Source: Methanoregula sp. (lineage in GTDB: Archaea; Halobacteriota; Methanomicrobia; Methanomicrobiales; Methanospirillaceae). From it: DNA of 64,000 nt. The stretch is taken from contig NZ_JAJRCG010000001.1 in NCBI RefSeq assembly GCF_028679125.1, positions 1-64,000 on the forward strand, in the 5' to 3' direction. This document shows positions 1 to 64,000 of this stretch, piece by piece. The stretch's first letter is position 1, and each line of letters opens with the position of its first letter. Both the position numbers and the translations under genes were made by a program. The notes under the pieces were generated by a model that saw nothing but the letters and a program-made list of their open reading frames with translations, had not been told where the DNA came from and did not search any database.

Positions 1-334
1 AAACCAAACCACTAATTCTTGATTGTTAGTTCTCGCGCTGGATCCTCGGGCGTTTCCTTAGCTTGCTGCATCCTCAATTTCTATCCTGTAGCCATAGGTA
101 GGCTGACTTATCCATAGCAGCGTTTGAACTCTGCTGATTTTCAATAAAGGCATCAATATTGTTTCCTACCAGTGCCAATCCGCACCGAATTGCCTGAATC
201 TTACTTTTATCCATGCATTTGCCCCGGATTAACACCCCTGGAATTATCCGTTATATCCCCGCTGCCAATGCTGTAATGTCAAAGGGCGCCCCGAGACATA
301 AGGAAAACCAGAACAGCAAAGGAGGAATTGAGAA
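1..334. other. Intergenic region, no gene seen
   Basis: No convincing coding frame was found in the first 334 bases. The only clear signal is a strong ribosome binding site (aaaggagg) near 319-326 that belongs to the gene starting at 335. Open frames crossing the 250-710 interval on the opposite strand are antisense shadows of that gene. Confidence 0.6.
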
Positions 335-838
335 ATGGCAGATTTCGCACAGAACACCAATGTGAAGAGCGCGGTTCGCAAACTGGCGAACCCGATTGCA
401 GGCGTGGACGCATTCAACACGATCGTCCAGAACGTCATCACCAGCAACCCGTTCGGGTGTGTATCGTATATGAGCTCGGGCGCAAACCACCCGCCCGTAG
501 AGAAGACCAGGGAGTCCTACACGGCACGGTTCGTGTACCAGGACACCGATGCAAAGACCGTGGGAAAAGGTGCCGAGAGTTACAACACGATGGCCGGCTT
601 CACTGCCGGGATCTCCGCTGTACTCGCCAACACCGCCAACAACACGGCCCATGCCGGCACACCGGTCCACGATGCTGCATCGGACAGCTTCTCGGCAACC
701 CTGAAGTGCCATGATCCCAACGGGGAGATCTATCTCGTGAACTTCTCCCGGCAGCAGGTGACGATCTCGTCCTACGAGGACGACTCGATCCGGACGAAGC
801 TTGAGACCTGGGCCGACGGGGTAACCGCCCTGGCATAA
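335..838 (+). CDS. Conserved hypothetical protein, 167 aa
   Basis: I do not recognise a named family. The ATG at 335 follows an aaaggagg SD with good spacing, so the start is firm. The protein is soluble-looking with no signal peptide or membrane segment. It has a single Cys in the first half (NPFGCVSYM), a central Ala/Asn-rich stretch, and a second Cys in a hydrophilic segment (LKCHDPNG). The C-terminal half reads like beta strands (EIYLVNFSRQQVTISSYEDD). It stands alone, followed by a small membrane-protein gene 77 bases downstream on the same strand, so the two may be co-transcribed. G/C-rich third positions support real coding. Confidence 0.75.
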   Translation: MADFAQNTNVKSAVRKLANPIAGVDAFNTIVQNVITSNPFGCVSYMSSGANHPPVEKTRESYTARFVYQDTDAKTVGKGAESYNTMAGFTAGISAVLANTANNTAHAGTPVHDAASDSFSATLKCHDPNGEIYLVNFSRQQVTISSYEDDSIRTKLETWADGVTALA

Positions 839-915
839 GCCCGCAGGGATGATGGCCCGGGGGAGGATCCCCCGGATCTCTCCCTCATCCGGCCATCCCC
901 TGGTGGAGGATGGTT

Positions 916-1377
916 ATGGAAACAACCCTCAGGTACCCGCTCCGCACCTTCTGCTGGGGTGTGCTCCACGCGATCGGCATGTTCGATCCCGTGGAACTGA
1001 CGAACCCTGAAAAGGACGAAGACCCTGCAGAGTACCGGACCTGGTTCGGGCTCGGCGAGGTCGTGATGGCCGGTCTCCTTGCGGGGATCATCGCAATCCC
1101 CGCCGGAGTCTGGTTTGCCGGGCGGACGGAACTGTCGCTTGCCGTTATCGGCACAGCGATCCTGTTCCTGCCGCTCTTCGTCTTCGTGCCCCGGCTCATC
1201 CGCTATGCCATGAAAGCGGACACCGATGCGGTGCTGGAGGCATTCGGCAAGAACGATCAGACAAAGAAGGTCTTCTGGACCCTCTTCATCGCCACCGTCG
1301 GCCTCGTGCTGGCGCAGGTGGTGGACCCGGCAACGGCACAGAAGATGGCAGAGATGCTTGTGGGACTTATCCCATAA
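916..1377 (+). CDS. Small membrane protein, 153 aa
   Basis: Unrecognised membrane protein. Two ATGs (910, 916) are in frame; the ggagg at 905-909 is ideally spaced for 916 but overlaps 910, so I chose 916 (METTLRYPL). About three hydrophobic segments are visible: roughly residues 41-60, 67-90 and 118-138. A short charged stretch sits between the second and third (MKADTDAVLEAFGKNDQTKK). The last 45 residues, including VFWTLFIATVGLVLAQ and VDPATAQ, recur in a truncated copy at 2150-2305. A terminator-like hairpin follows at 1386. Confidence 0.7.
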   Translation: METTLRYPLRTFCWGVLHAIGMFDPVELTNPEKDEDPAEYRTWFGLGEVVMAGLLAGIIAIPAGVWFAGRTELSLAVIGTAILFLPLFVFVPRLIRYAMKADTDAVLEAFGKNDQTKKVFWTLFIATVGLVLAQVVDPATAQKMAEMLVGLIP

Positions 1378-1385
1378 ACGTACAG

Positions 1386-1415
1386 GCAGGGGCTTACCAC
1401 CCCTGCTATTTCTTT
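1386..1415 (+). terminator. Hairpin terminator after the 916 gene
   Basis: GCAGGGG (1386-1392) pairs with CCCCTGC (1400-1406) and is followed by a T-rich stretch (tatttcttt). A related hairpin follows the truncated copy at 2311, so the duplication seems to have carried the terminator. Confidence 0.6.
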
Positions 1416-1552
1416 ATGCTATCCGCCGGAACATTCCCGTGTGCATTTGCCCGTTGAAATTGCAGACCCTATTTTATGAGGATTACTCTTACGTTCACTC
1501 TGTGTATGAATCATTCTTATAGAAATACCGGGTGATAGTAGGGTGGATACCC

Positions 1553-2107
1553 ATGAACATTCAATACCCGGAAATAGCCATCTGCGGTCTCTCCTGCAGG
1601 CTTTGCCCTCATTACCACACGGATGGTCCAAGCAGGTGCGGCGGTTGTAAAACCGAATCCAGAACCTGTGCCGGGTGCCCTTTTATTACCTGTGCCCTGA
1701 AGAAAAAAGGAGTTGAATTCTGCTGGGATTGCGAAGACCATAAAACCTGCGTAACATGGGCGAAACACCGTAAAGCCGGGGAGAAAGCCGATTCATTCAA
1801 GTGTTACCAGACACTTGAGGCTGATATCGCATTCATCCAGAACCATGGGATAAAGGAATTTGAAAAGACGCAAAAAACAAGAGAACGCCTCTTACAAGAG
1901 ATGCTGGGGGAGTTTAATGAAGGGCGTTCAAAAAGGTACTATTGCATTGCCGCGACCGTTATGGAAATACCTGAATTGGAAGAAACTCTGACGGAAGCGA
2001 AAAAGAGATCCGAGGGGTTGGATAGTAAAGGGAAATCACGGGTTCTTCATGCACTGCTGGATGAAGTTGCCCAGCAAAGGAACTACTACCTGAAGTTGAG
2101 AAAATAA
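1553..2107 (+). CDS. DUF3795 family cysteine-rich protein
   Basis: The N-terminus carries the cysteine pattern of DUF3795 proteins (ICGLSCRLCPHY, then CGGCK, CAGCP, CALKK, CWDCEDHKTC), suggesting a zinc or Fe-S binding module over residues 8-72. The rest is charged and helical. A frame runs back to a GTG at 1532, but gggtgg at 1541-1546 is best spaced for the ATG at 1553, giving 184 residues and the usual family N-terminus. It sits between a membrane-protein gene and a truncated copy of that gene's 3' end. Function is unknown; family membership is known mainly from anaerobic bacteria and methanogens. Confidence 0.8.
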   Translation: MNIQYPEIAICGLSCRLCPHYHTDGPSRCGGCKTESRTCAGCPFITCALKKKGVEFCWDCEDHKTCVTWAKHRKAGEKADSFKCYQTLEADIAFIQNHGIKEFEKTQKTRERLLQEMLGEFNEGRSKRYYCIAATVMEIPELEETLTEAKKRSEGLDSKGKSRVLHALLDEVAQQRNYYLKLRK

Positions 2108-2149
2108 CAAGAACGTTTTTTTTATCACATTTCCTCTCATCAGGGTCAA

Positions 2150-2305
2150 ATGGTCTTCTCGCAATCGAAACATTTTGGGAAGAACCGGCAGGTAAAAGTC
2201 TTCTGGCCCCTCTTCATCGTCACGGCCGGTCTCATGCTTACGCAGGGGGTGGACCCGGCAACGGCTGAACAGATCATCAGGATGATGGCCATGATCGATC
2301 CATGA
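2150..2305 (+). pseudogene. Truncated duplicate of the 916-1377 gene 3' end
   Basis: A 51-codon open frame starts at the ATG at 2150. From about codon 10 it matches the C-terminal 45 residues of the 916-1377 product: KVFWPLFIVTAGLMLTQ against KVFWTLFIATVGLVLAQ, then an identical VDPATA. The first ten residues do not match. There is no good SD. It looks like a partial tandem duplication that left a 3' fragment plus terminator on the far side of the DUF3795 gene. A translated micro-protein cannot be excluded because the frame is still open. Confidence 0.7.
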
Positions 2306-2310
2306 ATAAC

Positions 2311-2340
2311 CGGCAGGGGATGCCTCCTGCCGTTGTTTTT
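2311..2340 (+). terminator. Hairpin terminator after the truncated copy
   Basis: CGGCAGG (2311-2317) pairs with CCTGCCG (2326-2332), followed by TTGTTTTT. It resembles the hairpin at 1386 in sequence and position relative to its frame. Confidence 0.65.
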
Positions 2341-2343
2341 CGG

Positions 2344-2892
2344 TTATTTCCCGCAGCCCTTTATAGCCGGTTTCGATCCGCATCCCCCGGCACAACCCCC
2401 GTTTTTCTCCGGTGAACCGCTTCCGGTGGTGTTTACATAATCCCTGACTACCTGCTCGGCGACCTTGTACGCGTACACCGTGAACATCTCATCCGGCACC
2501 TCATCGATCCCGAATGGCAGGTCGAGATTGTAGATCAGGTCCGCCCGCACGATCACCGGCTTCAGGTCCGGGATCACGCCTTCCATCATCCGCGACGAGC
2601 AGTTGATAAAACAGCCCTCGATTGCGATCACCTTCTCTGCCCGGCGTACGAGGTTCCGCTGGCCGGTGTCCTTCGTGAACGCACCGCCAAGACAGATCCG
2701 CACCGTCTCATCGCGGGCCAGCCGGTGGGCGACCAGGTTCGCTGCCCGGCGGGCAACCTCTCCCCGGGCACATGCACCCTCGCAGGCCATCACCGCGATC
2801 TTCGGCGGTGTGGTGGAATTTGTATCCGCATAGTCCTCGCAGGCCGGGCATTTCCCGGTCACTTTGGTAATCTGTATCGTTTCGTAATCCAT
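2344..2892 (-). CDS. Putative zinc-binding protein, DGC-domain type
   Basis: The product (182 aa) has the layout of the DGC-type putative zinc-binding family: an N-terminal CPACED knuckle, then VMACEGACARGEVARRAAN around residues 34-52, and an IEGCFINCSSR motif in the middle. The tail is extra Cys/Gly-rich (GGCAGGCGSKPAIKGCGK) and could bind a further metal. Such proteins are often encoded near redox or metal genes, and the biochemical role is unknown. Upstream (2985-3027) lies a TATA element plus a perfect inverted repeat shared with the permease promoter at 4421-4461, so the two genes are probably co-regulated by the ArsR-type protein at 4515. Confidence 0.75.
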   Translation of the reverse strand: MDYETIQITKVTGKCPACEDYADTNSTTPPKIAVMACEGACARGEVARRAANLVAHRLARDETVRICLGGAFTKDTGQRNLVRRAEKVIAIEGCFINCSSRMMEGVIPDLKPVIVRADLIYNLDLPFGIDEVPDEMFTVYAYKVAEQVVRDYVNTTGSGSPEKNGGCAGGCGSKPAIKGCGK

Positions 2893-2984
2893 GGTTTCTC
2901 ACCCGGCAAGCCCTCATGCTGGGAGGAAGAGAAGAATGCGTTGTGCGTTCTTCGATCTCCTGCATACTGCATGGGAAGCGTCGC

Positions 2985-3027
2985 AATATATATCCCGGAA
3001 CCGGATTTCAAAAAAGCTTGAAATCCG
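2985..3027 (-). promoter_or_regulatory. TATA box plus operator upstream of the DGC-type gene
   Basis: An AT-rich TATA element (atatatat, about 2986-2993) is followed on the upstream side by a perfect 10-bp inverted repeat: CGGATTTCAA at 3002-3011 and TTGAAATCCG at 3018-3027, 6-base spacer. The same half-site, spacer length and TATA distance recur at 4421-4461 before the permease gene. On the minus strand the repeat overlaps the BRE position, fitting a repressor or activator site. Confidence 0.7.
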
Positions 3028-3051
3028 ACCGTCTTTTCGCGGGTTTACCTA

Positions 3052-4335
3052 TCAGGAGGCGTGGAACGTGAAGATTCCCCGGTGCCTGCCGGTGATCACA
3101 ATGAAGATACTCCAGATGAGCATGATGGCGAGCGGGTACAGGACCGCCCACCCGACAAAGAGGAAAACCGCGCTGGTAAGGATGAGGGAGATGACGCTGA
3201 AAAGGACGCCCCACCGGCTGCCCTTCAGGAGAACGATCCCGGCAGCACAACCGCCGATATAGGTCAGGATGAAAGTCCCGCTCGGGATCTGGATCAGCGT
3301 GGAAATGGAAACAATACGGGTACTGAACACGAAAAGCAGGATAAAAAAACATCCCGCGAGGAACAGGAGACCCCCGAGAGGGGTGTGGAACTTTTTTGAC
3401 TTTCTGGCCATCTGGCGTGGCGCAAATCCGCTGGTGGCCAGCGAACATGCGAGACGGGAGGCGGCACCGATGTAAGCAAGAGCCGGCGCTATGCAGATGA
3501 AGAGGGCTGCGATACCGGCAACGACCGCGCCCGCCGGACCAAACGATGTCCTGATGATGTGGACCAGAGACACATCGGAAAGTGACGGACCATAACTGTG
3601 GGTTCCGACCACAACGAACGCGGTGAGGAAGTAGAGGAGACTGATGATCAGAGAAGCGATCAGGGTGCCCCGGATCGCGTCCCGCTGCGGGTTTTCGAAT
3701 TCCCCGGAGATATGCGATATGGCTTCCCACCCGATAAAGCACCAGAACAACAGAGCAGATGCGTGACCGATACTCTCCCAGCCGGAGGGCATGAAAGGGG
3801 TGAAGTTCGAGGGTTCAATGGAAGAAATACTTCCCATAACCGTGACAATGATGACGATGATGATGGTCAAAACGACTGCCACCTGGACCTGGCCGGTAAT
3901 TTTCATGCCGGTATAATTCAGGAGAATGCCGGCAGACAGGATTGCCAGTGCGATCAGGAGCCGGAACGTGTCCCCGAGACCGGCTGCTGCGCAGATATAC
4001 CCTGCTCCCGTAAGGGCGAGGACCGGTGCCCCGACAACCACCGAGAGAAGAAAGAACCATCCGATCAATGAACCGATTTGGGGATTGAAGGCTTTTGAAA
4101 CAAATGAGGAGACTCCCCCGGCATCGGGATACTTAGCAGACAGCAGCCCCATGGTCAGGGCCATGGGTACTACGAGGAGTGCCATCAGGCCCCATGCAAC
4201 AAGGGACGCCGGCCCCGCGAGTTCGGCTGCCAGACCGGGGAGGATCAGGATGCCCGAGCCAAGGACTGCTCCGGTATAGAGGGCTACAACCTGCGGCAGC
4301 CTGAGGACACCTCTGGTTTTCAGGGAGTCCTGCAT
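3052..4335 (-). CDS. APC-family amino-acid permease (YjeH-like)
   Basis: A 427-aa polytopic protein with about 12 hydrophobic segments. The N-terminus (LYTGAVLGSGILILPG) has the APC-superfamily unwound-helix glycine motif, and the pattern (SAKYPDAGGVSSFVSKAF, IGWFFLL) is close to YjeH-type methionine/branched-chain amino-acid exporters. GWEAISHISGEFENPQRD in the middle is typical of APC transporters. Substrate is inferred from family resemblance only. It is divergent from the ArsR-type regulator at 4515, and an operator-like inverted repeat beside its TATA box (4421-4461) matches one upstream of the DGC-type gene. Confidence 0.85.
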   Translation of the reverse strand: MQDSLKTRGVLRLPQVVALYTGAVLGSGILILPGLAAELAGPASLVAWGLMALLVVPMALTMGLLSAKYPDAGGVSSFVSKAFNPQIGSLIGWFFLLSVVVGAPVLALTGAGYICAAAGLGDTFRLLIALAILSAGILLNYTGMKITGQVQVAVVLTIIIVIIVTVMGSISSIEPSNFTPFMPSGWESIGHASALLFWCFIGWEAISHISGEFENPQRDAIRGTLIASLIISLLYFLTAFVVVGTHSYGPSLSDVSLVHIIRTSFGPAGAVVAGIAALFICIAPALAYIGAASRLACSLATSGFAPRQMARKSKKFHTPLGGLLFLAGCFFILLFVFSTRIVSISTLIQIPSGTFILTYIGGCAAGIVLLKGSRWGVLFSVISLILTSAVFLFVGWAVLYPLAIMLIWSIFIVITGRHRGIFTFHAS

Positions 4336-4420
4336 GTCCCACTTCCCAGAACAGGAAAAAAAATCTGCATTGTCCAGTGCTCACGTTCCCTGTTTTCATG
4401 TTAAAAACAGCGTCTTTCCC

Positions 4421-4461
4421 TATATATCCTGAAACCGGATTTCAATAAAAATGGAAACCGG
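4421..4461 (-). promoter_or_regulatory. Permease promoter with shared operator
   Basis: TATA-like tatatatcc (4421-4429) sits next to an imperfect inverted repeat: CGGATTTCAA (4436-4445), 6-base spacer, TGGAAACCGG (4452-4461). It shares the 13-base core AACCGGATTTCAA and identical spacing with the element at 2985-3027. It lies in the divergent region between the permease and the ArsR-type regulator and may control both. Confidence 0.65.
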
Positions 4462-4514
4462 ACGCTTCTCTCTTCATTTGAGGACGGCCCGGCACATACT
4501 TGTGGGATCGTATT

Positions 4515-4901
4515 ATGTCCCGCAATGTCCATGGTGTACGCATGGCAACTGCCCGCTGCTGTCCCGCCGACTGCGCTCTCCGGAGCGACTGGGAAGATGA
4601 ACTGCGTGCCGAAAAGGCGATGCTCTCTGAAGAGCCGGTGAGAGAATTCCACCGGCTCCTCAAACTGCTTGGCCACCCGCTCCGGCTCAATATCATCCTG
4701 ATGCTCCTGAAACGGGATCACTGCGTCTGCGAATTCTTCTATGTCTTTGAAGAGCCGCAGAATCTCATCTCCTATAACCTGAAAAAACTCAAGGACGGCG
4801 GGCTTATCGAATCGTACTACCGGTCGAACCACAAGATCTACACCCTGAACGGGACGATGATGCCGGTGCTCCGGCGGATCATGGGGGCCGCGATCAGCTG
4901 A
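4515..4901 (+). CDS. ArsR-family metalloregulator-like protein
   Basis: Winged-helix protein of 128 aa. The core (LLKLLGHPLRLNIILMLLKRDHCVCEF) matches ArsR/SmtB repressors, and HCVCEF is in the position of the ELCVCEL-type helix-3 metal site. The recognition helix region reads PQNLISYNLKKLKDGGLI. The N-terminal extension has extra thiols (CCPADC), which could complete a soft-metal site. The frame opens with a TTG at 4500; I chose the ATG at 4515, though the ATG at 4542 is possible since neither has a clear SD. Probable targets are itself, the permease and the DGC-type gene. Confidence 0.8.
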   Translation: MSRNVHGVRMATARCCPADCALRSDWEDELRAEKAMLSEEPVREFHRLLKLLGHPLRLNIILMLLKRDHCVCEFFYVFEEPQNLISYNLKKLKDGGLIESYYRSNHKIYTLNGTMMPVLRRIMGAAIS

Positions 4902-5035
4902 TTCCGGGAACTGATCCTCTCACCTTAAGTCCGTTGTAGCGGGCACAATTCTTATCTCTCTCAATCATATTATTCTGCATTTTTTGCCGCTAAATTATGC
5001 CTTATATGCATACAAGGAGACTCTTATACACAATC

Positions 5036-5392
5036 ATGCAGGCAACAGCAGAGCGGGAAAAACGCCGGGAATACCGGCAGAAGATTCTCGCAAACCTATC
5101 CGAAATCGTCACCGCAATCGACGATCTTGACAGGGTGGCTGCGGAAGCACGGGACCATCTGCACAAGCACGATCGGTTCTTCTTCCAGCAGGGAACCAGC
5201 CTTCAGGAGGATGAAACGTACGGCACAGAGAACGATCTGGTGGAGTTCTACCTGGACACCGCCCAGATGTTAAGCCGGCTCGCACGGGCCCGGAGCCACA
5301 TGAACACTGCCTGCACCCTCATGCACTACTATGATTATGCATCGAACCCCGTATTCGCGGAATACGCACGGGTGGAGGCGGAGAACCTGTGA
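5036..5392 (+). CDS. Hypothetical helical protein, 118 aa
   Basis: Unrecognised. The sequence is highly charged and helical in the first third (EREKRREYRQKILANLSEIVTAIDDLDRVAAEARDH spans one likely coiled-coil region), then a middle segment (DDE-poor, FFFQQGTS) and a second helix (FYLDTAQMLSRLARARSHM). No signal peptide. In-frame ATGs exist at 4997, 5006 and 5036. A TATA-like cttatatgc at 5001-5009 lies about 27 bases before 5036, which fits a leaderless start there. A small frame overlaps its stop codon (GTGA) at 5389. Confidence 0.6.
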   Translation: MQATAEREKRREYRQKILANLSEIVTAIDDLDRVAAEARDHLHKHDRFFFQQGTSLQEDETYGTENDLVEFYLDTAQMLSRLARARSHMNTACTLMHYYDYASNPVFAEYARVEAENL

Positions 5393-5613
5393 CCTACGGA
5401 ACCGTGGGATTCGGATTCTTCCAGGACTCTGAAGATTTCAGGAGGAAAGTCCACTACTGGCACATCATACCGGCATGCTCGGAACTGGGAATCCCCAGCC
5501 CCTCCCTGCCATTGCAGGAATCGATGGCCTCCTTTGCACAAGGACTCGATATCCAGAACCAGATCGCTCTCGTGAGTTCGGCAGCGCTGACGGTGCAGGA
5601 CAAGTCCTCGTAA
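5389..5613 (+). CDS. Possible small coupled protein, 74 aa
   Basis: A GTG at 5389 overlaps the stop codon of the preceding gene in a GTGA junction, and ggtggagg lies just upstream, so translational coupling is plausible. The product (FGFFQDSEDFRRKVHYWH at the N-terminus) has no family I recognise. An antisense frame of similar length exists, so coding is not certain. A strong hairpin (5616-5640) follows directly. Confidence 0.35.
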   Translation: MTYGTVGFGFFQDSEDFRRKVHYWHIIPACSELGIPSPSLPLQESMASFAQGLDIQNQIALVSSAALTVQDKSS

Positions 5614-5615
5614 CC

Positions 5616-5640
5616 CCCCGGCGTTACGACAATGCCGGGG
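5616..5640 (+). terminator. Strong hairpin, possible terminator
   Basis: CCCCGGC (5616-5622) pairs perfectly with GCCGGGG (5634-5640) across an 11-base loop. No T-run follows, so it may be an RNA-end structure rather than an intrinsic terminator. Confidence 0.4.
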
Positions 5641-5653
5641 AGATCCGTACAGG

Positions 5654-5676
5654 ATTGCGGCAATAGTTGCCGCAAT
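5654..5676. promoter_or_regulatory. Perfect palindrome, possible operator
   Basis: ATTGCGGCAA and TTGCCGCAAT are perfect 10-bp arms separated by TAG. It lies about 45 bases before a TATA-like element (tatttatg, 5724-5731) that probably drives the leader peptide and transsulfuration genes. The same 10-base half-site recurs near 12963 (before divergent genes) and near 18795 (before the CoA ligase). Confidence 0.4.
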
Positions 5677-5810
5677 TACCCGGAATTTGAGCAAATATGA
5701 CCAAAATTTCCGCAATCTGAACGTATTTATGAATACGGGCAGAACATAGTAATCACCCTTACATCAGGTAATAACAGCACAGGAAATTCACTCACAAGGA
5801 AGGATGAAAA

Positions 5811-5930
5811 ATGAACCAGGTTTCCAGGAACACGAATGCATGGCCTATGCGGCAGTTCGCAGGCGTACGCCAGCAGTCGTTACTCAGCCTTCCCTATTTT
5901 GATATGATCTTCTTCCCGTGTTGTCGCTGA
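5811..5930 (+). CDS. Putative cysteine leader peptide, 39 aa
   Basis: A short frame with a good SD (aaggaagg at 5798-5805) starts at the ATG at 5811. It ends ...MIFFPCCR, so two adjacent Cys codons (TGT TGT) come one codon before the stop. It precedes the CBS/CysK-type gene by 115 bases, with a GC-rich hairpin (5957-5975) in between. Tandem-Cys leader peptides control cysteine genes by ribosome stalling in mycobacteria; by analogy this could sense Cys-tRNA here. Whether that works in an archaeon is inference. The rest of the peptide has no recognised feature. Confidence 0.5.
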   Translation: MNQVSRNTNAWPMRQFAGVRQQSLLSLPYFDMIFFPCCR

Positions 5931-5956
5931 TGCGCATACGATAGCGCCTTTGTGAC

Positions 5957-5975
5957 GGTCCCCGTTTGCGGGGCC
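5957..5975 (+). promoter_or_regulatory. Leader hairpin before the transsulfuration operon
   Basis: GGTCCCCG (5957-5964) pairs with CGGGGCC (5969-5975) over a TTTG loop, with one bulged base. It lies between the leader peptide stop and the first structural gene. There is no U-run after it, so it would more likely act by masking or by factor-dependent termination. Confidence 0.45.
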
Positions 5976-6045
5976 ATCCACACCAGTTTCCGTCCTGCCA
6001 TGAGAATACGCCCCGCGTGGCATCGATCTCCCACAGGAATACTCC

Positions 6046-7026
6046 ATGAAATATTACAACAACATCACCGAATTCATCGGCAACACCCCCCTCGTGCGGC
6101 TCGACCGCACTCTCCATCCCGGGACAGCACCGCTCGTGCTCGCCAAGATGGAGAGCCTCAATCCCGGCGGGAGCATCAAGGACCGGACGGCAAAGTCCAT
6201 GCTTGTCCGGGCCGAACAGGCCGGAAAGATCGCCGCAGGAGGCACGGTTGTCGAGCCAACGTCCGGCAACACCGGCGCAGGGATTGCCCAGTTCGCGGCT
6301 TCACGGGGGTACAAGACGGTCTTCACCCTACCGGAGAAGATGAGCAGAGAGAAGGAGATCCTCCTTCGGGCCTATGGCGCGGATGTGATCCGGACCCCCA
6401 CCAACGTGCCGCCGGAAGATGAGCGGAGCTACTACAAAGTGGCCGACCGGGTGGCACGCGAGACGCCCGGATCGTTTGTCCCCAACCAGTTCAAGAACCC
6501 CGACAACCCGGCTGCCCACTACACGACAACCGGCCCGGAGATCTGGCGCGATACCGATGGCAGAGTCACGCACTTTGTCGCAGGTATCGGGACCGGGGGA
6601 ACGATCTCGGGCACCGGGCGGTACCTCAAGGAGAAGAATCCCGATATCAAAATCATCGGGGTCGATCCGGAGGGCTCGATCTACCACCACACATTCTATG
6701 GTACGGAGCCCGAGACCGGGCCGTACAAAGTCGAAGGGACCGGTGAGGATTTCATCCCGGATACCGTGGACCTCAGCGTTGTGGACGATATCATCGTTGT
6801 CGGAGATGCGGATGCGTTCCGGATGACCCGCAGGCTTGCACGGGAAGAGGGTCTTCTCGTTGGCGGGACCGCGGGGGCGTCAGCCTTCGCGGCAGTCGGC
6901 CTGGCCCGCACGCTGAAAAAGGACGACGTTGTCGTCGTCCTCTTCCCGGATACGGGCAGGAATTACCTCTCCACGATCTTCAATGACGAGTGGATGAAGA
7001 CGAACGGATTCGGGGACGTGATCTGA
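6046..7026 (+). CDS. Cystathionine beta-synthase / cysteine synthase family enzyme
   Basis: PLP fold-type II enzyme, 326 aa. The PLP lysine is K45 in NPGGSIKDR, the phosphate-cup is SGNTG at 73-77, and GIGTGGTISGTGRYLKEKNP is the conserved glycine loop. Sequence flow (PEKMSREKEILLRAYGA, IIGVDPEGSI, DFIPDTVDLSVVDD, WMKTNGF) is closer to the catalytic core of cystathionine beta-synthases than to plain CysK, and the next gene is a gamma-lyase-type enzyme one base away. The pair looks like an MccA/MccB-type reverse transsulfuration unit making cysteine from homocysteine and (O-acetyl)serine. No heme or CBS regulatory domain is present. Confidence 0.85.
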   Translation: MKYYNNITEFIGNTPLVRLDRTLHPGTAPLVLAKMESLNPGGSIKDRTAKSMLVRAEQAGKIAAGGTVVEPTSGNTGAGIAQFAASRGYKTVFTLPEKMSREKEILLRAYGADVIRTPTNVPPEDERSYYKVADRVARETPGSFVPNQFKNPDNPAAHYTTTGPEIWRDTDGRVTHFVAGIGTGGTISGTGRYLKEKNPDIKIIGVDPEGSIYHHTFYGTEPETGPYKVEGTGEDFIPDTVDLSVVDDIIVVGDADAFRMTRRLAREEGLLVGGTAGASAFAAVGLARTLKKDDVVVVLFPDTGRNYLSTIFNDEWMKTNGFGDVI

Positions 7027-7027
7027 G

Positions 7028-8188
7028 ATGGCCTTTGCAACCAATGCAGTACACGCGGGTGAGGAACCGGTCTACACCGGGGGAGCAAGCGGCGACGTTG
7101 TCGTCCCCATCCACCTTTCGTCAACGTTCGCCCGGAAGGAGGTCGATGCACCCACCGGCGGGTTCGAGTACTCCCGGAGCGGGAACCCGACACGGTTCGC
7201 GCTGGAGAAGAAACTCGCGGCTATCGAAGGTGCGGCCCACGGGCTTGCTTTCTCATCGGGGCTTGCAGCGGAGACAACCGTCGGCCTGTCCCTCTTGAAG
7301 AAGGACGATCATGTCGTAGCCTTCGATGACCTCTACGGGGGAACGCGCCGGCTCTTCAACCATGTCTTTCACGATAGTTTCGGGATCGGGTTCTCCTACG
7401 TGGATGCCCGGAACCCTGAGAACGTCAAGGCGGCGATACAGAAGAACACCCGGTTCATCTGGCTCGAATCCCCGACCAACCCCCTGATCCGGCTCTGCGA
7501 TATCCGGGAGATCGCGGGTATCGCCCACGACGCGGGGGTCAGGGTTATCGTTGACAACACCTTCGCGAGCCCGTACTTCCAGCAGCCGATCGCCCTCGGT
7601 GCAGACATCGTTGTCCACAGCACCACCAAGTACATCAACGGGCATTCCGATTCGGTGGGCGGGGCGGTCGTGCTCTCGGACGAGGAGCTGTTCCAGAAGA
7701 TCCGGTACAACCAGAACGCTGCGGGAGCGATCCTCTCGCCCTTCGACAGTTTCCTCATTGCCCGGGGCATCAAGACGCTTGCGTTGAGAATGGAGCGCCA
7801 CGAGAAGAATGCGCTGGAGATTGCACGGTACCTTGCCGGCCACGAAAAGGTCCGGGAGGTCTACTACCCGGGACTCCCCTCCCATCCGCAGCATGCCCTG
7901 GCAAAGAAGCAGATGAGCGGTTTCTCCGGCATGCTCTCGTTCGAACTGAAGGGAGGGGAGGCTGAGGCACGGCGTTTCCTCGCGAACCTGCATCTCTTTG
8001 CCCTTGCCGAGAGCCTCGGGGGGGTCGAGTCCCTCATCGAGCACCCGGCAACGATGACCCATGCCTCGATCCCGAAGAAGGATCGCGAGAAGGTCGGCGT
8101 GAAGGACTCGCTCGTCCGTGTATCAGTGGGTATTGAGAATGCCGAAGACCTTGTTCAGGATCTCGGGCAGGCCCTTGACGCGATCTGA
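7028..8188 (+). CDS. Cystathionine gamma-lyase/synthase family enzyme
   Basis: Cys/Met-metabolism PLP enzyme, 386 aa, usual length. The PLP lysine is K201 in VHSTTKYINGH, and SGLAAETT and YSRSGNPTR are typical of the family. The ending LIEHPATMTHASI carries the E-H-P segment used by gamma-lyases and gamma-synthases. It starts one base after the preceding synthase gene stops, so the two are one operon. Together they probably convert homocysteine to cysteine through cystathionine. It is one of three family members in this window (others at 9755 and 31187). Confidence 0.88.
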   Translation: MAFATNAVHAGEEPVYTGGASGDVVVPIHLSSTFARKEVDAPTGGFEYSRSGNPTRFALEKKLAAIEGAAHGLAFSSGLAAETTVGLSLLKKDDHVVAFDDLYGGTRRLFNHVFHDSFGIGFSYVDARNPENVKAAIQKNTRFIWLESPTNPLIRLCDIREIAGIAHDAGVRVIVDNTFASPYFQQPIALGADIVVHSTTKYINGHSDSVGGAVVLSDEELFQKIRYNQNAAGAILSPFDSFLIARGIKTLALRMERHEKNALEIARYLAGHEKVREVYYPGLPSHPQHALAKKQMSGFSGMLSFELKGGEAEARRFLANLHLFALAESLGGVESLIEHPATMTHASIPKKDREKVGVKDSLVRVSVGIENAEDLVQDLGQALDAI

Positions 8189-8348
8189 ATTCAGGAGATG
8201 TGAATGAAGGTGTGATTAATATGCAAGTACCGTGGAAGTTCAATCATACCCGGGAAGGGTATTCCTGAACTTCCGGAACCGTGATATGAACAATGCATCG
8301 GTCCTGAACCGGTAATCCGGAACAGGGCGGTTGAAACAGACACATGGA

Positions 8349-8421
8349 GCCGGTGTGGCAGAACGGTTAATGCCTTCGCCTGCAAAGCGGATGTTTGGGG
8401 GTCCGACTCCCTCCGCCGGCG
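8349..8421 (+). tRNA. tRNA-Cys (GCA), divergent copy
   Basis: Cloverleaf: acceptor GCCGGTG/CGCCGGC (one G-U pair), anticodon stem TTCGC/GCGGA with loop CTGCAAA (anticodon GCA), T-stem GGGGG/CCCTC. CCA is not encoded. It lies 22 bases before the cysS start. Two features are odd: the base after the acceptor stem (position 73) is G, whereas tRNA-Cys normally has U73, and the T-loop begins TC (TCCGACT) rather than TT. The three other tRNA-Cys genes in the window have T73 and normal T-loops. Confidence 0.85.
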
Positions 8422-8443
8422 TCATACAAAGGAGAACAGAAGA

Positions 8444-9703
8444 ATGGATCTGTACAGTACGCTCACACGAACCGTTGAACCGCTTGTGACCCTTCATCCG
8501 GATAAGGTTTACCTGTTTGTCTGCGGTCCCACGGTGTACGATTACTCCCACCTCGGGCATGCCCGGACCTATACGGTCTTCGACGTACTGGCGAGATACC
8601 TCCGGTGGACCGGCAAGGAGGTCTTCTATCTCCAGAATATCACGGACGTGGATGACAAGATCATCAACCGGGCAAAAGAAGAGAACGTCTCCCAGCCGGC
8701 GCTCGCCCGGAAGTTCGAGCGCGAGTACCTGCGGGACATGCACACCCTCGGGATCAACGCAGTCAGTTACTATGCCCGCGCCACCACCCATATCCCCGAG
8801 ATCATCGACCAGGTGGAGCGCCTGATAGCAAAGAACGTGGCCTATGTCACGGAGAACGGCGTGTATTTCGATCTGGACACGTTCGATGGCAACGGGGAAC
8901 TCTCCGGCCAGGAACGGGCAAAACGGGTGAGCCGTGTGACGGATGCCTCGAAACACAACCCGAACGACTTTGCGCTCTGGAAAACCGGCGAGTACGGCGA
9001 GTATACCTGGGACTCCCCGTGGGGCCGGGGCCGGCCCGGCTGGCACATCGAGGATACTGCCATCTCGGAGAAGTACTTCGGCCAGCAGTACGATATCCAC
9101 GGCGGGGGCCTGGACCTGATCTTCCCCCACCACGAGGCGGAGATCGCCCAGATGGAGTCGCTCGAAGGCAGGCACCCGATGGTGAAGTACTGGATGCATA
9201 CGGGATTTTTAACCGTCAAGGGCGAGAAGATGTCCAAGTCGCTCGGGAACTTCATCACCATCCGCGACGCCCTGAAGACCTGGAACCCGGATGTCCTGCG
9301 GTACTTCATCCTCCTCTCCCACTACCGCTCGCCTCTCCAGGCAACCGACGAGGGGCTGGCCAATGCGGCAAAGGGGCTCGATCACATCCGCGCCGTGGCA
9401 AAGAAGGACAACGGGGCGAACCCGGAGGGAAGAAAAGCCTTCACCGATGCGATGGATGCCGACCTCAACACGCCGATGGCACTTGCAGCGATCCAGAGCC
9501 TTGCCGCGAGCGGGGATATCGAGGCCCTGCGGGAGTACGGGGCAATCCTCGGGATCAACTTCCTCCGCGAGACGAGTGCTCCGTTGAGCGTCCTGCATGA
9601 GATCCGGAACGAGCTCCGGGCAAGGAAGCAGTTCGAGGTCGCGGACCTGATCCGCGAACGTATGGTGGCAGCCGGTATCAGTATCACCGATGCACCGCTC
9701 TGA
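8444..9703 (+). CDS. cysS: Cysteinyl-tRNA synthetase
   Basis: Class I synthetase that charges tRNA-Cys with cysteine. The HIGH-type motif is HLGH at 36-39 and the KMSKS loop is at 263-267. Zinc ligands expected from E. coli CysRS are Cys, Cys, His, Glu; here C27, H229 and E233 are present, but the second ligand in GWHIEC is Asp (GWHIED, D204). The protein is 419 aa, shorter than the usual ~460, mainly in the C-terminal anticodon-binding part. The start has a clear aaggag SD. A divergent tRNA-Cys gene lies immediately upstream, so tRNA and enzyme may share a transcript. Confidence 0.93.
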   Translation: MDLYSTLTRTVEPLVTLHPDKVYLFVCGPTVYDYSHLGHARTYTVFDVLARYLRWTGKEVFYLQNITDVDDKIINRAKEENVSQPALARKFEREYLRDMHTLGINAVSYYARATTHIPEIIDQVERLIAKNVAYVTENGVYFDLDTFDGNGELSGQERAKRVSRVTDASKHNPNDFALWKTGEYGEYTWDSPWGRGRPGWHIEDTAISEKYFGQQYDIHGGGLDLIFPHHEAEIAQMESLEGRHPMVKYWMHTGFLTVKGEKMSKSLGNFITIRDALKTWNPDVLRYFILLSHYRSPLQATDEGLANAAKGLDHIRAVAKKDNGANPEGRKAFTDAMDADLNTPMALAAIQSLAASGDIEALREYGAILGINFLRETSAPLSVLHEIRNELRARKQFEVADLIRERMVAAGISITDAPL

Positions 9704-9754
9704 TCGTTCCCATAATGTCCTTGTCGGATATCCCGGCAGGACCGGTCCGATACC

Positions 9755-10966
9755 ATGACCAGACCTTCACAACCCCCCCGCGGGATCCGCACGGACGCGA
9801 TCCATGCCGGGGAATCCCCCGATCCCGTGACCGGCGCGTCCGCACCATCGATTGTCATGTCGACTACGTTCATCGCCGACGCGGAGGCTTCGTTCTCCGC
9901 GGAAGATTTCGGCGAGAACACCCCGTACCTCTACACCCGGTGGAAGAACCCCACGGTCGACCAGCTGGAGCAGAAGCTTGCCGCTCTCGAGGGCGCGGAG
10001 GCAGCCATTGCATTCGCGAGCGGGATGGCAGCAGTCACCGCCACGCTCCTGTACACCCTTTCTGCGGGAGACCATCTCGTCATCAGCGATGTCTCCTACG
10101 CGGCAACGGCCGAGATGACCAATGAGCTTCTCCCCCGGCTCGGCATTGCGGTGACAAAGGTTGACATGTCCGACCCGGAGAATGTCCGGGTTGCCCTGCG
10201 GCCCAACACCCGCCTCATCTATGCCGAGACCCCTGCGAACCCGATCCTCCGCCTCACCGATATCGCAGCACTTGCGGCAATCGCCCGGGAGCACGGTGCA
10301 CGTCTCGCGGTAGATGCGACCTTCTCCTCACCCATCGGTATCCGGCCGCTCGGGCTCGGGGCGGATTTCGTGATCCACTCCCTGAGCAAGTACATCTGCG
10401 GCCACGGGGATGCAATCGGCGGGGCCGTGCTGGGGCAGAAGGAGGACATAACAAGGATCAGAAAAGAGGTCGCTATCCGGACCGGCGGGATTATCAGCCC
10501 GTTCAATGCCTGGCTGATCCAGCGCGGTGCGGCAACACTCCCCCTCCGTATGAAGGCCCACGAGGAGGGAGCCCTTGCTGTTGCCCGCTTCCTTGAAGCC
10601 CACCCGAAGGTGATACGGGTCATCTATCCCGGGCTCCCATCCCACCCGCAGCACGAGCTTGCAAAGAGGCAGCTTTCAAATTTCTCCGGCATGGTCACGT
10701 TCCAGGTCCGGGACGGTGCCCGTGCAGCAACGATCCTTGCGGACCGGCTCTCCGTCATTCACTATGCAGTCTCGCTCGGCCACCACCGGAGCCTCATCTT
10801 CTATCTCCCTACATCGGAAATGCTCCGGACCTCCTTCCGGATGACCCCGGCACAGGAGCAGTCCTACCGGGCCTTTGCAGGGGATGGAATATTCCGTCTC
10901 TCGGTGGGCCTTGAAGACCCGGCCGACCTCATCGCGGACCTCGCGTACGCCCTTGACGGCATCTGA
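9755..10966 (+). CDS. Second cystathionine gamma-synthase/lyase paralogue
   Basis: Cys/Met-metabolism PLP enzyme, 403 aa, with the PLP lysine at K212 (HSLSKYICGH) and the family signature YTRWKNPTVDQLEQKLAALEG near the N-terminus. The region that is EHPATMTH in the gene at 7028 reads SLGHHRSLIFYLPTSEML here, so the substrate pocket differs; a methionine gamma-lyase-like or gamma-synthase role is possible. It follows cysS by 51 bases on the same strand without a clear SD. The exact reaction cannot be assigned from sequence alone. Confidence 0.82.
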   Translation: MTRPSQPPRGIRTDAIHAGESPDPVTGASAPSIVMSTTFIADAEASFSAEDFGENTPYLYTRWKNPTVDQLEQKLAALEGAEAAIAFASGMAAVTATLLYTLSAGDHLVISDVSYAATAEMTNELLPRLGIAVTKVDMSDPENVRVALRPNTRLIYAETPANPILRLTDIAALAAIAREHGARLAVDATFSSPIGIRPLGLGADFVIHSLSKYICGHGDAIGGAVLGQKEDITRIRKEVAIRTGGIISPFNAWLIQRGAATLPLRMKAHEEGALAVARFLEAHPKVIRVIYPGLPSHPQHELAKRQLSNFSGMVTFQVRDGARAATILADRLSVIHYAVSLGHHRSLIFYLPTSEMLRTSFRMTPAQEQSYRAFAGDGIFRLSVGLEDPADLIADLAYALDGI

Positions 10967-11156
10967 TCGTGCAGGTCTCCCTCTTTTTAATAATCCGTAA
11001 CAGGCATCTGCTGTCAGTCAAAAAAATCGTTCCCGTAGTCTCCTGACTAGTGCAAAACGAAAGAAGAGTTGTCCGGGTAACCGGGAAAGACTGGCCCGGG
11101 ACGGGAATGTACCATCTCTCTTGCCCGCCCGGGGCCGGTTCGCGGATCTGCTGTTC

Positions 11157-11813
11157 TTAGTTTGCCGGCATCTTCTTTACGGAGCATCCGGCGTTCGTGC
11201 ACTGGGACATGCACTGGGGGAGCATCATCTGGATCTCGCAGAGTGCTTTCTTCATGCGGGACTCCGAGCATTTGGACGCCATAGCCGGCATCTTCATGCA
11301 TTCAGTTTCCATGCACTGGGACATGCACTTCGTGATCATCATCTGCATCCCGCTCATGGATTTCATCAGGGAGGAGCCCATGCACATCGAGTCCATGCGC
11401 TTGGCATCCATGCATCCTGCATCCATGCACATGGCGTCCATATGACGGGAGATCATCATCTGCATCTCGCTCATGCACGCCATGGTGGGGGCGTCCATGC
11501 ACCTGTTGTCCATGCACGTCTTCATCATCATGGTGAGGCCCTTCATGGACTTCATCATGGATGCGTCCATGCTCGCGGTGTTCATGCAGTCTGTCATCAT
11601 CATGGAAAGATCCTTCATGGACTTCATCATGGTGGCGTTCATCTGCATAGGTTCCATTGATCGGGCGGTCATGCACTGCGCCATGCACTGGGACATGACA
11701 GCCTGGAAATCACAGACCGCCTTCTCCATACGCATGTCCATACACTTTGCTGCAGTCATCATGGCCGTCTCGCTACAACCATCGCTGTGTTTAGCACCTG
11801 CTGACTTCATCAT
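11157..11813 (-). CDS. Met/Cys-rich repeat protein, possible metal store
   Basis: By my count 56 of 218 residues are Met and 20 are Cys. The sequence is made of about six degenerate helical repeats with a core like MMKSMKxLxMMMxxCMxxC; clear copies include MMKSMKDLSMMMTDCM and MMKSMKGLTMMMKTCMD. Only one Phe and no Trp or Tyr are present. No signal peptide is seen, so it is probably cytosolic. The dense CxxxC and MxxM spacing suggests binding of a soft metal such as Cu(I), by analogy with Cys-lined copper-storage bundles, but no family is recognised. A frame runs back to a GTG at 11864; I chose the ATG at 11813 because a TATA-like element near 11868 and a palindrome at 11832 lie just upstream. 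Confidence 0.65.
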   Translation of the reverse strand: MMKSAGAKHSDGCSETAMMTAAKCMDMRMEKAVCDFQAVMSQCMAQCMTARSMEPMQMNATMMKSMKDLSMMMTDCMNTASMDASMMKSMKGLTMMMKTCMDNRCMDAPTMACMSEMQMMISRHMDAMCMDAGCMDAKRMDSMCMGSSLMKSMSGMQMMITKCMSQCMETECMKMPAMASKCSESRMKKALCEIQMMLPQCMSQCTNAGCSVKKMPAN

Positions 11814-11831
11814 GGTCAATCGTATCCTGCG

Positions 11832-11847
11832 GGCAGGAACTCCTGCC
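11832..11847. promoter_or_regulatory. Palindrome at the Met/Cys-rich gene promoter
   Basis: GGCAGGA and TCCTGCC form perfect 7-bp arms around AC. The site would cover the predicted transcription start (about 25 bases from the TATA-like ttatat near 11868), so it is a good candidate operator for a metal-responsive repressor. Confidence 0.45.
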
Positions 11848-12009
11848 GCAACAGGCATATTCACGATATAATTGCTAAATAGGTCTCATTTCAGCAATTT
11901 TTGTCGGGATGATCACAATCCGGGGAAATAGCGGAAAGAATCATGCACTATTGTACTGTCTTCCGTCAGGGTAACGGAATGGTTTTAGGGATTTTCCCCA
12001 AAAAAGAGA

Positions 12010-12873
12010 TCAGATGAGCGGATCCGGCTGGCTGGCATCGAGGGATGGGAGACGGGCAGGCTTGATGAGCACCTGCTCATTGCTCTGCCGGATCTTCTCG
12101 ATGATGATCTCTTTGCCCCGGTTCGTGAGGGCGAATATGGGCACTGAGACCCCGGCCTGGACAAGGGCTTTAGCACCGGCGACTTCCCGCACGGTCTTCG
12201 AGGCGCACGCGGTCATCAGGTCGGCTGTCGCAACCATCTCTTCTGCCTCCCCGCGGGTGAGCCCGGTTACGTGGACCCCGAAGATGAGTGTGTCCGGGTA
12301 AGCATCCCGGATTTTACGGGCAACCTCAGGCCGGGCAACGCTGACCGCAACCTTCCGGTATCCCGCCTCGTGCGCACGTTTCACCCCGCTGAACTGGTCG
12401 AGCGAGACATGAACCTTGTCCACGACAATGCCCCCGTTTTCTTCGATACGCCGGATAACGTCCGGGATCGGGCTGGTCGAGAAGAGCCCCGACATCCTGC
12501 CGCCAACCCCCTGTATCAGGGCAGGCTTCTTCACGATGACCGTCCCGGCACCGTCGCATGCCAGCACCGCGGCATCGATCAATCCCACCTGGGATGCAAA
12601 ACCGAGCAGTTCGGTTGCACCGAATCCCACGAACTCCTTCGTGTCGAGCACGTCCCGGCGGGGCGTGCACATGCCAAAGGCCTTCATCCGGTGCTCGATG
12701 TTGGCCCGGACCGCGTCTTTGGTGATTATGGGGACCGGGTGGGCGAACCGCTTTGCCAGCGGGCACTCCTTTATCCGGGCATCCCCGATCTCTACGATGA
12801 CCCCATCCCGGATCACGATCCGGGACCTGCCGATTGCCTCGATGATATGCTCATCCGGTTGCGATGGCGTCAT
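12010..12873 (-). CDS. Methanogenesis marker 8-like protein (DUF2099)
   Basis: The 287-aa product matches my recollection of the marker 8 / DUF2099 family, which occurs in methanogens. Landmarks are DEHIIEAIGRSRIVIRDG at the N-terminus, FGMCTPRRDVLDTKEF near residue 66, LACDGAGTVIV near 104 and GVGGRMSGLFSTSPIP near 121. The C-terminal half (VARPEVARKIRDAYP, LMTACASKTVREVAG) looks alpha/beta. No signal peptide. The role in methanogenesis or cofactor assembly is unknown. It is divergent from the two-CW gene at 13105; a half-palindrome (ATTGCGGCAA near 12963) lies between them. Confidence 0.75.
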   Translation of the reverse strand: MTPSQPDEHIIEAIGRSRIVIRDGVIVEIGDARIKECPLAKRFAHPVPIITKDAVRANIEHRMKAFGMCTPRRDVLDTKEFVGFGATELLGFASQVGLIDAAVLACDGAGTVIVKKPALIQGVGGRMSGLFSTSPIPDVIRRIEENGGIVVDKVHVSLDQFSGVKRAHEAGYRKVAVSVARPEVARKIRDAYPDTLIFGVHVTGLTRGEAEEMVATADLMTACASKTVREVAGAKALVQAGVSVPIFALTNRGKEIIIEKIRQSNEQVLIKPARLPSLDASQPDPLI

Positions 12874-13104
12874 GATCCTTCACTCCTTTCAGCATCAGGC
12901 CGGAGAAGCCCGGCTCTATCAGAAGTGATCAGTATGTCTGCCTGCGCCAGTATCCATGTGGGGATTGCGGCAATTGTTGCCTCTTGTTCGGGGGTGAGGG
13001 AGATTCAGTCTGCATTCTTGATCTGCGACGTACGGTCATCGTCTTCTGGGTAACTCTTACCGTTTTCTGCTCCTTTTTATGGGTACGGGAACAAGTGATC
13101 CTGT

Positions 13105-13425
13105 ATGACAACTCAAAACTGCTGGGAATTCAAGAACTGCGGCCGCCAGCCCGGAGGGGCAAAAGCAGCAGAACTGGGGATCTGCCCGGCATCAACAGAG
13201 GCACGGACGGATGGTGTCAACCATGGAACAAACGGTGGCCGGGCCTGCTGGGCCATCAGCGGCACCATGTGCGGCGGCAGGGTCCAGGGAACCTATGCTG
13301 CAAAGATCGGCAACTGTCTTAACTGCGAGTTTTACCAGCGGGTACAGCGTGAGGAGAAACCACGGTTCGAGACATCGGCAAAGATCCTGGAACGGCTCGG
13401 GAAGGACCAGTTTCCCCTTGAATAA
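13105..13425 (+). CDS. Two-CW domain small cysteine-rich protein
   Basis: A 106-aa protein with the repeated Cys-Trp pattern of two-CW proteins: NCWEFKNCGRQPGG at the N-terminus and ACWAISGTMCGG near residue 67, then CLNCEFYQRV near 90. At least eight Cys suggest a zinc or iron-sulfur site. The ATG at 13105 has no strong SD. The family is common in anaerobic archaea and delta-proteobacteria, often near sensory genes, and has no assigned function. It ends 66 bases before the end of the converging response-regulator gene. Confidence 0.7.
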   Translation: MTTQNCWEFKNCGRQPGGAKAAELGICPASTEARTDGVNHGTNGGRACWAISGTMCGGRVQGTYAAKIGNCLNCEFYQRVQREEKPRFETSAKILERLGKDQFPLE

Positions 13426-13491
13426 CGGTCTCGCCCGTGACGGATCGCATCAGAATCCGGTTCATGTGCAGGGTTTTTTTAATATTTTTTA

Positions 13492-13857
13492 TTATGGTAT
13501 CGCAAGTTCAATCGCAACCCTGAGATCCTGGTCGTCAAACGGTTTCACCAGGTAGCCTTTCGGGCCGGTTGCTTTGGCACGTGCAATCGTCTCCTTGTCC
13601 ATGTTGGCGGTCATGAAGATGACGGGAATATCAAACTGCGTCCTGATAAGTTCCGCTACTTCGATCCCGTCCAGTTCCCCGCGGATGTTGATATCCATCA
13701 GGATAACATCCGGGTGTTCTCTCATAATGAGTCCGATTGCCTCTTTCCCGCTCGCAGCCCGGCCGGAGAACCCGTATCCCAGTTTCCGTACCCTCCACTC
13801 CGTGGTTTTTGCCAGTATATCATCATCTTCAACGATAACTATCCGTGGTTGTCCCAT
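13492..13857 (-). CDS. Single-domain response regulator
   Basis: A stand-alone receiver domain, 121 aa. Acidic pocket residues are in IVEDDD, the phospho-acceptor Asp is in VILMDINIRG (near residue 54), the switch Thr/Ser position is in FMTANMD and the conserved Lys is in YLVKPFDD. There is no output domain, so it probably relays to a protein partner. It lies directly downstream of the hybrid kinase at 13864 on the same strand (6-base gap), so the two are likely one transcript and a signalling pair. Confidence 0.88.
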   Translation of the reverse strand: MGQPRIVIVEDDDILAKTTEWRVRKLGYGFSGRAASGKEAIGLIMREHPDVILMDINIRGELDGIEVAELIRTQFDIPVIFMTANMDKETIARAKATGPKGYLVKPFDDQDLRVAIELAIP

Positions 13858-13863
13858 TCTGTA

Positions 13864-15516
13864 TCACCTCATGATCACTGCATGGTCCGATCCTGTTCCT
13901 GTGGGGAGGGCTACCTCCTCGTTGCTGCGGATGGTCATCCGGCTCCCGTTCCGGGGGACGACCATCTCGAATCGTGCTCCTTTTCCCGGAGAACCGTTCT
14001 CAGAAATGGAGATGCCGGTGATGGAAAGGATCTCCCGCACGAGGAACAGGCCCTGCCCGGTGTGCTTTCCATACCCCTGCTCGAAGATCCGCTCCTTCAG
14101 GTGATCCGCCACACCAATCCCGTCATCCTCGCAGATGAGGATATGGCCATCAGGAATATCCTGCGTGTGGAACCGGATCGTGCTGATGGTTTCCCCGTAC
14201 CGTATCGCATTGTCGAGAAGGTTATACACGGCCTTCTCAAACAGGGGATCGGCATAGATCTCCGTATCCGGGACATTTATGACGATGGCGATATCCCGGT
14301 GATCAACCTGTGCACCGGCACGCTCCACGACTTCCACGACATTCTGCCACTGGGGTGACTGAACCCCTATGGTCTGGTATTCCCGGGTAAAGGTGATCTG
14401 CTCCTGGATCTTCCGGGTCGAACCCTTGATCTCGCTGAGCAGCTCCCTTGCCTCCCGGTTGTCTATGATGTCGAGTGCCATGTCCTCCAGACCGAGCAGC
14501 CCGGCTACGGTGTTGAGAATGTCGTGCCGGATGATATTGTTCAGCAGGTTCAGTTTGTTGTTCGCCGAGCGGAGTGCATTACCCATCTGTTTGAGTTCAG
14601 TGATATCCTGCTCCCGCTCCATGAGTTCGAGTGCAATAGAAATATTGTCGGTCAGCTCAAGGAGCAGCTGCACCTCTTCCTCATCGAAGAACCGAGGTTC
14701 CCTGGCATAAAACGTCATGGCGCCGATCACCCGTTCCCCGACGCGGAGCGGAAACGCTGCGCTCGACCGGAACCCGGATACCGACACCCGGTCCTTCCAG
14801 GGTGCGAACTGCGGATCTTCGCGGGTATCCGCGATGACATTATACCGTCCCTCGGTTATGGCAACACGGGTGGGTGGGGCATCCAGCGGCAATATCTCGC
14901 CCGGTTCCGAAGGTGGCAGGGAAGGATCGCCCACGCTGCTGCAATGGGCAACAGCCTCGAACGAATCCGGCTCAGACCCGATCAGTCCCGCCCAGACCAT
15001 GAGAAATCCCCCGTCCCTGACAGCAATCTGGCAGACTTCCGCGAGCAGGGCAGTCCGGTCACGGATATATGCCGCAGCCTCGTTGGTCCGGGAGAGGACC
15101 GCATAAAGGCGGGCGAGGTGCTTGATCTGTTCAGCGGACTGCCGGCGCTGGACTGCAGCCCGGAGTTTGTGGGAGAGTTCGGCAAACTGGGATTTGGGCT
15201 CCCCGCCTTTCTGGAGGTAAAAGTCCACGCCGTTGTTCAGGGCCTCGACGACGACATCCTCCCGGCCCCTGCCGGTAAAGATGATAAACGGGAGGGTCGG
15301 GTAGCGTGAACGCACTTCCTTGAGGAACTGGATGCCGTTCATCTCCGGCATGTCATAATCCGAGAGGACTGCGTGGTACGATACCTGTTCAAGGCGCTCC
15401 AGCGCCTCCGGGCCCGAGTTGCAGGTCTCAACGGAGAAATTCCCTATCTTTTCCAGAAAGATCTTCCCGAGATCCCGCAGGGCAGGATCGTCGTCAACGT
15501 AAAGGACGGATATCAT
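13864..15516 (-). CDS. Hybrid sensor: receiver-GAF-histidine kinase
   Basis: A 550-aa protein. Residues 1-120 are a receiver domain with phospho-acceptor D53 (LSDYDMPEMNG) and K in YLQKGG. Residues ~140-310 form a GAF-like sensor. The phospho-accepting helix has RHDILN near 330, and the ATPase has NLLDNAIRYGE near 434 and CEDDGIGVAD near 466. No membrane segment, so it is a cytosolic relay kinase of a type common in methanogens. A GTG at 15525 is in frame, but the ATG at 15516 matches the start of its paralogue. It sits between its paralogue (15658) and a single-domain regulator (13492). Confidence 0.87.
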   Translation of the reverse strand: MISVLYVDDDPALRDLGKIFLEKIGNFSVETCNSGPEALERLEQVSYHAVLSDYDMPEMNGIQFLKEVRSRYPTLPFIIFTGRGREDVVVEALNNGVDFYLQKGGEPKSQFAELSHKLRAAVQRRQSAEQIKHLARLYAVLSRTNEAAAYIRDRTALLAEVCQIAVRDGGFLMVWAGLIGSEPDSFEAVAHCSSVGDPSLPPSEPGEILPLDAPPTRVAITEGRYNVIADTREDPQFAPWKDRVSVSGFRSSAAFPLRVGERVIGAMTFYAREPRFFDEEEVQLLLELTDNISIALELMEREQDITELKQMGNALRSANNKLNLLNNIIRHDILNTVAGLLGLEDMALDIIDNREARELLSEIKGSTRKIQEQITFTREYQTIGVQSPQWQNVVEVVERAGAQVDHRDIAIVINVPDTEIYADPLFEKAVYNLLDNAIRYGETISTIRFHTQDIPDGHILICEDDGIGVADHLKERIFEQGYGKHTGQGLFLVREILSITGISISENGSPGKGARFEMVVPRNGSRMTIRSNEEVALPTGTGSDHAVIMR

Positions 15517-15657
15517 GGTGGTCACGTGTGGTGGTGGTATGTCTGGTGTGTGCTGGTCGTGCTGGTGGATGACGCGCTGACGGGAGCGGGGCCATCTGTA
15601 CGGATTGTTACGTCCCCGGGACCCCCGGAAGATGAATTGATGGATGAAACCGGGTGA

Positions 15658-17262
15658 TCATAAGATCCCCTGCTGGAAAGGAACCCTGAATTTTTCGTTT
15701 GGTATGATGATCTCGAATCGTGCACCGGTCCCGGATATCCCGGTCTCCCGGATAAGAATCCCGGTTATTGCGAGGATCTCGCGGGAGAGGAAGAGGCCAA
15801 AACCGGTATTTTTGAAGAATTTCCGGTTGAAAATATTCTCTTTTTCTGCATCCGGTATCCCGCCCCCGTTATCCTCGCAGGTGATGATGAGCCCGCTGTC
15901 TGATTCCCGTGCAGAGAAGTGGATCCGGGAGACATTCATCCCGTGGTTCCTGGCGTTCTCGAGCAGGTTGAAGAATACCTTTTCCAGCAGGGGATCGGCA
16001 AATATCTCGATGGATTGCAGATCCGACCGGATCTTCACCTGTCCCATGCTGGCCGTGCGAGAAGCCCGTTCAACAATATCCTGAACATTCTGCCAGAGGG
16101 GGGCATGGACGCCGATATTCTGGTATTCCCGGGTGAAACTGATCTGCTGGCGGATGCTCTCAAGAGCCCTTTCTTCTTTCTGGATATATTCGAGTACGTC
16201 CGGGTCGGTTGTCTGCATCCGTGCGAGTTCGATATATCCCCCGAGGGCCGTGAGCTGGTTCAGGGTGTCGTGCCTTGTTATGTTGGAGAGCAGGTTGAGT
16301 TTCTTGTTTGCCAGCTGGAGAGCATCGCTCAGCTGGATCAGCTTGGTGATCAGGTACTCTTTTTCCATCAGTTCCAGGGCGAGCGACAGGGTGTCGGTCA
16401 GTTCAACGAGCAGCTGTACCTCCTCCTCGCTGAAGAATCCGGTTTCCTGGGCGTTGAATATCATCACCCCGATCACCTGGTCGCCGACCCGGAGGGGGAA
16501 TGCTGCGCTGGATCCGATGCCATGCGCAGCGAGACTTCCCGCCCAGGGTGCCAGGAGCGGATCGTGGCGGTTGTCGGTGCTGGCGTAATAAATGCCCTTG
16601 CCGATGACAATCTCCTTGAGGGCAGATCCAAGCGCCAGAAGGTCCTCTGCGCTGACGGGAGGGTACCCGGTATCATCGGTCCTGCAGTACCAGGCCTCCG
16701 GTTCAAAGCAGCCGTTGTCATAGCGGAAAAGCCCGATCCATGCACTCAGGAAACTCCCGTCAGCAACGACAATGCGGCAGACCTCTTCAAGCAGCGCCTT
16801 CCTGTTACGGAGACTGGCTGATGCCGCATTGGTCTGCGAAATGATCCGGTAGAGGCGTGCGAGATGTGCGGTCCTGCGGGCAGACATGCGGCGTTCGACA
16901 GCGGCCCGTATCTGGTGTGCCAGTTCCCCGTACTGTGTTGTTGGATCCCTGCCTTTTTGCCGGTAATGATCCGCCCCGCCGTTCAGTGCATCGATGACGG
17001 CATCCCCCGAATACGTCCTGGCAAAGAACAGGACCGGAAGCAGGGGCGATATTCTCCTGACCTCCCGGAGAAGCCGGGAACCGTCAATGTCCGGCGGGCA
17101 GTTCTCAGACAGTATTGCATCATAGGTTGTATGCCGGAGCCGTTCGCGTGCTTCTGTATCCGAGCGGCAGGTCTCTACCGAGAGAAACCCGGATTCTTCG
17201 AGCAGGGTTCTGCCTGCCTGGAGAAGTTCCGGGTCATCGTCGATATAGAGTACTGATATCAT
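15658..17262 (-). CDS. Paralogous hybrid sensor kinase with degenerate receiver
   Basis: A 534-aa paralogue of the 13864 product with the same receiver-GAF-kinase order. The kinase is intact: RHDTLN in the H-box, NLLENARNHG in the N-box and CEDNGGGIPDAE in the G1 box. The receiver differs: the position of the phospho-acceptor is Glu (LSENCPP, E53) where the paralogue has Asp, and the neighbouring acidic residue is also changed. Glu at this site often mimics phosphorylation, so this receiver may be locked or structural. The 130 bases before the downstream kinase are TGG-rich. Confidence 0.85.
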   Translation of the reverse strand: MISVLYIDDDPELLQAGRTLLEESGFLSVETCRSDTEARERLRHTTYDAILSENCPPDIDGSRLLREVRRISPLLPVLFFARTYSGDAVIDALNGGADHYRQKGRDPTTQYGELAHQIRAAVERRMSARRTAHLARLYRIISQTNAASASLRNRKALLEEVCRIVVADGSFLSAWIGLFRYDNGCFEPEAWYCRTDDTGYPPVSAEDLLALGSALKEIVIGKGIYYASTDNRHDPLLAPWAGSLAAHGIGSSAAFPLRVGDQVIGVMIFNAQETGFFSEEEVQLLVELTDTLSLALELMEKEYLITKLIQLSDALQLANKKLNLLSNITRHDTLNQLTALGGYIELARMQTTDPDVLEYIQKEERALESIRQQISFTREYQNIGVHAPLWQNVQDIVERASRTASMGQVKIRSDLQSIEIFADPLLEKVFFNLLENARNHGMNVSRIHFSARESDSGLIITCEDNGGGIPDAEKENIFNRKFFKNTGFGLFLSREILAITGILIRETGISGTGARFEIIIPNEKFRVPFQQGIL

Positions 17263-17380
17263 GTTTTTTCCTCCTGTGAATGGTAATCAGAGGGAAAACT
17301 CTGCCGGAACAACAACCCTTGCGGGTATCCGGGTCAGGCCCGGGGGATTCTCTTGAAAAAAGGGGAATGGATCCGGGATA

Positions 17381-18682
17381 TTATTCCCAGACATTCGCCC
17401 GTTTGTCAATGATCCTCTTCGCCTTGTGAGTCTCCCGTGGCAGGGTTCCCGGCGGGTGCACGATCACCTGTGCCGTCACGCCGAGCCGTGCCTTAATTGC
17501 AGTTGCAAGCTGAGCCTGTACTTCTGCCGGTTTCTTCTTCGTGTTCTCCACCTCGATGGTCAGTACGTCGAGATGTTTTGCCCGGTCCACGATGAGACGG
17601 TACTCGCCGGTCAGGTAATCCGCACCGCGGACCACGGCTTCGACGTCGCTCGGGAAGACGTTGACACCCTTGACAATGAGCATGTCGTCTGTCCTCCCGT
17701 GGATGCCGTGCAGGCGCTTGTGCGTCCGGCCGCAGTCGCATTTCTCGTCGGTGTAGGTGACGATATCCCCGGTCCGGAAGCGGATGAGGGGGCGTGCACG
17801 CTTCTTTAAGGTGGTCAGGACCATCTCCCCGCGTTCACCCTCGCCGACCGGCTCCCCGGTCTTGGGGTCGAGGACTTCCACGATCATGTGGTCCTCCTCG
17901 ATGTGGATGCCCGACTTCTCGGTACAGGACCCTGCACAGGCCCCGAAGATGTCGGAGAGTCCGTAATATTCGTACAGGTTCGCGTTCCAGAGGTCCTCGA
18001 TGTTCTCCCGGGTCTCCTTGATCGCCCCGCCGGGTTCCCCCGAGCAGATGATATTCCGGATACTGAGGTCTTTTGCCGGATCGATCCCCAGTTTCTTTGC
18101 GGTCTCGCCCAGGTACCAGGCAAAGGACGGTGTGGTCCAGGTCCAGCCGGGCTGGAACTGTTTGACGAAGTTCAGCAGCCGTTCGGAGGGGATGGACCCG
18201 GCATGGATGCTGAGCGCCCCGAGTTTCTGGGCGCCCAGGACACAGGGACCCCCGATGAAGAGCGAGAAGTTCAGCGCATGGATATACCGGTCGGTATTCC
18301 GCATACCGCTCCGCCAGAAGAGGCGGGCCTGGCAGTCGATGAAGTCCTCGAAATCCTGTGCCGTGAAGGGCGATGCTGTCGGGACTCCCGTGGAACCGCT
18401 CGATGCGGAGATGTACACGATCTCGTTCTCGGGCACGGCCACGAGATCCCCGAACGGTTCGCTGGCCTGCTGGCGTTCCCGGATGGTCTGCTTGGTGAGG
18501 AACGGCAGGTTCCGGATATCGTCAACGGAACTGAGTTTCTTTGCTGGGAGTATCTTCTTGTAATACGGGGACCCCTTGCGGGCGAACGCGATCTCGTTGT
18601 TTAAGAGTTTCAGCTGGTATTTCTCCAGATCCTTCCGTGGCATGGTCTCGATGGTCTTGTCCCAGTATTTCTTATCGGTCAT
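17381..18682 (-). CDS. Phenylacetate-CoA ligase-like adenylate-forming enzyme
   Basis: A 433-aa member of the PaaK-type ANL ligases, which activate aryl acids to CoA thioesters with ATP. The P-loop is YISASSGSTGVPT near residue 90, the adenine-binding segment is YEYYGLSDIFG near 240, and the hinge Asp/Arg region is LIRFRTGDIVTYTDEKC near 300. C-terminal GRTDDMLIVKGVNVFPSDVE and the final Lys-rich segment are typical. In methanogens such enzymes may salvage aromatic amino-acid precursors; substrate is unknown here. An aaggtg SD precedes the ATG. Upstream (18795) is a TTGCCGCAAT half-site. It appears monocistronic. Confidence 0.88.
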   Translation of the reverse strand: MTDKKYWDKTIETMPRKDLEKYQLKLLNNEIAFARKGSPYYKKILPAKKLSSVDDIRNLPFLTKQTIRERQQASEPFGDLVAVPENEIVYISASSGSTGVPTASPFTAQDFEDFIDCQARLFWRSGMRNTDRYIHALNFSLFIGGPCVLGAQKLGALSIHAGSIPSERLLNFVKQFQPGWTWTTPSFAWYLGETAKKLGIDPAKDLSIRNIICSGEPGGAIKETRENIEDLWNANLYEYYGLSDIFGACAGSCTEKSGIHIEEDHMIVEVLDPKTGEPVGEGERGEMVLTTLKKRARPLIRFRTGDIVTYTDEKCDCGRTHKRLHGIHGRTDDMLIVKGVNVFPSDVEAVVRGADYLTGEYRLIVDRAKHLDVLTIEVENTKKKPAEVQAQLATAIKARLGVTAQVIVHPPGTLPRETHKAKRIIDKRANVWE

Positions 18683-18948
18683 GGTACACCTTATTCATGG
18701 TATCGGGCACGGCACGGGAAGTCTGCCCGGCAAGTACCTGTTATCTCACATCAAATTGTCCCGAATCGAAATATACCCGGATATAGGAGACATTTTTGCC
18801 GCAATTCTCACTTTGCGGATACAGGTGTAATGCCGTTTGGGACTCTGCATGAAAAACGAAGACCGGACGAACCGGAAGTAAATGATGGATAGTGAACCCC
18901 TTTACGGGGCTGCATGAGTGAAAAGGATGGTATACATGGGGGGCCGCA

Positions 18949-19234
18949 TCATACAGCGCTCACCTCGGATGTTGGCTTGTTCAGCCCATAGAGGCTCTGG
19001 CGGGCGTCAATGAAATAATGGCGCTCGATGAGGAACTGCTCTTCCTTAAGCCTGTTCAATGCGTACCGGACAGTCCTTGACGGGAGAGAGGTCTCGCGGA
19101 TGAGATCCTTCTGGGTAAGCTGTCCGCCCGATTCCAGCACTTTGAATACGAGCTTTGCCGATGGCGGCAGGTGCCCGATCTGTGCGATTCTGCTGTTATT
19201 GGTGTTGGTGTTTACAACAAAAACGATCCCTCAT
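18949..19234 (-). pseudogene. Winged-helix regulator with a 1-base frameshift
   Basis: From about 19224 down, one frame encodes a small archaeal winged-helix regulator (IGHLPPSAKLVFKVLE, LTQKDLIRETSLPSRTVRYA, then FIDARQSLYGL). That frame has no ATG, GTG or TTG until a GTG at 19140, which would cut off the conserved IGHLPPSAKLVFK part. An ATG at 19234 with a matching SD (ggtgatcc) lies in the next frame; deleting one base from the run of five A (19219-19223 on the plus strand) joins them into a ~95-aa protein. So the gene is frameshifted, misread, or uses an unusual start. Confidence 0.65.
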
Positions 19235-19249
19235 AGTGGATCACCATAA

Positions 19250-19917
19250 CAACTTCTGGGTTCACAATTGTTAAGTATTTCGGTTTCGCGGGACCGGGAA
19301 TTCTGGTAAATTCTCATGATGAAAAGGTTGAATATCGTTCTGTTTTAAAAATAAACGCCTATCCTCGTGATATTCCCTCTCCATGACATGCATGATAAAT
19401 ATGCTTGTGGTGCATATGGCATACAAGCTCCATTCCTGCCGCGCATTTTTGGATACGGTCCGGGCGGATGGTTCCCGGTTCAGTAACCCTCTGAATCACG
19501 GCGGGGCCCAGCGTTCGTACTCCCGAATAGTGAACCCGTGCTGTTCAGGGAGTAGATGACGGGAGGCTGGCGTTCATCGAATCGCAGGTGGAGACGATCC
19601 CGTCGACGATACCTGCGGGAAATGGATCTCAGTGACATAGAAATACCTGCGCCGCGGGCTGCTATATAGTCCGGTACAGAGGCAAAAATCTCCTGTTCCT
19701 CTGAAATACGGTATCCGTTGGCAGGATCAGCCGGTGCTTCACGCTCCGGTATATCCTGCTGTCTGGTCCCTGTAGCCTGACATGCCAGAGTATCCGCTGA
19801 GGGATCTGTTGGTATGCTGAGACGAGACCTGTCTATCCCTCTGCGGATCCCGGATGTCGGTAGTACCCTGGAGATCGGGTATCAGAAAAAATGCGAAAAA
19901 TAGGGTTTGGATAGCCC
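19250..19917. other. Intergenic region of about 670 bases, nothing firm
   Basis: No gene is supported. A few short frames with Met codons near 19389 lack SD motifs and family resemblance. TTCACAATTGTTA at 19261-19273 lies just upstream of the winged-helix gene and matches 13 bases upstream of the tRNA-Cys at 29543. Base composition is more A+T-rich than the flanking genes up to about 19440. The segment could hold an undetected RNA gene or decayed DNA. Confidence 0.5.
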
Positions 19918-21033
19918 TTATTCATTCAGGGTTACGTAGACCGTCTGCTGGTCCTTGTAGAACTGATCGTTCGGGTTTGCCTGGGTGAGTTCATCCAGCG
20001 CCTGTTTGTAGACAGTCCTGTCAATATGATCGTCGATATTGACCGTGGTATTGATGTAGTTCATGTTCTTCATCATCGTGTAGATCTTGTCAATACCCTT
20101 GGTATTCGGATCCGGGGAATTGTAGGTCTTCCCGTTGGTCATCGCCTCTTTCAGGACGCTCTTGTCGACACTCACATATTTTCCCACAACATCCACGGAC
20201 GCATCAGGATTTTCTGACAGCCACTTGTAGGACTCGATTAACGCTTTATCGAAGCGGACGTAGGTATCACGGTTCGCGGTGAGTTCATCGGTCAGGACTG
20301 CAATCCTGCAGCAGGGGTGTCTGGGATAGAAATCACCGGTATAGAGCACGACACGAAGGCCCTGACTCTCTGCCAGTTCCATGTAGGGCGTCCAGACCAG
20401 TCCGGCATCGACCTTGCCGGCCTTGACCGCTTCAAGTACCGCTGAAGGAGACGCGAGTTCCTGGATCGTAATATCCTTCTTTAAGTCAAGGCCTGCCTTG
20501 GTGAGAGCATCACGGAAGTGAATATCCCCGGTAGATGCCCTGACCGTGGCGATGGTCTTTCCCTTGAAGATCACCAGATCGGCAGTGGTGTTCAGGTTCT
20601 TGTACTGGTCCGCCTTGTCAGCCGTGACAACGAGACCGGCAGCATCCCCGTCAAGGCCTCCGATGATGGTCTCATTGGCGCCTTTCGAGATGAAGACCAG
20701 CGGGGTTAAGCCAAAACCACCGACATCGACTTTCTTTGCGAGGATGGCATTGGTGCCTTCGGCACTGTTCTGGAACTGGAAGAGCGTGACGTCCAGGCCC
20801 TCTTTCTCAAAGTATCCCTGCTCCTTTGCAATAAAGATGAGCGCATGCCCGTTGTTGGGGAGATACCCGACATTCAGGGGGGTTAACTGTGCTGCGGATG
20901 GTGTGGCTGGTACCTGCGTTGAAGAGGATGTGGTTGTTGCGGGTTTATTCGATCCCGTGCATCCAGCAATGACTGCCATGCCAATGACGAGAAGGGCCAG
21001 TACGATGAGTAAGTACGAACTGCTTTTTTTCAT
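19918..21033 (-). CDS. ABC transporter substrate-binding lipoprotein (NMT1/TauA-like)
   Basis: A 371-aa secreted lipoprotein. The N-terminus is a signal peptide with a lipobox (VIAGCTGS) followed by a Thr/Ser-rich linker. The body matches the nitrate/sulfonate/taurine-type binding proteins (LNVGYLPNNGHALIFIAKEQGYFEKEGL). It captures a small anion for the permease and ATPase encoded upstream. A pair of Cys in RHPCCRIAVLTDE near residue 240 is distinctive. The frame extends back to 21144, but the ATG at 21033 has an aggag SD and gives a proper signal peptide. Substrate is not decidable; a sulfonate would suit the sulfur context. Confidence 0.87.
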   Translation of the reverse strand: MKKSSSYLLIVLALLVIGMAVIAGCTGSNKPATTTSSSTQVPATPSAAQLTPLNVGYLPNNGHALIFIAKEQGYFEKEGLDVTLFQFQNSAEGTNAILAKKVDVGGFGLTPLVFISKGANETIIGGLDGDAAGLVVTADKADQYKNLNTTADLVIFKGKTIATVRASTGDIHFRDALTKAGLDLKKDITIQELASPSAVLEAVKAGKVDAGLVWTPYMELAESQGLRVVLYTGDFYPRHPCCRIAVLTDELTANRDTYVRFDKALIESYKWLSENPDASVDVVGKYVSVDKSVLKEAMTNGKTYNSPDPNTKGIDKIYTMMKNMNYINTTVNIDDHIDRTVYKQALDELTQANPNDQFYKDQQTVYVTLNE

Positions 21034-21277
21034 GAATTTTGCTCCTGTTAACGGCGTATCACGCATGCATCCCGGGAATCCCCGGAGGGGGTGGAGGGTG
21101 TATTCTGGATCCGTGTTAACGCACGATCCGGCAAAAACAACCAACCGGGATAGGAGATCCTGACTGCGGATTGCCTGTATACCATGTGGAAAAATAAATT
21201 AAATACGTGGACTTGTGAGCAAAAAAGCGTTGGAAATCCAGTAATCCGGGAAAAAGCGGCAAAAACTGCATGAAAAA

Positions 21278-21565
21278 TTATTCGACGATCCGCAGCTCGA
21301 ATGTGCCTTCAAGGCAGGAACCCGTAAAATCAAGAAAATTCGTGAGATTATCTGACATCTCTGTCGAGAGCGACCTGGAGAGGTAAATGATGATATGGGG
21401 TTTTGTAGCAGGATTTTTCTTCAGTTCTAAATAGACTTCCTTGAAGACAAGGAGGAGGGTCCGGAAATTGACCCGCCGGATGATCCTGATGTGGCTGGTG
21501 CCGTCAGGATCGATCAGGACCCGGTAACTCGCGGTCTTTCTGAAACAGGGATTGGCAGGCTCCAT
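21278..21565 (-). CDS. Small hypothetical protein in the ABC operon, 95 aa
   Basis: Unrecognised protein encoded between the permease and the binding protein on the same strand. It is basic and beta/alpha-looking: RVLIDPDGTSHIRIIRRVNFRTLLL, then a helix (FKEVYLELKKNP) and strand PHIIIYLSRS. The C-terminal part has one Cys (FTGSCLEG). No signal peptide. Gaps of 116 bases to the permease and 244 to the binding protein leave operon membership open. It could be a regulatory or anti-sigma-antagonist-like (STAS-like) protein by general look, but that is a guess. Confidence 0.6.
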   Translation of the reverse strand: MEPANPCFRKTASYRVLIDPDGTSHIRIIRRVNFRTLLLVFKEVYLELKKNPATKPHIIIYLSRSLSTEMSDNLTNFLDFTGSCLEGTFELRIVE

Positions 21566-21681
21566 ACTCTATCCGGGTGGGTGTGTTCATGTCCTGTCAG
21601 TGATCAGGATCGCCACATCTGTTATCCAATCCGTTTGGCCTGTCAGGTATATGTATTCTTATTTACTGGCAGGAACTGCCT

Positions 21682-22611
21682 CTACTCTGCCTGCTGCCAC
21701 CGCAGGCAATGGCGCTGGATCCGGTCAAAGATGAACATGACCCCGATAACGACAAGGGCGATCAGGATCATCCCGGCGATGACCTTGTCATAGTTGGCGA
21801 ACTGGTGGTTATACTCGATATACCATCCAAGGCCCGAGGTGGCGGCGATCATCTCGGCCACGGTGATACTGATAAAGGCCATGATCAGGGAGATCATTGC
21901 CCCGGAGAAGATCGATGGCATGGCGCCGGGCAGGAGGATGCGGCGGACCATCTGGTGATCGGAAAGCCCGAGGGTCCGGGCGGAGTTGATGATCCGGTGG
22001 TCCACGGCAAACACCCCGTAAATGGTCCCCACCAGGATCGGCCAGAATGCCCCGATGAAGATCAGGAAGACCGATGAGGCCGCAAAGGTCGGGAGGAGAA
22101 CGATCGCGTAGGGCAGGTACACGGTGGGCGGGATGGGGGATACCGCTTTTGCGATCGGGTACGCGACATCATAGAGACGACGCCTCCACCCGATGTAGAG
22201 GCCCAGGGGAATCGCAAGGGCAAGAGCAAGAATATACCCCGTGGCCATGATGCCCAGCGATCCCACTGCACCGTACAGCATCAGCTGCCAGTCGGATACA
22301 AATACCTGGAAGACCTGTGCCGGGCCGGGAAAGAGGAGCGGGTCGAGCAGGGATAACTTCCCCAGGAGAATTTCCCAGAGTACCAGGATTACGGCGATGA
22401 CGGTAACAATATCCGTTACTGCACGGGCATCCTTTTTCTGAAAAACCAGTCCCGCTGTGAAGAGGATCGCGAGCAAAACCAGTACGCCGAGGAATGCGCC
22501 GGCATCCGCTGCTGCCTGCCGCTGGGCATCGGGAACCAGGACCTGCACTGCCAGTGCCAGTGCAAGGAGCAGATATACCGCTATGGCCGCCCGCGGGATC
22601 TTTTCCGTCAT
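21682..22611 (-). CDS. ABC transporter permease
   Basis: A 309-aa inner-membrane component of a binding-protein-dependent importer. About eight hydrophobic segments are visible; the N-terminal pair is extra compared with a minimal SsuC/TauC permease. The cytoplasmic EAA-type loop reads INSARTLGLSDHQMVRRILLPGAMPSIFSGAMI near residue 215, the contact site for the ATPase. Its ATG overlaps the stop of the ATPase gene by four bases (ATGA), so translation is coupled. With the proteins at 19918 and 22608 it forms one nitrate/sulfonate/taurine-type importer. Confidence 0.88.
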   Translation of the reverse strand: MTEKIPRAAIAVYLLLALALAVQVLVPDAQRQAAADAGAFLGVLVLLAILFTAGLVFQKKDARAVTDIVTVIAVILVLWEILLGKLSLLDPLLFPGPAQVFQVFVSDWQLMLYGAVGSLGIMATGYILALALAIPLGLYIGWRRRLYDVAYPIAKAVSPIPPTVYLPYAIVLLPTFAASSVFLIFIGAFWPILVGTIYGVFAVDHRIINSARTLGLSDHQMVRRILLPGAMPSIFSGAMISLIMAFISITVAEMIAATSGLGWYIEYNHQFANYDKVIAGMILIALVVIGVMFIFDRIQRHCLRWQQAE

Positions 22612-23435
22612 GCCAGTCCCCGGAAATTCTGCGCCTGCTGTTCGATCTCACCCAGCATCTCGCAGTAGAGGACCGAGAGAAGATGCGATTTGAGGGTGAG
22701 ATATTCCGCCGTTGCACCAAGGCTCTTGCGGCACCGGGGGCGCGAGAACGGTACATCGATCACTTCCTTGATCTTACCCGGTGACGGGGTCATGACTGCT
22801 ATCTTGTCCGACAGCAGGAGCGCTTCATCCACATCGTGGGTCACAAAAAGGACGGTTTTGTGCCGCTCCCCCTCGGTCCAGAGATTCAGCAGGAGGTCCT
22901 GCATGTAAATCCGGTTGAGGGAGTCCAGTGCGCCAAAGGGTTCGTCCATCAAGAATACTTTCGGGTTCATGGAGAACATGCGGGCAATGGAGACCCGCTG
23001 CCTCATCCCGCCCGAGAGTGTGTTGGGATAGGCGTTTCGGAATTTTTTCAGGCCAACCAGGTTGAGATACTCCTCAGCCTGTTTCTCGATCTCCGTCTTT
23101 GTATGGCTGCCACCGGTATGCTCGATGGCAAAGCAGATGTTCTCAAATGCCGTCATCCAGGGAAAGAGGGAGTAATCCTGGAATACCGTTCCGCGGTCTG
23201 TCCCGGGTCCGGATACCGGTTCCTTATCGATAAGGACGGAACCGGTGGTCGGGGTTTTCAGTCCCGAAACAATATCGATGATCGTACTCTTGCCGCACCC
23301 GGACGGGCCGATGAGGGAGATGAAATTCCCCTCGCTGATAGTAAGATTCACGTTTGACAGTGCGGTGTACCGGGAGCCGTTGTTGCCGTACTGCATGCTC
23401 AGGTTGTCGAGTGTTATGGTTGCCAGAATGGTCAC
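22608..23435 (-). CDS. ABC transporter ATP-binding protein (SsuB/TauB-like)
   Basis: Walker A is IGPSGCGKST, the Q-loop lies in FQDYSLFPWM, the signature is LSGGMRQRV and Walker B is KVFLMDEPFGALD, followed by the His switch in LFVTHDVDEAL. The protein energises the permease encoded next to it. The open frame extends upstream to 23573, but the conserved start of the family (xxTITLDNLSMQYG) fits the GTG at 23435, giving 275 aa. That GTG overlaps the SD gggaggtga itself, so the true start may be a rarer codon a few bases later. This ambiguity recurs for other genes in the window. Confidence 0.88.
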   Translation of the reverse strand: MTILATITLDNLSMQYGNNGSRYTALSNVNLTISEGNFISLIGPSGCGKSTIIDIVSGLKTPTTGSVLIDKEPVSGPGTDRGTVFQDYSLFPWMTAFENICFAIEHTGGSHTKTEIEKQAEEYLNLVGLKKFRNAYPNTLSGGMRQRVSIARMFSMNPKVFLMDEPFGALDSLNRIYMQDLLLNLWTEGERHKTVLFVTHDVDEALLLSDKIAVMTPSPGKIKEVIDVPFSRPRCRKSLGATAEYLTLKSHLLSVLYCEMLGEIEQQAQNFRGLA

Positions 23436-23639
23436 CTCCCGGAAAGGGAGCTCCGGGCATATCGCCCGGATATAGTTTGGTGATTGTAATTGGGGGAAAA
23501 TTGACTTATAGTGTAATAATTGAGCAATTCTTGACAACAGTGTCCCGGAATCATCCATTTTGCGGCAAAACACGCTTGAAAATTATCCTTGAAATATCTC
23601 CGTGGTTTACAGGAATAGTGCACCACAGAGAGTGCGCCT

Positions 23640-23711
23640 GCCAAGGTGGCGGAGTGGCCACGCGGCTGACTGCAGATCAGCTACATCCCGGTTCAAATCC
23701 GGGCCTTGGCT
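23640..23711 (+). tRNA. tRNA-Cys (GCA)
   Basis: Acceptor GCCAAGG/CCTTGGC, anticodon stem GCTGA/TCAGC with loop CTGCAGA (GCA), T-arm CCCGG TTCAAAT CCGGG, discriminator T73. All seven acceptor pairs are perfect. CCA is not encoded. It lies 55 bases before a radical SAM gene. It is nearly the same as the copies at 28130 and 29543 outside the acceptor stem. Confidence 0.95.
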
Positions 23712-23766
23712 TTTGAAAAAGAACTATCAACATACACCCGGAAGGGAGTCATTTTTGGAGGCACAG

Positions 23767-24762
23767 ATGGATCACGGCCTGACTGCGGAAACAAAAGCTC
23801 TCCTGATCAATATCGGCAGTGCAGAGATTGATCCATCGCTGCTTCCGCCACACTTCAGGACAACCGCAACCGCGGGTCCAGGAGCCGGGGGATCATCATT
23901 CTTTATCCGGTCCGGCGATCATCGCGTACGTCTTTCGATCAAACCGGATTCAATGCTGAAAGTGATCCCGTGGAACGAGTGTGTTGCGGTCCAGAAAGAG
24001 GGCCATATCATCGCGTACGGCCAGCTCGAACTGCCGCTGTGCCATTGCCCGGAGCAGGCGTATATCACGGTGAGCGAGCGTTGCACATTTGACTGCAAAT
24101 TCTGCCCGGTACCCCGCCTGCATGGCAGGGTGAAGACGATTGAGGAGATCACATCCCTCGTTGAAGCAGCACAGAACCAGGGGAATGTCCGTGCCATTTC
24201 CCTGACGAGCGGGGTGGCAGAATCCCCGGAGAAGGAGGCGGAATACCTGGTCCGCATTGTCCGGCACCTTGCTTCCCGGTTCGATGTGCCGATCGGTGTC
24301 TCGATCTATCCCACGAAAACCTCTTCGCAGGATCTTCGTGCCGCTGGTGCCAGTGAGATCAAATACAATGTGGAGACCATGGACAAGGAGATCTTCCAGC
24401 GCGTCTGTCCGGGACTCTCGCTGGATGCGATCCTTGTGTCCCTTGAGGAGGCCGTCGGGATCTATGGAAAAAATCACGTGTCATCCAATTTCATTCTTGG
24501 GCTTGGTGAGACGGATGCCTGTGTGGAAGAAGGGGTAGAAACGCTCGCGTCCATGGGTGTGATCCCCAACCTGCGCCCGATCTCGCCACACCCGCTCCGG
24601 AAAGGGGAGATCGTGGTGGAACGCCCGTCAGCATACCGGCTCCTGATCCTGGCCCGGATCAACAAAGCGGCCATCGAGCGCCACGGGCTTGATGTGCGGG
24701 CTGTAAAGACCATGTGCCTGCCCTGTACCGGTTGTGACCTGACCCCGCAGCGGGATCTCTGA
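23767..24762 (+). CDS. Radical SAM protein, uncharacterised methanogen type
   Basis: A 331-aa radical SAM enzyme. The cluster motif is SERCTFDCKFC (CxxxCxxC) near residue 103, and the glycine-rich SAM segment is AISLTSGVAESPEKEAE near 145. Partial TIM-barrel features continue through VSIYPTKTS, IKYNVETMD and NFILGLGETD. The end has extra thiols, CLPCTGCDLTP, which may bind an auxiliary cluster. The frame is open back through the tRNA-Cys, but ggagg at 23756-23760 fixes the ATG at 23767. The reaction is unknown; the tRNA-Cys next door may be a hint or may be chance. Confidence 0.85.
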   Translation: MDHGLTAETKALLINIGSAEIDPSLLPPHFRTTATAGPGAGGSSFFIRSGDHRVRLSIKPDSMLKVIPWNECVAVQKEGHIIAYGQLELPLCHCPEQAYITVSERCTFDCKFCPVPRLHGRVKTIEEITSLVEAAQNQGNVRAISLTSGVAESPEKEAEYLVRIVRHLASRFDVPIGVSIYPTKTSSQDLRAAGASEIKYNVETMDKEIFQRVCPGLSLDAILVSLEEAVGIYGKNHVSSNFILGLGETDACVEEGVETLASMGVIPNLRPISPHPLRKGEIVVERPSAYRLLILARINKAAIERHGLDVRAVKTMCLPCTGCDLTPQRDL

Positions 24763-24875
24763 AGAATTTTCCCTGTCCCTTTGACATGGGTATCCGCTTT
24801 TTGTAAGCAAGGTCCGGTCACTGTTTTTCCAACAGGTCTCACTAAAAAATTCCTTTTTAACCCCGGCCCGGCACG

Positions 24876-24994
24876 TTGTACCCATGCGACCCCCCCTCAA
24901 CCAAAATGCCTGCACGATCCCCATCTTATGACGTGAAATGAACCATTTTTTTGGCAAAATCCGGAACGGGCAAGGGGGGGTCGCGTGGGTACAG
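24876..24994. repeat. MITE-like element with 21-bp terminal inverted repeats (copy 1)
   Basis: Left end TTGTACCCATGCGACCCCCCC (written here as its parts: TTGTACCC, ATGCGA, C7) at 24876-24896 and its inverse at 24974-24994 with two mismatches. Inside, at 24926-24938, is TTATGACGTGAAA, the reverse complement of a 13-base core in copy 2 (one mismatch). The element sits between converging gene ends. No transposase is encoded. Confidence 0.7.
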
Positions 24995-25081
24995 TTTTTA
25001 TTTTTTGGCCCGAACTGCAAGGCCGGCACCGGATAATTATGACGGAGAACTCCGATATCCTCACGGATCCGCAGGGAAGGT

Positions 25082-25102
25082 TTGTACCCATGCGACCCCC
25101 CC
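25082..25102 (+). repeat. Solitary copy of the C7-tipped repeat (cluster 1)
   Basis: TTGTACCC-ATGCGA-C7, identical to the left end of the element at 24876, lies 88 bases beyond its right end and in the same orientation as that left end. Cluster 2 has the same plus, minus, plus arrangement. Confidence 0.65.
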
Positions 25103-25167
25103 TTTCATCCCAACAAATCCGGCGCGTGGACTCAGGCAACCTCCCGGGCCCCTTGCGCATCAGAATG

Positions 25168-25428
25168 TTATTTTTCCTCGCGGATCATGGCAATGGCTTT
25201 CTTCGGGCACTCATGTGCGCAGATACCACAACCCTTGCAGTACGCGAGATCGATGATACGATCACGGCTGATAACGGCATCCGGGCAATAGAGCGAGCAT
25301 ATCCCGCACCGGTTGCACTTCTCGTTGTCAACGACCGGCACAAAGACCCTCCAGGAGCCGGTCAGGCCGGCAGAACCCTCGACCGGCCTGCTCATGGCAG
25401 CCTGGTCGTGTTTTTGGATCCCGGTCAT
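25168..25428 (-). CDS. 2-oxoacid:ferredoxin oxidoreductase, delta (ferredoxin) subunit
   Basis: An 86-aa protein with two [4Fe-4S] motifs, CNRCGICSLYC P and CKGCGICAHEC P, preceded by a ~35-residue N-terminal tail. It passes electrons from the thiamine-pyrophosphate subunits to ferredoxin. Its ATG overlaps the gamma stop by four bases. Gene order in the operon is beta-alpha-gamma-delta, which differs from the gamma-delta-alpha-beta order common for pyruvate oxidoreductase, so the substrate may be another 2-oxoacid such as branched-chain acids. Confidence 0.9.
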   Translation of the reverse strand: MTGIQKHDQAAMSRPVEGSAGLTGSWRVFVPVVDNEKCNRCGICSLYCPDAVISRDRIIDLAYCKGCGICAHECPKKAIAMIREEK

Positions 25429-25952
25429 GCACCCGCCTCCGCATATGCAGCCTCGGCAGCCCGGATATTGCGTTCATCCGCGAACATGCCCCGGATCGCG
25501 GATTTAGCCGAATCTGCCGAGATGATGCCGGTTTTCGCAAGTGCCCCGATTACCGGGGTATTGAGGATCGGGCTGCCGGCAACCACGAGATTTTCCCGAA
25601 GGGCAATACCGGTGAGATCGACATTGTTTGTAATATACCCGGCAAACTCTTTTTTATGGGTGCTGTTGATGAGGATCCGCCCTCCTGTCTTAAGGCCGTG
25701 CACTACATCGACGGTCAGCATGACACTCTTGTCAAGGACAATGATCATATCCGGGCTCCGGATCTGGCTGTAGATCCTGATGGGGCGATCATCGATCCGG
25801 ACAAAGGAGACGACCGGAGCCCCCCGGCGTTCAGCGCCATAGAACGGGCAGGCTGTTGCATAGTTCCCGTCATGGAGCGCTGCCATGGCAAGGAGCCGGG
25901 CTGCGGTAACGCCACCCTGTCCTCCCCGGGAGTGAATGCGAATCTCATACAT
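25425..25952 (-). CDS. 2-oxoacid:ferredoxin oxidoreductase, gamma subunit
   Basis: A 175-aa gamma subunit with the typical opening YEIRIHSRGGQGGVTAARLLA and the segment FYGAERRGAPVVSFVRID. It joins the TPP and CoA-binding parts of the complex. The ATG at 25952 overlaps the end of the alpha gene by eight bases. It lacks a fused ferredoxin domain; that is encoded separately next in the operon. Confidence 0.92.
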   Translation of the reverse strand: MYEIRIHSRGGQGGVTAARLLAMAALHDGNYATACPFYGAERRGAPVVSFVRIDDRPIRIYSQIRSPDMIIVLDKSVMLTVDVVHGLKTGGRILINSTHKKEFAGYITNNVDLTGIALRENLVVAGSPILNTPVIGALAKTGIISADSAKSAIRGMFADERNIRAAEAAYAEAGA

Positions 25953-27057
25953 GATCGTTCACCCCGAACCAGGACTCCCCGCCGATCCGCCGGTTTCGTA
26001 TGAAGCCGGCAATATCGTCATAGGTTACTTCCTGCCCGCCAAGGCCGGCAATCACGCTGTAGACCTTCACCAGGTTCTTTGACCGGATAGAGTGCGCAAG
26101 CACGCCTCCGAAACCGAACGAGTAGTCGCGGTCGATCACGACCACTTCCTTTCCCGCCAGGTCGAGTTCCGGGAACGGGCGGAACCAGCGCAGGCGCAGC
26201 GATCCCGCTTTAATACCCTCATCCCGCAGGATATCGATAGCGACTTCCGCCTCTTTTCCCAGCGTGCCCAGCGAGACGACAACCACATCCGCATCGCTGC
26301 ACCGGTATTCTTCGGTCAGGCCGTACGTACGGCCAAACCGCTTTGCGAACTCCGATTGGGTCTCTTCAATCACGCTCACGGATTCACGCATCGAGTGTGC
26401 GAGTTCCCACCGGAACCGGAAATAATCGCCTGGTCCCGTAATCGTTCCATATCCCTTTGGATTTTTGGGATCGACACTATCCGGCAGGTGAATTGGCGGG
26501 ATGAAATCCCCGGGTTCGATCGTATCAACGGGTTGCATGATGTGGGAGAGGGTGAATCCGTCCAGGTTTACCATCACCGGTAACAGTACCTTGTTATGTT
26601 CGGCTATCCGGAATGCCATGAAGATGGTATCGTAAGCCTCCTGGACCGTTGAGACAAAGACCTGGAGCCAGCCGGTATCGCGTTCCTGCATTGCATCGGT
26701 ATGTTCCGCCCAGATATTCCAGCCGGGAGCCAGTGTCCGGTTCACGTTTGCCATCACGATGGGAAGGCGGGCCCCTGCTGCCCAGTTGGTCATCTCGTGC
26801 ATGTAGAGAAGGCCCTGGGAACTGGTTGCAGTGAATGTCCGGCCGCCGGCGGTGCTTGCCCCGATGCAGGCCGCCATCGCGGAATGCTCGCTTTCAACCG
26901 CTATGTACTGGCTGGCCAGCTGGCCGCTTGATACGTACTCCGCAAGGGTCTCCACGATCTCGGTCTGCGGGGTAATCGGATAGGCGGCAACCACATCGGG
27001 TTTTGCATCCCGGACTGCTTCGGCAATTGCCTTGTTGCCGGTCACGATCTTTTTCAT
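25945..27057 (-). CDS. 2-oxoacid:ferredoxin oxidoreductase, alpha subunit
   Basis: A 370-aa alpha subunit. Landmarks are the N-terminal GNKAIAEAVRDAKPDVVAAYPITPQTE, ESEHSAMAACIGAS, and the region SSQGLLYMHEMTNWAAGARLP, followed by AEHTDAMQERDTGWLQVF. These match pyruvate/2-oxoisovalerate ferredoxin oxidoreductases. Its start overlaps the beta stop by four bases (ATGA). The complex oxidatively decarboxylates a 2-oxoacid, or runs in reverse to fix CO2, with ferredoxin. Confidence 0.92.
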   Translation of the reverse strand: MKKIVTGNKAIAEAVRDAKPDVVAAYPITPQTEIVETLAEYVSSGQLASQYIAVESEHSAMAACIGASTAGGRTFTATSSQGLLYMHEMTNWAAGARLPIVMANVNRTLAPGWNIWAEHTDAMQERDTGWLQVFVSTVQEAYDTIFMAFRIAEHNKVLLPVMVNLDGFTLSHIMQPVDTIEPGDFIPPIHLPDSVDPKNPKGYGTITGPGDYFRFRWELAHSMRESVSVIEETQSEFAKRFGRTYGLTEEYRCSDADVVVVSLGTLGKEAEVAIDILRDEGIKAGSLRLRWFRPFPELDLAGKEVVVIDRDYSFGFGGVLAHSIRSKNLVKVYSVIAGLGGQEVTYDDIAGFIRNRRIGGESWFGVNDHV

Positions 27058-27947
27058 GGCCGGTCCTCCTCTTCCCTAAACCTGTGGAACGTTTCCCGGA
27101 TCTGTTCTTTGAGCTGCTCCACGGTTGTTCCATCAATACCCTTAAACCGGCCCTGTACCGAAAGGTACTCTTCAAGCGGAACCGGTTTTTTCATCGCCGC
27201 TTTTGTGGGGGCACTTATCGCCAGGTTTCCGTGCTCGCGCTCCCAGAGCGCCCACATCCCGGACTTCACTGCAAGCCTGCCGACTTCGATGGTTTTTTCA
27301 GATGAATATCGCCACCCGGGCGGACAGGGTGAGAGTACGTGGATAAATGTCGGGCCGCGGAACGTGAGAGCCTTCCGGACTTTCCGGAACAGGTCCTGGG
27401 GATACGAAGCGCACGCGGTTGCCTGGTAGGGAGGGTTGTGGGCGGCGATGATCGCATCGATGTCTTTCTTTACCTCGGCTTTCCCGGCAGGGGTCGTGGT
27501 GGTCTTTGCACCCAGCGGTGTTGCGCCGGATCTCTGCATGCCGGTATTGCCATACGCCTCGTTGTCGTAGCAGATGTACAGGAAATCAGTTCGCCGTTCA
27601 AAAGCCCCGGACAGTGCCTGCAGGCCGATATCGAGGGTTCCCCCGTCGCCGGCATAGACAATCACCTTTGTCGTTCTGCCGGTTGCGAGAAACATCCTGC
27701 TGATGCCCGATGCACATGCGGCTGCTGCACCAAAGGCGATGTTGACCACGGGCACCGTGAATGCGGTTTTCGGGTAGATGCCCTGGAAGGCTGCCGTGCA
27801 CCCGGCGGGCATGACCAGCACGATATCCGGACCCGCGGCCTTGAGCACGTATCGCAGGGTAAGCGAGTCCCCGCACCCGGCACATGCCGAGGTGCATTTC
27901 AGGATATATTCATCATCCGGAATTTCAGTGATGGTATCCATCTCCAT
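27054..27947 (-). CDS. 2-oxoacid:ferredoxin oxidoreductase, beta subunit
   Basis: A 297-aa thiamine-pyrophosphate subunit. CTSACAGCGDSLTLRYVL near the N-terminus carries Cys ligands for the proximal cluster, and VYAGDGGTLDIGLQALSGA with YDNEAYGNTGMQ is the TPP/Mg site (GDG...N). HVLSPCPPGWRY near residue 200 is typical of the PorB type. The frame opens at 27968; I chose the ATG at 27947. It is the first gene of the operon. A TATA-like gtataaat near 28074 probably serves the tRNA-Cys on the other strand. Confidence 0.9.
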   Translation of the reverse strand: MEMDTITEIPDDEYILKCTSACAGCGDSLTLRYVLKAAGPDIVLVMPAGCTAAFQGIYPKTAFTVPVVNIAFGAAAACASGISRMFLATGRTTKVIVYAGDGGTLDIGLQALSGAFERRTDFLYICYDNEAYGNTGMQRSGATPLGAKTTTTPAGKAEVKKDIDAIIAAHNPPYQATACASYPQDLFRKVRKALTFRGPTFIHVLSPCPPGWRYSSEKTIEVGRLAVKSGMWALWEREHGNLAISAPTKAAMKKPVPLEEYLSVQGRFKGIDGTTVEQLKEQIRETFHRFREEEDRP

Positions 27948-28129
27948 TCGGGACGAAACGTGTACCAACGAACGGGATGGCCGGTTGCGAGATGATCCCT
28001 GTCATATCAGATGTGGTTGCCCTGACATGATATAATCCAGAAGATTGGAGTGATTTTTGCCGACAGATTATTGTATAAATAATCCCTGGACAAAGAACAG
28101 TATAACAAGGTCACAATGGTGAACCCTGT

Positions 28130-28201
28130 GCCAATGTGGCGGAGTGGTTACGCGGCTGATTGCAGATCAGCTCAATCCCGGTTCGATTCCGGGCGTTGGC
28201 T
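28130..28201 (+). tRNA. tRNA-Cys (GCA)
   Basis: Acceptor GCCAATG/CGTTGGC, loop TTGCAGA with anticodon GCA, T-arm CCCGG TTCGATT CCGGG, discriminator T73. TATA-like tgtataaata lies about 60 bases upstream and a second weaker one (gtataac) about 30 upstream. It is followed 42 bases later by a decayed acetyltransferase gene. Confidence 0.95.
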
Positions 28202-28243
28202 TTTCCCTTCGTTTCTCGTGTTTTTACCTCCTTAAGGAGGATC

Positions 28244-28732
28244 AGGATCCGGTTTGTCAGGATCCAGGACAGCGACCTGCCGATCGCACGGCAGATCTAT
28301 GATTATCACTCGCTCCATTCAACCGCGACATTCCGCCAGGAACCGGTTCCGCCGGAAGAATTCCGGCAATCCCTCGACACAACCTCTTCAAGATACCCTT
28401 CGTTTCTCATCAGGGAAGACGCGGATAGTATGGGGTATTGTGGTCTCAACCGGTACCATTATCGTAATGCCTGTGACCGGAGTGCGAAAGTCACCGTGTA
28501 CCTGAAACCGGAATATACCGGGAAGGCCATCGGGAAGATTGCGCTCGGTTATCTGGAAGCGCAGGCACGACAATCCGGTATTCGTGTCCTCATTGCGATT
28601 ATTACCGGTGAAAATGTCGTAAGCAGGAAGTAGTCTGAGAGCCAGGTGTATGTCCGGTGCGGGCAGATCAGGAACGCTGGTGAGTTGTCCGAACGGCTCA
28701 TGGATGTGGTTTTTTACCAGAAAGAACTGTGA
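28244..28732 (+). pseudogene. GNAT acetyltransferase pseudogene (amber stop, no start)
   Basis: The frame encodes a GNAT N-acetyltransferase of the phosphinothricin-acetyltransferase type: RIQDSDLPIARQIYDYHS, then a YLKPEYTGKAIGKIALGYLE acetyl-CoA segment. It is broken twice. After a perfect SD (aaggagg, 28234-28240) there is no ATG, GTG or TTG at the expected position. At 28631-28633 an in-frame TAG interrupts it (VVSRK-stop-SESQ), and the same frame goes on with VYVRCGQIRNAGELSERLMD to a TGA at 28730. One base change each would restore it. It looks recently inactivated. Confidence 0.7.
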
Positions 28733-28852
28733 GCGATTCGCCCCCATGGGTGAGATTTCCGACAGAATGCAGCAATAATTGTCCGGATTGCGGCATTGAT
28801 ATAATAATGCGCCATAAAATGGGTGTTCACACCAGTGAACAAGAAATACCGT

Positions 28853-29194
28853 ATGGCACAAAAGCACAAGAACCTTGCAGCCTTCACCGCAATCATCGGG
28901 GTACTGACACTGATACTGTCGGTATCCGCATTAGCGGAGAAAGCGCATGGCGACCACCTGCCGGAACGAAACGGGCGGGGCACCTGCGAGGCGGTCATCC
29001 CGCTGGGTGTCCCTGTGGGAATCCTCATCCTCGTATCTGCCGTTTCAGGTTTCGTCAGAAGACAGAACCGATACCAGAATAGCACCGGCAATGCAGCAGG
29101 CATTGCCCAATCAGGCTGTATGACAACGGCCGATCCGCTCCCGATGGAATGGCCGATGCGATTGTCGTACTTCCCCCTGCCGGCACATTCCTGA
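28853..29194 (+). CDS. Possible small membrane protein, 113 aa
   Basis: Two hydrophobic segments are visible: FTAIIGVLTLILSVSALA near residue 12 and IPLGVPVGILILVSAVSGF near 46, separated by a charged loop (EKAHGDHLPERNGRG). The tail is polar with one Cys. A TATA-like gatataat sits at 28798-28805. In-frame GTG (28835) and ATG (28853) are both possible starts and neither has a good SD. No family recognised; it may be lineage-specific or not expressed. Confidence 0.4.
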   Translation: MAQKHKNLAAFTAIIGVLTLILSVSALAEKAHGDHLPERNGRGTCEAVIPLGVPVGILILVSAVSGFVRRQNRYQNSTGNAAGIAQSGCMTTADPLPMEWPMRLSYFPLPAHS

Positions 29195-29304
29195 CCGGTA
29201 GTGCGGCAAGTACGCCTGTTTTACAAAGGAGTGCTCTCCATCTCTCATGATGGACAGTGATTCAGCCTGGGATACAGCATCCTCATGAACCATTCCCGGT
29301 ACAT

Positions 29305-29326
29305 GGGGGTGCACCTCCTTTTGTTA
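29305..29326 (+). terminator. Hairpin with T-run in the 29.2-29.5 kb gap
   Basis: GGGGG (29305-29309) pairs with CCTCC (29314-29318) over TGCA, one G-U pair, followed by TTTTGTTAT. It could end the small membrane-protein transcript. Nothing else is recognisable between 29195 and 29484. Confidence 0.4.
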
Positions 29327-29484
29327 TACCATCAGAACGGGTGCCGGTGTGTTATCCAGTCCGTATCATTACCTGCGCGGATTTTTCCCGCGCGTGCAAT
29401 ATATCCATGAATCATACAAATATCATGGAAAAATTGCCTGTTCCGACGGAGACCAGGATCAGGAAAATCCTGCCGATGACCGAA

Positions 29485-29538
29485 TCTATAAATATTCACA
29501 ATTGTTATTTAGTATAGTCAGATTCACAATCGTGAATC
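29485..29538 (+). promoter_or_regulatory. tRNA-Cys / SepCysS promoter region with palindrome
   Basis: TATA-like tctataaatatt (29485-29496) and a second one near 29508-29518 precede the tRNA-Cys. GATTCAC and GTGAATC around AATC (29521-29538) form 7-bp palindromic arms right at the predicted start. TTCACAATTGTTA (29495-29507) also occurs upstream of the winged-helix gene at 19261. Confidence 0.5.
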
Positions 29539-29542
29539 GCAT

Positions 29543-29614
29543 GCCAGTGTGGCGGAGTGGTCACGCGGCTGATTGCAGATCAGCTACATCCCGGTTCGAT
29601 TCCGGGCGCTGGCT
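29543..29614 (+). tRNA. tRNA-Cys (GCA)
   Basis: Acceptor GCCAGTG/CGCTGGC, anticodon stem GCTGA/TCAGC with loop TTGCAGA (GCA), T-arm CCCGG TTCGATT CCGGG, discriminator T73. It lies 45 bases before the SepCysS gene and may be co-transcribed with it, placing the tRNA next to the enzyme that converts its charged form. Confidence 0.95.
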
Positions 29615-29659
29615 TTCAGAGGAAAGTACATATATCCTGACTGAAATGGGAGAATTACC

Positions 29660-31024
29660 ATGAGTATCAGAATCCAGAAGACATTCGAAGCACTCTTCAC
29701 GCTCGAAGAGATCCGGGGACTCTTCCGGGAGTCGTTACCCACCGGCTTCGATCCCGCGGAGGAGGCAGCATTCCGGCAGAAGATTGCTGATGTGCGGGCA
29801 ATCCTTGCGGACCTCGAAGCGGGCACCGGCACACCGAAGGTGACAAAGATCGCCGGTTCCATCGACCTGCGGACCCGGGAAGAGGAGGCCATCAACATCC
29901 AGCCGATCCAGGCAGCAGGAAGGCTGACAACCGAGGCGAGGAAGGCCCTCATCTCCTATGGTGACGGGTACTCAACGTGCGACGCCTGCCGGAAACCGTT
30001 CCGGCTCGACAAGATCTCGAAGCCCGGCATCGCGGAGTTCCATGCTGATCTCGCAAAGTTCGTGAACATGGACCATGCCCGGGTTGTCCCAGGGGCACGC
30101 CGCGGGTTCCAGGCAGTCACCGGAACGCTCGTCAACAAGGGCGACTCCGTGATCGTCTCTGCTCTCGCCCACTACACCGAGTTCCTGTCCGTGGAAAATG
30201 CAGGCGGGGTTGTCAGGGAAGTGCCGCTCAACGACAAGAACATCGTTACCGGCGAAGCAACGGCAACGAAGATCGAGGAGGTCAAGGCAGAGACCGGAAA
30301 ACTCCCCGTGCTCGTGATGATCGACCACTACGATTACCAGTTCGCCAACGAGCACGAGATCAAGGAGATCGGGAAGGTCGCCCACCAGTACGACATCCCG
30401 TTCCTCTACAACGGGGCCTACACGGTCGGCGTGATGCCGGTCGACGGCAAGGCAATCGGGGCTGACTTCGTTGTCGGCTCCGGACACAAGAGTATGGCAT
30501 CGGTCGCGCCGTCCGGGGTACTTGCGATGACCGATGAATGGTTACCAAAAGCCCTCCGCACCACGTCGATGGTCGGAGATCTCACCAAACGTAAATTCGG
30601 TATCAAGGAAGTCGAGATGCTCGGCTGCACGCTGATGGGCGGGACGCTGCTGTCCATGATGGCATCGTTCCCCACGGTCAAAGCCCGGACCCTGAAGTGG
30701 GAGGATGAAGTGAAGAGATCCAATTACTTCATCGGCCGGCTCCTGAAGATCAACGGCAGCAACGTGCTGTCCGAGTACCCGAGGAAACACACGCTCACGA
30801 AAGTCGACACCACGGGAAGCTTCGACACGATCGCCCAGACGCACAAGCGCCGCGGGTTCTACCTCAGTGACGAACTCTCGTCCCGGGGGATCGTCGGCGA
30901 ATTCGCCGGTGCAACCCGGACCTGGAAACTGAACACCTACGGCCTCTCGGACAAGAAAGTCCGCTATCTTGCGGATGCCTTTACCGAGGTTGCAGAAAAA
31001 TACGAACTGAAGGTTTCCCCATGA
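29660..31024 (+). CDS. pscS: O-phosphoseryl-tRNA(Cys):Cys-tRNA synthase (SepCysS)
   Basis: PLP enzyme that converts phosphoserine on tRNA-Cys to cysteine after SepRS charging. Recognition rests on INIQPIQAAGRLTTEARKAL near residue 79, GDGYSTCDAC (C107, C110), a third Cys in MLGCTLMG near 323, and the PLP-lysine segment VVGSGHKSMA. The three Cys match those reported to hold persulfide or an Fe-S cluster in the family. It is 454 aa, about 60-70 longer at the N-terminus than archetypal archaeal forms; the extra part (TLEEIRGLFRESLPTGF) may bind SepRS or an accessory protein. SepRS itself is not in the window. A tRNA-Cys precedes it. Confidence 0.93.
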   Translation: MSIRIQKTFEALFTLEEIRGLFRESLPTGFDPAEEAAFRQKIADVRAILADLEAGTGTPKVTKIAGSIDLRTREEEAINIQPIQAAGRLTTEARKALISYGDGYSTCDACRKPFRLDKISKPGIAEFHADLAKFVNMDHARVVPGARRGFQAVTGTLVNKGDSVIVSALAHYTEFLSVENAGGVVREVPLNDKNIVTGEATATKIEEVKAETGKLPVLVMIDHYDYQFANEHEIKEIGKVAHQYDIPFLYNGAYTVGVMPVDGKAIGADFVVGSGHKSMASVAPSGVLAMTDEWLPKALRTTSMVGDLTKRKFGIKEVEMLGCTLMGGTLLSMMASFPTVKARTLKWEDEVKRSNYFIGRLLKINGSNVLSEYPRKHTLTKVDTTGSFDTIAQTHKRRGFYLSDELSSRGIVGEFAGATRTWKLNTYGLSDKKVRYLADAFTEVAEKYELKVSP

Positions 31025-32485
<1,461 letters not shown>

Positions 32486-32511
32486 AGAATTCGGAACCTG
32501 CCGATATCCTC

Positions 32512-32580
32512 ATGTTCATTGAGGATATTCAGGATATAATAGCAGAACTCTCCCAGATCCGTAAAGGCGCTTGTCGATGA
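32512..32580 (+). pseudogene. 22-codon remnant of a MetY-type C-terminus
   Basis: ATG at 32512 opens a 22-codon frame whose start, FIEDIQDIIAELSQ, mirrors the end of the adjacent MetY ([13 protein letters not shown]). It ends in an ATGA overlap with the metX start at 32577. It may be a leftover of a duplicated metY 3' end, or a short coupled frame used to translate metX. Confidence 0.45.
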
Positions 32581-34052
32581 TCAAAGGATCCGCTGGAATT
32601 ACAGAAACACAATATTATCGCCATCCCTCCCCGCTCGTACTGGAAAGCGGGGAGTCCCTCCCTTCTATCACTCTTGCTTTCGAGACCTATGGCCGGCTCA
32701 ACCGCGAGAAGAGCAATGCCATTCTTGTCTGCCACGCCCTCTCCGGCGACGCCCATGTGGCAGGATTCCACGAGGGCGATGACAAACCCGGCTGGTGGGA
32801 TGCGGTCATCGGCCCCGGCAAGGCGCTGGATACCGACCGCTACTTCGTGATCTGCTCGAACGTGATCGGGGGATGCAAGGGCTCCACCGGCCCGGCGTCC
32901 ACCAACCCGGCTACCGGGAAACCCTATGGGGCAAAGTTCCCGGTCATCACGATCCGCGACATGGTGAACGCCCAGAAACTGCTCATCGACCACCTGAGTA
33001 TCAGCCAGCTCTATGCGGTTGTTGGCGGATCCATGGGCGGCATGCAGGTGCTGCAGTGGTCAGTCGATTTCCCCGACCTCATGAAGAAGGTCGTGGTGAT
33101 AGCGGCAACCGGCTATTCGACCCCCCAGCAGATCGCGTTCAACGAGGTCGGCAGGAAGGCGATCATCTCCGACCCCGACTGGAACAGTGGCGATTACTAT
33201 GGGAAGGAGCTCCCGATCCACGGTCTCGCGCTCGCCCGGATGGTGGGACATATCACCTACCTCTCGAACGAGTCCATGCACGAGAAGTTCGGCAGGGCAT
33301 TGCAGGGAAAGGACAGGATCGGGTTTGACTTCTCCACCGATTTCAAAGTAGAGAGTTACCTCCACCACCAGGGCGACACCTTCACCAAACGGTTCGATGC
33401 GAACTCCTACCTGTACATCACCAAGGCGATCGACTACTTCGACCTGACCCGTGATGGTTCGCTCACTACCGGACTCTCCGGTGTGAAAGCGGCATTCCTC
33501 GTCATCTCGGTCTCGTCCGACTGGCTCTACCCGCCCTACCAGTCGCAGGAGATCGTATCAGCCCTGACTGCGAACGAAGCAGAGATCCATTACTGCGAGA
33601 TCCGTTCCAATTACGGCCACGATGCCTTCCTCCTCGAATCCGGCCAGCTGAACTATATTGTGGGGAAGTTCCTTTCCCATACCGTTGTCGGCGATGTTAT
33701 GGTACGGGACGTCGAGACCATCGAGGAGGGAACGACCATTGCCGTGACCGCACGGAGGATGATCAAGGCCGGTGTCAATCACCTGCCGGTCCTCTCCACC
33801 GGGGGGCAGCTCGTGGGCATCGTCACCTCGTGGGACATAGCGAAGGCAGTGGCATCCAACTTCCTCTGGCTGGACGAGATCATGTCCCGGGATGTGGTCA
33901 CGACCACGCCCGATGAGCCGATCGAGTCTGCGGCAAAGAAGATGGAGGAGCACCAGATCTCTGCCCTGCCGGTCATCGACGGGGAGCAGCACGTGACAGG
34001 TCTCATCACGGTGGATGCGATCAGCGTCCTTGTCGGGAGAGGTAACCCATGA
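32577..34052 (+). CDS. metX: Homoserine O-acetyltransferase fused to CBS domains
   Basis: Alpha/beta-hydrolase acyltransferase that acetylates homoserine. The nucleophile elbow is [14 protein letters not shown] near residue 145; SGDAHVAG near 60 and the late catalytic Asp and His ([20 protein letters not shown]) are present. After residue ~370 there are two CBS motifs ([18 protein letters not shown] and [18 protein letters not shown]), which usually bind adenosine nucleotides or SAM and would give feedback control. A TTG at 32571 is also in frame, but the ATG at 32577 overlaps the preceding micro-frame. Its stop overlaps the DUF1890 start. Confidence 0.92.
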
Positions 34053-34522
34053 CACCATCCTCCCCGGTTCCCGCAAAAGCCCTGATCGTTCTCGGCTGTC
34101 CGGAAGTTCCATCGCAGCAGGCGCTTGCTCTCTTTATCGCATGGAATCTGCGGTTACAGGGAACATCAGTCCATGCTGCCGGTAACCCGGCGGTCCTGAA
34201 CCTGCTGAAGGTATCAGACCCGGAAAAACGGTACCTCCCGGAGATGCAGGTTCTTGAAAAATGCATTGAAGAGATTGTGGAGAAGAAACGGGATGCCGAT
34301 CTCTGCATTGTCTTTGCCCACAACGATGCCGGGATCTCGTATGCTGCAACCATGCGCCACCTCCTGCCGGCATCCCGGCTTGTAGTTATCATCTTCGGGA
34401 AGGAGCCGGAAGCACTGGCTGCACTGGTTGATTTTCCCTGCGAGACGATCGTCGAAAAAGCAGTGCACAATCCGATGCAGCTGAAACGGAAGATCAACGG
34501 GGTGTTCGGATGGGCTGCATAG
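34049..34522 (+). CDS. DUF1890 family protein
   Basis: A 157-aa protein matching DUF1890, a small family found in methanogens. The first half looks like a Rossmann-type fold ([25 protein letters not shown]), with a conserved Cys in the first loop; the second half has [27 protein letters not shown]. It overlaps metX by four bases and DUF1894 by thirteen, so all three are translationally coupled. Function unknown; the setting suggests sulfur or methionine metabolism. Confidence 0.8.
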
Positions 34523-34797
34523 AGAACCTGGCGTATGAGAAGATCCTGCCGCTCGGTGCTTCGTTCAAGGAGTGCCGGGAGTACGTGGAGAAGAATTTTC
34601 AAGAGTTCTGGTACGTTGATCCCGGCTACAAGCTCTTTGACGAATATATCATCGGGCTGCCCCCGATTGCGCTCGGTATCGATGACGCACGGGTGATCTT
34701 CCCGTACACCAAGCCCTGCCACGGGACGTATCTCCTCGCGGTGGAAGATGCGGATGAAGCCGCACGTGTCCGGAAAACCGCGCGAAAGAAGAAGTGA
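34510..34797 (+). CDS. DUF1894 family protein
   Basis: A 95-aa protein of DUF1894, which I recall as encoded beside DUF1890 in methanogens. Sequence: one Cys near the start ([11 protein letters not shown]), a second in FKECREYVEKNF, an acidic middle and a basic tail (RVRKTARKKK). The ATG at 34510 lies inside the DUF1890 frame, 13 bases before its stop. The constant pairing suggests the two proteins form a complex; role unknown. Confidence 0.8.
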   Translation: MGCIENLAYEKILPLGASFKECREYVEKNFQEFWYVDPGYKLFDEYIIGLPPIALGIDDARVIFPYTKPCHGTYLLAVEDADEAARVRKTARKKK

Positions 34798-34813
34798 ACG
34801 GAGATATGGCGAT

Positions 34814-35926
34814 ATGAAACAACAATGGCTTATACGATATTCGGAGATATTCCTCAAATCCGACCCGGTGCGGCGCCAGTGGGAGAATACCCTGATCGCC
34901 AATATCCTTGAAGTGATGCAGGGCGTCCATGTCCGGAACGAGCGGGGCCGTATCTGGCTGGACGGGGACGTGAAACCCGACCGGTTGAAGACCATCTTCG
35001 GGATCGTCTCGTTCTCGGAAGTCGAACACATAAAACTTGACGAGATCGAGACCGCCCTCCCCGACTACTGCCGCCGCCATGGGATCGATAAGGCAAAAAC
35101 CTTTGCCATCAGGATGAAGCGGGTCGGGAAACACGAATTCACCTCGAATGACAAGGCAATCGAGTACGGCACTCTCCTGCGGAGTGAGTTCCCGCACCTC
35201 AAGGTGAACCTCGCAACGCCGGACAAGGAGATCCATATCGAGATCCGTGCAGACGAGGTCTATCTCTACGACAGCGTGATAAAAGGGGTCGGGGGGCTCC
35301 CGCTCGGGGTAGAAGGCACCCTTGTGGCACTGGTCTCGGGAGGCATCGACTCCCCGGTCGCCGCGTGGATGATGATGAAGCGGGGCTGCCGAATCCTGCC
35401 GGTCTTTGTTGCGCTGGACTCGTTCCTTGACGAGACCACGATCGCCCGGGCAGAGCGGGTGGTGGAGACCCTCGCCCGGTACCAGCCCGGTATCCGGCTG
35501 ACCGTGATCAACGATGCCTATCTCGCTGCGGCAAAGAAGGAACTCCTCAGTAAACACCTTGAGAAATATACCTGCATCTTCTGCAAACGCCGGATGTACC
35601 GCGTGGCAACCGCGTTTGCCCATGCGTCCGGTGCAAAGGGTATTGTCACCGGCGAGTCGCTCGGGCAGGTGGCGAGCCAGACCCTTGACAACCTCGTTGT
35701 CCTCACCGATGCCGCGTCCGATATGCCGATCCACCGGCCGCTGATCGGGTTCGACAAGGAGGAGACGATACGCATTGCACGCGAGATTGGAACGTTCCCG
35801 GAGTCCATATCCCCGGCGTCCGGCTGCAAGGCAGTACCCTCAGGGCCATCCACCCGGGCAAAGCTCGAAACAATCCATGAGATCGAAGAGGATCTCGAAG
35901 CAACAAAGATGCCGCTGCCGGTCTGA
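34814..35926 (+). CDS. thiI: tRNA 4-thiouridine / thiazole sulfurtransferase ThiI
   Basis: A 370-aa ThiI without the C-terminal rhodanese domain found in E. coli. The N-terminal part is the ferredoxin-like and THUMP region (residues ~1-165), and the PP-loop is LVSGGIDSPVAAW near 174. A Cys pair in TCIFCKRRMYR near 254-257 may carry the sulfur in this short archaeal form. It adenylates U8 of tRNA for thiolation and can serve thiamine synthesis. The frame extends back to 34748, but the ATG at 34814 is best. It closes the SepCysS-MetY-MetX-DUF1890-DUF1894 cluster. Confidence 0.92.
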   Translation: MKQQWLIRYSEIFLKSDPVRRQWENTLIANILEVMQGVHVRNERGRIWLDGDVKPDRLKTIFGIVSFSEVEHIKLDEIETALPDYCRRHGIDKAKTFAIRMKRVGKHEFTSNDKAIEYGTLLRSEFPHLKVNLATPDKEIHIEIRADEVYLYDSVIKGVGGLPLGVEGTLVALVSGGIDSPVAAWMMMKRGCRILPVFVALDSFLDETTIARAERVVETLARYQPGIRLTVINDAYLAAAKKELLSKHLEKYTCIFCKRRMYRVATAFAHASGAKGIVTGESLGQVASQTLDNLVVLTDAASDMPIHRPLIGFDKEETIRIAREIGTFPESISPASGCKAVPSGPSTRAKLETIHEIEEDLEATKMPLPV

Positions 35927-36043
35927 TCTGCGTCCCTCACGTCTCTTTTATCCTGAATGGGAACGTGGAGACCCGTGACAACGCTTTTTCGTGCCCCGGT
36001 TTACCGATAACGATCCCGGTATTTACCAAAAAAGAGGGACTCT

Positions 36044-36718
36044 TCATTCCCCGGTTGCATTGACCGGGAAGAAGAGTATTGTCTGGTTCTCCGGGGAATG
36101 CGGAACCTTGAAGAAATCAACCGGGAGGCGGGCGCTGTCGATGAAGAGCATGGCCCGGCCAAAGTGTTCGGCAACACCCGGGTCGGCAAACCCCTCGTAT
36201 GCCTTCAGCCCCTCGCCCTGGTAATCCGGAACAACGCTTGCGGTATATACGAGCGTGGCATTCTTCCGGTCGTACCGGGGATCGGAGAGCGTGACGATCA
36301 CGGTGTCATTTGCCGGCGGTTCATCCGGGAGCATGAGCGCGGCATTCGGGTTATTTCCCTCATTCCACATCGAGCCTTCTTCAAAGAGTCCGGTATCGAC
36401 TGCCCCGGAGACCCGTGCCGGCCGGTCGGAGAAGTATACCGTATCTGCCCGTGTCCCCTGCAGCGTGAGGGTCAGCGTACCGTTCTTTCCTTTCACCAGC
36501 GAACCCTGTTGTGCTTCCTGCACAAAGAGGAAACTGATAAAATCGGATGTGGGTGCGACCTGCGTCTCCGCTGCGATTGCCGGCAGTGCCGTGGAATTCC
36601 CGCCCGCATTGGCCTGCCCATCCTGCGGCCGGAAAATGCAGTATACCCCGGTGATACTGCCCAGGAGAAAGCCGATGACAAGGGCTGCTGCGATGATGAA
36701 GATCGTGTTGCGCTCTAT
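36044..36718 (-). CDS. Membrane-anchored exported protein, apparent ATA start
   Basis: The frame holds a hydrophobic N-terminus (NTIFIIAAALVIGFLLGSITG) followed by an extracellular domain with LTLQGTRADTVYFSDRPARVSG and a late LFIDSARLPVDFF. It resembles exported methanogen proteins I cannot name. The frame has no ATG, GTG or TTG before the membrane segment: a TAG lies at 36735, and the first usable in-frame codon after a good SD (tggggga) is ATA at 36718. The conventional GTG at 36523 would lose the anchor. So either ATA initiates or the start was mutated. Length would be 224 aa. Confidence 0.6.
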   Translation of the reverse strand: MERNTIFIIAAALVIGFLLGSITGVYCIFRPQDGQANAGGNSTALPAIAAETQVAPTSDFISFLFVQEAQQGSLVKGKNGTLTLTLQGTRADTVYFSDRPARVSGAVDTGLFEEGSMWNEGNNPNAALMLPDEPPANDTVIVTLSDPRYDRKNATLVYTASVVPDYQGEGLKAYEGFADPGVAEHFGRAMLFIDSARLPVDFFKVPHSPENQTILFFPVNATGE

Positions 36719-36903
36719 AGAAAATCCCCCATGTGACTACCGGAACCACTTGTCCGGGAAATGCAATAAATGAGTAGTATGTATCCGGCAGCGCCAGCTG
36801 TCCTGAACATGAACGGGTATCCTGTATTCACCGATTAACGGCTCATAAGAACTCTCTAAAAGTATAAACAGGGGCCAGAACAACATTTTGGAGCTGACCC
36901 CCC

Positions 36904-37821
36904 ATGGATGTCGTTCCCGTCCTCGTCTCGATCCTCACCCTCTTTCTCATGATCGGGGCAGGCTTCCTTGCCCGGAAGCGGGGGCATCTGAAGGAACCGG
37001 TGGTCCATACAATCTCGCATATCCTTGTCAATATCGCGCTGCCGGCACTCACGATCAGCAGCATGCAGGTTGCGCACAGCGAGCACTCGTTTGATCTTGT
37101 CAGTACCACGCTCTTCATAGCATGTGCCTATTATCTCGGGGCATTCATCATCAGCATCCTTGTCTGCCGTTTCCTGTTCGCAACTCCGACGGAGAAGGGC
37201 GTCTTCCAGTTCATGCTGGTCTTCCCCAACGTGGGTTTCATGGGAATCCCGATCTCGGAAGCGATCCTCGGGCCGGATGCCCTCATCTATGTCATCCTCT
37301 TCAACCTGCCTTTCAACCTGCTGGTCTTCACCATGGGCATCTGGCTCCTTGCCCACGAGCGGCGGGGAAGCCTCGACCCGCTCCTGCTGCTCACGCCCGG
37401 CTTTGTCGCCTCGCTCGTGGGCCTGGCCCTCTTCCTTACCGGGTATGACATCCCGTTCCCGGTAGATGCGGCGCTTCACTGGATTGGGATGGCAACCACG
37501 CCGCTGGCCATGATCGTTGTCGGTGCCCTGCTCGCGACCCTGCCGTTCTCCCGGCTTGCCGGTGACTGGCGGATCCTCGTGATCACGGCACTGCGCCTGA
37601 TCATCTTCCCGGTGCTGGCATACCTCCTGCTTGCCCCCATCCTCTCCGACCGGCTCCTCCTGGCAAGCACGGTGCTTCTCATTGCTATGCCGGTAGCTGC
37701 CAACACCGTGCTTCTCTCTGAAGAGTATGATGTGGATGCAACGCTTGCCTCCCAAGGTGTGTTCCTCTCAACCCTGCTCAGTTGTGCAACGATCCCGCTG
37801 ATAGACTTCATTCTCTTCTGA
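36904..37821 (+). CDS. Auxin efflux carrier (AEC) family transporter
   Basis: A 305-aa polytopic protein with about ten hydrophobic segments in two halves. FPNVGFMGIPISEAILG near residue 104 is the conserved first-half motif of AEC/BASS-fold carriers, and VAANTVLLSEEYDVDATLASQGVFLSTLLS near the end is the second-half equivalent. Such proteins export organic acids or amino acids. A TATA-like aaagtataaac sits near 36857-36867, and the ATG at 36904 has a weak ggag SD. It is not in an operon. Confidence 0.85.
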   Translation: MDVVPVLVSILTLFLMIGAGFLARKRGHLKEPVVHTISHILVNIALPALTISSMQVAHSEHSFDLVSTTLFIACAYYLGAFIISILVCRFLFATPTEKGVFQFMLVFPNVGFMGIPISEAILGPDALIYVILFNLPFNLLVFTMGIWLLAHERRGSLDPLLLLTPGFVASLVGLALFLTGYDIPFPVDAALHWIGMATTPLAMIVVGALLATLPFSRLAGDWRILVITALRLIIFPVLAYLLLAPILSDRLLLASTVLLIAMPVAANTVLLSEEYDVDATLASQGVFLSTLLSCATIPLIDFILF

Positions 37822-37901
37822 ACAGCGGAACGTTGGTGCGGGAGAGACGCCGTAGGATGATTTCCTGTGTATCCCGGTTCATCGGGAATAAAAAAGGGAG
37901 A

Positions 37902-38642
37902 TTATTCAGTTATCGCTGCGCTGACTGCCGGTGTGGCACTGTCGTAAACCCGTGTCCAGAACCGGCCCTGGAATGCCATGAAGAGCGGGATAAGGACCAG
38001 GAGAAGCAGCACGAAGACTGCGATAACGCCAAGGATCGCAGGTACACTGAAACTCGTGATGGCAGCAATGCCGATGCCCAGGACCACAAAGACAAAGATC
38101 AGGACCATAATCGGCACCGCAACGATAATGGCGACAAGGAAGATCGCGATAACATAGTTGATCCACCCGATCTTTGCGATATGATCGCAGATTGCCCGGA
38201 AATTGAACGCCTCAGAAAAAGTTCCCATCCGTGCAAACCGGATCGAGACAACCGGGAGCACGAGGGCAACGGCGAACTCTATGATGTACATAAGCACGAC
38301 AAGGACGAGGTTCGGTTGCCATGCAGCTATTGCAGCAGCGTCTGCCTTTCCGGAAATGACCTGGATCATCCAGGCACCATAGGTTGCAATCCAGACCAGC
38401 CAGATGGGAATCGAGTACACGAACGAAACAACTATCAGTTTCAGGCCGTCGATGAAAAGCGTTCCCCACTGGTCAACATCCGGCGCGGACTCTGCACCCC
38501 GGTAGATCCGCATCATATACCCGTTCAGCGGGATCGTGAGAAGGATGGTTGCAAGGACCAGCTTTATCCATCGTCCTGCGTTCCCAAGAACACCCTGCCG
38601 CATAAATGCGAAGGCGTCGCTTAACATCTCTGTATAATCCAT
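37902..38642 (-). CDS. DUF4013 family membrane protein
   Basis: A 246-aa membrane protein with about five to six hydrophobic segments. The N-terminus (MDYTEMLSDAFAFMRQG) and the segment FARMGTFSEAFNFRAICDHIAKIGWINY match DUF4013 proteins of methanogens, and the C-terminal part is strongly hydrophobic. Function unknown. It converges with the AEC transporter (80-base gap) and has its own promoter region upstream of 38642. Confidence 0.8.
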   Translation of the reverse strand: MDYTEMLSDAFAFMRQGVLGNAGRWIKLVLATILLTIPLNGYMMRIYRGAESAPDVDQWGTLFIDGLKLIVVSFVYSIPIWLVWIATYGAWMIQVISGKADAAAIAAWQPNLVLVVLMYIIEFAVALVLPVVSIRFARMGTFSEAFNFRAICDHIAKIGWINYVIAIFLVAIIVAVPIMVLIFVFVVLGIGIAAITSFSVPAILGVIAVFVLLLLVLIPLFMAFQGRFWTRVYDSATPAVSAAITE

Positions 38643-38900
38643 GTGTTCACCAAAAATTGTATCCGGGGAATATTTCCCCGTTCGCGTATGCGCACATGTA
38701 TATGAGATAGTGGGGAAAAAAATGTATCTGCCTCAGCCTGTTATCCGGGAAGAATAAATCCCCGGAATGCCCGATCCGCGGCAGATCCCTGCCCGGTCCG
38801 GGTCATCACGATCGCGAATGAAACGGTGCCATATCACTATGTTTATGTGGTGGGCACGATATGGTGTAACTACCGATATTCGTCGGGATGGATGGTGTTC

Positions 38901-39632
38901 ATGAGTATGACATCTGGTGTGAAGATCCCAGTCAACTATACAGAAGCCGCAGAGAACCTGAAGAAACTCCTGAAACTCTCGGGTTCCCCGGTTGCATTCC
39001 GGTTTGCAACAAAGAAAGAGGAGATCCCTGAAGGTATGCAGAAACTCGACAAGACGATCCGCCACTGTACGATGATCGGACTTGCCAGGAAAGAAGGAAA
39101 GATCTTTTACTCCCTTTCTGATAACCACGAGTGCAACGGGGGTGCCTGGTCGCTGGGCCTGAGGGAGATCACCGAGACGCTGAAGAACGGCGACTTCTAC
39201 TTCAAGCTCGGCAAGTTTGACAGTTCCGCAGCATGTAAGCGGACCATCGACCGGGTTGCCCATCTCAACCCCGGCGAGACCTATGCGACCCTGTATGCCC
39301 CGCTCGAAAAGGCCCCCTTCGACCCGCAGGTCGTGGTCATTGTCGCAAGCCCCTGGGCGATGCTCAAACTTTCCCAGAGCACCCTCTTCCGTGTCGGCGG
39401 GCGAATCAACGCGGAGTTCTCCGGCATCCAGTCCGTCTGCGCCGATGCCTGCGCCCAGACCTACCTCAACGGCAAGGTCAACTTCTCGCTCGGGTGCGAC
39501 GGCTCACGGAAGTTCTCCGGCATCGAGGATGGCGAGATGGTCATGGGGATCCCTGCTGAGATCCTGCCGGAACTTATCGCGGCACTGAATGTTGTAGCGG
39601 CAGCACCAGGGTCCAAACCCGGGGCGAAATAA
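38901..39632 (+). CDS. DUF169 family protein
   Basis: A 243-aa soluble protein of DUF169, common in methanogens and other anaerobes. Landmarks are LKLSGSPVAFRF near residue 23, HCTMIGLARKEGKIFYSL near 62, CNGGAWSLGL and late CADACAQTYLNGKVNFSLGCDGSR, giving several conserved Cys. It may bind a metal or cofactor. Two ATGs (38901, 38907) are in frame; 38901 is taken. A strong hairpin terminator follows immediately, so the unit is monocistronic. Confidence 0.85.
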   Translation: MSMTSGVKIPVNYTEAAENLKKLLKLSGSPVAFRFATKKEEIPEGMQKLDKTIRHCTMIGLARKEGKIFYSLSDNHECNGGAWSLGLREITETLKNGDFYFKLGKFDSSAACKRTIDRVAHLNPGETYATLYAPLEKAPFDPQVVVIVASPWAMLKLSQSTLFRVGGRINAEFSGIQSVCADACAQTYLNGKVNFSLGCDGSRKFSGIEDGEMVMGIPAEILPELIAALNVVAAAPGSKPGAK

Positions 39633-39669
39633 CCTCCCTGAATCCTGCAGGGAGGTTCTCCCTTTTTTT
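39633..39669 (+). terminator. Hairpin terminator after the DUF169 gene
   Basis: CCTCCCTG (39633-39640) pairs with CAGGGAGG (39648-39655), followed by a T-rich run (cccttttttta). It starts on the base after the stop codon. Confidence 0.75.
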
Positions 39670-39849
39670 ATTGTGGTATCCGTTGCCGGCTGCACTGGTA
39701 CTGGTCAGTCACCGCTGCCCGTATACTTGTGTGATCCCAAAGGCATAAAGTAAAAAGGCAGCCGGGAGATTTGCGAGGAAAATAGCGAGAAATAAAAATG
39801 AGCTTCCCTGTGAGTGGCGGGGAAAAAGATCCGGTCTCTGAATAAAAAG

Positions 39850-40254
39850 TTATATGAGTTTCATACCGGCAGTCGGTCCGGGTTTGCACTCGAAGACTTC
39901 CGTGATCTTCACGATGATGAGCGACCGTGCGGGGAGTTCCGGCCTCTTCCTGTTGACCGCTGCCTTCATCTCCTCGTATTCCGTGCCGCTGTTCTTGATC
40001 GATGTCACGCCCTTGATCTGGAAGCAGCCCTTGATCTCCGGGCCCCAGATGTAGATCGCAATCTTCGGGTTTGTCCGGAGGTTGGAGATGGTCTTGTTCA
40101 TGAAATTATCCGTGATCCAGATCGTCTCGTCATTGTGGAGTTCGACCATCCCGAGAGGGATCACGTTCGGAGTCCCATCCTTGGATGCCGTGGCAACCGG
40201 GAAGATCTTCATCTTCGCGAAGGCTTCCTTCATGTCTGCATTCAGCTTCACCAT
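39850..40254 (-). CDS. Pyridoxamine 5'-phosphate oxidase-like flavin-binding protein
   Basis: A 134-aa split-barrel protein of the PNPOx-like family, which bind FMN or F420. MKIFPVATASKDGTPNVIPLG and IWITDNFMNKTISNLRTNPKIAIYIW are the standard strands and cofactor loop. The frame opens at 40308, but ggtgat before the ATG at 40254 (MVKLNADMKE) sets the start. Such proteins act as small reductases or cofactor carriers in methanogens. It is divergent from the CMD-family gene at 40387. Confidence 0.85.
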   Translation of the reverse strand: MVKLNADMKEAFAKMKIFPVATASKDGTPNVIPLGMVELHNDETIWITDNFMNKTISNLRTNPKIAIYIWGPEIKGCFQIKGVTSIKNSGTEYEEMKAAVNRKRPELPARSLIIVKITEVFECKPGPTAGMKLI

Positions 40255-40386
40255 GGTAACATCACCAATTCTCCCCATGGATTCCTTAACACCATATACT
40301 TTATGCAATAAAAGTGGCCGATAGTCAGGTTCACCCGCCTCGCCACAGGTTCATATAATGGAGGGAAGAACCGGTTGGTGGTTATC

Positions 40387-40689
40387 ATGCACACAAATCC
40401 CATGGAAGTGTTCCAGCACGAAGCGCCCGAAGTTGCAGAAGCGTTCAACGGCCTGATCCAGTCGCTTGTCAAATCGAAGGGGCTCGACCCGAAGACCAAG
40501 CAGCTGATCTATATCGCGATGAAGGCATCGATGGGAGACCCAATGGCCGTGAAGGCCCATGTGCCGATGGCGAAGGCTGCGGGGGCGACAAAAGAGGAAG
40601 TCGTGGATGCCATCCTCATGACCCTCACCGTTTCCGGTATCCGAGGGGTTGTGACGTGTCTCCCCGATGCGATCCAGCAGTTTGAATAA
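40387..40689 (+). CDS. Carboxymuconolactone decarboxylase (CMD) family protein
   Basis: A 100-aa protein of the CMD/AhpD-like family: FNGLIQSLVKSKGLDPKTKQLIYIAMKAS, then HVPMAKAAGATKEEVVDAIL. The usual CxxC redox pair of AhpD is absent (MGDPMAVKAHV), so peroxidase activity is unlikely; one Cys occurs late (VVTCLPDA). A GTG at 40375 is in frame; the ATG at 40387 is preferred. Role unknown. It precedes the fusion gene at 40761 by 71 bases. Confidence 0.82.
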   Translation: MHTNPMEVFQHEAPEVAEAFNGLIQSLVKSKGLDPKTKQLIYIAMKASMGDPMAVKAHVPMAKAAGATKEEVVDAILMTLTVSGIRGVVTCLPDAIQQFE

Positions 40690-40760
40690 TCATTTTTTCT
40701 GATGGCAGGCATACGCCCTGCATCGCTTCTCTTATCTCCTGAAGCGTTCCATCTGTCAGT

Positions 40761-43412
40761 ATGATGCGCGAACCGCCGGTCAAGAAGGTACTGTACTGGT
40801 GCGATGAGTGCAACGTGCCGCTGCTCGCGAAGAGCTGCGCGTGCGGCCGTGAAGGAAGGGTGATCGAACTCCTCCAGCCCTACGAGCTCCGCCCCGCCCT
40901 GTCTGCCGACCGGGCACTGATCCGGCGGCTCATCCAGGAGCGGTACGGCGATGTCCCCCTTGCGCAGATCCTCCTCCTGAACAAGACCGGGGGTGTCGAC
41001 CGTGCGGATCTCGTGATCATGAACGGCGAGCGTTTCGGCTGGCTCACCTTCGACCCGGTCAACCGGAAGTTCGCGCTCGATATAACCCCCGAAGCCCTGC
41101 CGTTCATCGTCCGCCATGCAACAAAAGGGGTGGTGGACCTTGACACCCACACGAATGCCCGCAGCGAACAGGGGCGGATCGGCGGGAAACGGCTTCTTCT
41201 TACGCAACCCGTCCCTGACGGCACCGTGATCGTGAAATACAAGGCCCGGTACGGGACGGGTGCGGTAAAGGACGGGTCGATCAAGGTAAAGGAACTCATC
41301 GCGGTGGAACCCCGCACCCTTCCTGATCCCGGCTGGGATGTGGCAATCGAAAAGAACCGGTACCACCTGAAGAACCTGGAGCGGCATGCGATCCGGGCGA
41401 TCAAGCACCACATGTCCGACCGGCCGACCGCAAACGTCTCGTTCTCCGGGGGAAAGGACAGCACGGTGGTGCTCCATCTTGCCCGGAAGGCCGGTGTCAC
41501 GAAGGCCTTCTTCATCGACACCGGGCTTGAATTCCCTGAAACCATTGCGTTTGTCAAATCGCAGGGCGTCGAGATGTTCGGCGGTGCCGGGGATTTCTGG
41601 CAGGCCGTGGAGAAGGCAGGGCCGCCGGGCAAGGACAACCGCTGGTGCTGCAAGTTCCAGAAACTGCGTCCCCTCAAGCTCTTCCTGGCGCAGGAGGGCC
41701 CCTGCGTCACGATCCAGGGCAACCGGTGGTACGAGTCCTGGAACCGGGCGAGCCTCGACGAGACGAGCCAGAACCCCGACAACCCGCTCCAGCTCAATGT
41801 CTCGCCCATCAGGAACTGGCGGGCACTCGAAGTATTCCTCTATCTCTGGTGGCAGAAAGCCGCAATGAACCCGCTCTACGAGCAGGGCATCGAGCGGATC
41901 GGGTGCTACCTCTGCCCGGCAATGCTGGAGAGCGAGTACGAGCAGATTCGCATAACCCACCCGGAATATACCCGGCGCTGGGACGAATTCGTGGAGCGCT
42001 GGGCCCAGAAGAAAGGCCTGCCGGATGCCTATTGCCGCTGGGGACTCTGGCGTTGGAAGGCGCTGCCGAAGAAGATGCAGGAGATCTGCCGGGCAAAAGG
42101 GATTGCCGTTAACGAGGATTTCACGCTGAAGGCAACTCCCCCGGCAAAACCCCCGGCTGAAAAGAGCCATGAAACAGTTGATGATGCGGGAGGAAAAACC
42201 ATGAAGACAGAAATGTTGGAACCGGCTGGCGAAAGGTTTGACGTGACGGGAATCCGGAAGGATTTCCCGCTCCTTGCTGAAGTTGTCTACTTCGACAATG
42301 CAGCAACGAGCCTCTCTCCCGAACCAGTCATCCAGTCGATGGTGGAGTTCGAGCGCAATTACCGTGCCAATGTCGGGCGGGGTGTCCACCGGCTCACCCA
42401 GATCGCATCCCAGCGCTACTGGCACGCCCACGAGAAGGTGGCAGGCTTCATTGGTGCAAAGGAGGGTCTCACGGTCTTCACGAAGAGCACCACGGAATCG
42501 ATCAACATGGTGGCGCAGGGCTTCCCGTGGAAGACCGGCGACCGCGTGCTGACAACTATCCTCGAGCACCACTCCAACCTCCTGCCTTGGTACCACCTGA
42601 AGAACCGTGGCGTATCGGTCGATGTTGCCGGTATCCGCGATGATTATTCCTTTGATCTGGCCGCATTCGAATCCGCGATCACCGACCATACGCGCCTTGT
42701 CGCGGTCACCCATGCCTCCAATGTGCTGGGCGTGATCACTCCGGTGAGAGAGATCGCGAAGATCTGCCACGATCACGGCGCCCTCCTGCTGGTGGACATG
42801 GCCCAGACCGCTCCCCACCTGCCCGTTGATGTTGCAGCCCTTGGCTGCGATTTCTGTGCGTTCTCCGGCCACAAGATGCTCGGTCCCACCGGTACCGGGG
42901 TGCTCTGGATGAAGGAGCCGGTCATCGAGCCGCTCCTGCTGGGAGGGGGTGCTGTCGAATCTGTGAAGGGATCCGACTATGTCCTGTCAGAAGGATACCA
43001 GCGCTATGAAGCCGGGACCGGCAATATTGCCGGAGGAATCGGCCTTGGTGTTGCCGTGGATTACCTCGCCCGGATCGGGATGGACACGGTCCGCCGGCAC
43101 GAACAGGCTCTCACCACCCGGATCATTGACGGGCTCCGGAAGAACCCCCGTGTAACCCTCTATGTCCCGGAGACTCCCGAGCGGCGGGTGGGCGTGGTCT
43201 CGTTTACTGTCGAGGGCCTGCACCCGCACGAGGTTGCCCAGCGCCTCGACGAGATGGCAGACATCATGGTCAGGTCCGGCCACCACTGCTGCATGCCGCT
43301 CATGGACCGGCTGGGACTGCCCGATGGGACGGTGCGTGCAAGTCTCGGGCTGTACAATACGCAGGACGAAGTGGATATCTTCCTTGCAACAATGGAAGAG
43401 ATCACCCGGTAA
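40761..43412 (+). CDS. PAPS-reductase-like PP-loop protein fused to cysteine desulfurase
   Basis: An 883-aa fusion. Residues 1-40 hold a zinc-ribbon-like CDEC...CACG. Residues ~85-185 look like a PUA-type RNA-binding region (inference). The PAPS-reductase-type PP-loop is VSFSGGKDSTVV near 228, with RWCCKF and IGCYLCPAMLE as further Cys motifs. After a Pro/Lys-rich linker (~455-480) comes a full SufS/CsdA-type cysteine desulfurase with PLP Lys K705 (SGHKMLGPTG) and catalytic Cys in SGHHCCMP (C843/C844). The design suggests sulfur from cysteine is passed to a PP-loop thiolase, perhaps for tRNA. An internal start at 42201 could also yield the desulfurase alone. Confidence 0.9.
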   Translation: MMREPPVKKVLYWCDECNVPLLAKSCACGREGRVIELLQPYELRPALSADRALIRRLIQERYGDVPLAQILLLNKTGGVDRADLVIMNGERFGWLTFDPVNRKFALDITPEALPFIVRHATKGVVDLDTHTNARSEQGRIGGKRLLLTQPVPDGTVIVKYKARYGTGAVKDGSIKVKELIAVEPRTLPDPGWDVAIEKNRYHLKNLERHAIRAIKHHMSDRPTANVSFSGGKDSTVVLHLARKAGVTKAFFIDTGLEFPETIAFVKSQGVEMFGGAGDFWQAVEKAGPPGKDNRWCCKFQKLRPLKLFLAQEGPCVTIQGNRWYESWNRASLDETSQNPDNPLQLNVSPIRNWRALEVFLYLWWQKAAMNPLYEQGIERIGCYLCPAMLESEYEQIRITHPEYTRRWDEFVERWAQKKGLPDAYCRWGLWRWKALPKKMQEICRAKGIAVNEDFTLKATPPAKPPAEKSHETVDDAGGKTMKTEMLEPAGERFDVTGIRKDFPLLAEVVYFDNAATSLSPEPVIQSMVEFERNYRANVGRGVHRLTQIASQRYWHAHEKVAGFIGAKEGLTVFTKSTTESINMVAQGFPWKTGDRVLTTILEHHSNLLPWYHLKNRGVSVDVAGIRDDYSFDLAAFESAITDHTRLVAVTHASNVLGVITPVREIAKICHDHGALLLVDMAQTAPHLPVDVAALGCDFCAFSGHKMLGPTGTGVLWMKEPVIEPLLLGGGAVESVKGSDYVLSEGYQRYEAGTGNIAGGIGLGVAVDYLARIGMDTVRRHEQALTTRIIDGLRKNPRVTLYVPETPERRVGVVSFTVEGLHPHEVAQRLDEMADIMVRSGHHCCMPLMDRLGLPDGTVRASLGLYNTQDEVDIFLATMEEITR
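42188..42203 (+). promoter_or_regulatory. Internal SD and ATG inside the fusion gene
   Basis: GGGAGG (42188-42193), a 7-base spacer and an in-frame ATG (42201) lie exactly at the domain junction. Initiation here would give a separate 403-aa cysteine desulfurase beginning MKTEMLEPAGE. Also consistent with two formerly separate genes joined by loss of a stop codon. Confidence 0.55.
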
Positions 43413-43527
43413 CATCGGTCTTGTGCTTCCTGATGTGGCTTACCGATTTATCACGATTTATTATGTAAGAATCCATAACTATTGATCACACAACCGGGCT
43501 ACCTGCCCTGCTCTCGAGTGATCTTTC

Positions 43528-44328
43528 ATGAAGAAACAACCGATCTCTGACCTGTTCTCCCGTGTCCGGGAGAAACGCCCGCTCGTCCACCATATCACGA
43601 ATTACGTCACGGTCAATGACTGCGCCAACATCACGATCTGCGCCGGTGGTGCACCCGTGATGGCCGATGCGGCCGAGGAAGTCGCGGAAATGGCTGCCAT
43701 TGCCAGCGCCCTGGTCCTCAATATCGGGACCCTCAACCGGGTCCAGATCGAGTCCATGATACTGGCCGGAACGATGGCAAACGACCGGAAGATCCCGGTG
43801 ATTCTCGACCCGGTGGGTGTCGGCGCAACGCAGTACCGGACGAAGACCGCCCAGCGACTGCTGGATACCCTCGATATCGCGATCATCAAGGGGAATGCGG
43901 GCGAGATCGGGGTGCTTGCCGGGGCAGAAGCGGAAGTGCGGGGGGTTGACTCCCACGGGCTTGCCGGCAACCCCGTCACGATAGCACAGGACTTTGCCCA
44001 GGTGGCCGGCCTGACCGTTGTCGTCAGCGGGGCCACCGATATCATCACGGACGGGAAGACCACGAACCTTGTCGAGAATGGCCACCCGATGATGGGCAGT
44101 ATCTCTGGCACCGGGTGCATGGCAGCATCCGTGACCGGCGTCTTTGCGGCAGAATCAAAGGACCGGGTTCAGGCAGCGACCGCCGCGTTCGCCGCATTCG
44201 GTATTGCCGGTGAACGTGCCGCTGCCTCTGCCCGGGGACCGTTCAGTTTCAAGACCGCGTTGTTTGACGAGATGGCTTCCCTCAAACCTGACGACCTTGC
44301 ACGCGAAGCCCGTATCCGGACCGGATGA
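43528..44328 (+). CDS. thiM: Hydroxyethylthiazole kinase
   Basis: A 266-aa ribokinase-fold kinase that phosphorylates the thiazole alcohol in thiamine salvage. [29 protein letters not shown] is the substrate-binding start, and the late [17 protein letters not shown] holds the anion hole and catalytic Cys/Asp region. [12 protein letters not shown] and [14 protein letters not shown] are further family blocks. The start has a weak SD. Its stop overlaps the thiE start (ATGA). ThiI upstream and the desulfurase fit thiazole sulfur supply. Confidence 0.93.
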
Positions 44329-44987
44329 GTCCCGCCACTCCTATGGACCTGAGCCTGTACATTGTCACGGATGAGGTGCTCTCGGGAGGTCTCCCCCATT
44401 CCGTTATCGCACGGCGGGCAGTGGACGGGGGCGCAACGGCGATCCAGCTCCGGGACAAGACTCTCTCCTCCCGAGAACTTGTCCGGACAGGAAAAGAGAT
44501 CTGTTCCATTACCCGGAGAGCGGGGATCACATTCATCGTGAACGACCGGCTGGATGTTGCGCTTGCCTGTGGGGCTGATGGCGTGCATCTCGGGCAGGGC
44601 GACCTGCGGTGCGACACGGCCCGCCAGCTTGCGCCGCCGGGATTTGTTATCGGTGTCTCGACAGGCACCCTGGAGGAGGCCGTGGAGGCCGAACATGCCG
44701 GGGCAGATTATGTCGCGGTCAGCCCGGTCTTCTCAACGGGTTCCAAGAGCAATGCCGGGCCAGGCCAGGGCCTTGCCCTTGTGACGAAGATCCGCTTCGC
44801 TGTCCGCATTCCTGTCATCGCCATTGGCGGGATCGGGCCAGGGAATGCCGGGCAGGTGATCGATGCAGGGGCAGATGGCATATCCGTGATCTCGGCGGTA
44901 GTCTCGCAGCCGGATATCGCGGCAGCAGCCCGGCGCCTTGCAGGGATCGTGGCAGTCCGGAAATCTGCCCGGGGAGATCGTTCATGA
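44325..44987 (+). CDS. thiE: Thiamine-phosphate synthase
   Basis: A 220-aa TIM-barrel enzyme that joins hydroxymethylpyrimidine-PP and thiazole phosphate. [44 protein letters not shown] and [21 protein letters not shown] are standard ThiE blocks. The ATG at 44325 overlaps thiM; the ATG at 44343 gives a more typical N-terminus, so up to six residues could be extra. Its stop overlaps the start of the LigD-type phosphoesterase. Confidence 0.93.
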
Positions 44988-45370
44988 GCCCGGAGGGAAA
45001 ACCACGCTTCGTAGTGCACGAACACTTTTCCAAACACCATCACTTCGACTTCCGACTTGAACATGACGGAGTGCTCGCAAGCTGGGCAGTACCGAAAGGA
45101 CTTCCCAAAAAAGCAGGCGAACGAAGGCTCGCAATTGCGGTGGAGGATCACCGTCCTGACTATATCAGCTTTGAAGGGACGATCCCCGAAGGGGAATATG
45201 GTGCAGGGGAGGTGAAGATTGTCGATACCGGCACCTACGAACCGGTTGCCTGGAAAGAGGATAGTATCGAGGTGCGACTCACCGGTACACAGTTCATCGG
45301 CACGTATCACCTCATCCGGTTCAAAAAGGCCGGAGAAAAGGAATGGCTGGTATTTCGGTCAGATGACTGA
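44984..45370 (+). CDS. LigD-type 3'-phosphoesterase, stand-alone
   Basis: A 128-aa protein equal to the phosphoesterase (PE) domain of bacterial DNA ligase D. FVVHEHFSKHHHFDFRLEHDG supplies the Mn-binding His/Asp residues, and WAVPKGLP, IPEGEYGAGEV and WLVFRSDD are conserved. These enzymes trim 3'-ribonucleotides and phosphates at DNA breaks. Stand-alone archaeal versions are known. It is coupled to thiE by an ATGA overlap, an odd partner for thiamine genes. Confidence 0.9.
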   Translation: MSPEGKPRFVVHEHFSKHHHFDFRLEHDGVLASWAVPKGLPKKAGERRLAIAVEDHRPDYISFEGTIPEGEYGAGEVKIVDTGTYEPVAWKEDSIEVRLTGTQFIGTYHLIRFKKAGEKEWLVFRSDD

Positions 45371-45503
45371 TCCCTGCATCCGGCAACAGACTGGTGCCTG
45401 ATCAGGGTGCATGGGGTGGAATTCTTCCAGATGGTAATAACAACTTATAAGAAAGACCTAAAACCATGTTCAACCTGGTACATTGTGCAGGTCTGATCGC
45501 GAC

Positions 45504-46541
45504 ATGAGAACCATTTCACCACAAAATACGCTCTGGCTTTCGATCACGGGACTGCTCACCGTCGGGATTGTTCTTGTCTCTATCTATTCCCTGAAAAACA
45601 ATTACTATGACATCTTCCCGTATTTCTATATCCTGCCCATCCTCCTGGTTGCGTACGTTTCTCCCCGGTATGCGGTTTATTTCACGGTAATCCTCGGGTG
45701 GATATTCCTCGGGCTTGTGTACCTGTACGGTCCGGCCAGTATCCAGCTGTATGCATCGAGCATGGCCTTTTTCTACATCTTCGTCTCGCTTGGCATCATT
45801 CTCTCGGCATTCTCCGGCCAGGCTTCCCAGGAGCGCAAATACCGCGAGATCTTTGAGACCTCGCAGGCCGGGTTTATCACGTTCGATCTTGAGACCCGGC
45901 GGATCCAGACCATCAACCGCCAGGGTGAAGAAATTCTCGGGTATGCTCCCGGGGAACTTGCAAGCCAGGACTTCGCTGAACTCTGGTTTGACATCCAGCA
46001 TGAGATCAGTTTTGTAAAGAAGCTCCGGCTGGATGAGAAGATTACCGGGATGGAGATCGCCCTGCGGAAGAAGGATCGCACCGTGATCTGGGTACATGCT
46101 ACAGCGGCTCTTACGAAAGAGGGTCTGATTGTCTGCTCGATCATGGACATCACTGAAGGCAAGCGCATGAAGGACGAACTCATCGAGTCCGAACTCCGTT
46201 ACCGGACGCTCTTTGACGGTGCAAGCGACGCCATCATCCTCCACGATATTGACGGGAAGATCTATGAGTCCAATGTCATTGCGAGCCGGTATCTTGGCTA
46301 TACCAAGAAGGAACTCATGAACATGACGCTGTTCGATCTCGCCGTCTCCCCGGATCGGATGTTCCCTTCGGATCAGGTAAAGGAGTTCACTGCCCGGGGG
46401 CACCTCCTGTTCGAGAGCGAGTTAAAGAAGAAGGAGGGAGGTACCCTGCCCGTTGAGATCAGCAGCCGGCTCACGGAATATTTCGGTATGCCCGCGGTGA
46501 TGAGCACCATACGCGACACCTCTGAGCGAGTGAACTCGTAA
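45504..46541 (+). CDS. Membrane PAS-PAS sensor without an output domain
   Basis: A 345-aa protein. Residues ~1-105 form three or four membrane segments (LWLSITGLLTVGIVLVSIYSL and later). Two PAS domains follow: YREIFETSQAGFITFDLETRRIQ near 115 and YRTLFDGASDAIILHDIDGKIYESN near 236. It ends after the second PAS (VMSTIRDTSERV) with no kinase, so it may be a truncated sensor kinase or work through a partner. The ATG at 45504 is preferred over an upstream TTG. No response regulator is adjacent. Confidence 0.82.
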   Translation: MRTISPQNTLWLSITGLLTVGIVLVSIYSLKNNYYDIFPYFYILPILLVAYVSPRYAVYFTVILGWIFLGLVYLYGPASIQLYASSMAFFYIFVSLGIILSAFSGQASQERKYREIFETSQAGFITFDLETRRIQTINRQGEEILGYAPGELASQDFAELWFDIQHEISFVKKLRLDEKITGMEIALRKKDRTVIWVHATAALTKEGLIVCSIMDITEGKRMKDELIESELRYRTLFDGASDAIILHDIDGKIYESNVIASRYLGYTKKELMNMTLFDLAVSPDRMFPSDQVKEFTARGHLLFESELKKKEGGTLPVEISSRLTEYFGMPAVMSTIRDTSERVNS

Positions 46542-46695
46542 TTCCTTTCTCTGGATGGTGGAATATCTCATTCCAGCATTTACCCACACAGTAATTGCAG
46601 AGAATCTTGCCGTGGATGCGATGCCATAGTGTTACCCTTCCCCATATAATCCCGGCGTGTCACTTCCAACCCGCTGACACCGTATCTAAAAAAGA

Positions 46696-46962
46696 TTAAT
46701 GTCCGGCTGCAACTTTCTGGGATACGGTCACCGATGCATAGTTCACGACAGGCATGGACCGGTGGCGGATATGGGTAACGATCTCATCCCCCAGTGTGAG
46801 GACCGCCACCTTATGGGCGTTCTTGTCCTTGTGGATATGGACCGGGGAAATTTCCAGGGAATTGTAGCGTTCTGTTCTGATCTCTTCGCCGGTGGCGCAC
46901 TCATAGTACTTCTTGATGTGGATCATCAGCATGTGCAGATGTAACAGTTCTTCTTTTTGCAG
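46696..46962 (-). CDS. UPF0058 family protein, apparent CTG start
   Basis: The sequence LQKEELLHLHMLMIHIKKYYE, then SLEISPVHIHKDKNAHKVAVLTLGDEI, matches the UPF0058 family of small helical archaeal proteins, which normally begin MQKEEL. Here that Met codon is CTG (46962), just after an SD-like ggaaggtgat. An ATG start at 46932 would remove ten conserved residues. So CTG may initiate, or the start was lost. The product would be 88 aa. Function is unknown, though it looks like a DNA- or RNA-associated helical protein. Confidence 0.65.
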   Translation of the reverse strand: MQKEELLHLHMLMIHIKKYYECATGEEIRTERYNSLEISPVHIHKDKNAHKVAVLTLGDEIVTHIRHRSMPVVNYASVTVSQKVAAGH

Positions 46963-47319
46963 AGTATCACCTTCCCAGACTGATCCTTCCTTTATGGTAC
47001 CCTAAATCTTACTGGTGAACTTTATTAGAGGAACAATGCGGCACGCGGGACCGCAGTTCCGGCTCACCATTGGAGATGATTGGATGCGCTTCCGGAAGGA
47101 TCCTGCCACCCGGCAGGGGGAAAAGAAACGATCTAGACTCCGGGCTCCGGGAAATGAGAACGGCAGAGAATCCACGTTTAAGAGTATTACCCGGGTGGTG
47201 AGAATTGTTTTATGGTACTTATGCCGTCGGAGTGACGTGAAGTCCAGAGTTCAATGAACGCAAACTTGGTTTTCCTTAAAACAGATTTTTTCAAAAATGA
47301 ATTGAACGTTACCTGCTTA
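46963..47319. other. Intergenic region of about 360 bases
   Basis: A weak 80-codon frame (47015-47257) has no SD and an amino-acid mix unlike a real protein (many Arg/Lys), so I do not call it. The only sure elements are the SD of the UPF0058 gene at 46964-46977 and the 3' side of the tRNA-Thr at 47320. A T-rich stretch (gattttttc) lies at 47284-47292 after the tRNA on the minus strand. Confidence 0.5.
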
Positions 47320-47391
47320 AGCCGCCGGAGGGACTTGAACCCTCGACCTGCTGATTACGAATCAGCCGCTATACCGCTAAGCCACGGCGGC
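47320..47391 (-). tRNA. tRNA-Thr (CGU)
   Basis: Acceptor GCCGCCG/CGGCGGC, anticodon stem GCTGA/TCAGC with loop TTCGTAA (anticodon CGT), T-arm GAGGG TTCAAGT CCCTC, discriminator T73 as in archaeal Thr tRNAs. CCA is not encoded. Confidence 0.95.
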
Positions 47392-47443
47392 GTAATACCT
47401 CACAATATCGGCTTATGCAGTTATAAAATATGTGGCTGCGGGC

Positions 47444-47737
47444 TTACGAGTACCCGCTGAGCGCAGTTACATTCCCTTTATCCTGGTTCTCCTTGGGTGC
47501 GATCGTCCCGAACTTGGCCTCGTAGTCCGCAACGGTCTTGGTCAGTACTCCGAGAAGGTTCTTTGCGTGCGACGGGGTGATAGAGACGATAGCCTTGGCC
47601 CGCGCCTGGTTCACCTGCGGGAGCTGGTGGAGGAACATGAAGGTGAACTCATCATCCTTGTAGGCGATCTGGATCATGTTGCTGTATACGGGGTCAAGGG
47701 TGGGGGGGATATTGACCGAGATTTCCTGTGATGACAT
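47444..47737 (-). CDS. DUF3467 family protein
   Basis: A 97-aa protein of DUF3467. VNIPPTLDPVYSNMIQIAYKDDEFTFMFLHQLP and the following ARAKAIVSITPSHAKNLLGVLTKTVADYE are the family blocks. It has no Cys or membrane segment. It lies 53 bases from the tRNA-Thr on the same strand and could share its transcript downstream order. Function unknown. Confidence 0.8.
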   Translation of the reverse strand: MSSQEISVNIPPTLDPVYSNMIQIAYKDDEFTFMFLHQLPQVNQARAKAIVSITPSHAKNLLGVLTKTVADYEAKFGTIAPKENQDKGNVTALSGYS

Positions 47738-47849
47738 ATTGAACAGGTACTCCCTGCTGGTATGAATAGGTTTCAGGGTTCAGGATTATGACCGCAATTC
47801 AATACCTTTAATCTGCTTGATCTCCCACCTTTTCCTGAGGAGCACCCTG

Positions 47850-48521
47850 GTGACGCCTGTGAAATATGTGACAATCTCTGAGCTGGTACGGGTGCATGCC
47901 TGCCCGGTCCGCTTTTTCTATGAGAAGAACGAACCCGTCACCGAGTCCCACCGGTATACAGTCTGCAAGCAGCTCTCCTACCATCTCGGGAAACCGCTTG
48001 ATGCTGAAGCGATCTGGGATGAGATTACCGCAGTCCACCCGTTGGTTGACCCCGCGCACAAGGAGTTCCTGGGTATCTGTATCACCGCATGCAACAAGAC
48101 CTCGTGGAAGCCTGCAGCCCAGACGGATGTGCGGGTCGCATCGGACAAATATGGCATGGCGGGCATGATCGATCGCGTCGATGCTGATGGTGCATTTTCC
48201 CTTGTCCGGGCATCGGGTGCGATGCCGTTTGGGACCTATGTGGCCGACAGGATCAGGATTGCAGCTATCGTGTTCTGCCTGGAGGAGATGACCGGCAGGG
48301 AGGTGACCGGCGGGACAGTGGAGTATATCCCGGATGGGGTTTCGCGGTATCACGAGGTTCAGCCCCGAGACCGCAGGCAGGTAATTGCCGCACTGCACAG
48401 ACTCCGTGAGATCCGTGATGGAGCAATGCCCCAGCACCCCCTCAATGCGCCCTGCCACCGGTGCAAGTACCGGGAGAAATGCGAGAGCAGTGTCGGCAGG
48501 AGGCTCTCCGAGCTGCTCTGA
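47850..48521 (+). CDS. Cas4/Dna2-like protein, probably catalytically dead
   Basis: A 223-aa protein with the frame of Cas4-type PD-(D/E)xK nucleases: N-terminal Cys in LVRVHACPVRFFYEKN, a central GMAGMIDRV motif with the first metal Asp, and C-terminal CHRCKYREKC for the Fe-S cluster. The expected D/ExK dyad after the Asp strand is replaced (FSLVRASGAMP, no Lys), so nuclease activity is doubtful. GTG at 47850 has a gaggag SD seven bases upstream; the frame before it is open from 47817. No CRISPR array or other cas gene is in the window. Confidence 0.75.
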   Translation: MTPVKYVTISELVRVHACPVRFFYEKNEPVTESHRYTVCKQLSYHLGKPLDAEAIWDEITAVHPLVDPAHKEFLGICITACNKTSWKPAAQTDVRVASDKYGMAGMIDRVDADGAFSLVRASGAMPFGTYVADRIRIAAIVFCLEEMTGREVTGGTVEYIPDGVSRYHEVQPRDRRQVIAALHRLREIRDGAMPQHPLNAPCHRCKYREKCESSVGRRLSELL

Positions 48522-48655
48522 TCGGAGTTGCCAGCGCGATGATCCCCCCTCGTTTTTTCCTGATCTGATCCCGCTCTCCGGGTTAGTACGCGATAAAGAG
48601 CACGTTCGGGCAGATCCATCTTTCCTGCATGCGGGAATCCGTATCCCGGAATTTT

Positions 48656-48771
48656 TTGTACCCATGCGACCCCCCCAACCGAAAAAAACCCAGTTGCCCT
48701 GTTTCACGTCGTAAAAACAGGGAAAATTGTGATAAAATGCAAAAGAGGGTGGGGGGGTCGCATGGGTACAA
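48656..48771. repeat. MITE-like element with perfect 21-bp inverted repeats (copy 2)
   Basis: Ends at 48656-48676 and 48751-48771 are perfect 21-bp inverted repeats (TTGTACCC, ATGCGA, C7). The 116-bp element holds TTTCACGTCGTAA at 48702-48714, matching copy 1 in reverse. It lies in a 520-base intergenic region that holds nothing else recognisable apart from the solitary repeat at 48904. Confidence 0.75.
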
Positions 48772-48903
48772 TATATTTTGCAGGCTGTGATCCCTTGCGG
48801 GACATTTTGTTCCCGTAATGTCCATGTCCCGTCAGAACAATGAGGAGTTGATCCCGAGATCAGGGATCTTTTTTCAGGGTTCATTGAGCTCCCGGAACCC
48901 CTT

Positions 48904-48924
48904 TTGTACCCGTGCGACCCCCCC
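48904..48924 (+). repeat. Solitary copy of the C7-tipped repeat (cluster 2)
   Basis: TTGTACCC-GTGCGA-C7, one base different from the others, lies 132 bases after the element at 48656. Cluster 1 has the same layout (element followed by a solitary plus-strand copy). Confidence 0.65.
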
Positions 48925-49042
48925 TCTCCCCCGTATACGTACGCAGGGATGGGTGAGATTATCACTTTCACCCCGCCCAATCTCCTCCCTTTTATCCCTC
49001 CATCCGCAACCGTCATGATATCCAATCAAAAGGAAGTGACCC

Positions 49043-49414
49043 ATGATGGCAGCAACACGTATCGAGACCGGAACGCCCGAAGGCAATGCACTGGGATTTT
49101 CTGAAGATCTCTTCTCAGGCTGGCTGGAGAGGGAGGCCGGCAACCGTCTCATCCTCCATTACATCATATCCCGGCACAAGAACGAGGGCAATACCCAGGC
49201 CCTGATCCGGCAATGGCTCATTGAAGGCTACGATGTCAGGGTTGTGATGCCCCGCCCCGTGATGCAGCACATCCTGAAAAAATTCCGGTTTGTCCCGGGA
49301 AGCGGAGTGTTCCCGGACCAGTACGCGGACCAGGTGGAGGTCTGGTATGGGCCGGAACACGCGTATGATCACGCACATGTCCCGTATCCGGATCACGCTG
49401 GTGCAACAACCTGA
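49043..49414 (+). CDS. Small conserved hypothetical protein, 123 aa
   Basis: The ATG at 49043 has an aaggaagtga SD. The product is mixed alpha/beta with no membrane segment: DLFSGWLEREAGNRLILHYIISRHKN, then RQWLIEGYDVRVVMPRPVMQHILKKF. The tail is His/Asp-rich (EHAYDHAHVPYPDH), which could bind a metal. No family recognised. It lies 128 bases before aglB on the same strand. Confidence 0.65.
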   Translation: MMAATRIETGTPEGNALGFSEDLFSGWLEREAGNRLILHYIISRHKNEGNTQALIRQWLIEGYDVRVVMPRPVMQHILKKFRFVPGSGVFPDQYADQVEVWYGPEHAYDHAHVPYPDHAGATT

Positions 49415-49542
49415 TCCATGTTTAATTATCGGACTTCGTAAGCCCGGGTATATTCAGCGGCTTTATGTGATACTGCGGATAAATGTACGTACTGTCTGTT
49501 TACAAAACGGAGTAAATTTTCAGATCAATTCGTGGTGGCGTC

Positions 49543-52149
49543 ATGGTTCAGATCGATTTTAAGGATTATCAGAAGTACCTCATAGCGGTTCTTGTCGGGC
49601 TGTTTGCACTCTATGCCTTCTGGATTCGTATTATTCCCATGCTCATGATGGGACAACAGACCGACATCCTCAGTATGGTGGCGATGGATGATCCGCTCTA
49701 TAACCTCCGCCAGGTCGAGGTGATGCTCTCACAGTTCCCCGGCTATGCCTGGTTTGACCCGATGACCCTCTACCCCGGCGGGAGCACGATCTACTGGGGC
49801 CCGGTCATGCCCACCATTATTGCGATCTGCTGTCTTCTCGCAGGAGCCACCACCCGTCCTGAGATCATCTCTGTTGCACTCCTCGTCCCGCCGCTCCTGG
49901 CCGCTGCCACGGTGGTTGCAATGTATTATGCCGGCAGGGTCTTTGGCAACTGGAAGACCGGGCTCCTTGCTTCCGGGTTTACCGCGGTCGTATTCGGCCA
50001 GTTTTTCACGGTATCGTATTACGGGTACATCGATCACCATATTGCAGAAGTGCTCTTTTCCACTATTTTCTGCCTTACGTACGGTTATGCCCTCGTCGTG
50101 GGAAAGAACAGCCCGGTTGATCTGAGCGATCGCAGCAGTTACCGGAATCTTCTCATAGTCTCTGTTTTTTCTGGCATTGCCTACCTCCTCGGCCTGTTTG
50201 TCATGCCGACAATGATCCTGTTTGCGATGATCGTTGCCCTCTTTACGCTTATCCAGTTCATTATCGATTTTTACCGGCGCCGGTCCAGCGACTACCTCGT
50301 CCTCATCAACGGCGTCACCTTCGGCATAGCGATCCCCGGTCTCCTTTTGTTTGGTTTGAAAAGCCCAGGCATTGACCTGTCCACGTATTCCATCGGCCAT
50401 ATCATCGCGTACCTGGGGCTCATAGCCGGGACCTGCCTGCTCTGGTACCTTGCCCGATTCCTCCGGGAAAAACCGCGTTATACTTATCCCGGTATCTTGG
50501 CCGGGTGTGCGATTCTTTCTACCTCCCTCCTCTACATTTTTATCCCGGCGCTCTACGGGCTCTTCATTTCGAGCCTCTTCTCGTTCTTCGGACAGTACGC
50601 AGTAACCAACACCGTGCTGGAGGCCATGGGATGGTCATACGATCATGCGTGGGGCTCCTTCAACTATGGACTCCTTCTGTTCGCTGGCGGAGTACTGGTC
50701 ATTCTCTACCGCAATATCCGGAACGAACACCCCCATCATATCTTTTCCCTTGTCTGGTCGCTGGTTATCCTCCTGTCAACATGCCAGCATATCCGGTACG
50801 AGTACTATCTTGCCATTAACATCGCGCTCCTCTCTGCAATTTGTGTAACGTTTGTCGTGGAGGTATCCGGGCACGACCTTTCCCGAATTGCCTCCCGTAT
50901 CTCAGAAACCTCGCATAACCCCGGATCCGCGGAACCGGCAAAGGAGGATTCGCTCAAGAAGAAGCCGGGTAAACAAGGAAAGAAACCAGTGGATCTCTCC
51001 CATAGCCCGGATTACCTACGGCTGGCCCTCCTGCTCATTGTCTCTCTGGTTGCCCTGCTCTTTGTGTATACCTCGGCTACCCTTGCCTATACCATGGTTT
51101 CGGCTGCCGGGACCAACATGAATTCTGACTGGAAGGAATCCCTCGAATGGCTGGGGAACAACACGCCAGAGACCGGAGTAGATTACCTGGCGATCTATGA
51201 CCAGAAGACCTACCAGTCTCCCAATTCAGCATATGGGGTCATGTCGTGGTGGGATTATGGCCACATGATCTCGTTCATAGCAAAACGCATCCCGAATGCC
51301 AACCCGTTCCAGCAGGGAGTTGCCGGCCCCAATGGTTCGGCCACCTATTTTGTGGCAACTTCGGAAGAGGAAGCGAACCGGATCCTTGATAATGACGGCA
51401 CCCGGTACGTGATCACGGACATCATGATGGACGATGTCATCAATGGGAAATTTCACGCTATGGCCACCTGGCACAACAGCACTGCAGGCCTTTCTCCCTT
51501 TATCCAGGTATTCCTCATGCCGAATCAGGAGAATACCTCGCAGTTGGATCCCACCGGATTCGTTCAGCCGGCATATTACCACACGATGATATCGCGGCTG
51601 CATACGTTCGACGGTTCTATGACCAATGCATCAGCCGCTTATTACATCGAATATGCCGATCCATCGGTAACCGGCCTGTCACAACCGGTGATTGTCAGTG
51701 GCGGGCTGCTGAACGCGACTGAAGCAGAACGGATGCTAACCCAGTTCAATACCAGCGGTGCTGTCGGGTACCGTGCAGGATTGTACAGCTACAACATCCT
51801 GAAACCGGCAGACACGGTTCCCGCGCTGCGTCATTACCGGCTGATCCACGAATCGCCGACAAATGTCTATGACTCGGAGTCTGTTGATGTCAGGTTTGTC
51901 AAGGTCTTCGAATATGTCCCCGGGGCGCACATCCGGGGAGAGGGGATCATCAGCGTGCCGGTGGTAACCAATACCGGCCGCACCTTCACCTACCGGCAGG
52001 AGAGCATCAACGGGGAATTTGTTGTCCCGTATGCGACAAGTGGCAATTCCGGGGACGTGAAAACGAATGGTGTATACACCATCGAAGGGACAGGGAAGAC
52101 ATATACTGTTCCTGAATCCGCCGTGACGGGCGGCCTGTATATAACCTGA
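49543..52149 (+). CDS. aglB: Oligosaccharyltransferase AglB (STT3 family)
   Basis: An 868-aa multi-pass enzyme that transfers lipid-linked glycan to Asn in surface proteins. The first acidic motif is in VAMDDPLYNLRQVE near residue 48, a second in YYGYIDHHIAEVLF near 163, and the hallmark WWDYGH is near 569 after about 13 hydrophobic segments. The soluble extracellular C-terminus has VITDIMMDDV and several Asn-X-Ser/Thr sites. A cytoplasmic Lys-rich loop (KKKPGKQGKKP) lies near 475. The ATG at 49543 has a weak ggtgg SD. Confidence 0.93.
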   Translation: MVQIDFKDYQKYLIAVLVGLFALYAFWIRIIPMLMMGQQTDILSMVAMDDPLYNLRQVEVMLSQFPGYAWFDPMTLYPGGSTIYWGPVMPTIIAICCLLAGATTRPEIISVALLVPPLLAAATVVAMYYAGRVFGNWKTGLLASGFTAVVFGQFFTVSYYGYIDHHIAEVLFSTIFCLTYGYALVVGKNSPVDLSDRSSYRNLLIVSVFSGIAYLLGLFVMPTMILFAMIVALFTLIQFIIDFYRRRSSDYLVLINGVTFGIAIPGLLLFGLKSPGIDLSTYSIGHIIAYLGLIAGTCLLWYLARFLREKPRYTYPGILAGCAILSTSLLYIFIPALYGLFISSLFSFFGQYAVTNTVLEAMGWSYDHAWGSFNYGLLLFAGGVLVILYRNIRNEHPHHIFSLVWSLVILLSTCQHIRYEYYLAINIALLSAICVTFVVEVSGHDLSRIASRISETSHNPGSAEPAKEDSLKKKPGKQGKKPVDLSHSPDYLRLALLLIVSLVALLFVYTSATLAYTMVSAAGTNMNSDWKESLEWLGNNTPETGVDYLAIYDQKTYQSPNSAYGVMSWWDYGHMISFIAKRIPNANPFQQGVAGPNGSATYFVATSEEEANRILDNDGTRYVITDIMMDDVINGKFHAMATWHNSTAGLSPFIQVFLMPNQENTSQLDPTGFVQPAYYHTMISRLHTFDGSMTNASAAYYIEYADPSVTGLSQPVIVSGGLLNATEAERMLTQFNTSGAVGYRAGLYSYNILKPADTVPALRHYRLIHESPTNVYDSESVDVRFVKVFEYVPGAHIRGEGIISVPVVTNTGRTFTYRQESINGEFVVPYATSGNSGDVKTNGVYTIEGTGKTYTVPESAVTGGLYIT

Positions 52150-52182
52150 TCTGTTCTCTCTTTTTTTGGTTTTCCTGCAGGG

Positions 52183-53109
52183 TTACTGCCCGAGCAATGT
52201 CTTTGAGATGATGTATTCTCCGCGGGCTTCGCGGGTAGTCCCGACGATCAGCCACTGCTCGCTGCCATGCTGTTCCAGCACCCCGCAGGCTTCGATGTTC
52301 TCTCCTGCAAGTGCCTGCCCGCTGTAGGTATGGGTGAAGGAGAGCACCCGGCATACCTCCTCGTGTTCCACTTCGTATACAGCGGGGTTGTCGAACGCGA
52401 GCGAGGCATTCGTCACCTTCGCCTCGATTGTCTGTTTTCCGAGCACCGTGCCCCTGCCGGATGGTGCGCTCCGGATCCCTTCATAGGACCGCGTGTACAG
52501 GATATCGAAGTACGTTCCCTCGATCTGCCCCCGGTTCCACTTCCGCTGCTCGTGGAGTACAAAGGAGTCATACGAGATTTCCGGTTTGCGCTTCTCGTAC
52601 ACCTTCCGCCACATTGCGTCCGAGAGCCCCTCGATCTTCCCGTCATGGATGCTCTGCCGGACAAGTGCCTGTGCGGTAAACCAGTGCTTCCCGTACACCA
52701 CCATGTCGATGTCAGAACCCCCGTTCTCCAGCCCACAGAGAAGCGAACCGGTACAGCCCACGGCCCCGTCCGGGAGAGAAAAGAGGTTCACCAGTTTTTC
52801 CACTCGCGGGTGGGTAGCGGCGATATGGCCGATCTCAAGATCCGGTTTCAGCACCCGTTTCACGTCTTCTTTCGGGATGCGGTGGAGAAGGCCGGCATAC
52901 TGCGGCTTGTACCGGGCAATATGGGCATATGCCTCCTCGAAATCGTACTTGGTAAAGCGTTGGCCGGATGCATTGGCCCGTGTCCCGTTCTCGTCGGGCA
53001 CGTACCGGAGCACGCAGCCAATCCTGTCGTCATTGTCATATGTGGAGACGGCATAGAGCCAGCCATCGTTATCCTCAATGAAATCACGCAGGCGAAGAGG
53101 GGGCATCAT
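52183..53109 (-). CDS. Nucleotidyltransferase-domain protein
   Basis: A 308-aa archaeal protein with a minimal nucleotidyltransferase motif (GCTGSLLCGLENGGSDIDMVVYG, near residue 118) in the centre. The N-terminal part (MPPLRLRDFIEDNDGWLYAVSTYDN) and a late YSGQALAGENIEACGVLEQHG segment flank it. It may transfer nucleotides to protein or RNA. It ends the operon ACT-protein, Sua5-like, nucleotidyltransferase (12-base gap). The Sua5 partner suggests a tRNA-related role, but this is inference. Confidence 0.8.
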   Translation of the reverse strand: MMPPLRLRDFIEDNDGWLYAVSTYDNDDRIGCVLRYVPDENGTRANASGQRFTKYDFEEAYAHIARYKPQYAGLLHRIPKEDVKRVLKPDLEIGHIAATHPRVEKLVNLFSLPDGAVGCTGSLLCGLENGGSDIDMVVYGKHWFTAQALVRQSIHDGKIEGLSDAMWRKVYEKRKPEISYDSFVLHEQRKWNRGQIEGTYFDILYTRSYEGIRSAPSGRGTVLGKQTIEAKVTNASLAFDNPAVYEVEHEEVCRVLSFTHTYSGQALAGENIEACGVLEQHGSEQWLIVGTTREARGEYIISKTLLGQ

Positions 53110-53121
53110 GGTAAGGGAACC

Positions 53122-53694
53122 TCAGAGGGTGAGCAGGAACCGTGCGATCCGGTCAATATCGGCGCCGCTCCGGATGATCTGCTTTCCCTGCAGGTCAACC
53201 ACCGTGCTCGGGATGCCGGACAGCCGTCCACCGTCAATGATCAGTTCGCGCGGAACCGTGCACTCCTCCGGTGTCTGCGGATCCTTTGATCCATGGAGGT
53301 TGGCACTTGTTGCCGTTATGGGAGCATCGAACCGGGTGATGAGTCTGATTGCGAGCGGATGGGATGGCATCCGGATGCCAATCATTCCGGTACCCCCGGT
53401 AAGGATTGCCGGAACGCACTTCCGGGCAGGGAGAATAACCGTCACCGGCCCGGGAAGGAATGTGTCTAAGAATTTCTGCATCCAGGTCTCGGTCCGGGCA
53501 ACCGCGTTGAGCATATCCATATCGGATACCGCAATGGAGATGGGCATGGAGAGCGGGCGGCTCTTTGCCTCGTAGACTTTCGCGATCGCCTCATCTGAGA
53601 ATGCATCCGCACCAAGGCCATAGACGGTCTCGGTCGGGTAGACGACCGTGCCATCGTGCATCAGTACCGAGACAGCCTTTTCGATGATATCCAT
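53122..53694 (-). CDS. Sua5/YciO/YrdC-type threonylcarbamoyl-AMP synthase
   Basis: A 190-aa YrdC-fold protein. GTVVYPTETVYGLGADAFSDEAIAKVYEAKSRP is the signature ATP/Thr-binding start, followed by LPGPVTVIL and ITATSANLHG. It makes threonylcarbamoyl-AMP for the t6A37 base of ANN-decoding tRNAs. Without the C-terminal Sua5 domain it is the short form. The frame extends to 53856, but the ATG at 53694 matches the family start. It is one base away from the stop of the ACT gene, so co-transcribed. Confidence 0.9.
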   Translation of the reverse strand: MDIIEKAVSVLMHDGTVVYPTETVYGLGADAFSDEAIAKVYEAKSRPLSMPISIAVSDMDMLNAVARTETWMQKFLDTFLPGPVTVILPARKCVPAILTGGTGMIGIRMPSHPLAIRLITRFDAPITATSANLHGSKDPQTPEECTVPRELIIDGGRLSGIPSTVVDLQGKQIIRSGADIDRIARFLLTL

Positions 53695-53695
53695 G

Positions 53696-54379
53696 TCAGA
53701 ATTCCCGCCCGCGGACGCGGTTGATATCGAAGACCGCCTTGCTGCTGACATGCATGACGGCAAAGACCCCGGCCTGGATCGGGTCGGTGACCACGAGATC
53801 GGCATGCTGGGGGACCGTGCCTGCCATGTTGAGGGCAATGACCGGGATCCCTGCATCCCTCACGCGGTCCACTGCTTTCGATATGTCGCCGCCCATGATC
53901 GAACCGGCCAGCACGAGAATGGATGCCCGGGGCAGCCGGGCAACCGCATCCACTGCAAGGGCCAGCGAACGCTCGCCGACAAGCGGGATCGTATCAACGG
54001 AGATCCGTTCGCCACGGATATTGTGCCGGTCCGCCTCGTTCACCGCGCCGAGAGCAACCTGCGCAACCTGTGCCCCGCCCCCGATGATGATCACACGCGA
54101 CCCGAATATGTTGCCGAACGGCTGGTAGGCCTTCACTTCCTTTACGGAAGGAATGTCATTGAGATCCTTGACAAGGCTGTCGTGATCGCTCGCATCTGCG
54201 CAGTCATACTCAAAATAGAGTTCGGCCATACCGCAGTACGGGCCGGAATCAAAGACCTCCTGGTTGATCATGACAATGTTAGCGTCATGGTTGGCAACCA
54301 CCGTTGCTATGTCCCGCAGGACTCCCCTGCGGTTCTCGGCGATAATCCGGATTGCCAGGTGTTCAGGTTCAGACTCCAT
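53696..54379 (-). CDS. ACT domain plus DUF5612 protein
   Basis: A 227-aa protein. Residues 1-75 form an ACT domain (LAIRIIAENRRGVLRDIATVVANHDANIVMIN), usually a small-molecule sensor. The remainder matches DUF5612 of archaea: RVIIIGGGAQVAQVALGAVNEADRHNIRGERI, then LAVDAVARLPRASILVLAG and GIPVIALNMAGTVPQHADLVVTDP. It likely regulates or senses an amino acid. It heads the Sua5/nucleotidyltransferase operon, nine bases from the tRNA-Gly. Confidence 0.83.
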   Translation of the reverse strand: MESEPEHLAIRIIAENRRGVLRDIATVVANHDANIVMINQEVFDSGPYCGMAELYFEYDCADASDHDSLVKDLNDIPSVKEVKAYQPFGNIFGSRVIIIGGGAQVAQVALGAVNEADRHNIRGERISVDTIPLVGERSLALAVDAVARLPRASILVLAGSIMGGDISKAVDRVRDAGIPVIALNMAGTVPQHADLVVTDPIQAGVFAVMHVSSKAVFDINRVRGREF

Positions 54380-54387
54380 AGAACTGA

Positions 54388-54458
54388 TGCGATAACCGGG
54401 GATCGAACCCGGGTTAGAAGCTTGGGAAGCTCCTGTCCTACCGCTAGACTATTATCGC
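54388..54458 (-). tRNA. tRNA-Gly (CCC)
   Basis: Acceptor GCGATAA/TTATCGC, anticodon loop TTCCCAA (anticodon CCC), T-arm CCGGG TTCGATC CCCGG, discriminator A73. It is immediately upstream of the ACT gene on the same strand. CCA is not encoded. Confidence 0.95.
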
Positions 54459-54648
54459 ACGCATGCGTTGCTGCTCTCAAATATTACGCGAGTTTAACAT
54501 AAATATATCCCGGTTCACCCGATTGTTTCGATATCATTAAGAATCGGGGACAAAGTAAGTATACGATAATAAACTTTAATATATGGCATATTCCCTGTAC
54601 AGATCCTGTCCGGGAAATCCCCTTCAATAAAATCCAGGAAGTTATCTC

Positions 54649-55596
54649 ATGAAATTGCGAACCCTCACGTTCTCTCTCGTTATTACAGCCCTCCTGCTGG
54701 TAGTGGTCTGTCCCACGGTCACCGCGGTAACATCGGGCAAAGCATTATACCAGAATTCGTTCTCAAGCGATCCCAAATGGGTGACGAATTGTGGCAGTTA
54801 TTTTTACTGGGATCCCGGCCTCCAGATGTATCATTTTTCGATTGAACCGGCTACCGGGTGTTATGCCTATACACCGGTGGACAATTATGATGGTGAAGCG
54901 TTCACGTTAGAATACGATCTGGTCCTCAACCATGTTGACGAAGGAACCACCTTCCGTCTCGGGTTTTCCGGAGATGCAATGAATCCCGAGATGGGGCCGA
55001 ATGTGCTGACGGAATTTACCAATGCCAAGTTCGGGCAGATCATGTGGCTTCACCTGGTCACTCCCGGGAACAAGATGACTGAAGTCAACAGCCAGAAAGG
55101 AGATACCGTGTCCAGCGGCACTTCGGCATATGATGGTTCGACCGTGAAGTACGAACTCAACAAGACATATCATATTACCGTTGATTATAACAAGGCCCAG
55201 CGTGTGGTAAGCATGAAGGTCAACGAGAAGACCAGTGGCGGCGAGATCTGGGGGTATTATATAACCTCCGCTGAGGATCTCCATGGAATGAAACGTATTT
55301 ACATGGGATCTATCGGGGACTACAGCATGACAAACCGGTATGCCACGGGAACCATTGATAACGTCCGTCTCACTATCCCTGCAGTGGATACGGTGACAAC
55401 GGCTGTTACCGTCAGCACGACTGCAGCGGCAACAACGAGGCCCACTGCCAAGCCCACTGCCAAAACCACCGTAGAGGTAACAACAGCAGTTCTCCCGGCA
55501 GCCACGCCGGAATCGCCACTATCGGGTATGACGGCGGTTGCAGCACTCGGTATCACCGGTCTCTGCTGCGGACTGTTCCTGAAGAGAAAGAACTAG
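54649..55596 (+). CDS. Secreted surface protein with archaeosortase-type tail
   Basis: A 315-aa exported protein. The N-terminus is a signal peptide (LTFSLVITALLLVVVCPTVTA). The body (residues ~30-245) reads as a beta-sandwich/concanavalin-like domain (YNKAQRVVSMKVNEKTSG; GTIDNVRLTIPAV). A Thr/Ala/Lys-rich linker follows, then TPESPLSGMTAVAALGITG and a KRKN tail, which resembles archaeosortase sorting signals. So it is probably cleaved and anchored at the cell surface, and the linker is a likely O-glycan site. AglB close by would glycosylate its Asn sites. TATA-like elements lie at 54555-54575. Confidence 0.8.
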   Translation: MKLRTLTFSLVITALLLVVVCPTVTAVTSGKALYQNSFSSDPKWVTNCGSYFYWDPGLQMYHFSIEPATGCYAYTPVDNYDGEAFTLEYDLVLNHVDEGTTFRLGFSGDAMNPEMGPNVLTEFTNAKFGQIMWLHLVTPGNKMTEVNSQKGDTVSSGTSAYDGSTVKYELNKTYHITVDYNKAQRVVSMKVNEKTSGGEIWGYYITSAEDLHGMKRIYMGSIGDYSMTNRYATGTIDNVRLTIPAVDTVTTAVTVSTTAAATTRPTAKPTAKTTVEVTTAVLPAATPESPLSGMTAVAALGITGLCCGLFLKRKN

Positions 55597-56012
55597 GAAT
55601 CAAATAAGAATCCTTTTTCGGTGCCTGGTGATGCACAGTTCCGTTCATTAGCCTGCTCGCGCTTTTCCTGACTGCGTGACCTACGTACATATCCTCATGC
55701 AGATCGCGCCGTGCCAAAGGTCGGTGCGGGATTTATGAGATGTCCAAACGTGAAACGTAAACGGATGCGCTGCCGGGAAAAAAAGAGATAGGGAATGATG
55801 TATGATCCCGGGGGCATGGCAGCCTCCGGGTCTCTGGAGACTAAGTATGAAGATTCACCGACAGGTCTGACGGTGATATGGGGCGTGTTCTTGCATATAA
55901 GGGCATATTCCCGATCCGTGTGCGGCGAATCCGGAATATACGTGGTTATCCGGGTGTTCATCATCGGTGCGTGGCATGAGGGAGGAATTCGCATGAAGTC
56001 CGGCAACACGTG
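55597..56012. other. Intergenic region of about 415 bases
   Basis: Open frames on both strands (55695-56022) overlap each other and lack SD motifs or family resemblance, so none is called. A T-rich stretch (cctttttcgg) near 55612-55621 may end the surface-protein transcript. No tRNA or repeat was seen. Confidence 0.5.
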
Positions 56013-56243
56013 TCATGGTTGAGCGATCTGACTGGTTGCAGCACGGACGGGAGTGGCGGTCTCTTCAGCATGTAGTCCTATACCGGCTACTCCCCCTGGT
56101 GTGCTGGTATCCTGAAAGATGTCTGTGCACCCGCAGATGGTGCTGCAGGGTATGTCCGCGACGTTCGCGGCGGACGGGGTTACCATCAGTCCGACCGAGA
56201 GCAGGACAAGTGCAAATCCAATCATCACGATACCGCTGTTCAT
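56013..56243 (-). CDS. Small secreted cysteine-containing protein, 76 aa
   Basis: A signal-peptide-like N-terminus (IVMIGFALVLLSVGLMVTPSAANVA) is followed by IPCSTICGCTDIFQ with three Cys, then a short Thr/Ala-rich tail. The ATG at 56243 has a gaggag SD; the upstream ATG at 56261 is less likely. No family recognised. It may be a small exported metal-binding or cell-surface peptide. It diverges from the HTH-FHA gene at 56498. Confidence 0.6.
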   Translation of the reverse strand: MNSGIVMIGFALVLLSVGLMVTPSAANVADIPCSTICGCTDIFQDTSTPGGVAGIGLHAEETATPVRAATSQIAQP

Positions 56244-56497
56244 AGTGCGTTTTCTCCTCATATTGATGGGTCGGGTGACACGCCGAATCTGTCTGGTGTA
56301 TCACCTTGTATCATACTATACCCGCAACAGTTCTTAAATAAGGAGAATTGCCCTGGTTGATGTGTGTAACCCCGGAGTTCAACAGGCAAACCTGGCGGGT
56401 GTATTTATGCGTGAATGTATAAGGAGAAAATATAAACCGTCATGCCCTTATCTTCCAGTAACCAATATATTCTGTATATATCCCGTGGTGGAGCGCT

Positions 56498-57283
56498 ATG
56501 GATCCTGCTGATAAATCTCCTACAATCATTGTTCACGATGAATCCGATTCCCTGGAGGAACTATCGGAGTATCTCGATGTCCTTTCGAGCAGCGCACGGC
56601 TCCGGATACTGAAGTTCCTGGAGAAGAAACCGCGTGATGCCCGTGCGATCTCAAAGGAGATCGAGACCAGTTACGAGAATACAAAAAAACATCTCGACCG
56701 GCTCCTGAGTATCGGTGTCATCAAGAAAGAGGCCGGGCTTGGCGCTCCCACCTCCAAGGGTATTCATCCGGTATGGGAATATTCTCTTGTCCCCGGGGGA
56801 CTCGAAGCGATCATCCGGAATCTCGGGCTCTTTTCCAATACCCGGGTGCAGGTTCTTGGCAGCGAGATCTCGCGCAGACTTGATGAAGTGAAAGGTACGC
56901 TCTCCAAAGAAGTGCTGGGCAATATCCCTGCTGCGATTGCGCTTGGCGGCCCGGATGACGGCAAGGTCTTCCTGCTCAAGCATGACACGGTGGCAATTGG
57001 CAGGAATGATCCGGAGAATCCCGGATCCTTCCGGGTGGAGGGCGACCTCGTGCTTTCTGACGGGTATACTGCGGTGACCCGGGTCTCCCGCCCTCACGGG
57101 AAATTCACCCTTGATAAGGGAATCTGGTATATCGAGGATTCCGGGAGTACCGGCGGTACCCAGCTGAACAATCACAAACTGGAGAAGAATACCCCGGCTC
57201 CCCTGCATGATGGCGACCTGATTGAACTCGCAAAAGGAATATCCGGTGTGAAACTGCTCGTTATCCTTCCCGGGAACACATGA
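56498..57283 (+). CDS. HTH-FHA regulator
   Basis: A 261-aa protein joining two modules. Residues ~22-105 are an ArsR-like winged helix (LSSSARLRILKFLEKKPRDARAISKEIETSYENTKKHLDRL). Residues ~155-255 are an FHA domain with VAIGRNDP, RVSRPHGKF and SGSTGGTQLNN, the phosphothreonine-binding residues (G-R, S-x-x-H, N) all visible. The next gene encodes a Ser/Thr kinase, so this is a likely phosphorylation-read transcription factor. It is 91 bases from that gene's start on the same strand. Confidence 0.9.
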   Translation: MDPADKSPTIIVHDESDSLEELSEYLDVLSSSARLRILKFLEKKPRDARAISKEIETSYENTKKHLDRLLSIGVIKKEAGLGAPTSKGIHPVWEYSLVPGGLEAIIRNLGLFSNTRVQVLGSEISRRLDEVKGTLSKEVLGNIPAAIALGGPDDGKVFLLKHDTVAIGRNDPENPGSFRVEGDLVLSDGYTAVTRVSRPHGKFTLDKGIWYIEDSGSTGGTQLNNHKLEKNTPAPLHDGDLIELAKGISGVKLLVILPGNT

Positions 57284-57374
57284 GGCAGACTGATCGTTTG
57301 GTGAAGACGAACATATGCCTATTAATCATCCAAACTCATTACCGGATCATACGAATTTATCCAAAGGACATATC

Positions 57375-59498
57375 ATGAACCCGCAGTACCGCAGTATACG
57401 CGTACTTGCCATTATCGCACTCGCCTGTCTCCTCATCTGCCTGCCCGTAGCGGCAGGTGACCATACGGTCGCGCCGACCGGTGCAGAATTCAGCAGTATC
57501 AAGGATGCCATTGACTGGTCAATCGGTGGCGATACGATCCGGGTGGAGAGCGGGACCTATACGGAAAATCTCCGACTTGATAAGAAACTGACCCTGATCG
57601 GTGTTGATACCGGCAGCGGTGCACCGGTCATAGCGCCCTCAAAGGCCGGGAATGTCGTCGAGATCCTGGCGGACGGATGCTCGATCCAGGGCTTTACCAT
57701 CCAGAACAGCGTATCAGGGAGCGGCGTAAAGCTCACCTCGGGCAGTAATTCCCTCCGGCATAATACCATCCGGAACAATGCTGAAGGGATCACGATTGTG
57801 TCCTCGGATAAGAATACTGTTCTCAACAACGTGATTACAGGCAACAACCGGGTCGGTATCAGCCTTGAATCAGCCAGCGGTAACCAGATCGACGAAAACA
57901 CCGTCAAGGATAATGCGATTGGGATCACGCTGGATGAAACCTCGCGCTCCAACATAATCTCGCGCAACCAGTTCTCCAACACGCAGAACGTAGTCTCAAA
58001 AAGCCCGAGTACCACCTGGAGCACGGCGCTCACGTACGCTTACACCTATCTCGGGAAAACGGGACAGAACCGGATGGGTAATTACTGGAACGATTACCGC
58101 GGAAAGGATAAAAATGGCGATGGTATCGGGGATTCGGCGTACGTGACCGGCATCGACAGCGGAAAGATCGCTGACGGCACCAACCCCTTCACGAGCGATG
58201 CCTTTCCCCTGATGGACCCGCTGGAGTACTACTCCGGGATCAGTGCAGTCAGTTCCGTGGAGACCGTAAGCCCGGCCGGTTCGCAGGTGCCGGTTGCATC
58301 ATCCACGGAAAAACCCGCGGATTCGTTAAGTCCGTTCCCGACCAGGACGCCCCAGCTCGTTTCCACCTCCCCCCTGGGGCCGGCCTCCGAGCCTCCCGGC
58401 AGCGCTGCCCCGATTTCACGGTTCTGGCAGGATATTCCCCTGACCGGTGTTGCACTGATCGTTATCGGTGTTGCGCTTGCGGGTATTGGCGGCTGGCTCT
58501 TCCTCTCGCGGGATAAGGACGGGCTGGCGATCCCCTCACCGGTACCTGCGGTCTCCAAAGCGGCTCTTGTCCTGAAGACTGCGGTTGAACGGACCTGGGC
58601 ACTCGTCACGATGCCATCCGGCGGAACCTCACGGGGATCCGCAGAAGCGACGATGGCCAGCCCCATGCCATCAGCGACCGACCAGAAGAACTATTTCCCC
58701 CGCGAACTGGAGAACAAGTACCGCGAGATCAACTTCATTGGCCGGGGAGGTATCGCGTGGGTCTTCTCCGCGTACCGCAAGACCGACGGTATGTTTGTTG
58801 CGGTCAAGATCCCGATCAGTTTTGACGAGGTTACCGGAAAGTGTTTCCTCAATGAGATCGCCGCGTGGGAGACGCTGCGCCACCCCAATATCGTCGAGGT
58901 CTGTGCGGTCAATATCCTGCCGGTTCCCTACGTGGAGATGGAGTTTGTCCCAAGCTCCCTCGAAGCCCTTGAAAAACCCATGCCGGTCTGGAAAGCCGTC
59001 CGTCTTATATCCGGGGTTGCAGAAGGTCTCCGGTATGCCCATGAGCATGGGTTCATCCACCGGGATATAAAACCCCACAACATCCTGCTGACAAAGGATC
59101 TCGTGCCGAAGATCACGGACTGGGGGATGAGCAAGGTGCTTGCTGCCGATGTGAAAAAGTCGAGCGTAGCAGGATTCTCTCTTTCATATGCGGCACCGGA
59201 ACAGGTCTCTCCCTCGGAGTTCGGGAGGACGGACGAACGGACGGATATCTACCAGCTCGGGGTGGTCTTCTACGAACTTGTGACCGGATCAATTCCGTTC
59301 GGCGGCGAGAGCATCGTCGAGGTGGGCAATGCGATCCTACGGGAGCAGCCGGTTGCACCCTCGGAGTACAACCCGGATGCGGAAGCTGTGGAGAAGATCA
59401 TCATGAAATGCATGGAGAAGGATCCGGCGCAGCGCTACCAGTCAGCCACCGAACTTATCGATGCCCTGCAGGGATATCTTGATGAGGATGAGGACTGA
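57375..59498 (+). CDS. Receptor-like Ser/Thr kinase with beta-helix ectodomain
   Basis: A 707-aa protein. A signal peptide (LAIIALACLLICLPVAA) leads into a NosD-type parallel beta-helix outside the cell (residues ~30-280; e.g. NTIRNNAEGITIVSSDKNTVL), a Thr/Pro/Ser linker, one membrane helix (~353-375) and an intracellular Hanks-type kinase. Kinase motifs: GRGGIAWVF, VAVKIP, HRDIKPHNIL near 561, DWG (for DFG) near 581, YAAPEQ. The frame extends to 57315, but the ATG at 57375 has an aaagga SD. It is encoded beside an HTH-FHA protein, an obvious partner. Ligand unknown. Confidence 0.9.
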   Translation: MNPQYRSIRVLAIIALACLLICLPVAAGDHTVAPTGAEFSSIKDAIDWSIGGDTIRVESGTYTENLRLDKKLTLIGVDTGSGAPVIAPSKAGNVVEILADGCSIQGFTIQNSVSGSGVKLTSGSNSLRHNTIRNNAEGITIVSSDKNTVLNNVITGNNRVGISLESASGNQIDENTVKDNAIGITLDETSRSNIISRNQFSNTQNVVSKSPSTTWSTALTYAYTYLGKTGQNRMGNYWNDYRGKDKNGDGIGDSAYVTGIDSGKIADGTNPFTSDAFPLMDPLEYYSGISAVSSVETVSPAGSQVPVASSTEKPADSLSPFPTRTPQLVSTSPLGPASEPPGSAAPISRFWQDIPLTGVALIVIGVALAGIGGWLFLSRDKDGLAIPSPVPAVSKAALVLKTAVERTWALVTMPSGGTSRGSAEATMASPMPSATDQKNYFPRELENKYREINFIGRGGIAWVFSAYRKTDGMFVAVKIPISFDEVTGKCFLNEIAAWETLRHPNIVEVCAVNILPVPYVEMEFVPSSLEALEKPMPVWKAVRLISGVAEGLRYAHEHGFIHRDIKPHNILLTKDLVPKITDWGMSKVLAADVKKSSVAGFSLSYAAPEQVSPSEFGRTDERTDIYQLGVVFYELVTGSIPFGGESIVEVGNAILREQPVAPSEYNPDAEAVEKIIMKCMEKDPAQRYQSATELIDALQGYLDEDED

Positions 59499-59522
59499 TT
59501 TTTTTAAAGAATGGTGTGTGAA

Positions 59523-59714
59523 ATGACTGAACCTGCCAAGACGTTTGAACCCGCGACCTGCCAGCACTGTGAGGGTATCGGTTGCACGTATTGCAACAAG
59601 ACCGGGACGGTGCTTGTAACGGCTCCGAAGACCCTCTGCAAACATTGCGAGGGTGTCGGCTGTATCTACTGCGGGTTCACCGGCTGGACCGGGCCAAAGT
59701 CAAAATGCGATTAG
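59523..59714 (+). CDS. Small CxxCxGxGC zinc-finger protein, 63 aa
   Basis: Two DnaJ-like cysteine repeats: CQHCEGIGCTYCNKTG and CKHCEGVGCIYCGFTG, separated by TVLVTAPKTL. This is the zinc-binding layout of the DnaJ central domain, without a J domain. The ATG at 59523 is preferred over an upstream GTG at 59511. It follows the receptor kinase by 24 bases and may be co-expressed with it. Function unknown. Confidence 0.75.
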   Translation: MTEPAKTFEPATCQHCEGIGCTYCNKTGTVLVTAPKTLCKHCEGVGCIYCGFTGWTGPKSKCD

Positions 59715-59726
59715 CCCCGTCTGGAT

Positions 59727-60914
59727 TCATCTGAATTTTCCCTCAACCCGACGGGGGATGACGCACTCCTCGTACTGTTTTGCAAAATAGCGATCGGTCA
59801 TACCGGCAATAAAGTCCCGGACCTGTTCCTCCGGGGTTGCAGTGTCCAGGTAACGCTGGTTGGTCCATCCGGTTCTGATGAAGTCTGTATAGATCTTTGA
59901 TGTCGTATCCTCTTTTTCAAGGGCTGCGAGGTAGGAGGAGAAGAGGGTGGCATACATCTGTTCGATCTTCCCGCGCTCCGAGGTCAGTTTCGGATTATTA
60001 TAGATATTCTGCCGCGAAAAGGTGCGCAGGCAGATCAGTGCGTCTTCGACCGTGGGACTGTACGAGATGAACCCGTCATCTTCGGTATCGCTGTTCTCCA
60101 GCAGGTCGTAGATAAGGGTATTGATGATCTCCCGGTTCGTGCTCCCGAGAACCTCCCGGGATTTTACCGGGATCTGTGTGGTATCGCTGATGAGCCCCAC
60201 GTCCCGGGCATCCTGCAGATCCCTGCCGATATAGGCGATGGTGTCGGCGAACTTGACCACGCACCCTTCGAGGGTCATGGGTGAATGGGAACGCCTGCCG
60301 TCGGCATTGTCCTGGACTTTCTTGTCAAACACAGTCCAGCCCGCGAGCGGTTCAGGAGCAATCCGGACATCATCCCCCTCCCCATTGTGGCAGAGAATAC
60401 CGTCCAGTACCTGCATGGTCAGGTCGCAGTCCTCGATCTGGTCAAGGAACCGCACGCTCTGGACATTGTGGGAGAACGTGCCGATCCCGTGCTGTTCGCA
60501 GAGGGTGGAAAGGCAGGTCTCACCGAAGTGGCCGTAAGGGATATGGCCGATATCGTGCCCAAGGGCGATTGCCTCGATCAGATCCTCGTTGAGCCGGAGA
60601 CAGCGCCCGATTGTCCGGGCGATCTTCGAGACCAGCTGGACATGAATGACACGGTGGGTGATATGATCGTTCTCGACAAGGTAGAATACCTGGGTCTTGT
60701 CGATGTAACGCGTGTATGCCCGGGTGTGGATGATCCGGTCGGCATCGCGGGAGTAGGGCGTCCGGATATCTTCCGGGACCCGGTCAAGACGCCGCACGGC
60801 ATCGGCGCTGGTGGTGGCGAGGGGTGACAAGAGCGCCTCGCGCTTTCCGGTCATTGCGCGGATAGCGGACGAAAGTCCTGCGCCAGGATCCGGGTTTCCC
60901 GCCGGTTTCTTCAT
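59727..60914 (-). CDS. dGTPase-like HD-domain triphosphohydrolase
   Basis: A 395-aa HD-superfamily enzyme. HTRAYTRYIDKTQVFYL holds the first His, IALGHDIGHIPYGHFGE the HD pair, and the late GCVVKFADTIAYIGRDL the final Asp. This is the arrangement of dNTP triphosphohydrolases, which hydrolyse dGTP or other dNTPs. The N-terminus (MKKPAGNPDPG) is a little longer than usual. It lies downstream of the PEBP gene on the same strand. Confidence 0.88.
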   Translation of the reverse strand: MKKPAGNPDPGAGLSSAIRAMTGKREALLSPLATTSADAVRRLDRVPEDIRTPYSRDADRIIHTRAYTRYIDKTQVFYLVENDHITHRVIHVQLVSKIARTIGRCLRLNEDLIEAIALGHDIGHIPYGHFGETCLSTLCEQHGIGTFSHNVQSVRFLDQIEDCDLTMQVLDGILCHNGEGDDVRIAPEPLAGWTVFDKKVQDNADGRRSHSPMTLEGCVVKFADTIAYIGRDLQDARDVGLISDTTQIPVKSREVLGSTNREIINTLIYDLLENSDTEDDGFISYSPTVEDALICLRTFSRQNIYNNPKLTSERGKIEQMYATLFSSYLAALEKEDTTSKIYTDFIRTGWTNQRYLDTATPEEQVRDFIAGMTDRYFAKQYEECVIPRRVEGKFR

Positions 60915-61058
60915 GGAAGGTCGGTTGGAGCCCGAAGATGTTAAGCATGACGAATGAACGGATCACCCTGCGGGGGCTGCCGGCCTCAGGGGTTGTATGT
61001 CTTGCCATATTGGGCCGTGTGCATTGCGGCCTCCTCTGGTTTTCAGGAATTCCACCGG

Positions 61059-61511
61059 TTACCGGGAGCAGATCGCGACCGTCTCGCCATACTGGAGAAC
61101 ATGTCCTTTCATCGCTGCAATGAGGGCATGCTTGTCTGCGCCGGCCGGAAGCCCGAGCATGGCATCCAGTCCGTACACCCGGAACTGGTACCGGATCATC
61201 GCACCGGGCGGTGGGCAGGGTCCGGTATACCCGGTCGTACCGTAATCTGTGATTCCCTGGATCGCGGGCACCGGTTCCATGACCGTACCTTTTTTGGGGA
61301 TGCCGGGCGGGATGACCGGGATCGGAGGGAGGTTCCAGCATATCCACGGGGTAAAAGAACAGCAGGACTTTTCAAACGGGTTGAAGACCATCACCGCTAC
61401 CGACTTCGCGGCAAGGCCCTTCAGCCGGATTCGTGGCGAGATGTTTTCGCCATCGCAGGTATGAGCCGGGGGGAACTCGAGGAAGTCGAGAGAGATTATT
61501 AGGGGTTCCAT
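61059..61511 (-). CDS. YbhB/YbcL-type (PEBP) protein, degenerate ligand site
   Basis: A 150-aa phosphatidylethanolamine-binding-like fold: LDFLEFPPAHTCDGENISPRIRLKGL, then VAVMVFNPFEK and a late YQFRVYGLDAMLGLPAGADKHALIAAM. The usual DPDAP and HW residues of the anion pocket read NPFEK and CW, so ligand binding is probably altered. Extra Cys (CCSFTPWICW) replace them. The frame opens at 61571; the ATG at 61511 matches the family start. Cytosolic, no signal peptide. Confidence 0.8.
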   Translation of the reverse strand: MEPLIISLDFLEFPPAHTCDGENISPRIRLKGLAAKSVAVMVFNPFEKSCCSFTPWICWNLPPIPVIPPGIPKKGTVMEPVPAIQGITDYGTTGYTGPCPPPGAMIRYQFRVYGLDAMLGLPAGADKHALIAAMKGHVLQYGETVAICSR

Positions 61512-61588
61512 ACAAGGGACTGGGTGCGTGACTGGTTTGAATGTTTTTGTGGCGTGGATTTCGGCACGCATTTAATACCGGAAGCACG

Positions 61589-62032
61589 ATGCATCAGTGC
61601 ATGGATATGATGCACGAGTCCGGCAATTCCCTGGATCTGAAGCCCATTGGCGTGATCCATTCCCCGTATCTCAAACGCGAAGACGCCCCCCGCCAGGGCC
61701 GGCTCTCGGACCGGGAATCGGTGATCGAGATCTTTTTCGAATATGCAGATGGATTGCAGGACATCGAGCATCACCCCCACCTGATTGTGCTGTACTGGCT
61801 TGACCGGTCATCCCGGATGACCCTGAAAGCCACCCCGCCCGGCTCCGGGACAGAGCATGGGGTTTTTGCCACCCGTTCTCCTGACCGGCCAAACCCGATC
61901 GGGTTTGCCGTTGCAGACCTTATCAGGCGGGATGGTTCACGACTCGTGGTCCGGGGACTCGATGCGCTGGACAGTACACCCCTGCTCGACCTCAAACCGT
62001 ATTCTTCCGGTACTGACTGTATAAAGGAATGA
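61589..62032 (+). CDS. trmO: tRNA methyltransferase TrmO (TsaA-like)
   Basis: A 147-aa protein of the TrmO/UPF0066 family, which methylates N6 of threonylcarbamoyl-A37. LKPIGVIHSPYLKREDAPRQ, PHLIVLYWLDRS and HGVFATRSPDRPNPIGFAV are family signatures. The t6A substrate is made by the Sua5-like enzyme encoded at 53122. Two starts are possible, 61589 and the ATG at 61601; a TATA-like tttaatac at 61571-61578 would suit leaderless translation from 61601. Confidence 0.9.
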   Translation: MHQCMDMMHESGNSLDLKPIGVIHSPYLKREDAPRQGRLSDRESVIEIFFEYADGLQDIEHHPHLIVLYWLDRSSRMTLKATPPGSGTEHGVFATRSPDRPNPIGFAVADLIRRDGSRLVVRGLDALDSTPLLDLKPYSSGTDCIKE

Positions 62033-62135
62033 CGGGCTGTCCTCATCATGATACGCGCCCTGTCACAAACTCACCATCTTTATTGTCTTGTGCGCATAAT
62101 GGATACGATTACATACTGATTACAGGAGTCATTTC

Positions 62136-63038
62136 ATGGTGAAGAAAAATATCCCGAAGACCCCGGAGAAACCGGCAGATGAAGAGTGCAAGAACGAGTG
62201 CGGGAGCTGCCCGACCGCAAGCACCTGCGCATCGGCAAAAGGCGGTGCCAAAGGCCTTCCCCCCAAGGCAGACATGGATGTCAAGCACGTGATCCTTGTT
62301 CTCTCCGGCAAGGGCGGCGTAGGCAAGTCCACGGTCTCAGTCAACCTTGCGTACGCCCTTTCCAACCACGGCAAGAGGGTCGGTCTCCTCGACCTCGATA
62401 TGCACGGTCCCAACATTCCCAAGATGCTCGGGATCGAACAGCACAAGCTCGCGATGATGGACGACAAGATCGAGCCCGTCCATGTCACCGGCATGCTCTC
62501 AGTCATCTCAATGGCCTTCCTGCTTCCCGACACGAGCACGCCGATCATCTGGCGCGGCCCCATGAAGATGGCAGCAATCCAGCAGTTCCTCTCCGAGGTT
62601 AACTGGGGATCGCTTGACTACCTTGTCGTTGACCTCCCCCCGGGCACCGGTGACGAAGCGCTGACGATTGCCCAGCTTGCCCCCAATGTCCGCGGTGCCG
62701 TGATCGTCACCACACCCCAGGATGTCGCAACCCTGGATGCCATGAAGTCCGCGAAGTTCATAGAAAAGCTCAGCCTGCCCGTTATCGGCATTGTTGAGAA
62801 CATGAGCGGCATGATCTGCCCCCACTGCGGAGAAGAGATCGATCTCTTCGGCAAGGGTGGAGGAAAGAAGATCGCAGAGGAGCTGAAGGTTCCCTTCCTC
62901 GGGTCCATCCCGCTCGACATCGAGATGCGCAAGGCCGGTGACGAGGGCCGCCCGTTCATCATCCGCCGTGCCGACAGCCCCACGTGGAAGAGCGTGGACG
63001 CGGTCATGGAATCGCTCATCAAAGTCGTTGAGGGATAA
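62136..63038 (+). CDS. Mrp/NBP35-type Fe-S cluster carrier ATPase
   Basis: A 300-aa deviant Walker A P-loop ATPase that carries [4Fe-4S] clusters. The Walker A is LSGKGGVGKSTV near residue 57. An N-terminal CKNECGSCPTASTC motif supplies cluster ligands, as in NBP35, and CPHCGEE near 229 is the shared dimer CxxC. VVDLPPGTGDE is the switch segment. It supports the many Fe-S enzymes of methanogenesis. The ATG at 62136 has a weak SD, and a small protein gene follows by three bases. Confidence 0.92.
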   Translation: MVKKNIPKTPEKPADEECKNECGSCPTASTCASAKGGAKGLPPKADMDVKHVILVLSGKGGVGKSTVSVNLAYALSNHGKRVGLLDLDMHGPNIPKMLGIEQHKLAMMDDKIEPVHVTGMLSVISMAFLLPDTSTPIIWRGPMKMAAIQQFLSEVNWGSLDYLVVDLPPGTGDEALTIAQLAPNVRGAVIVTTPQDVATLDAMKSAKFIEKLSLPVIGIVENMSGMICPHCGEEIDLFGKGGGKKIAEELKVPFLGSIPLDIEMRKAGDEGRPFIIRRADSPTWKSVDAVMESLIKVVEG

Positions 63039-63041
63039 GCA

Positions 63042-63350
63042 ATGGACTACCTGCGGATTCTCTCCGGTAAGGAAACCCCCCTCCCGATCTACACGGCAAT
63101 TGTTGCCGCCCTTGAGAATCCGCGTGCATTTCCCGACCTGCTGGAACCGATCTACCGGGAGGCCATGCAGCTCGATGACGAAACACTCGACCGGTTCCGG
63201 TTCTCCTTGATGCGACTCCAGCTCTATGCCGATATCCATCGCAATGAGGATCTGGAACAGGCCATGCAGATCAAGTACGTGGCGCAGGTGCTGGAAAAAG
63301 TGGTGTACGGCTCACTGGTCATGGAGCCGGCCGAGCCCTCTGCGGACTGA
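63042..63350 (+). CDS. Hypothetical protein following the Mrp gene, 102 aa
   Basis: Unrecognised helical, acidic protein (LPIYTAIVAALENPRAFPDLLEPIY; LDRFRFSLMRLQLYADIHRNED). It has no Cys or membrane segment. It starts three bases after the Mrp stop, so it is translationally coupled and may be a partner of the Fe-S carrier. It ends in MEPAEPSAD. Function unknown. Confidence 0.7.
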   Translation: MDYLRILSGKETPLPIYTAIVAALENPRAFPDLLEPIYREAMQLDDETLDRFRFSLMRLQLYADIHRNEDLEQAMQIKYVAQVLEKVVYGSLVMEPAEPSAD

Positions 63351-63521
63351 TATTTTTTCATCCCTTTTTCCCCGACCACTATGTTTTTATCGGAGTAAAC
63401 ATGCACTGGTGATACCCTTATGTGCAGACCCGGTAAATACTAAGTAATCAAAAATCTGCACAAGCCCCATCCCGGGCATCGCACGAATACCCAATACCCA
63501 GACACCATATATGGAGAAATA

Positions 63522-63977
63522 ATGACATCACGCATGCAGTCCCCGCACACCACCTGTCCGGGGTGCCAGGAAGAGGTCTTCCTCGATGAACTCGTCGGCG
63601 GCAAATGCCCCTTGTGCGGCTGCACGCTCGAGGACTTCGAGGAGTCGTTTGGGGAGTATGAGGGAATCCTCGACCGCTCCGATCTCTCTTGGCTGATCTT
63701 CAACTACTTCGTGTTCAAGAAGTTCGTTGACCTCGGCGTGCCCCCGCACCAGATCATGGACCTTGTGGCTGCGTACGGACAGAACTCAGAGAAGCCGCCT
63801 GAAGAATGGGACCGGACCACCTTTGTCCTTGAGATCCCGATGAGAGTCTTGGACCGGATCCGGCCGAAATACTGTGCAAAATGCCACCACTGGTTCTTCC
63901 GCGGCGGGAAGAAGCAGATCCGTGGCGATATGCGCAAGACCGATCTCCTGATTGAGTTCGTCTGCGACCGGTGTTAA
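63522..63977 (+). CDS. Zinc-ribbon hypothetical protein, 151 aa
   Basis: Two zinc-ribbon-like pairs: CPGCQEE with CPLCGCT near the N-terminus and CAKCHHWFF with CDRC near the end, flanking a helical acidic middle (FNYFVFKKFVDLGVPPHQIMDLVAAYG). A ggag SD precedes the ATG at 63522. No family recognised; the two ribbons suggest a nucleic-acid or protein adaptor. It is the last complete gene before the window end (63977), with no known operon partner in view. Confidence 0.7.
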   Translation: MTSRMQSPHTTCPGCQEEVFLDELVGGKCPLCGCTLEDFEESFGEYEGILDRSDLSWLIFNYFVFKKFVDLGVPPHQIMDLVAAYGQNSEKPPEEWDRTTFVLEIPMRVLDRIRPKYCAKCHHWFFRGGKKQIRGDMRKTDLLIEFVCDRC

Positions 63978-64000
63978 TTCCCCTTTTTTCCAACACCCAT

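Follow-up and report, generated by a model that had tools for sequence, protein, structure and literature searches.

A narrowly distributed Met/Cys repeat protein of the Methanoregulaceae and its possible role in soft-metal binding

The question raised by this locus is whether an open reading frame of extreme Met and Cys content is a gene at all and, if it is, what its sulfur-bearing side chains are for. The window (the whole 64,000-nt stretch of Methanoregula sp. contig NZ_JAJRCG010000001.1) encodes on its minus strand, at 11157..11813 (ATG at 11813, stop at 11159-11157), a protein of 218 aa built from 24-residue repeats. It contains 56 Met and 20 Cys residues (25.7% and 9.2%), confirming the 26% and 9% given in a preliminary description of the sequence, and is devoid of Trp and Tyr. 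The combined Met and Cys content of 37 other genes in the window averages 4.0%, with a maximum of 9.3%.

Reading frame and homologues

The preliminary description had proposed a search for homologues, and among 108 genomes of the family (Methanoregulaceae) three were found, with 52-66% identity to the window protein. The nearest, of 247 aa, is encoded by a Lac Pavin Methanoregula metagenome-assembled genome (JAPKXU010000191, here G055); the other two, of 311 and 312 aa, are found in genomes G072 and G034, which we take to be Methanosphaerula palustris E1-9c and Methanoregula boonei 6A8, respectively. Between the window gene and its G055 homologue, pS is 0.59 and pN 0.18 (dS 1.14, dN 0.21, omega 0.18), and omega ranges from 0.16 to 0.33 over all six pairs of the four homologues. 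When the identical differences between the window and G055 are read in the antisense register, omega is about 1.15, and antisense values across pairs range from 0.6 to 1.2. Stops break every antisense frame in the window and in G055; one antisense frame is open by chance in M. boonei, though none of the three other genomes has the corresponding frame open. The antisense stops and the antisense omega of about 1 rule out the His-rich frame of the opposite strand as the true gene, and with it the opposite-strand coding that the preliminary description had named as a possible refutation. Third codon positions had been described as mostly G/C, and GC3 at non-Met codons is indeed 0.75, as in neighbouring genes. 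The minus-strand gene is real, as attested by its homologues, its dN/dS ratios, a frame open in four genomes and the conservation of its Met and Cys residues.

Longer in-frame starts are available at 11858 and 11864. The start at 11813 is preferred because the ATG of the G055 gene lies downstream of a hairpin of its own (see below), and the sequence before that ATG is unlike the N-terminal extension that the longer starts would give the window protein.

Distribution and history

Across the class (232 genomes) the gene is confined to these four, and a 393-genome sample of the phylum yielded no further members; weak matches there (E 0.01-0.07) were rejected as unrelated simple repeats or as proteins not rich in Met and Cys. 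The GTDB contig collection, scanned with only two peptide patterns that could miss diverged members, gave G055 as the sole match. The preliminary description knew of no described family of such make-up, and no relative of the protein was found in Pfam, NCBIfam, PHROG or PDB, nor any paper on it in a literature search whose coverage leaves out most subscription papers. We found no described family with 35-44% Met plus Cys in a fixed helical register. The four proteins make up an undescribed family of narrow distribution, marked by an extreme Met/Cys repeat that is under selection.

For M. boonei and M. palustris, which belong to different genera, identity is 74% in this protein and 56% in HgcA; for M. 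boonei and the window organism, of the same genus, it is 53% and 60%, respectively. This pattern fits horizontal transfer within the family, though selection that holds Met and Cys in place could be part of the cause. A viral, plasmid or phage origin was dropped, no matches having been found. The M. palustris homologue has a TGA at the site of a Cys codon that is conserved in the window and G055 (IPQ-TGA-MSSCMDMEC, L003 about 1528-1533, minus strand), and the frame past it is still similar to the homologues. Selenocysteine at this position was ruled out, as the SepSecS model TIGR03531 is absent from all four genomes while the control, M. jannaschii, was positive; since no Sec machinery was found, the TGA is probably a C-terminal truncation.

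Repeat architecture and selection on Met and Cys

Self-identity is highest at a lag of 24 residues in all four homologues. Together they yielded 29 units, of which 27 are complete and serve for the position counts. The unit consensus is (D)-A-S-M-M-K-S-M-x-D-[C/L]-M-M-M-M-S-x-C-M-x-x-K-C-M. Lys occupies position 2 in 26 of the 27 units, Met position 4 in 24 and Asp position 6 in 18; position 7 is Cys in 14 and Leu in 10; Met is found at positions 9, 10 and 11 in 20, 25 and 21 units, respectively, and at position 15 in 24. Position 14 is Cys in 24 of 27 units, with His, another metal ligand, in two of the three exceptions. Polar residues fall at positions 2, 6, 12, 13 and 16, and the sulfur positions 4, 7, 11 and 14 are set 3-4 residues apart, like the core positions of a helical bundle, giving a heptad-like sulfur face. 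The polar helical moment lies above that of shuffled sequences, with z of 3.8 and 4.5 in the two long homologues, 2.3 in the window protein and 1.4 in G055. AlphaFold2 models are all-helical, with six helices in the window protein and about ten in the M. boonei protein, at low confidence (mean pLDDT 40 and 49); a Foldseek search of the low-confidence model against PDB returned nothing below E 7, and no Csp fold emerged from the predictions. The 24-residue lag, the 29 units and the six predicted helices agree with the about six helical repeats of the preliminary description. Three consecutive units in G055 are nearly identical, and copy number therefore changes by tandem duplication.

Between the window protein and G055, 47 of 56 Met and 19 of 20 Cys are identical, together 66/76 as against 78/142 of the other residues (Fisher p 1e-6). 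In the two longer homologues, which are 42% and 44% Met plus Cys, 93 of 99 Met and 31 of 32 Cys are identical between M. boonei and M. palustris, or 124/131 against about 105/178 other residues (p 7e-14). On these comparisons selection keeps Met and Cys by position, beyond mere composition.

This positional constraint bears on a reading of the protein in which no metal is bound: it could be a scaffold, or a structural or phase-forming low-complexity helical protein, or it could present a membrane- or peptide-binding Met surface like that of the SRP M domain. Met-rich amphipathic helices can make flexible hydrophobic grooves, and the helices stand separate in the low-confidence models. The near-invariant Cys at position 14 and its replacement by His in the exceptions are left unexplained by such a role, which we consider distinctly unlikely.

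Upstream region

An inverted repeat, GGCAGGA-GT-TCCTGCC, lies at 11832..11847 on the minus strand and is rare, with 2 copies in the genome. The preliminary description had placed this palindrome over the predicted start and taken it as part of the promoter; it lies instead 19-34 nt upstream of the ATG at 11813, and would fall within the coding frame only under the longer starts at 11858 or 11864. G055 has the same arms around a spacer of 5 nt in place of the 2 nt of the window, and folding z is -2.0 in the window and -3.4 in G055. Because the arms are kept while the spacer differs, the repeat fits better as a hairpin in the 5' untranslated RNA than as a protein operator. As a regulon operator the GGCAGGA palindrome was rejected, since its other copies are placed within coding sequence or at a 3' end, and no Rfam match above chance suggested a riboswitch upstream of the gene.

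Further upstream on the minus strand, a TATA-like element recognized by eye, aattatat, is found at 11866..11873, with an aligned AT-rich element at the same place in G055. Local alignment identified a 34-nt block conserved with G055 at 11923..11956 (minus strand), GTACAATAGT...TTTCCGCTATTT, with a score of 39, where the best of 300 shuffles reached 26. As this block is common to the two genomes although the genes upstream differ (methanogenesis marker 8 in the window, a LolD-type ABC ATPase in G055), the Met/Cys gene probably has its own promoter. Of the "own palindromic promoter" in the preliminary description, then, the separate promoter and the palindrome itself are supported, and a role of the latter as operator over the start is not.

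The region upstream of the G055 homologue (L011:7783-10145, minus strand) encodes a DUF4418 protein with Met/His/Cys motifs, an FtsX permease and the LolD-type ATPase, a set that could possibly form a metal-related ABC exporter. In the window, two adjacent and similar proteins of response-regulator/sensor kinase type, of 553 and 534 aa, are encoded at 13864-17262 (minus strand), apparently a tandem duplication. The genome to which the window belongs encodes a second methanogenesis marker 8 copy, 65% identical to that of the window, at G000:C9:49276-50121, and M. boonei also has two copies.

Neighbouring genes and the CGGCAA palindrome

In the window the gene is accompanied by cysK, two Cys/Met PLP enzymes and cysRS, and in M. 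boonei cysK lies about 2-3 kb from it. The sulfur genes reported beside it are thus genuine in the window, but no neighbourhood is conserved across the four genomes, and no metal-handling gene is consistently adjacent. The M. boonei homologue (L013:7000-8836) is about 0.5 kb from arsR and adjoins hgcA-hgcB, genes of mercury methylation. All four genomes with the Met/Cys gene carry hgcA, which lies elsewhere in the other three and is present in 69 of 108 family genomes; with the placement unrepeated and hgcA so common, a partnership with mercury methylation was dropped as evidence.

A second palindrome, CGGCAA-N3-TTGCC, precedes the start of the Met/Cys gene by about 80-115 nt in both M. boonei and M. 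palustris. In the window, CGACAAAAATTGCTG at 11892..11906 (minus strand) may be a degenerate copy of it, with 2 mismatches to CGGCAA-N3-TTGCCG, and is a lead only. The exact form, CGGCAANANTTGCC, has only two or three copies per genome. In non-coding DNA this exact form precedes the Met/Cys gene in both M. boonei and M. palustris; in the window it precedes cysK, and in M. palustris also the gene of a Cys/Met PLP enzyme and a ThiF/MoeB-like gene. With one mismatch it is found upstream of the M. boonei cysK and, in G055, of an SsuA-like ABC binding protein. The palindrome core is also found upstream of methanogenesis marker 8, with one mismatch in M. palustris (L067:9456) and exactly in the window, where GGCAATTGTTGCC at 12969-12981 is 96 nt upstream of the gene. 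In the 1.25 Mb examined, sites with up to one mismatch number 17 in non-coding and 111 in coding DNA, which is no enrichment outside genes, and several of the loci counted were chosen because of these genes. For these two reasons a sulfur regulon acting through the CGGCAA palindrome is suggested as a lead only.

Two other features are located near the cysK cluster of the window (ATG at 6046). A 21-nt palindrome at 5656-5676, TTGCGGCAA-TAG-TTGCCGCAA, lies between a terminator-like hairpin and the cluster and is a candidate operator. Just upstream of the cluster, at 5811-5930 (plus strand), a 39-aa open reading frame, MNQVSRNTNAWPMRQFAGVRQQSLLSLPYFDMIFFPCCR, ends in Cys-Cys-Arg and looks like a cysteine-sensing leader peptide; no counterpart was found in the other loci examined.

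The cysK, PLP enzyme and cysRS neighbours, the cysK gene near the M. boonei homologue and the CGGCAA-N3-TTGCC sites shared with sulfur-linked genes are what would be expected if the protein were a sulfur amino-acid reserve, holding reduced sulfur as Met and Cys in times of plenty and broken down in times of sulfur scarcity, under the control of a sulfur regulator. It would then be a rare prokaryotic sulfur storage protein. Such a reserve needs a composition and not fixed positions, whereas Cys and Met are conserved here by position in a helical register; as the palindrome sites are not enriched outside genes and the neighbourhood is not conserved, we regard this explanation as unlikely.

A candidate soft-metal binding protein

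The best explanation, to which we assign a probability of roughly 45%, is by analogy that of a cytosolic protein which binds or buffers soft metal, with Cu(I) as the first candidate and Ag(I), Hg(II) and Cd(II) as possible alternatives. The cytosolic location is suggested by the lack of a visible signal peptide. Each 24-residue unit would fold into a single short amphipathic helix carrying Met at positions 0, 1, 4, 8-11 and 15 and Cys at 14 and often also at 5, 7 and 19. These units would pack together into an array of helices, with thiolates and thioethers lining its faces; one chain could thereby hold many d10 metal ions, and its capacity would depend on how many units it has (about 6 to 10). 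We infer the helical packing, the binding of metal, the identity of that metal and a buffering or detoxifying role; a ligand role is favoured over that of a mere sulfur store because Cys and Met are position-specific in the helical register. Against metal binding, Met greatly exceeds Cys, whereas the Csps use Cys, and the window neighbours and possible shared palindrome point to sulfur metabolism.

Comparison with known systems

Metallothioneins resemble the Met/Cys protein in their dense Cys ligands for soft metals but are short, Met-poor and not helical, whereas the proteins described here are 218-312 aa long, with predicted helical 24-residue repeats in which Met dominates. No metallothionein model in Pfam or NCBIfam matched.

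The Met-rich peptides MrpX and BcrX, which scavenge hypochlorite together with a Met sulfoxide reductase (PMC8315932), likewise form Met-rich repeats with Lys after Met (MXKDX repeat, YedYZ/MsrPQ). They are the precedent for a role as oxidant sink, in which Met and Cys would be sacrificed to oxidation and then restored by methionine sulfoxide reductase and thioredoxin, shielding an oxygen-sensitive methanogen. Of the four genomes with the gene, three encode MsrA and G055 (82% complete) yielded none, but relatives without the gene carry MsrA equally, and wherever it was found it lies on another contig or far away. MrpX is periplasmic and linked to its reductase, whereas the Met/Cys protein is also rich in Cys, has no visible signal peptide or linked reductase, and gave no NCBIfam match to MXKDX or any other Met-rich repeat model up to E 10. 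As position-specific Cys would also be unnecessary for such a sink, this is the least probable of the explanations weighed here.

The closest likeness is to Csp3 (DUF326, PF03860), a cytosolic four-helix bundle that holds Cu(I) via helix-borne CXXXC thiolates (PMC5171941), and the preliminary description had thought of a Cys-lined copper-storage bundle with Met in place of many Cys. Shared with Csp3 are a cytosolic location and helices (both predicted here), on one face of which Cys recurs, together with CxxxC motifs and many potential soft-metal ligands in each chain. CxxxC occurs 2-3 times per protein, once near the N-terminal end in all four members, its location in a helix being predicted. 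The similarity does not extend to sequence: hmmscan of the four members against Pfam gave no match to PF03860 up to E 10 (only C_tripleX, at E 5.6, in one member), and a DUF326 profile scan of 8 genomes gave nothing above cut-off. The helical repeats, the retained Cys and Met and the lack of a visible signal peptide fit the idea of a Csp-like protein; the protein is best explained, by analogy, as working like Csp3, with membership in the Csps unsupported. Unlike Csp3, the Met/Cys protein is archaeal, its Met outnumber its Cys about 3:1, and in place of one four-helix bundle it has a 24-residue unit repeated about 6-10 times, with helices predicted at low confidence. That it represents a new kind of metal storage, an archaeal helical array with Met as the main ligand beside thiolates and a capacity that grows by added 24-residue units, is a tentative and rather doubtful proposal. 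If Cu(I) or Hg(II) is bound, the protein could bear on the handling of metals, including mercury, in peatland methanogens. It would then be a soft-metal store of methanogens, in which much of what thiolates do in the Csps falls to thioethers; a Cu(I) site of two Met and two Cys has been described in RkCsp3 (PMC10155185).
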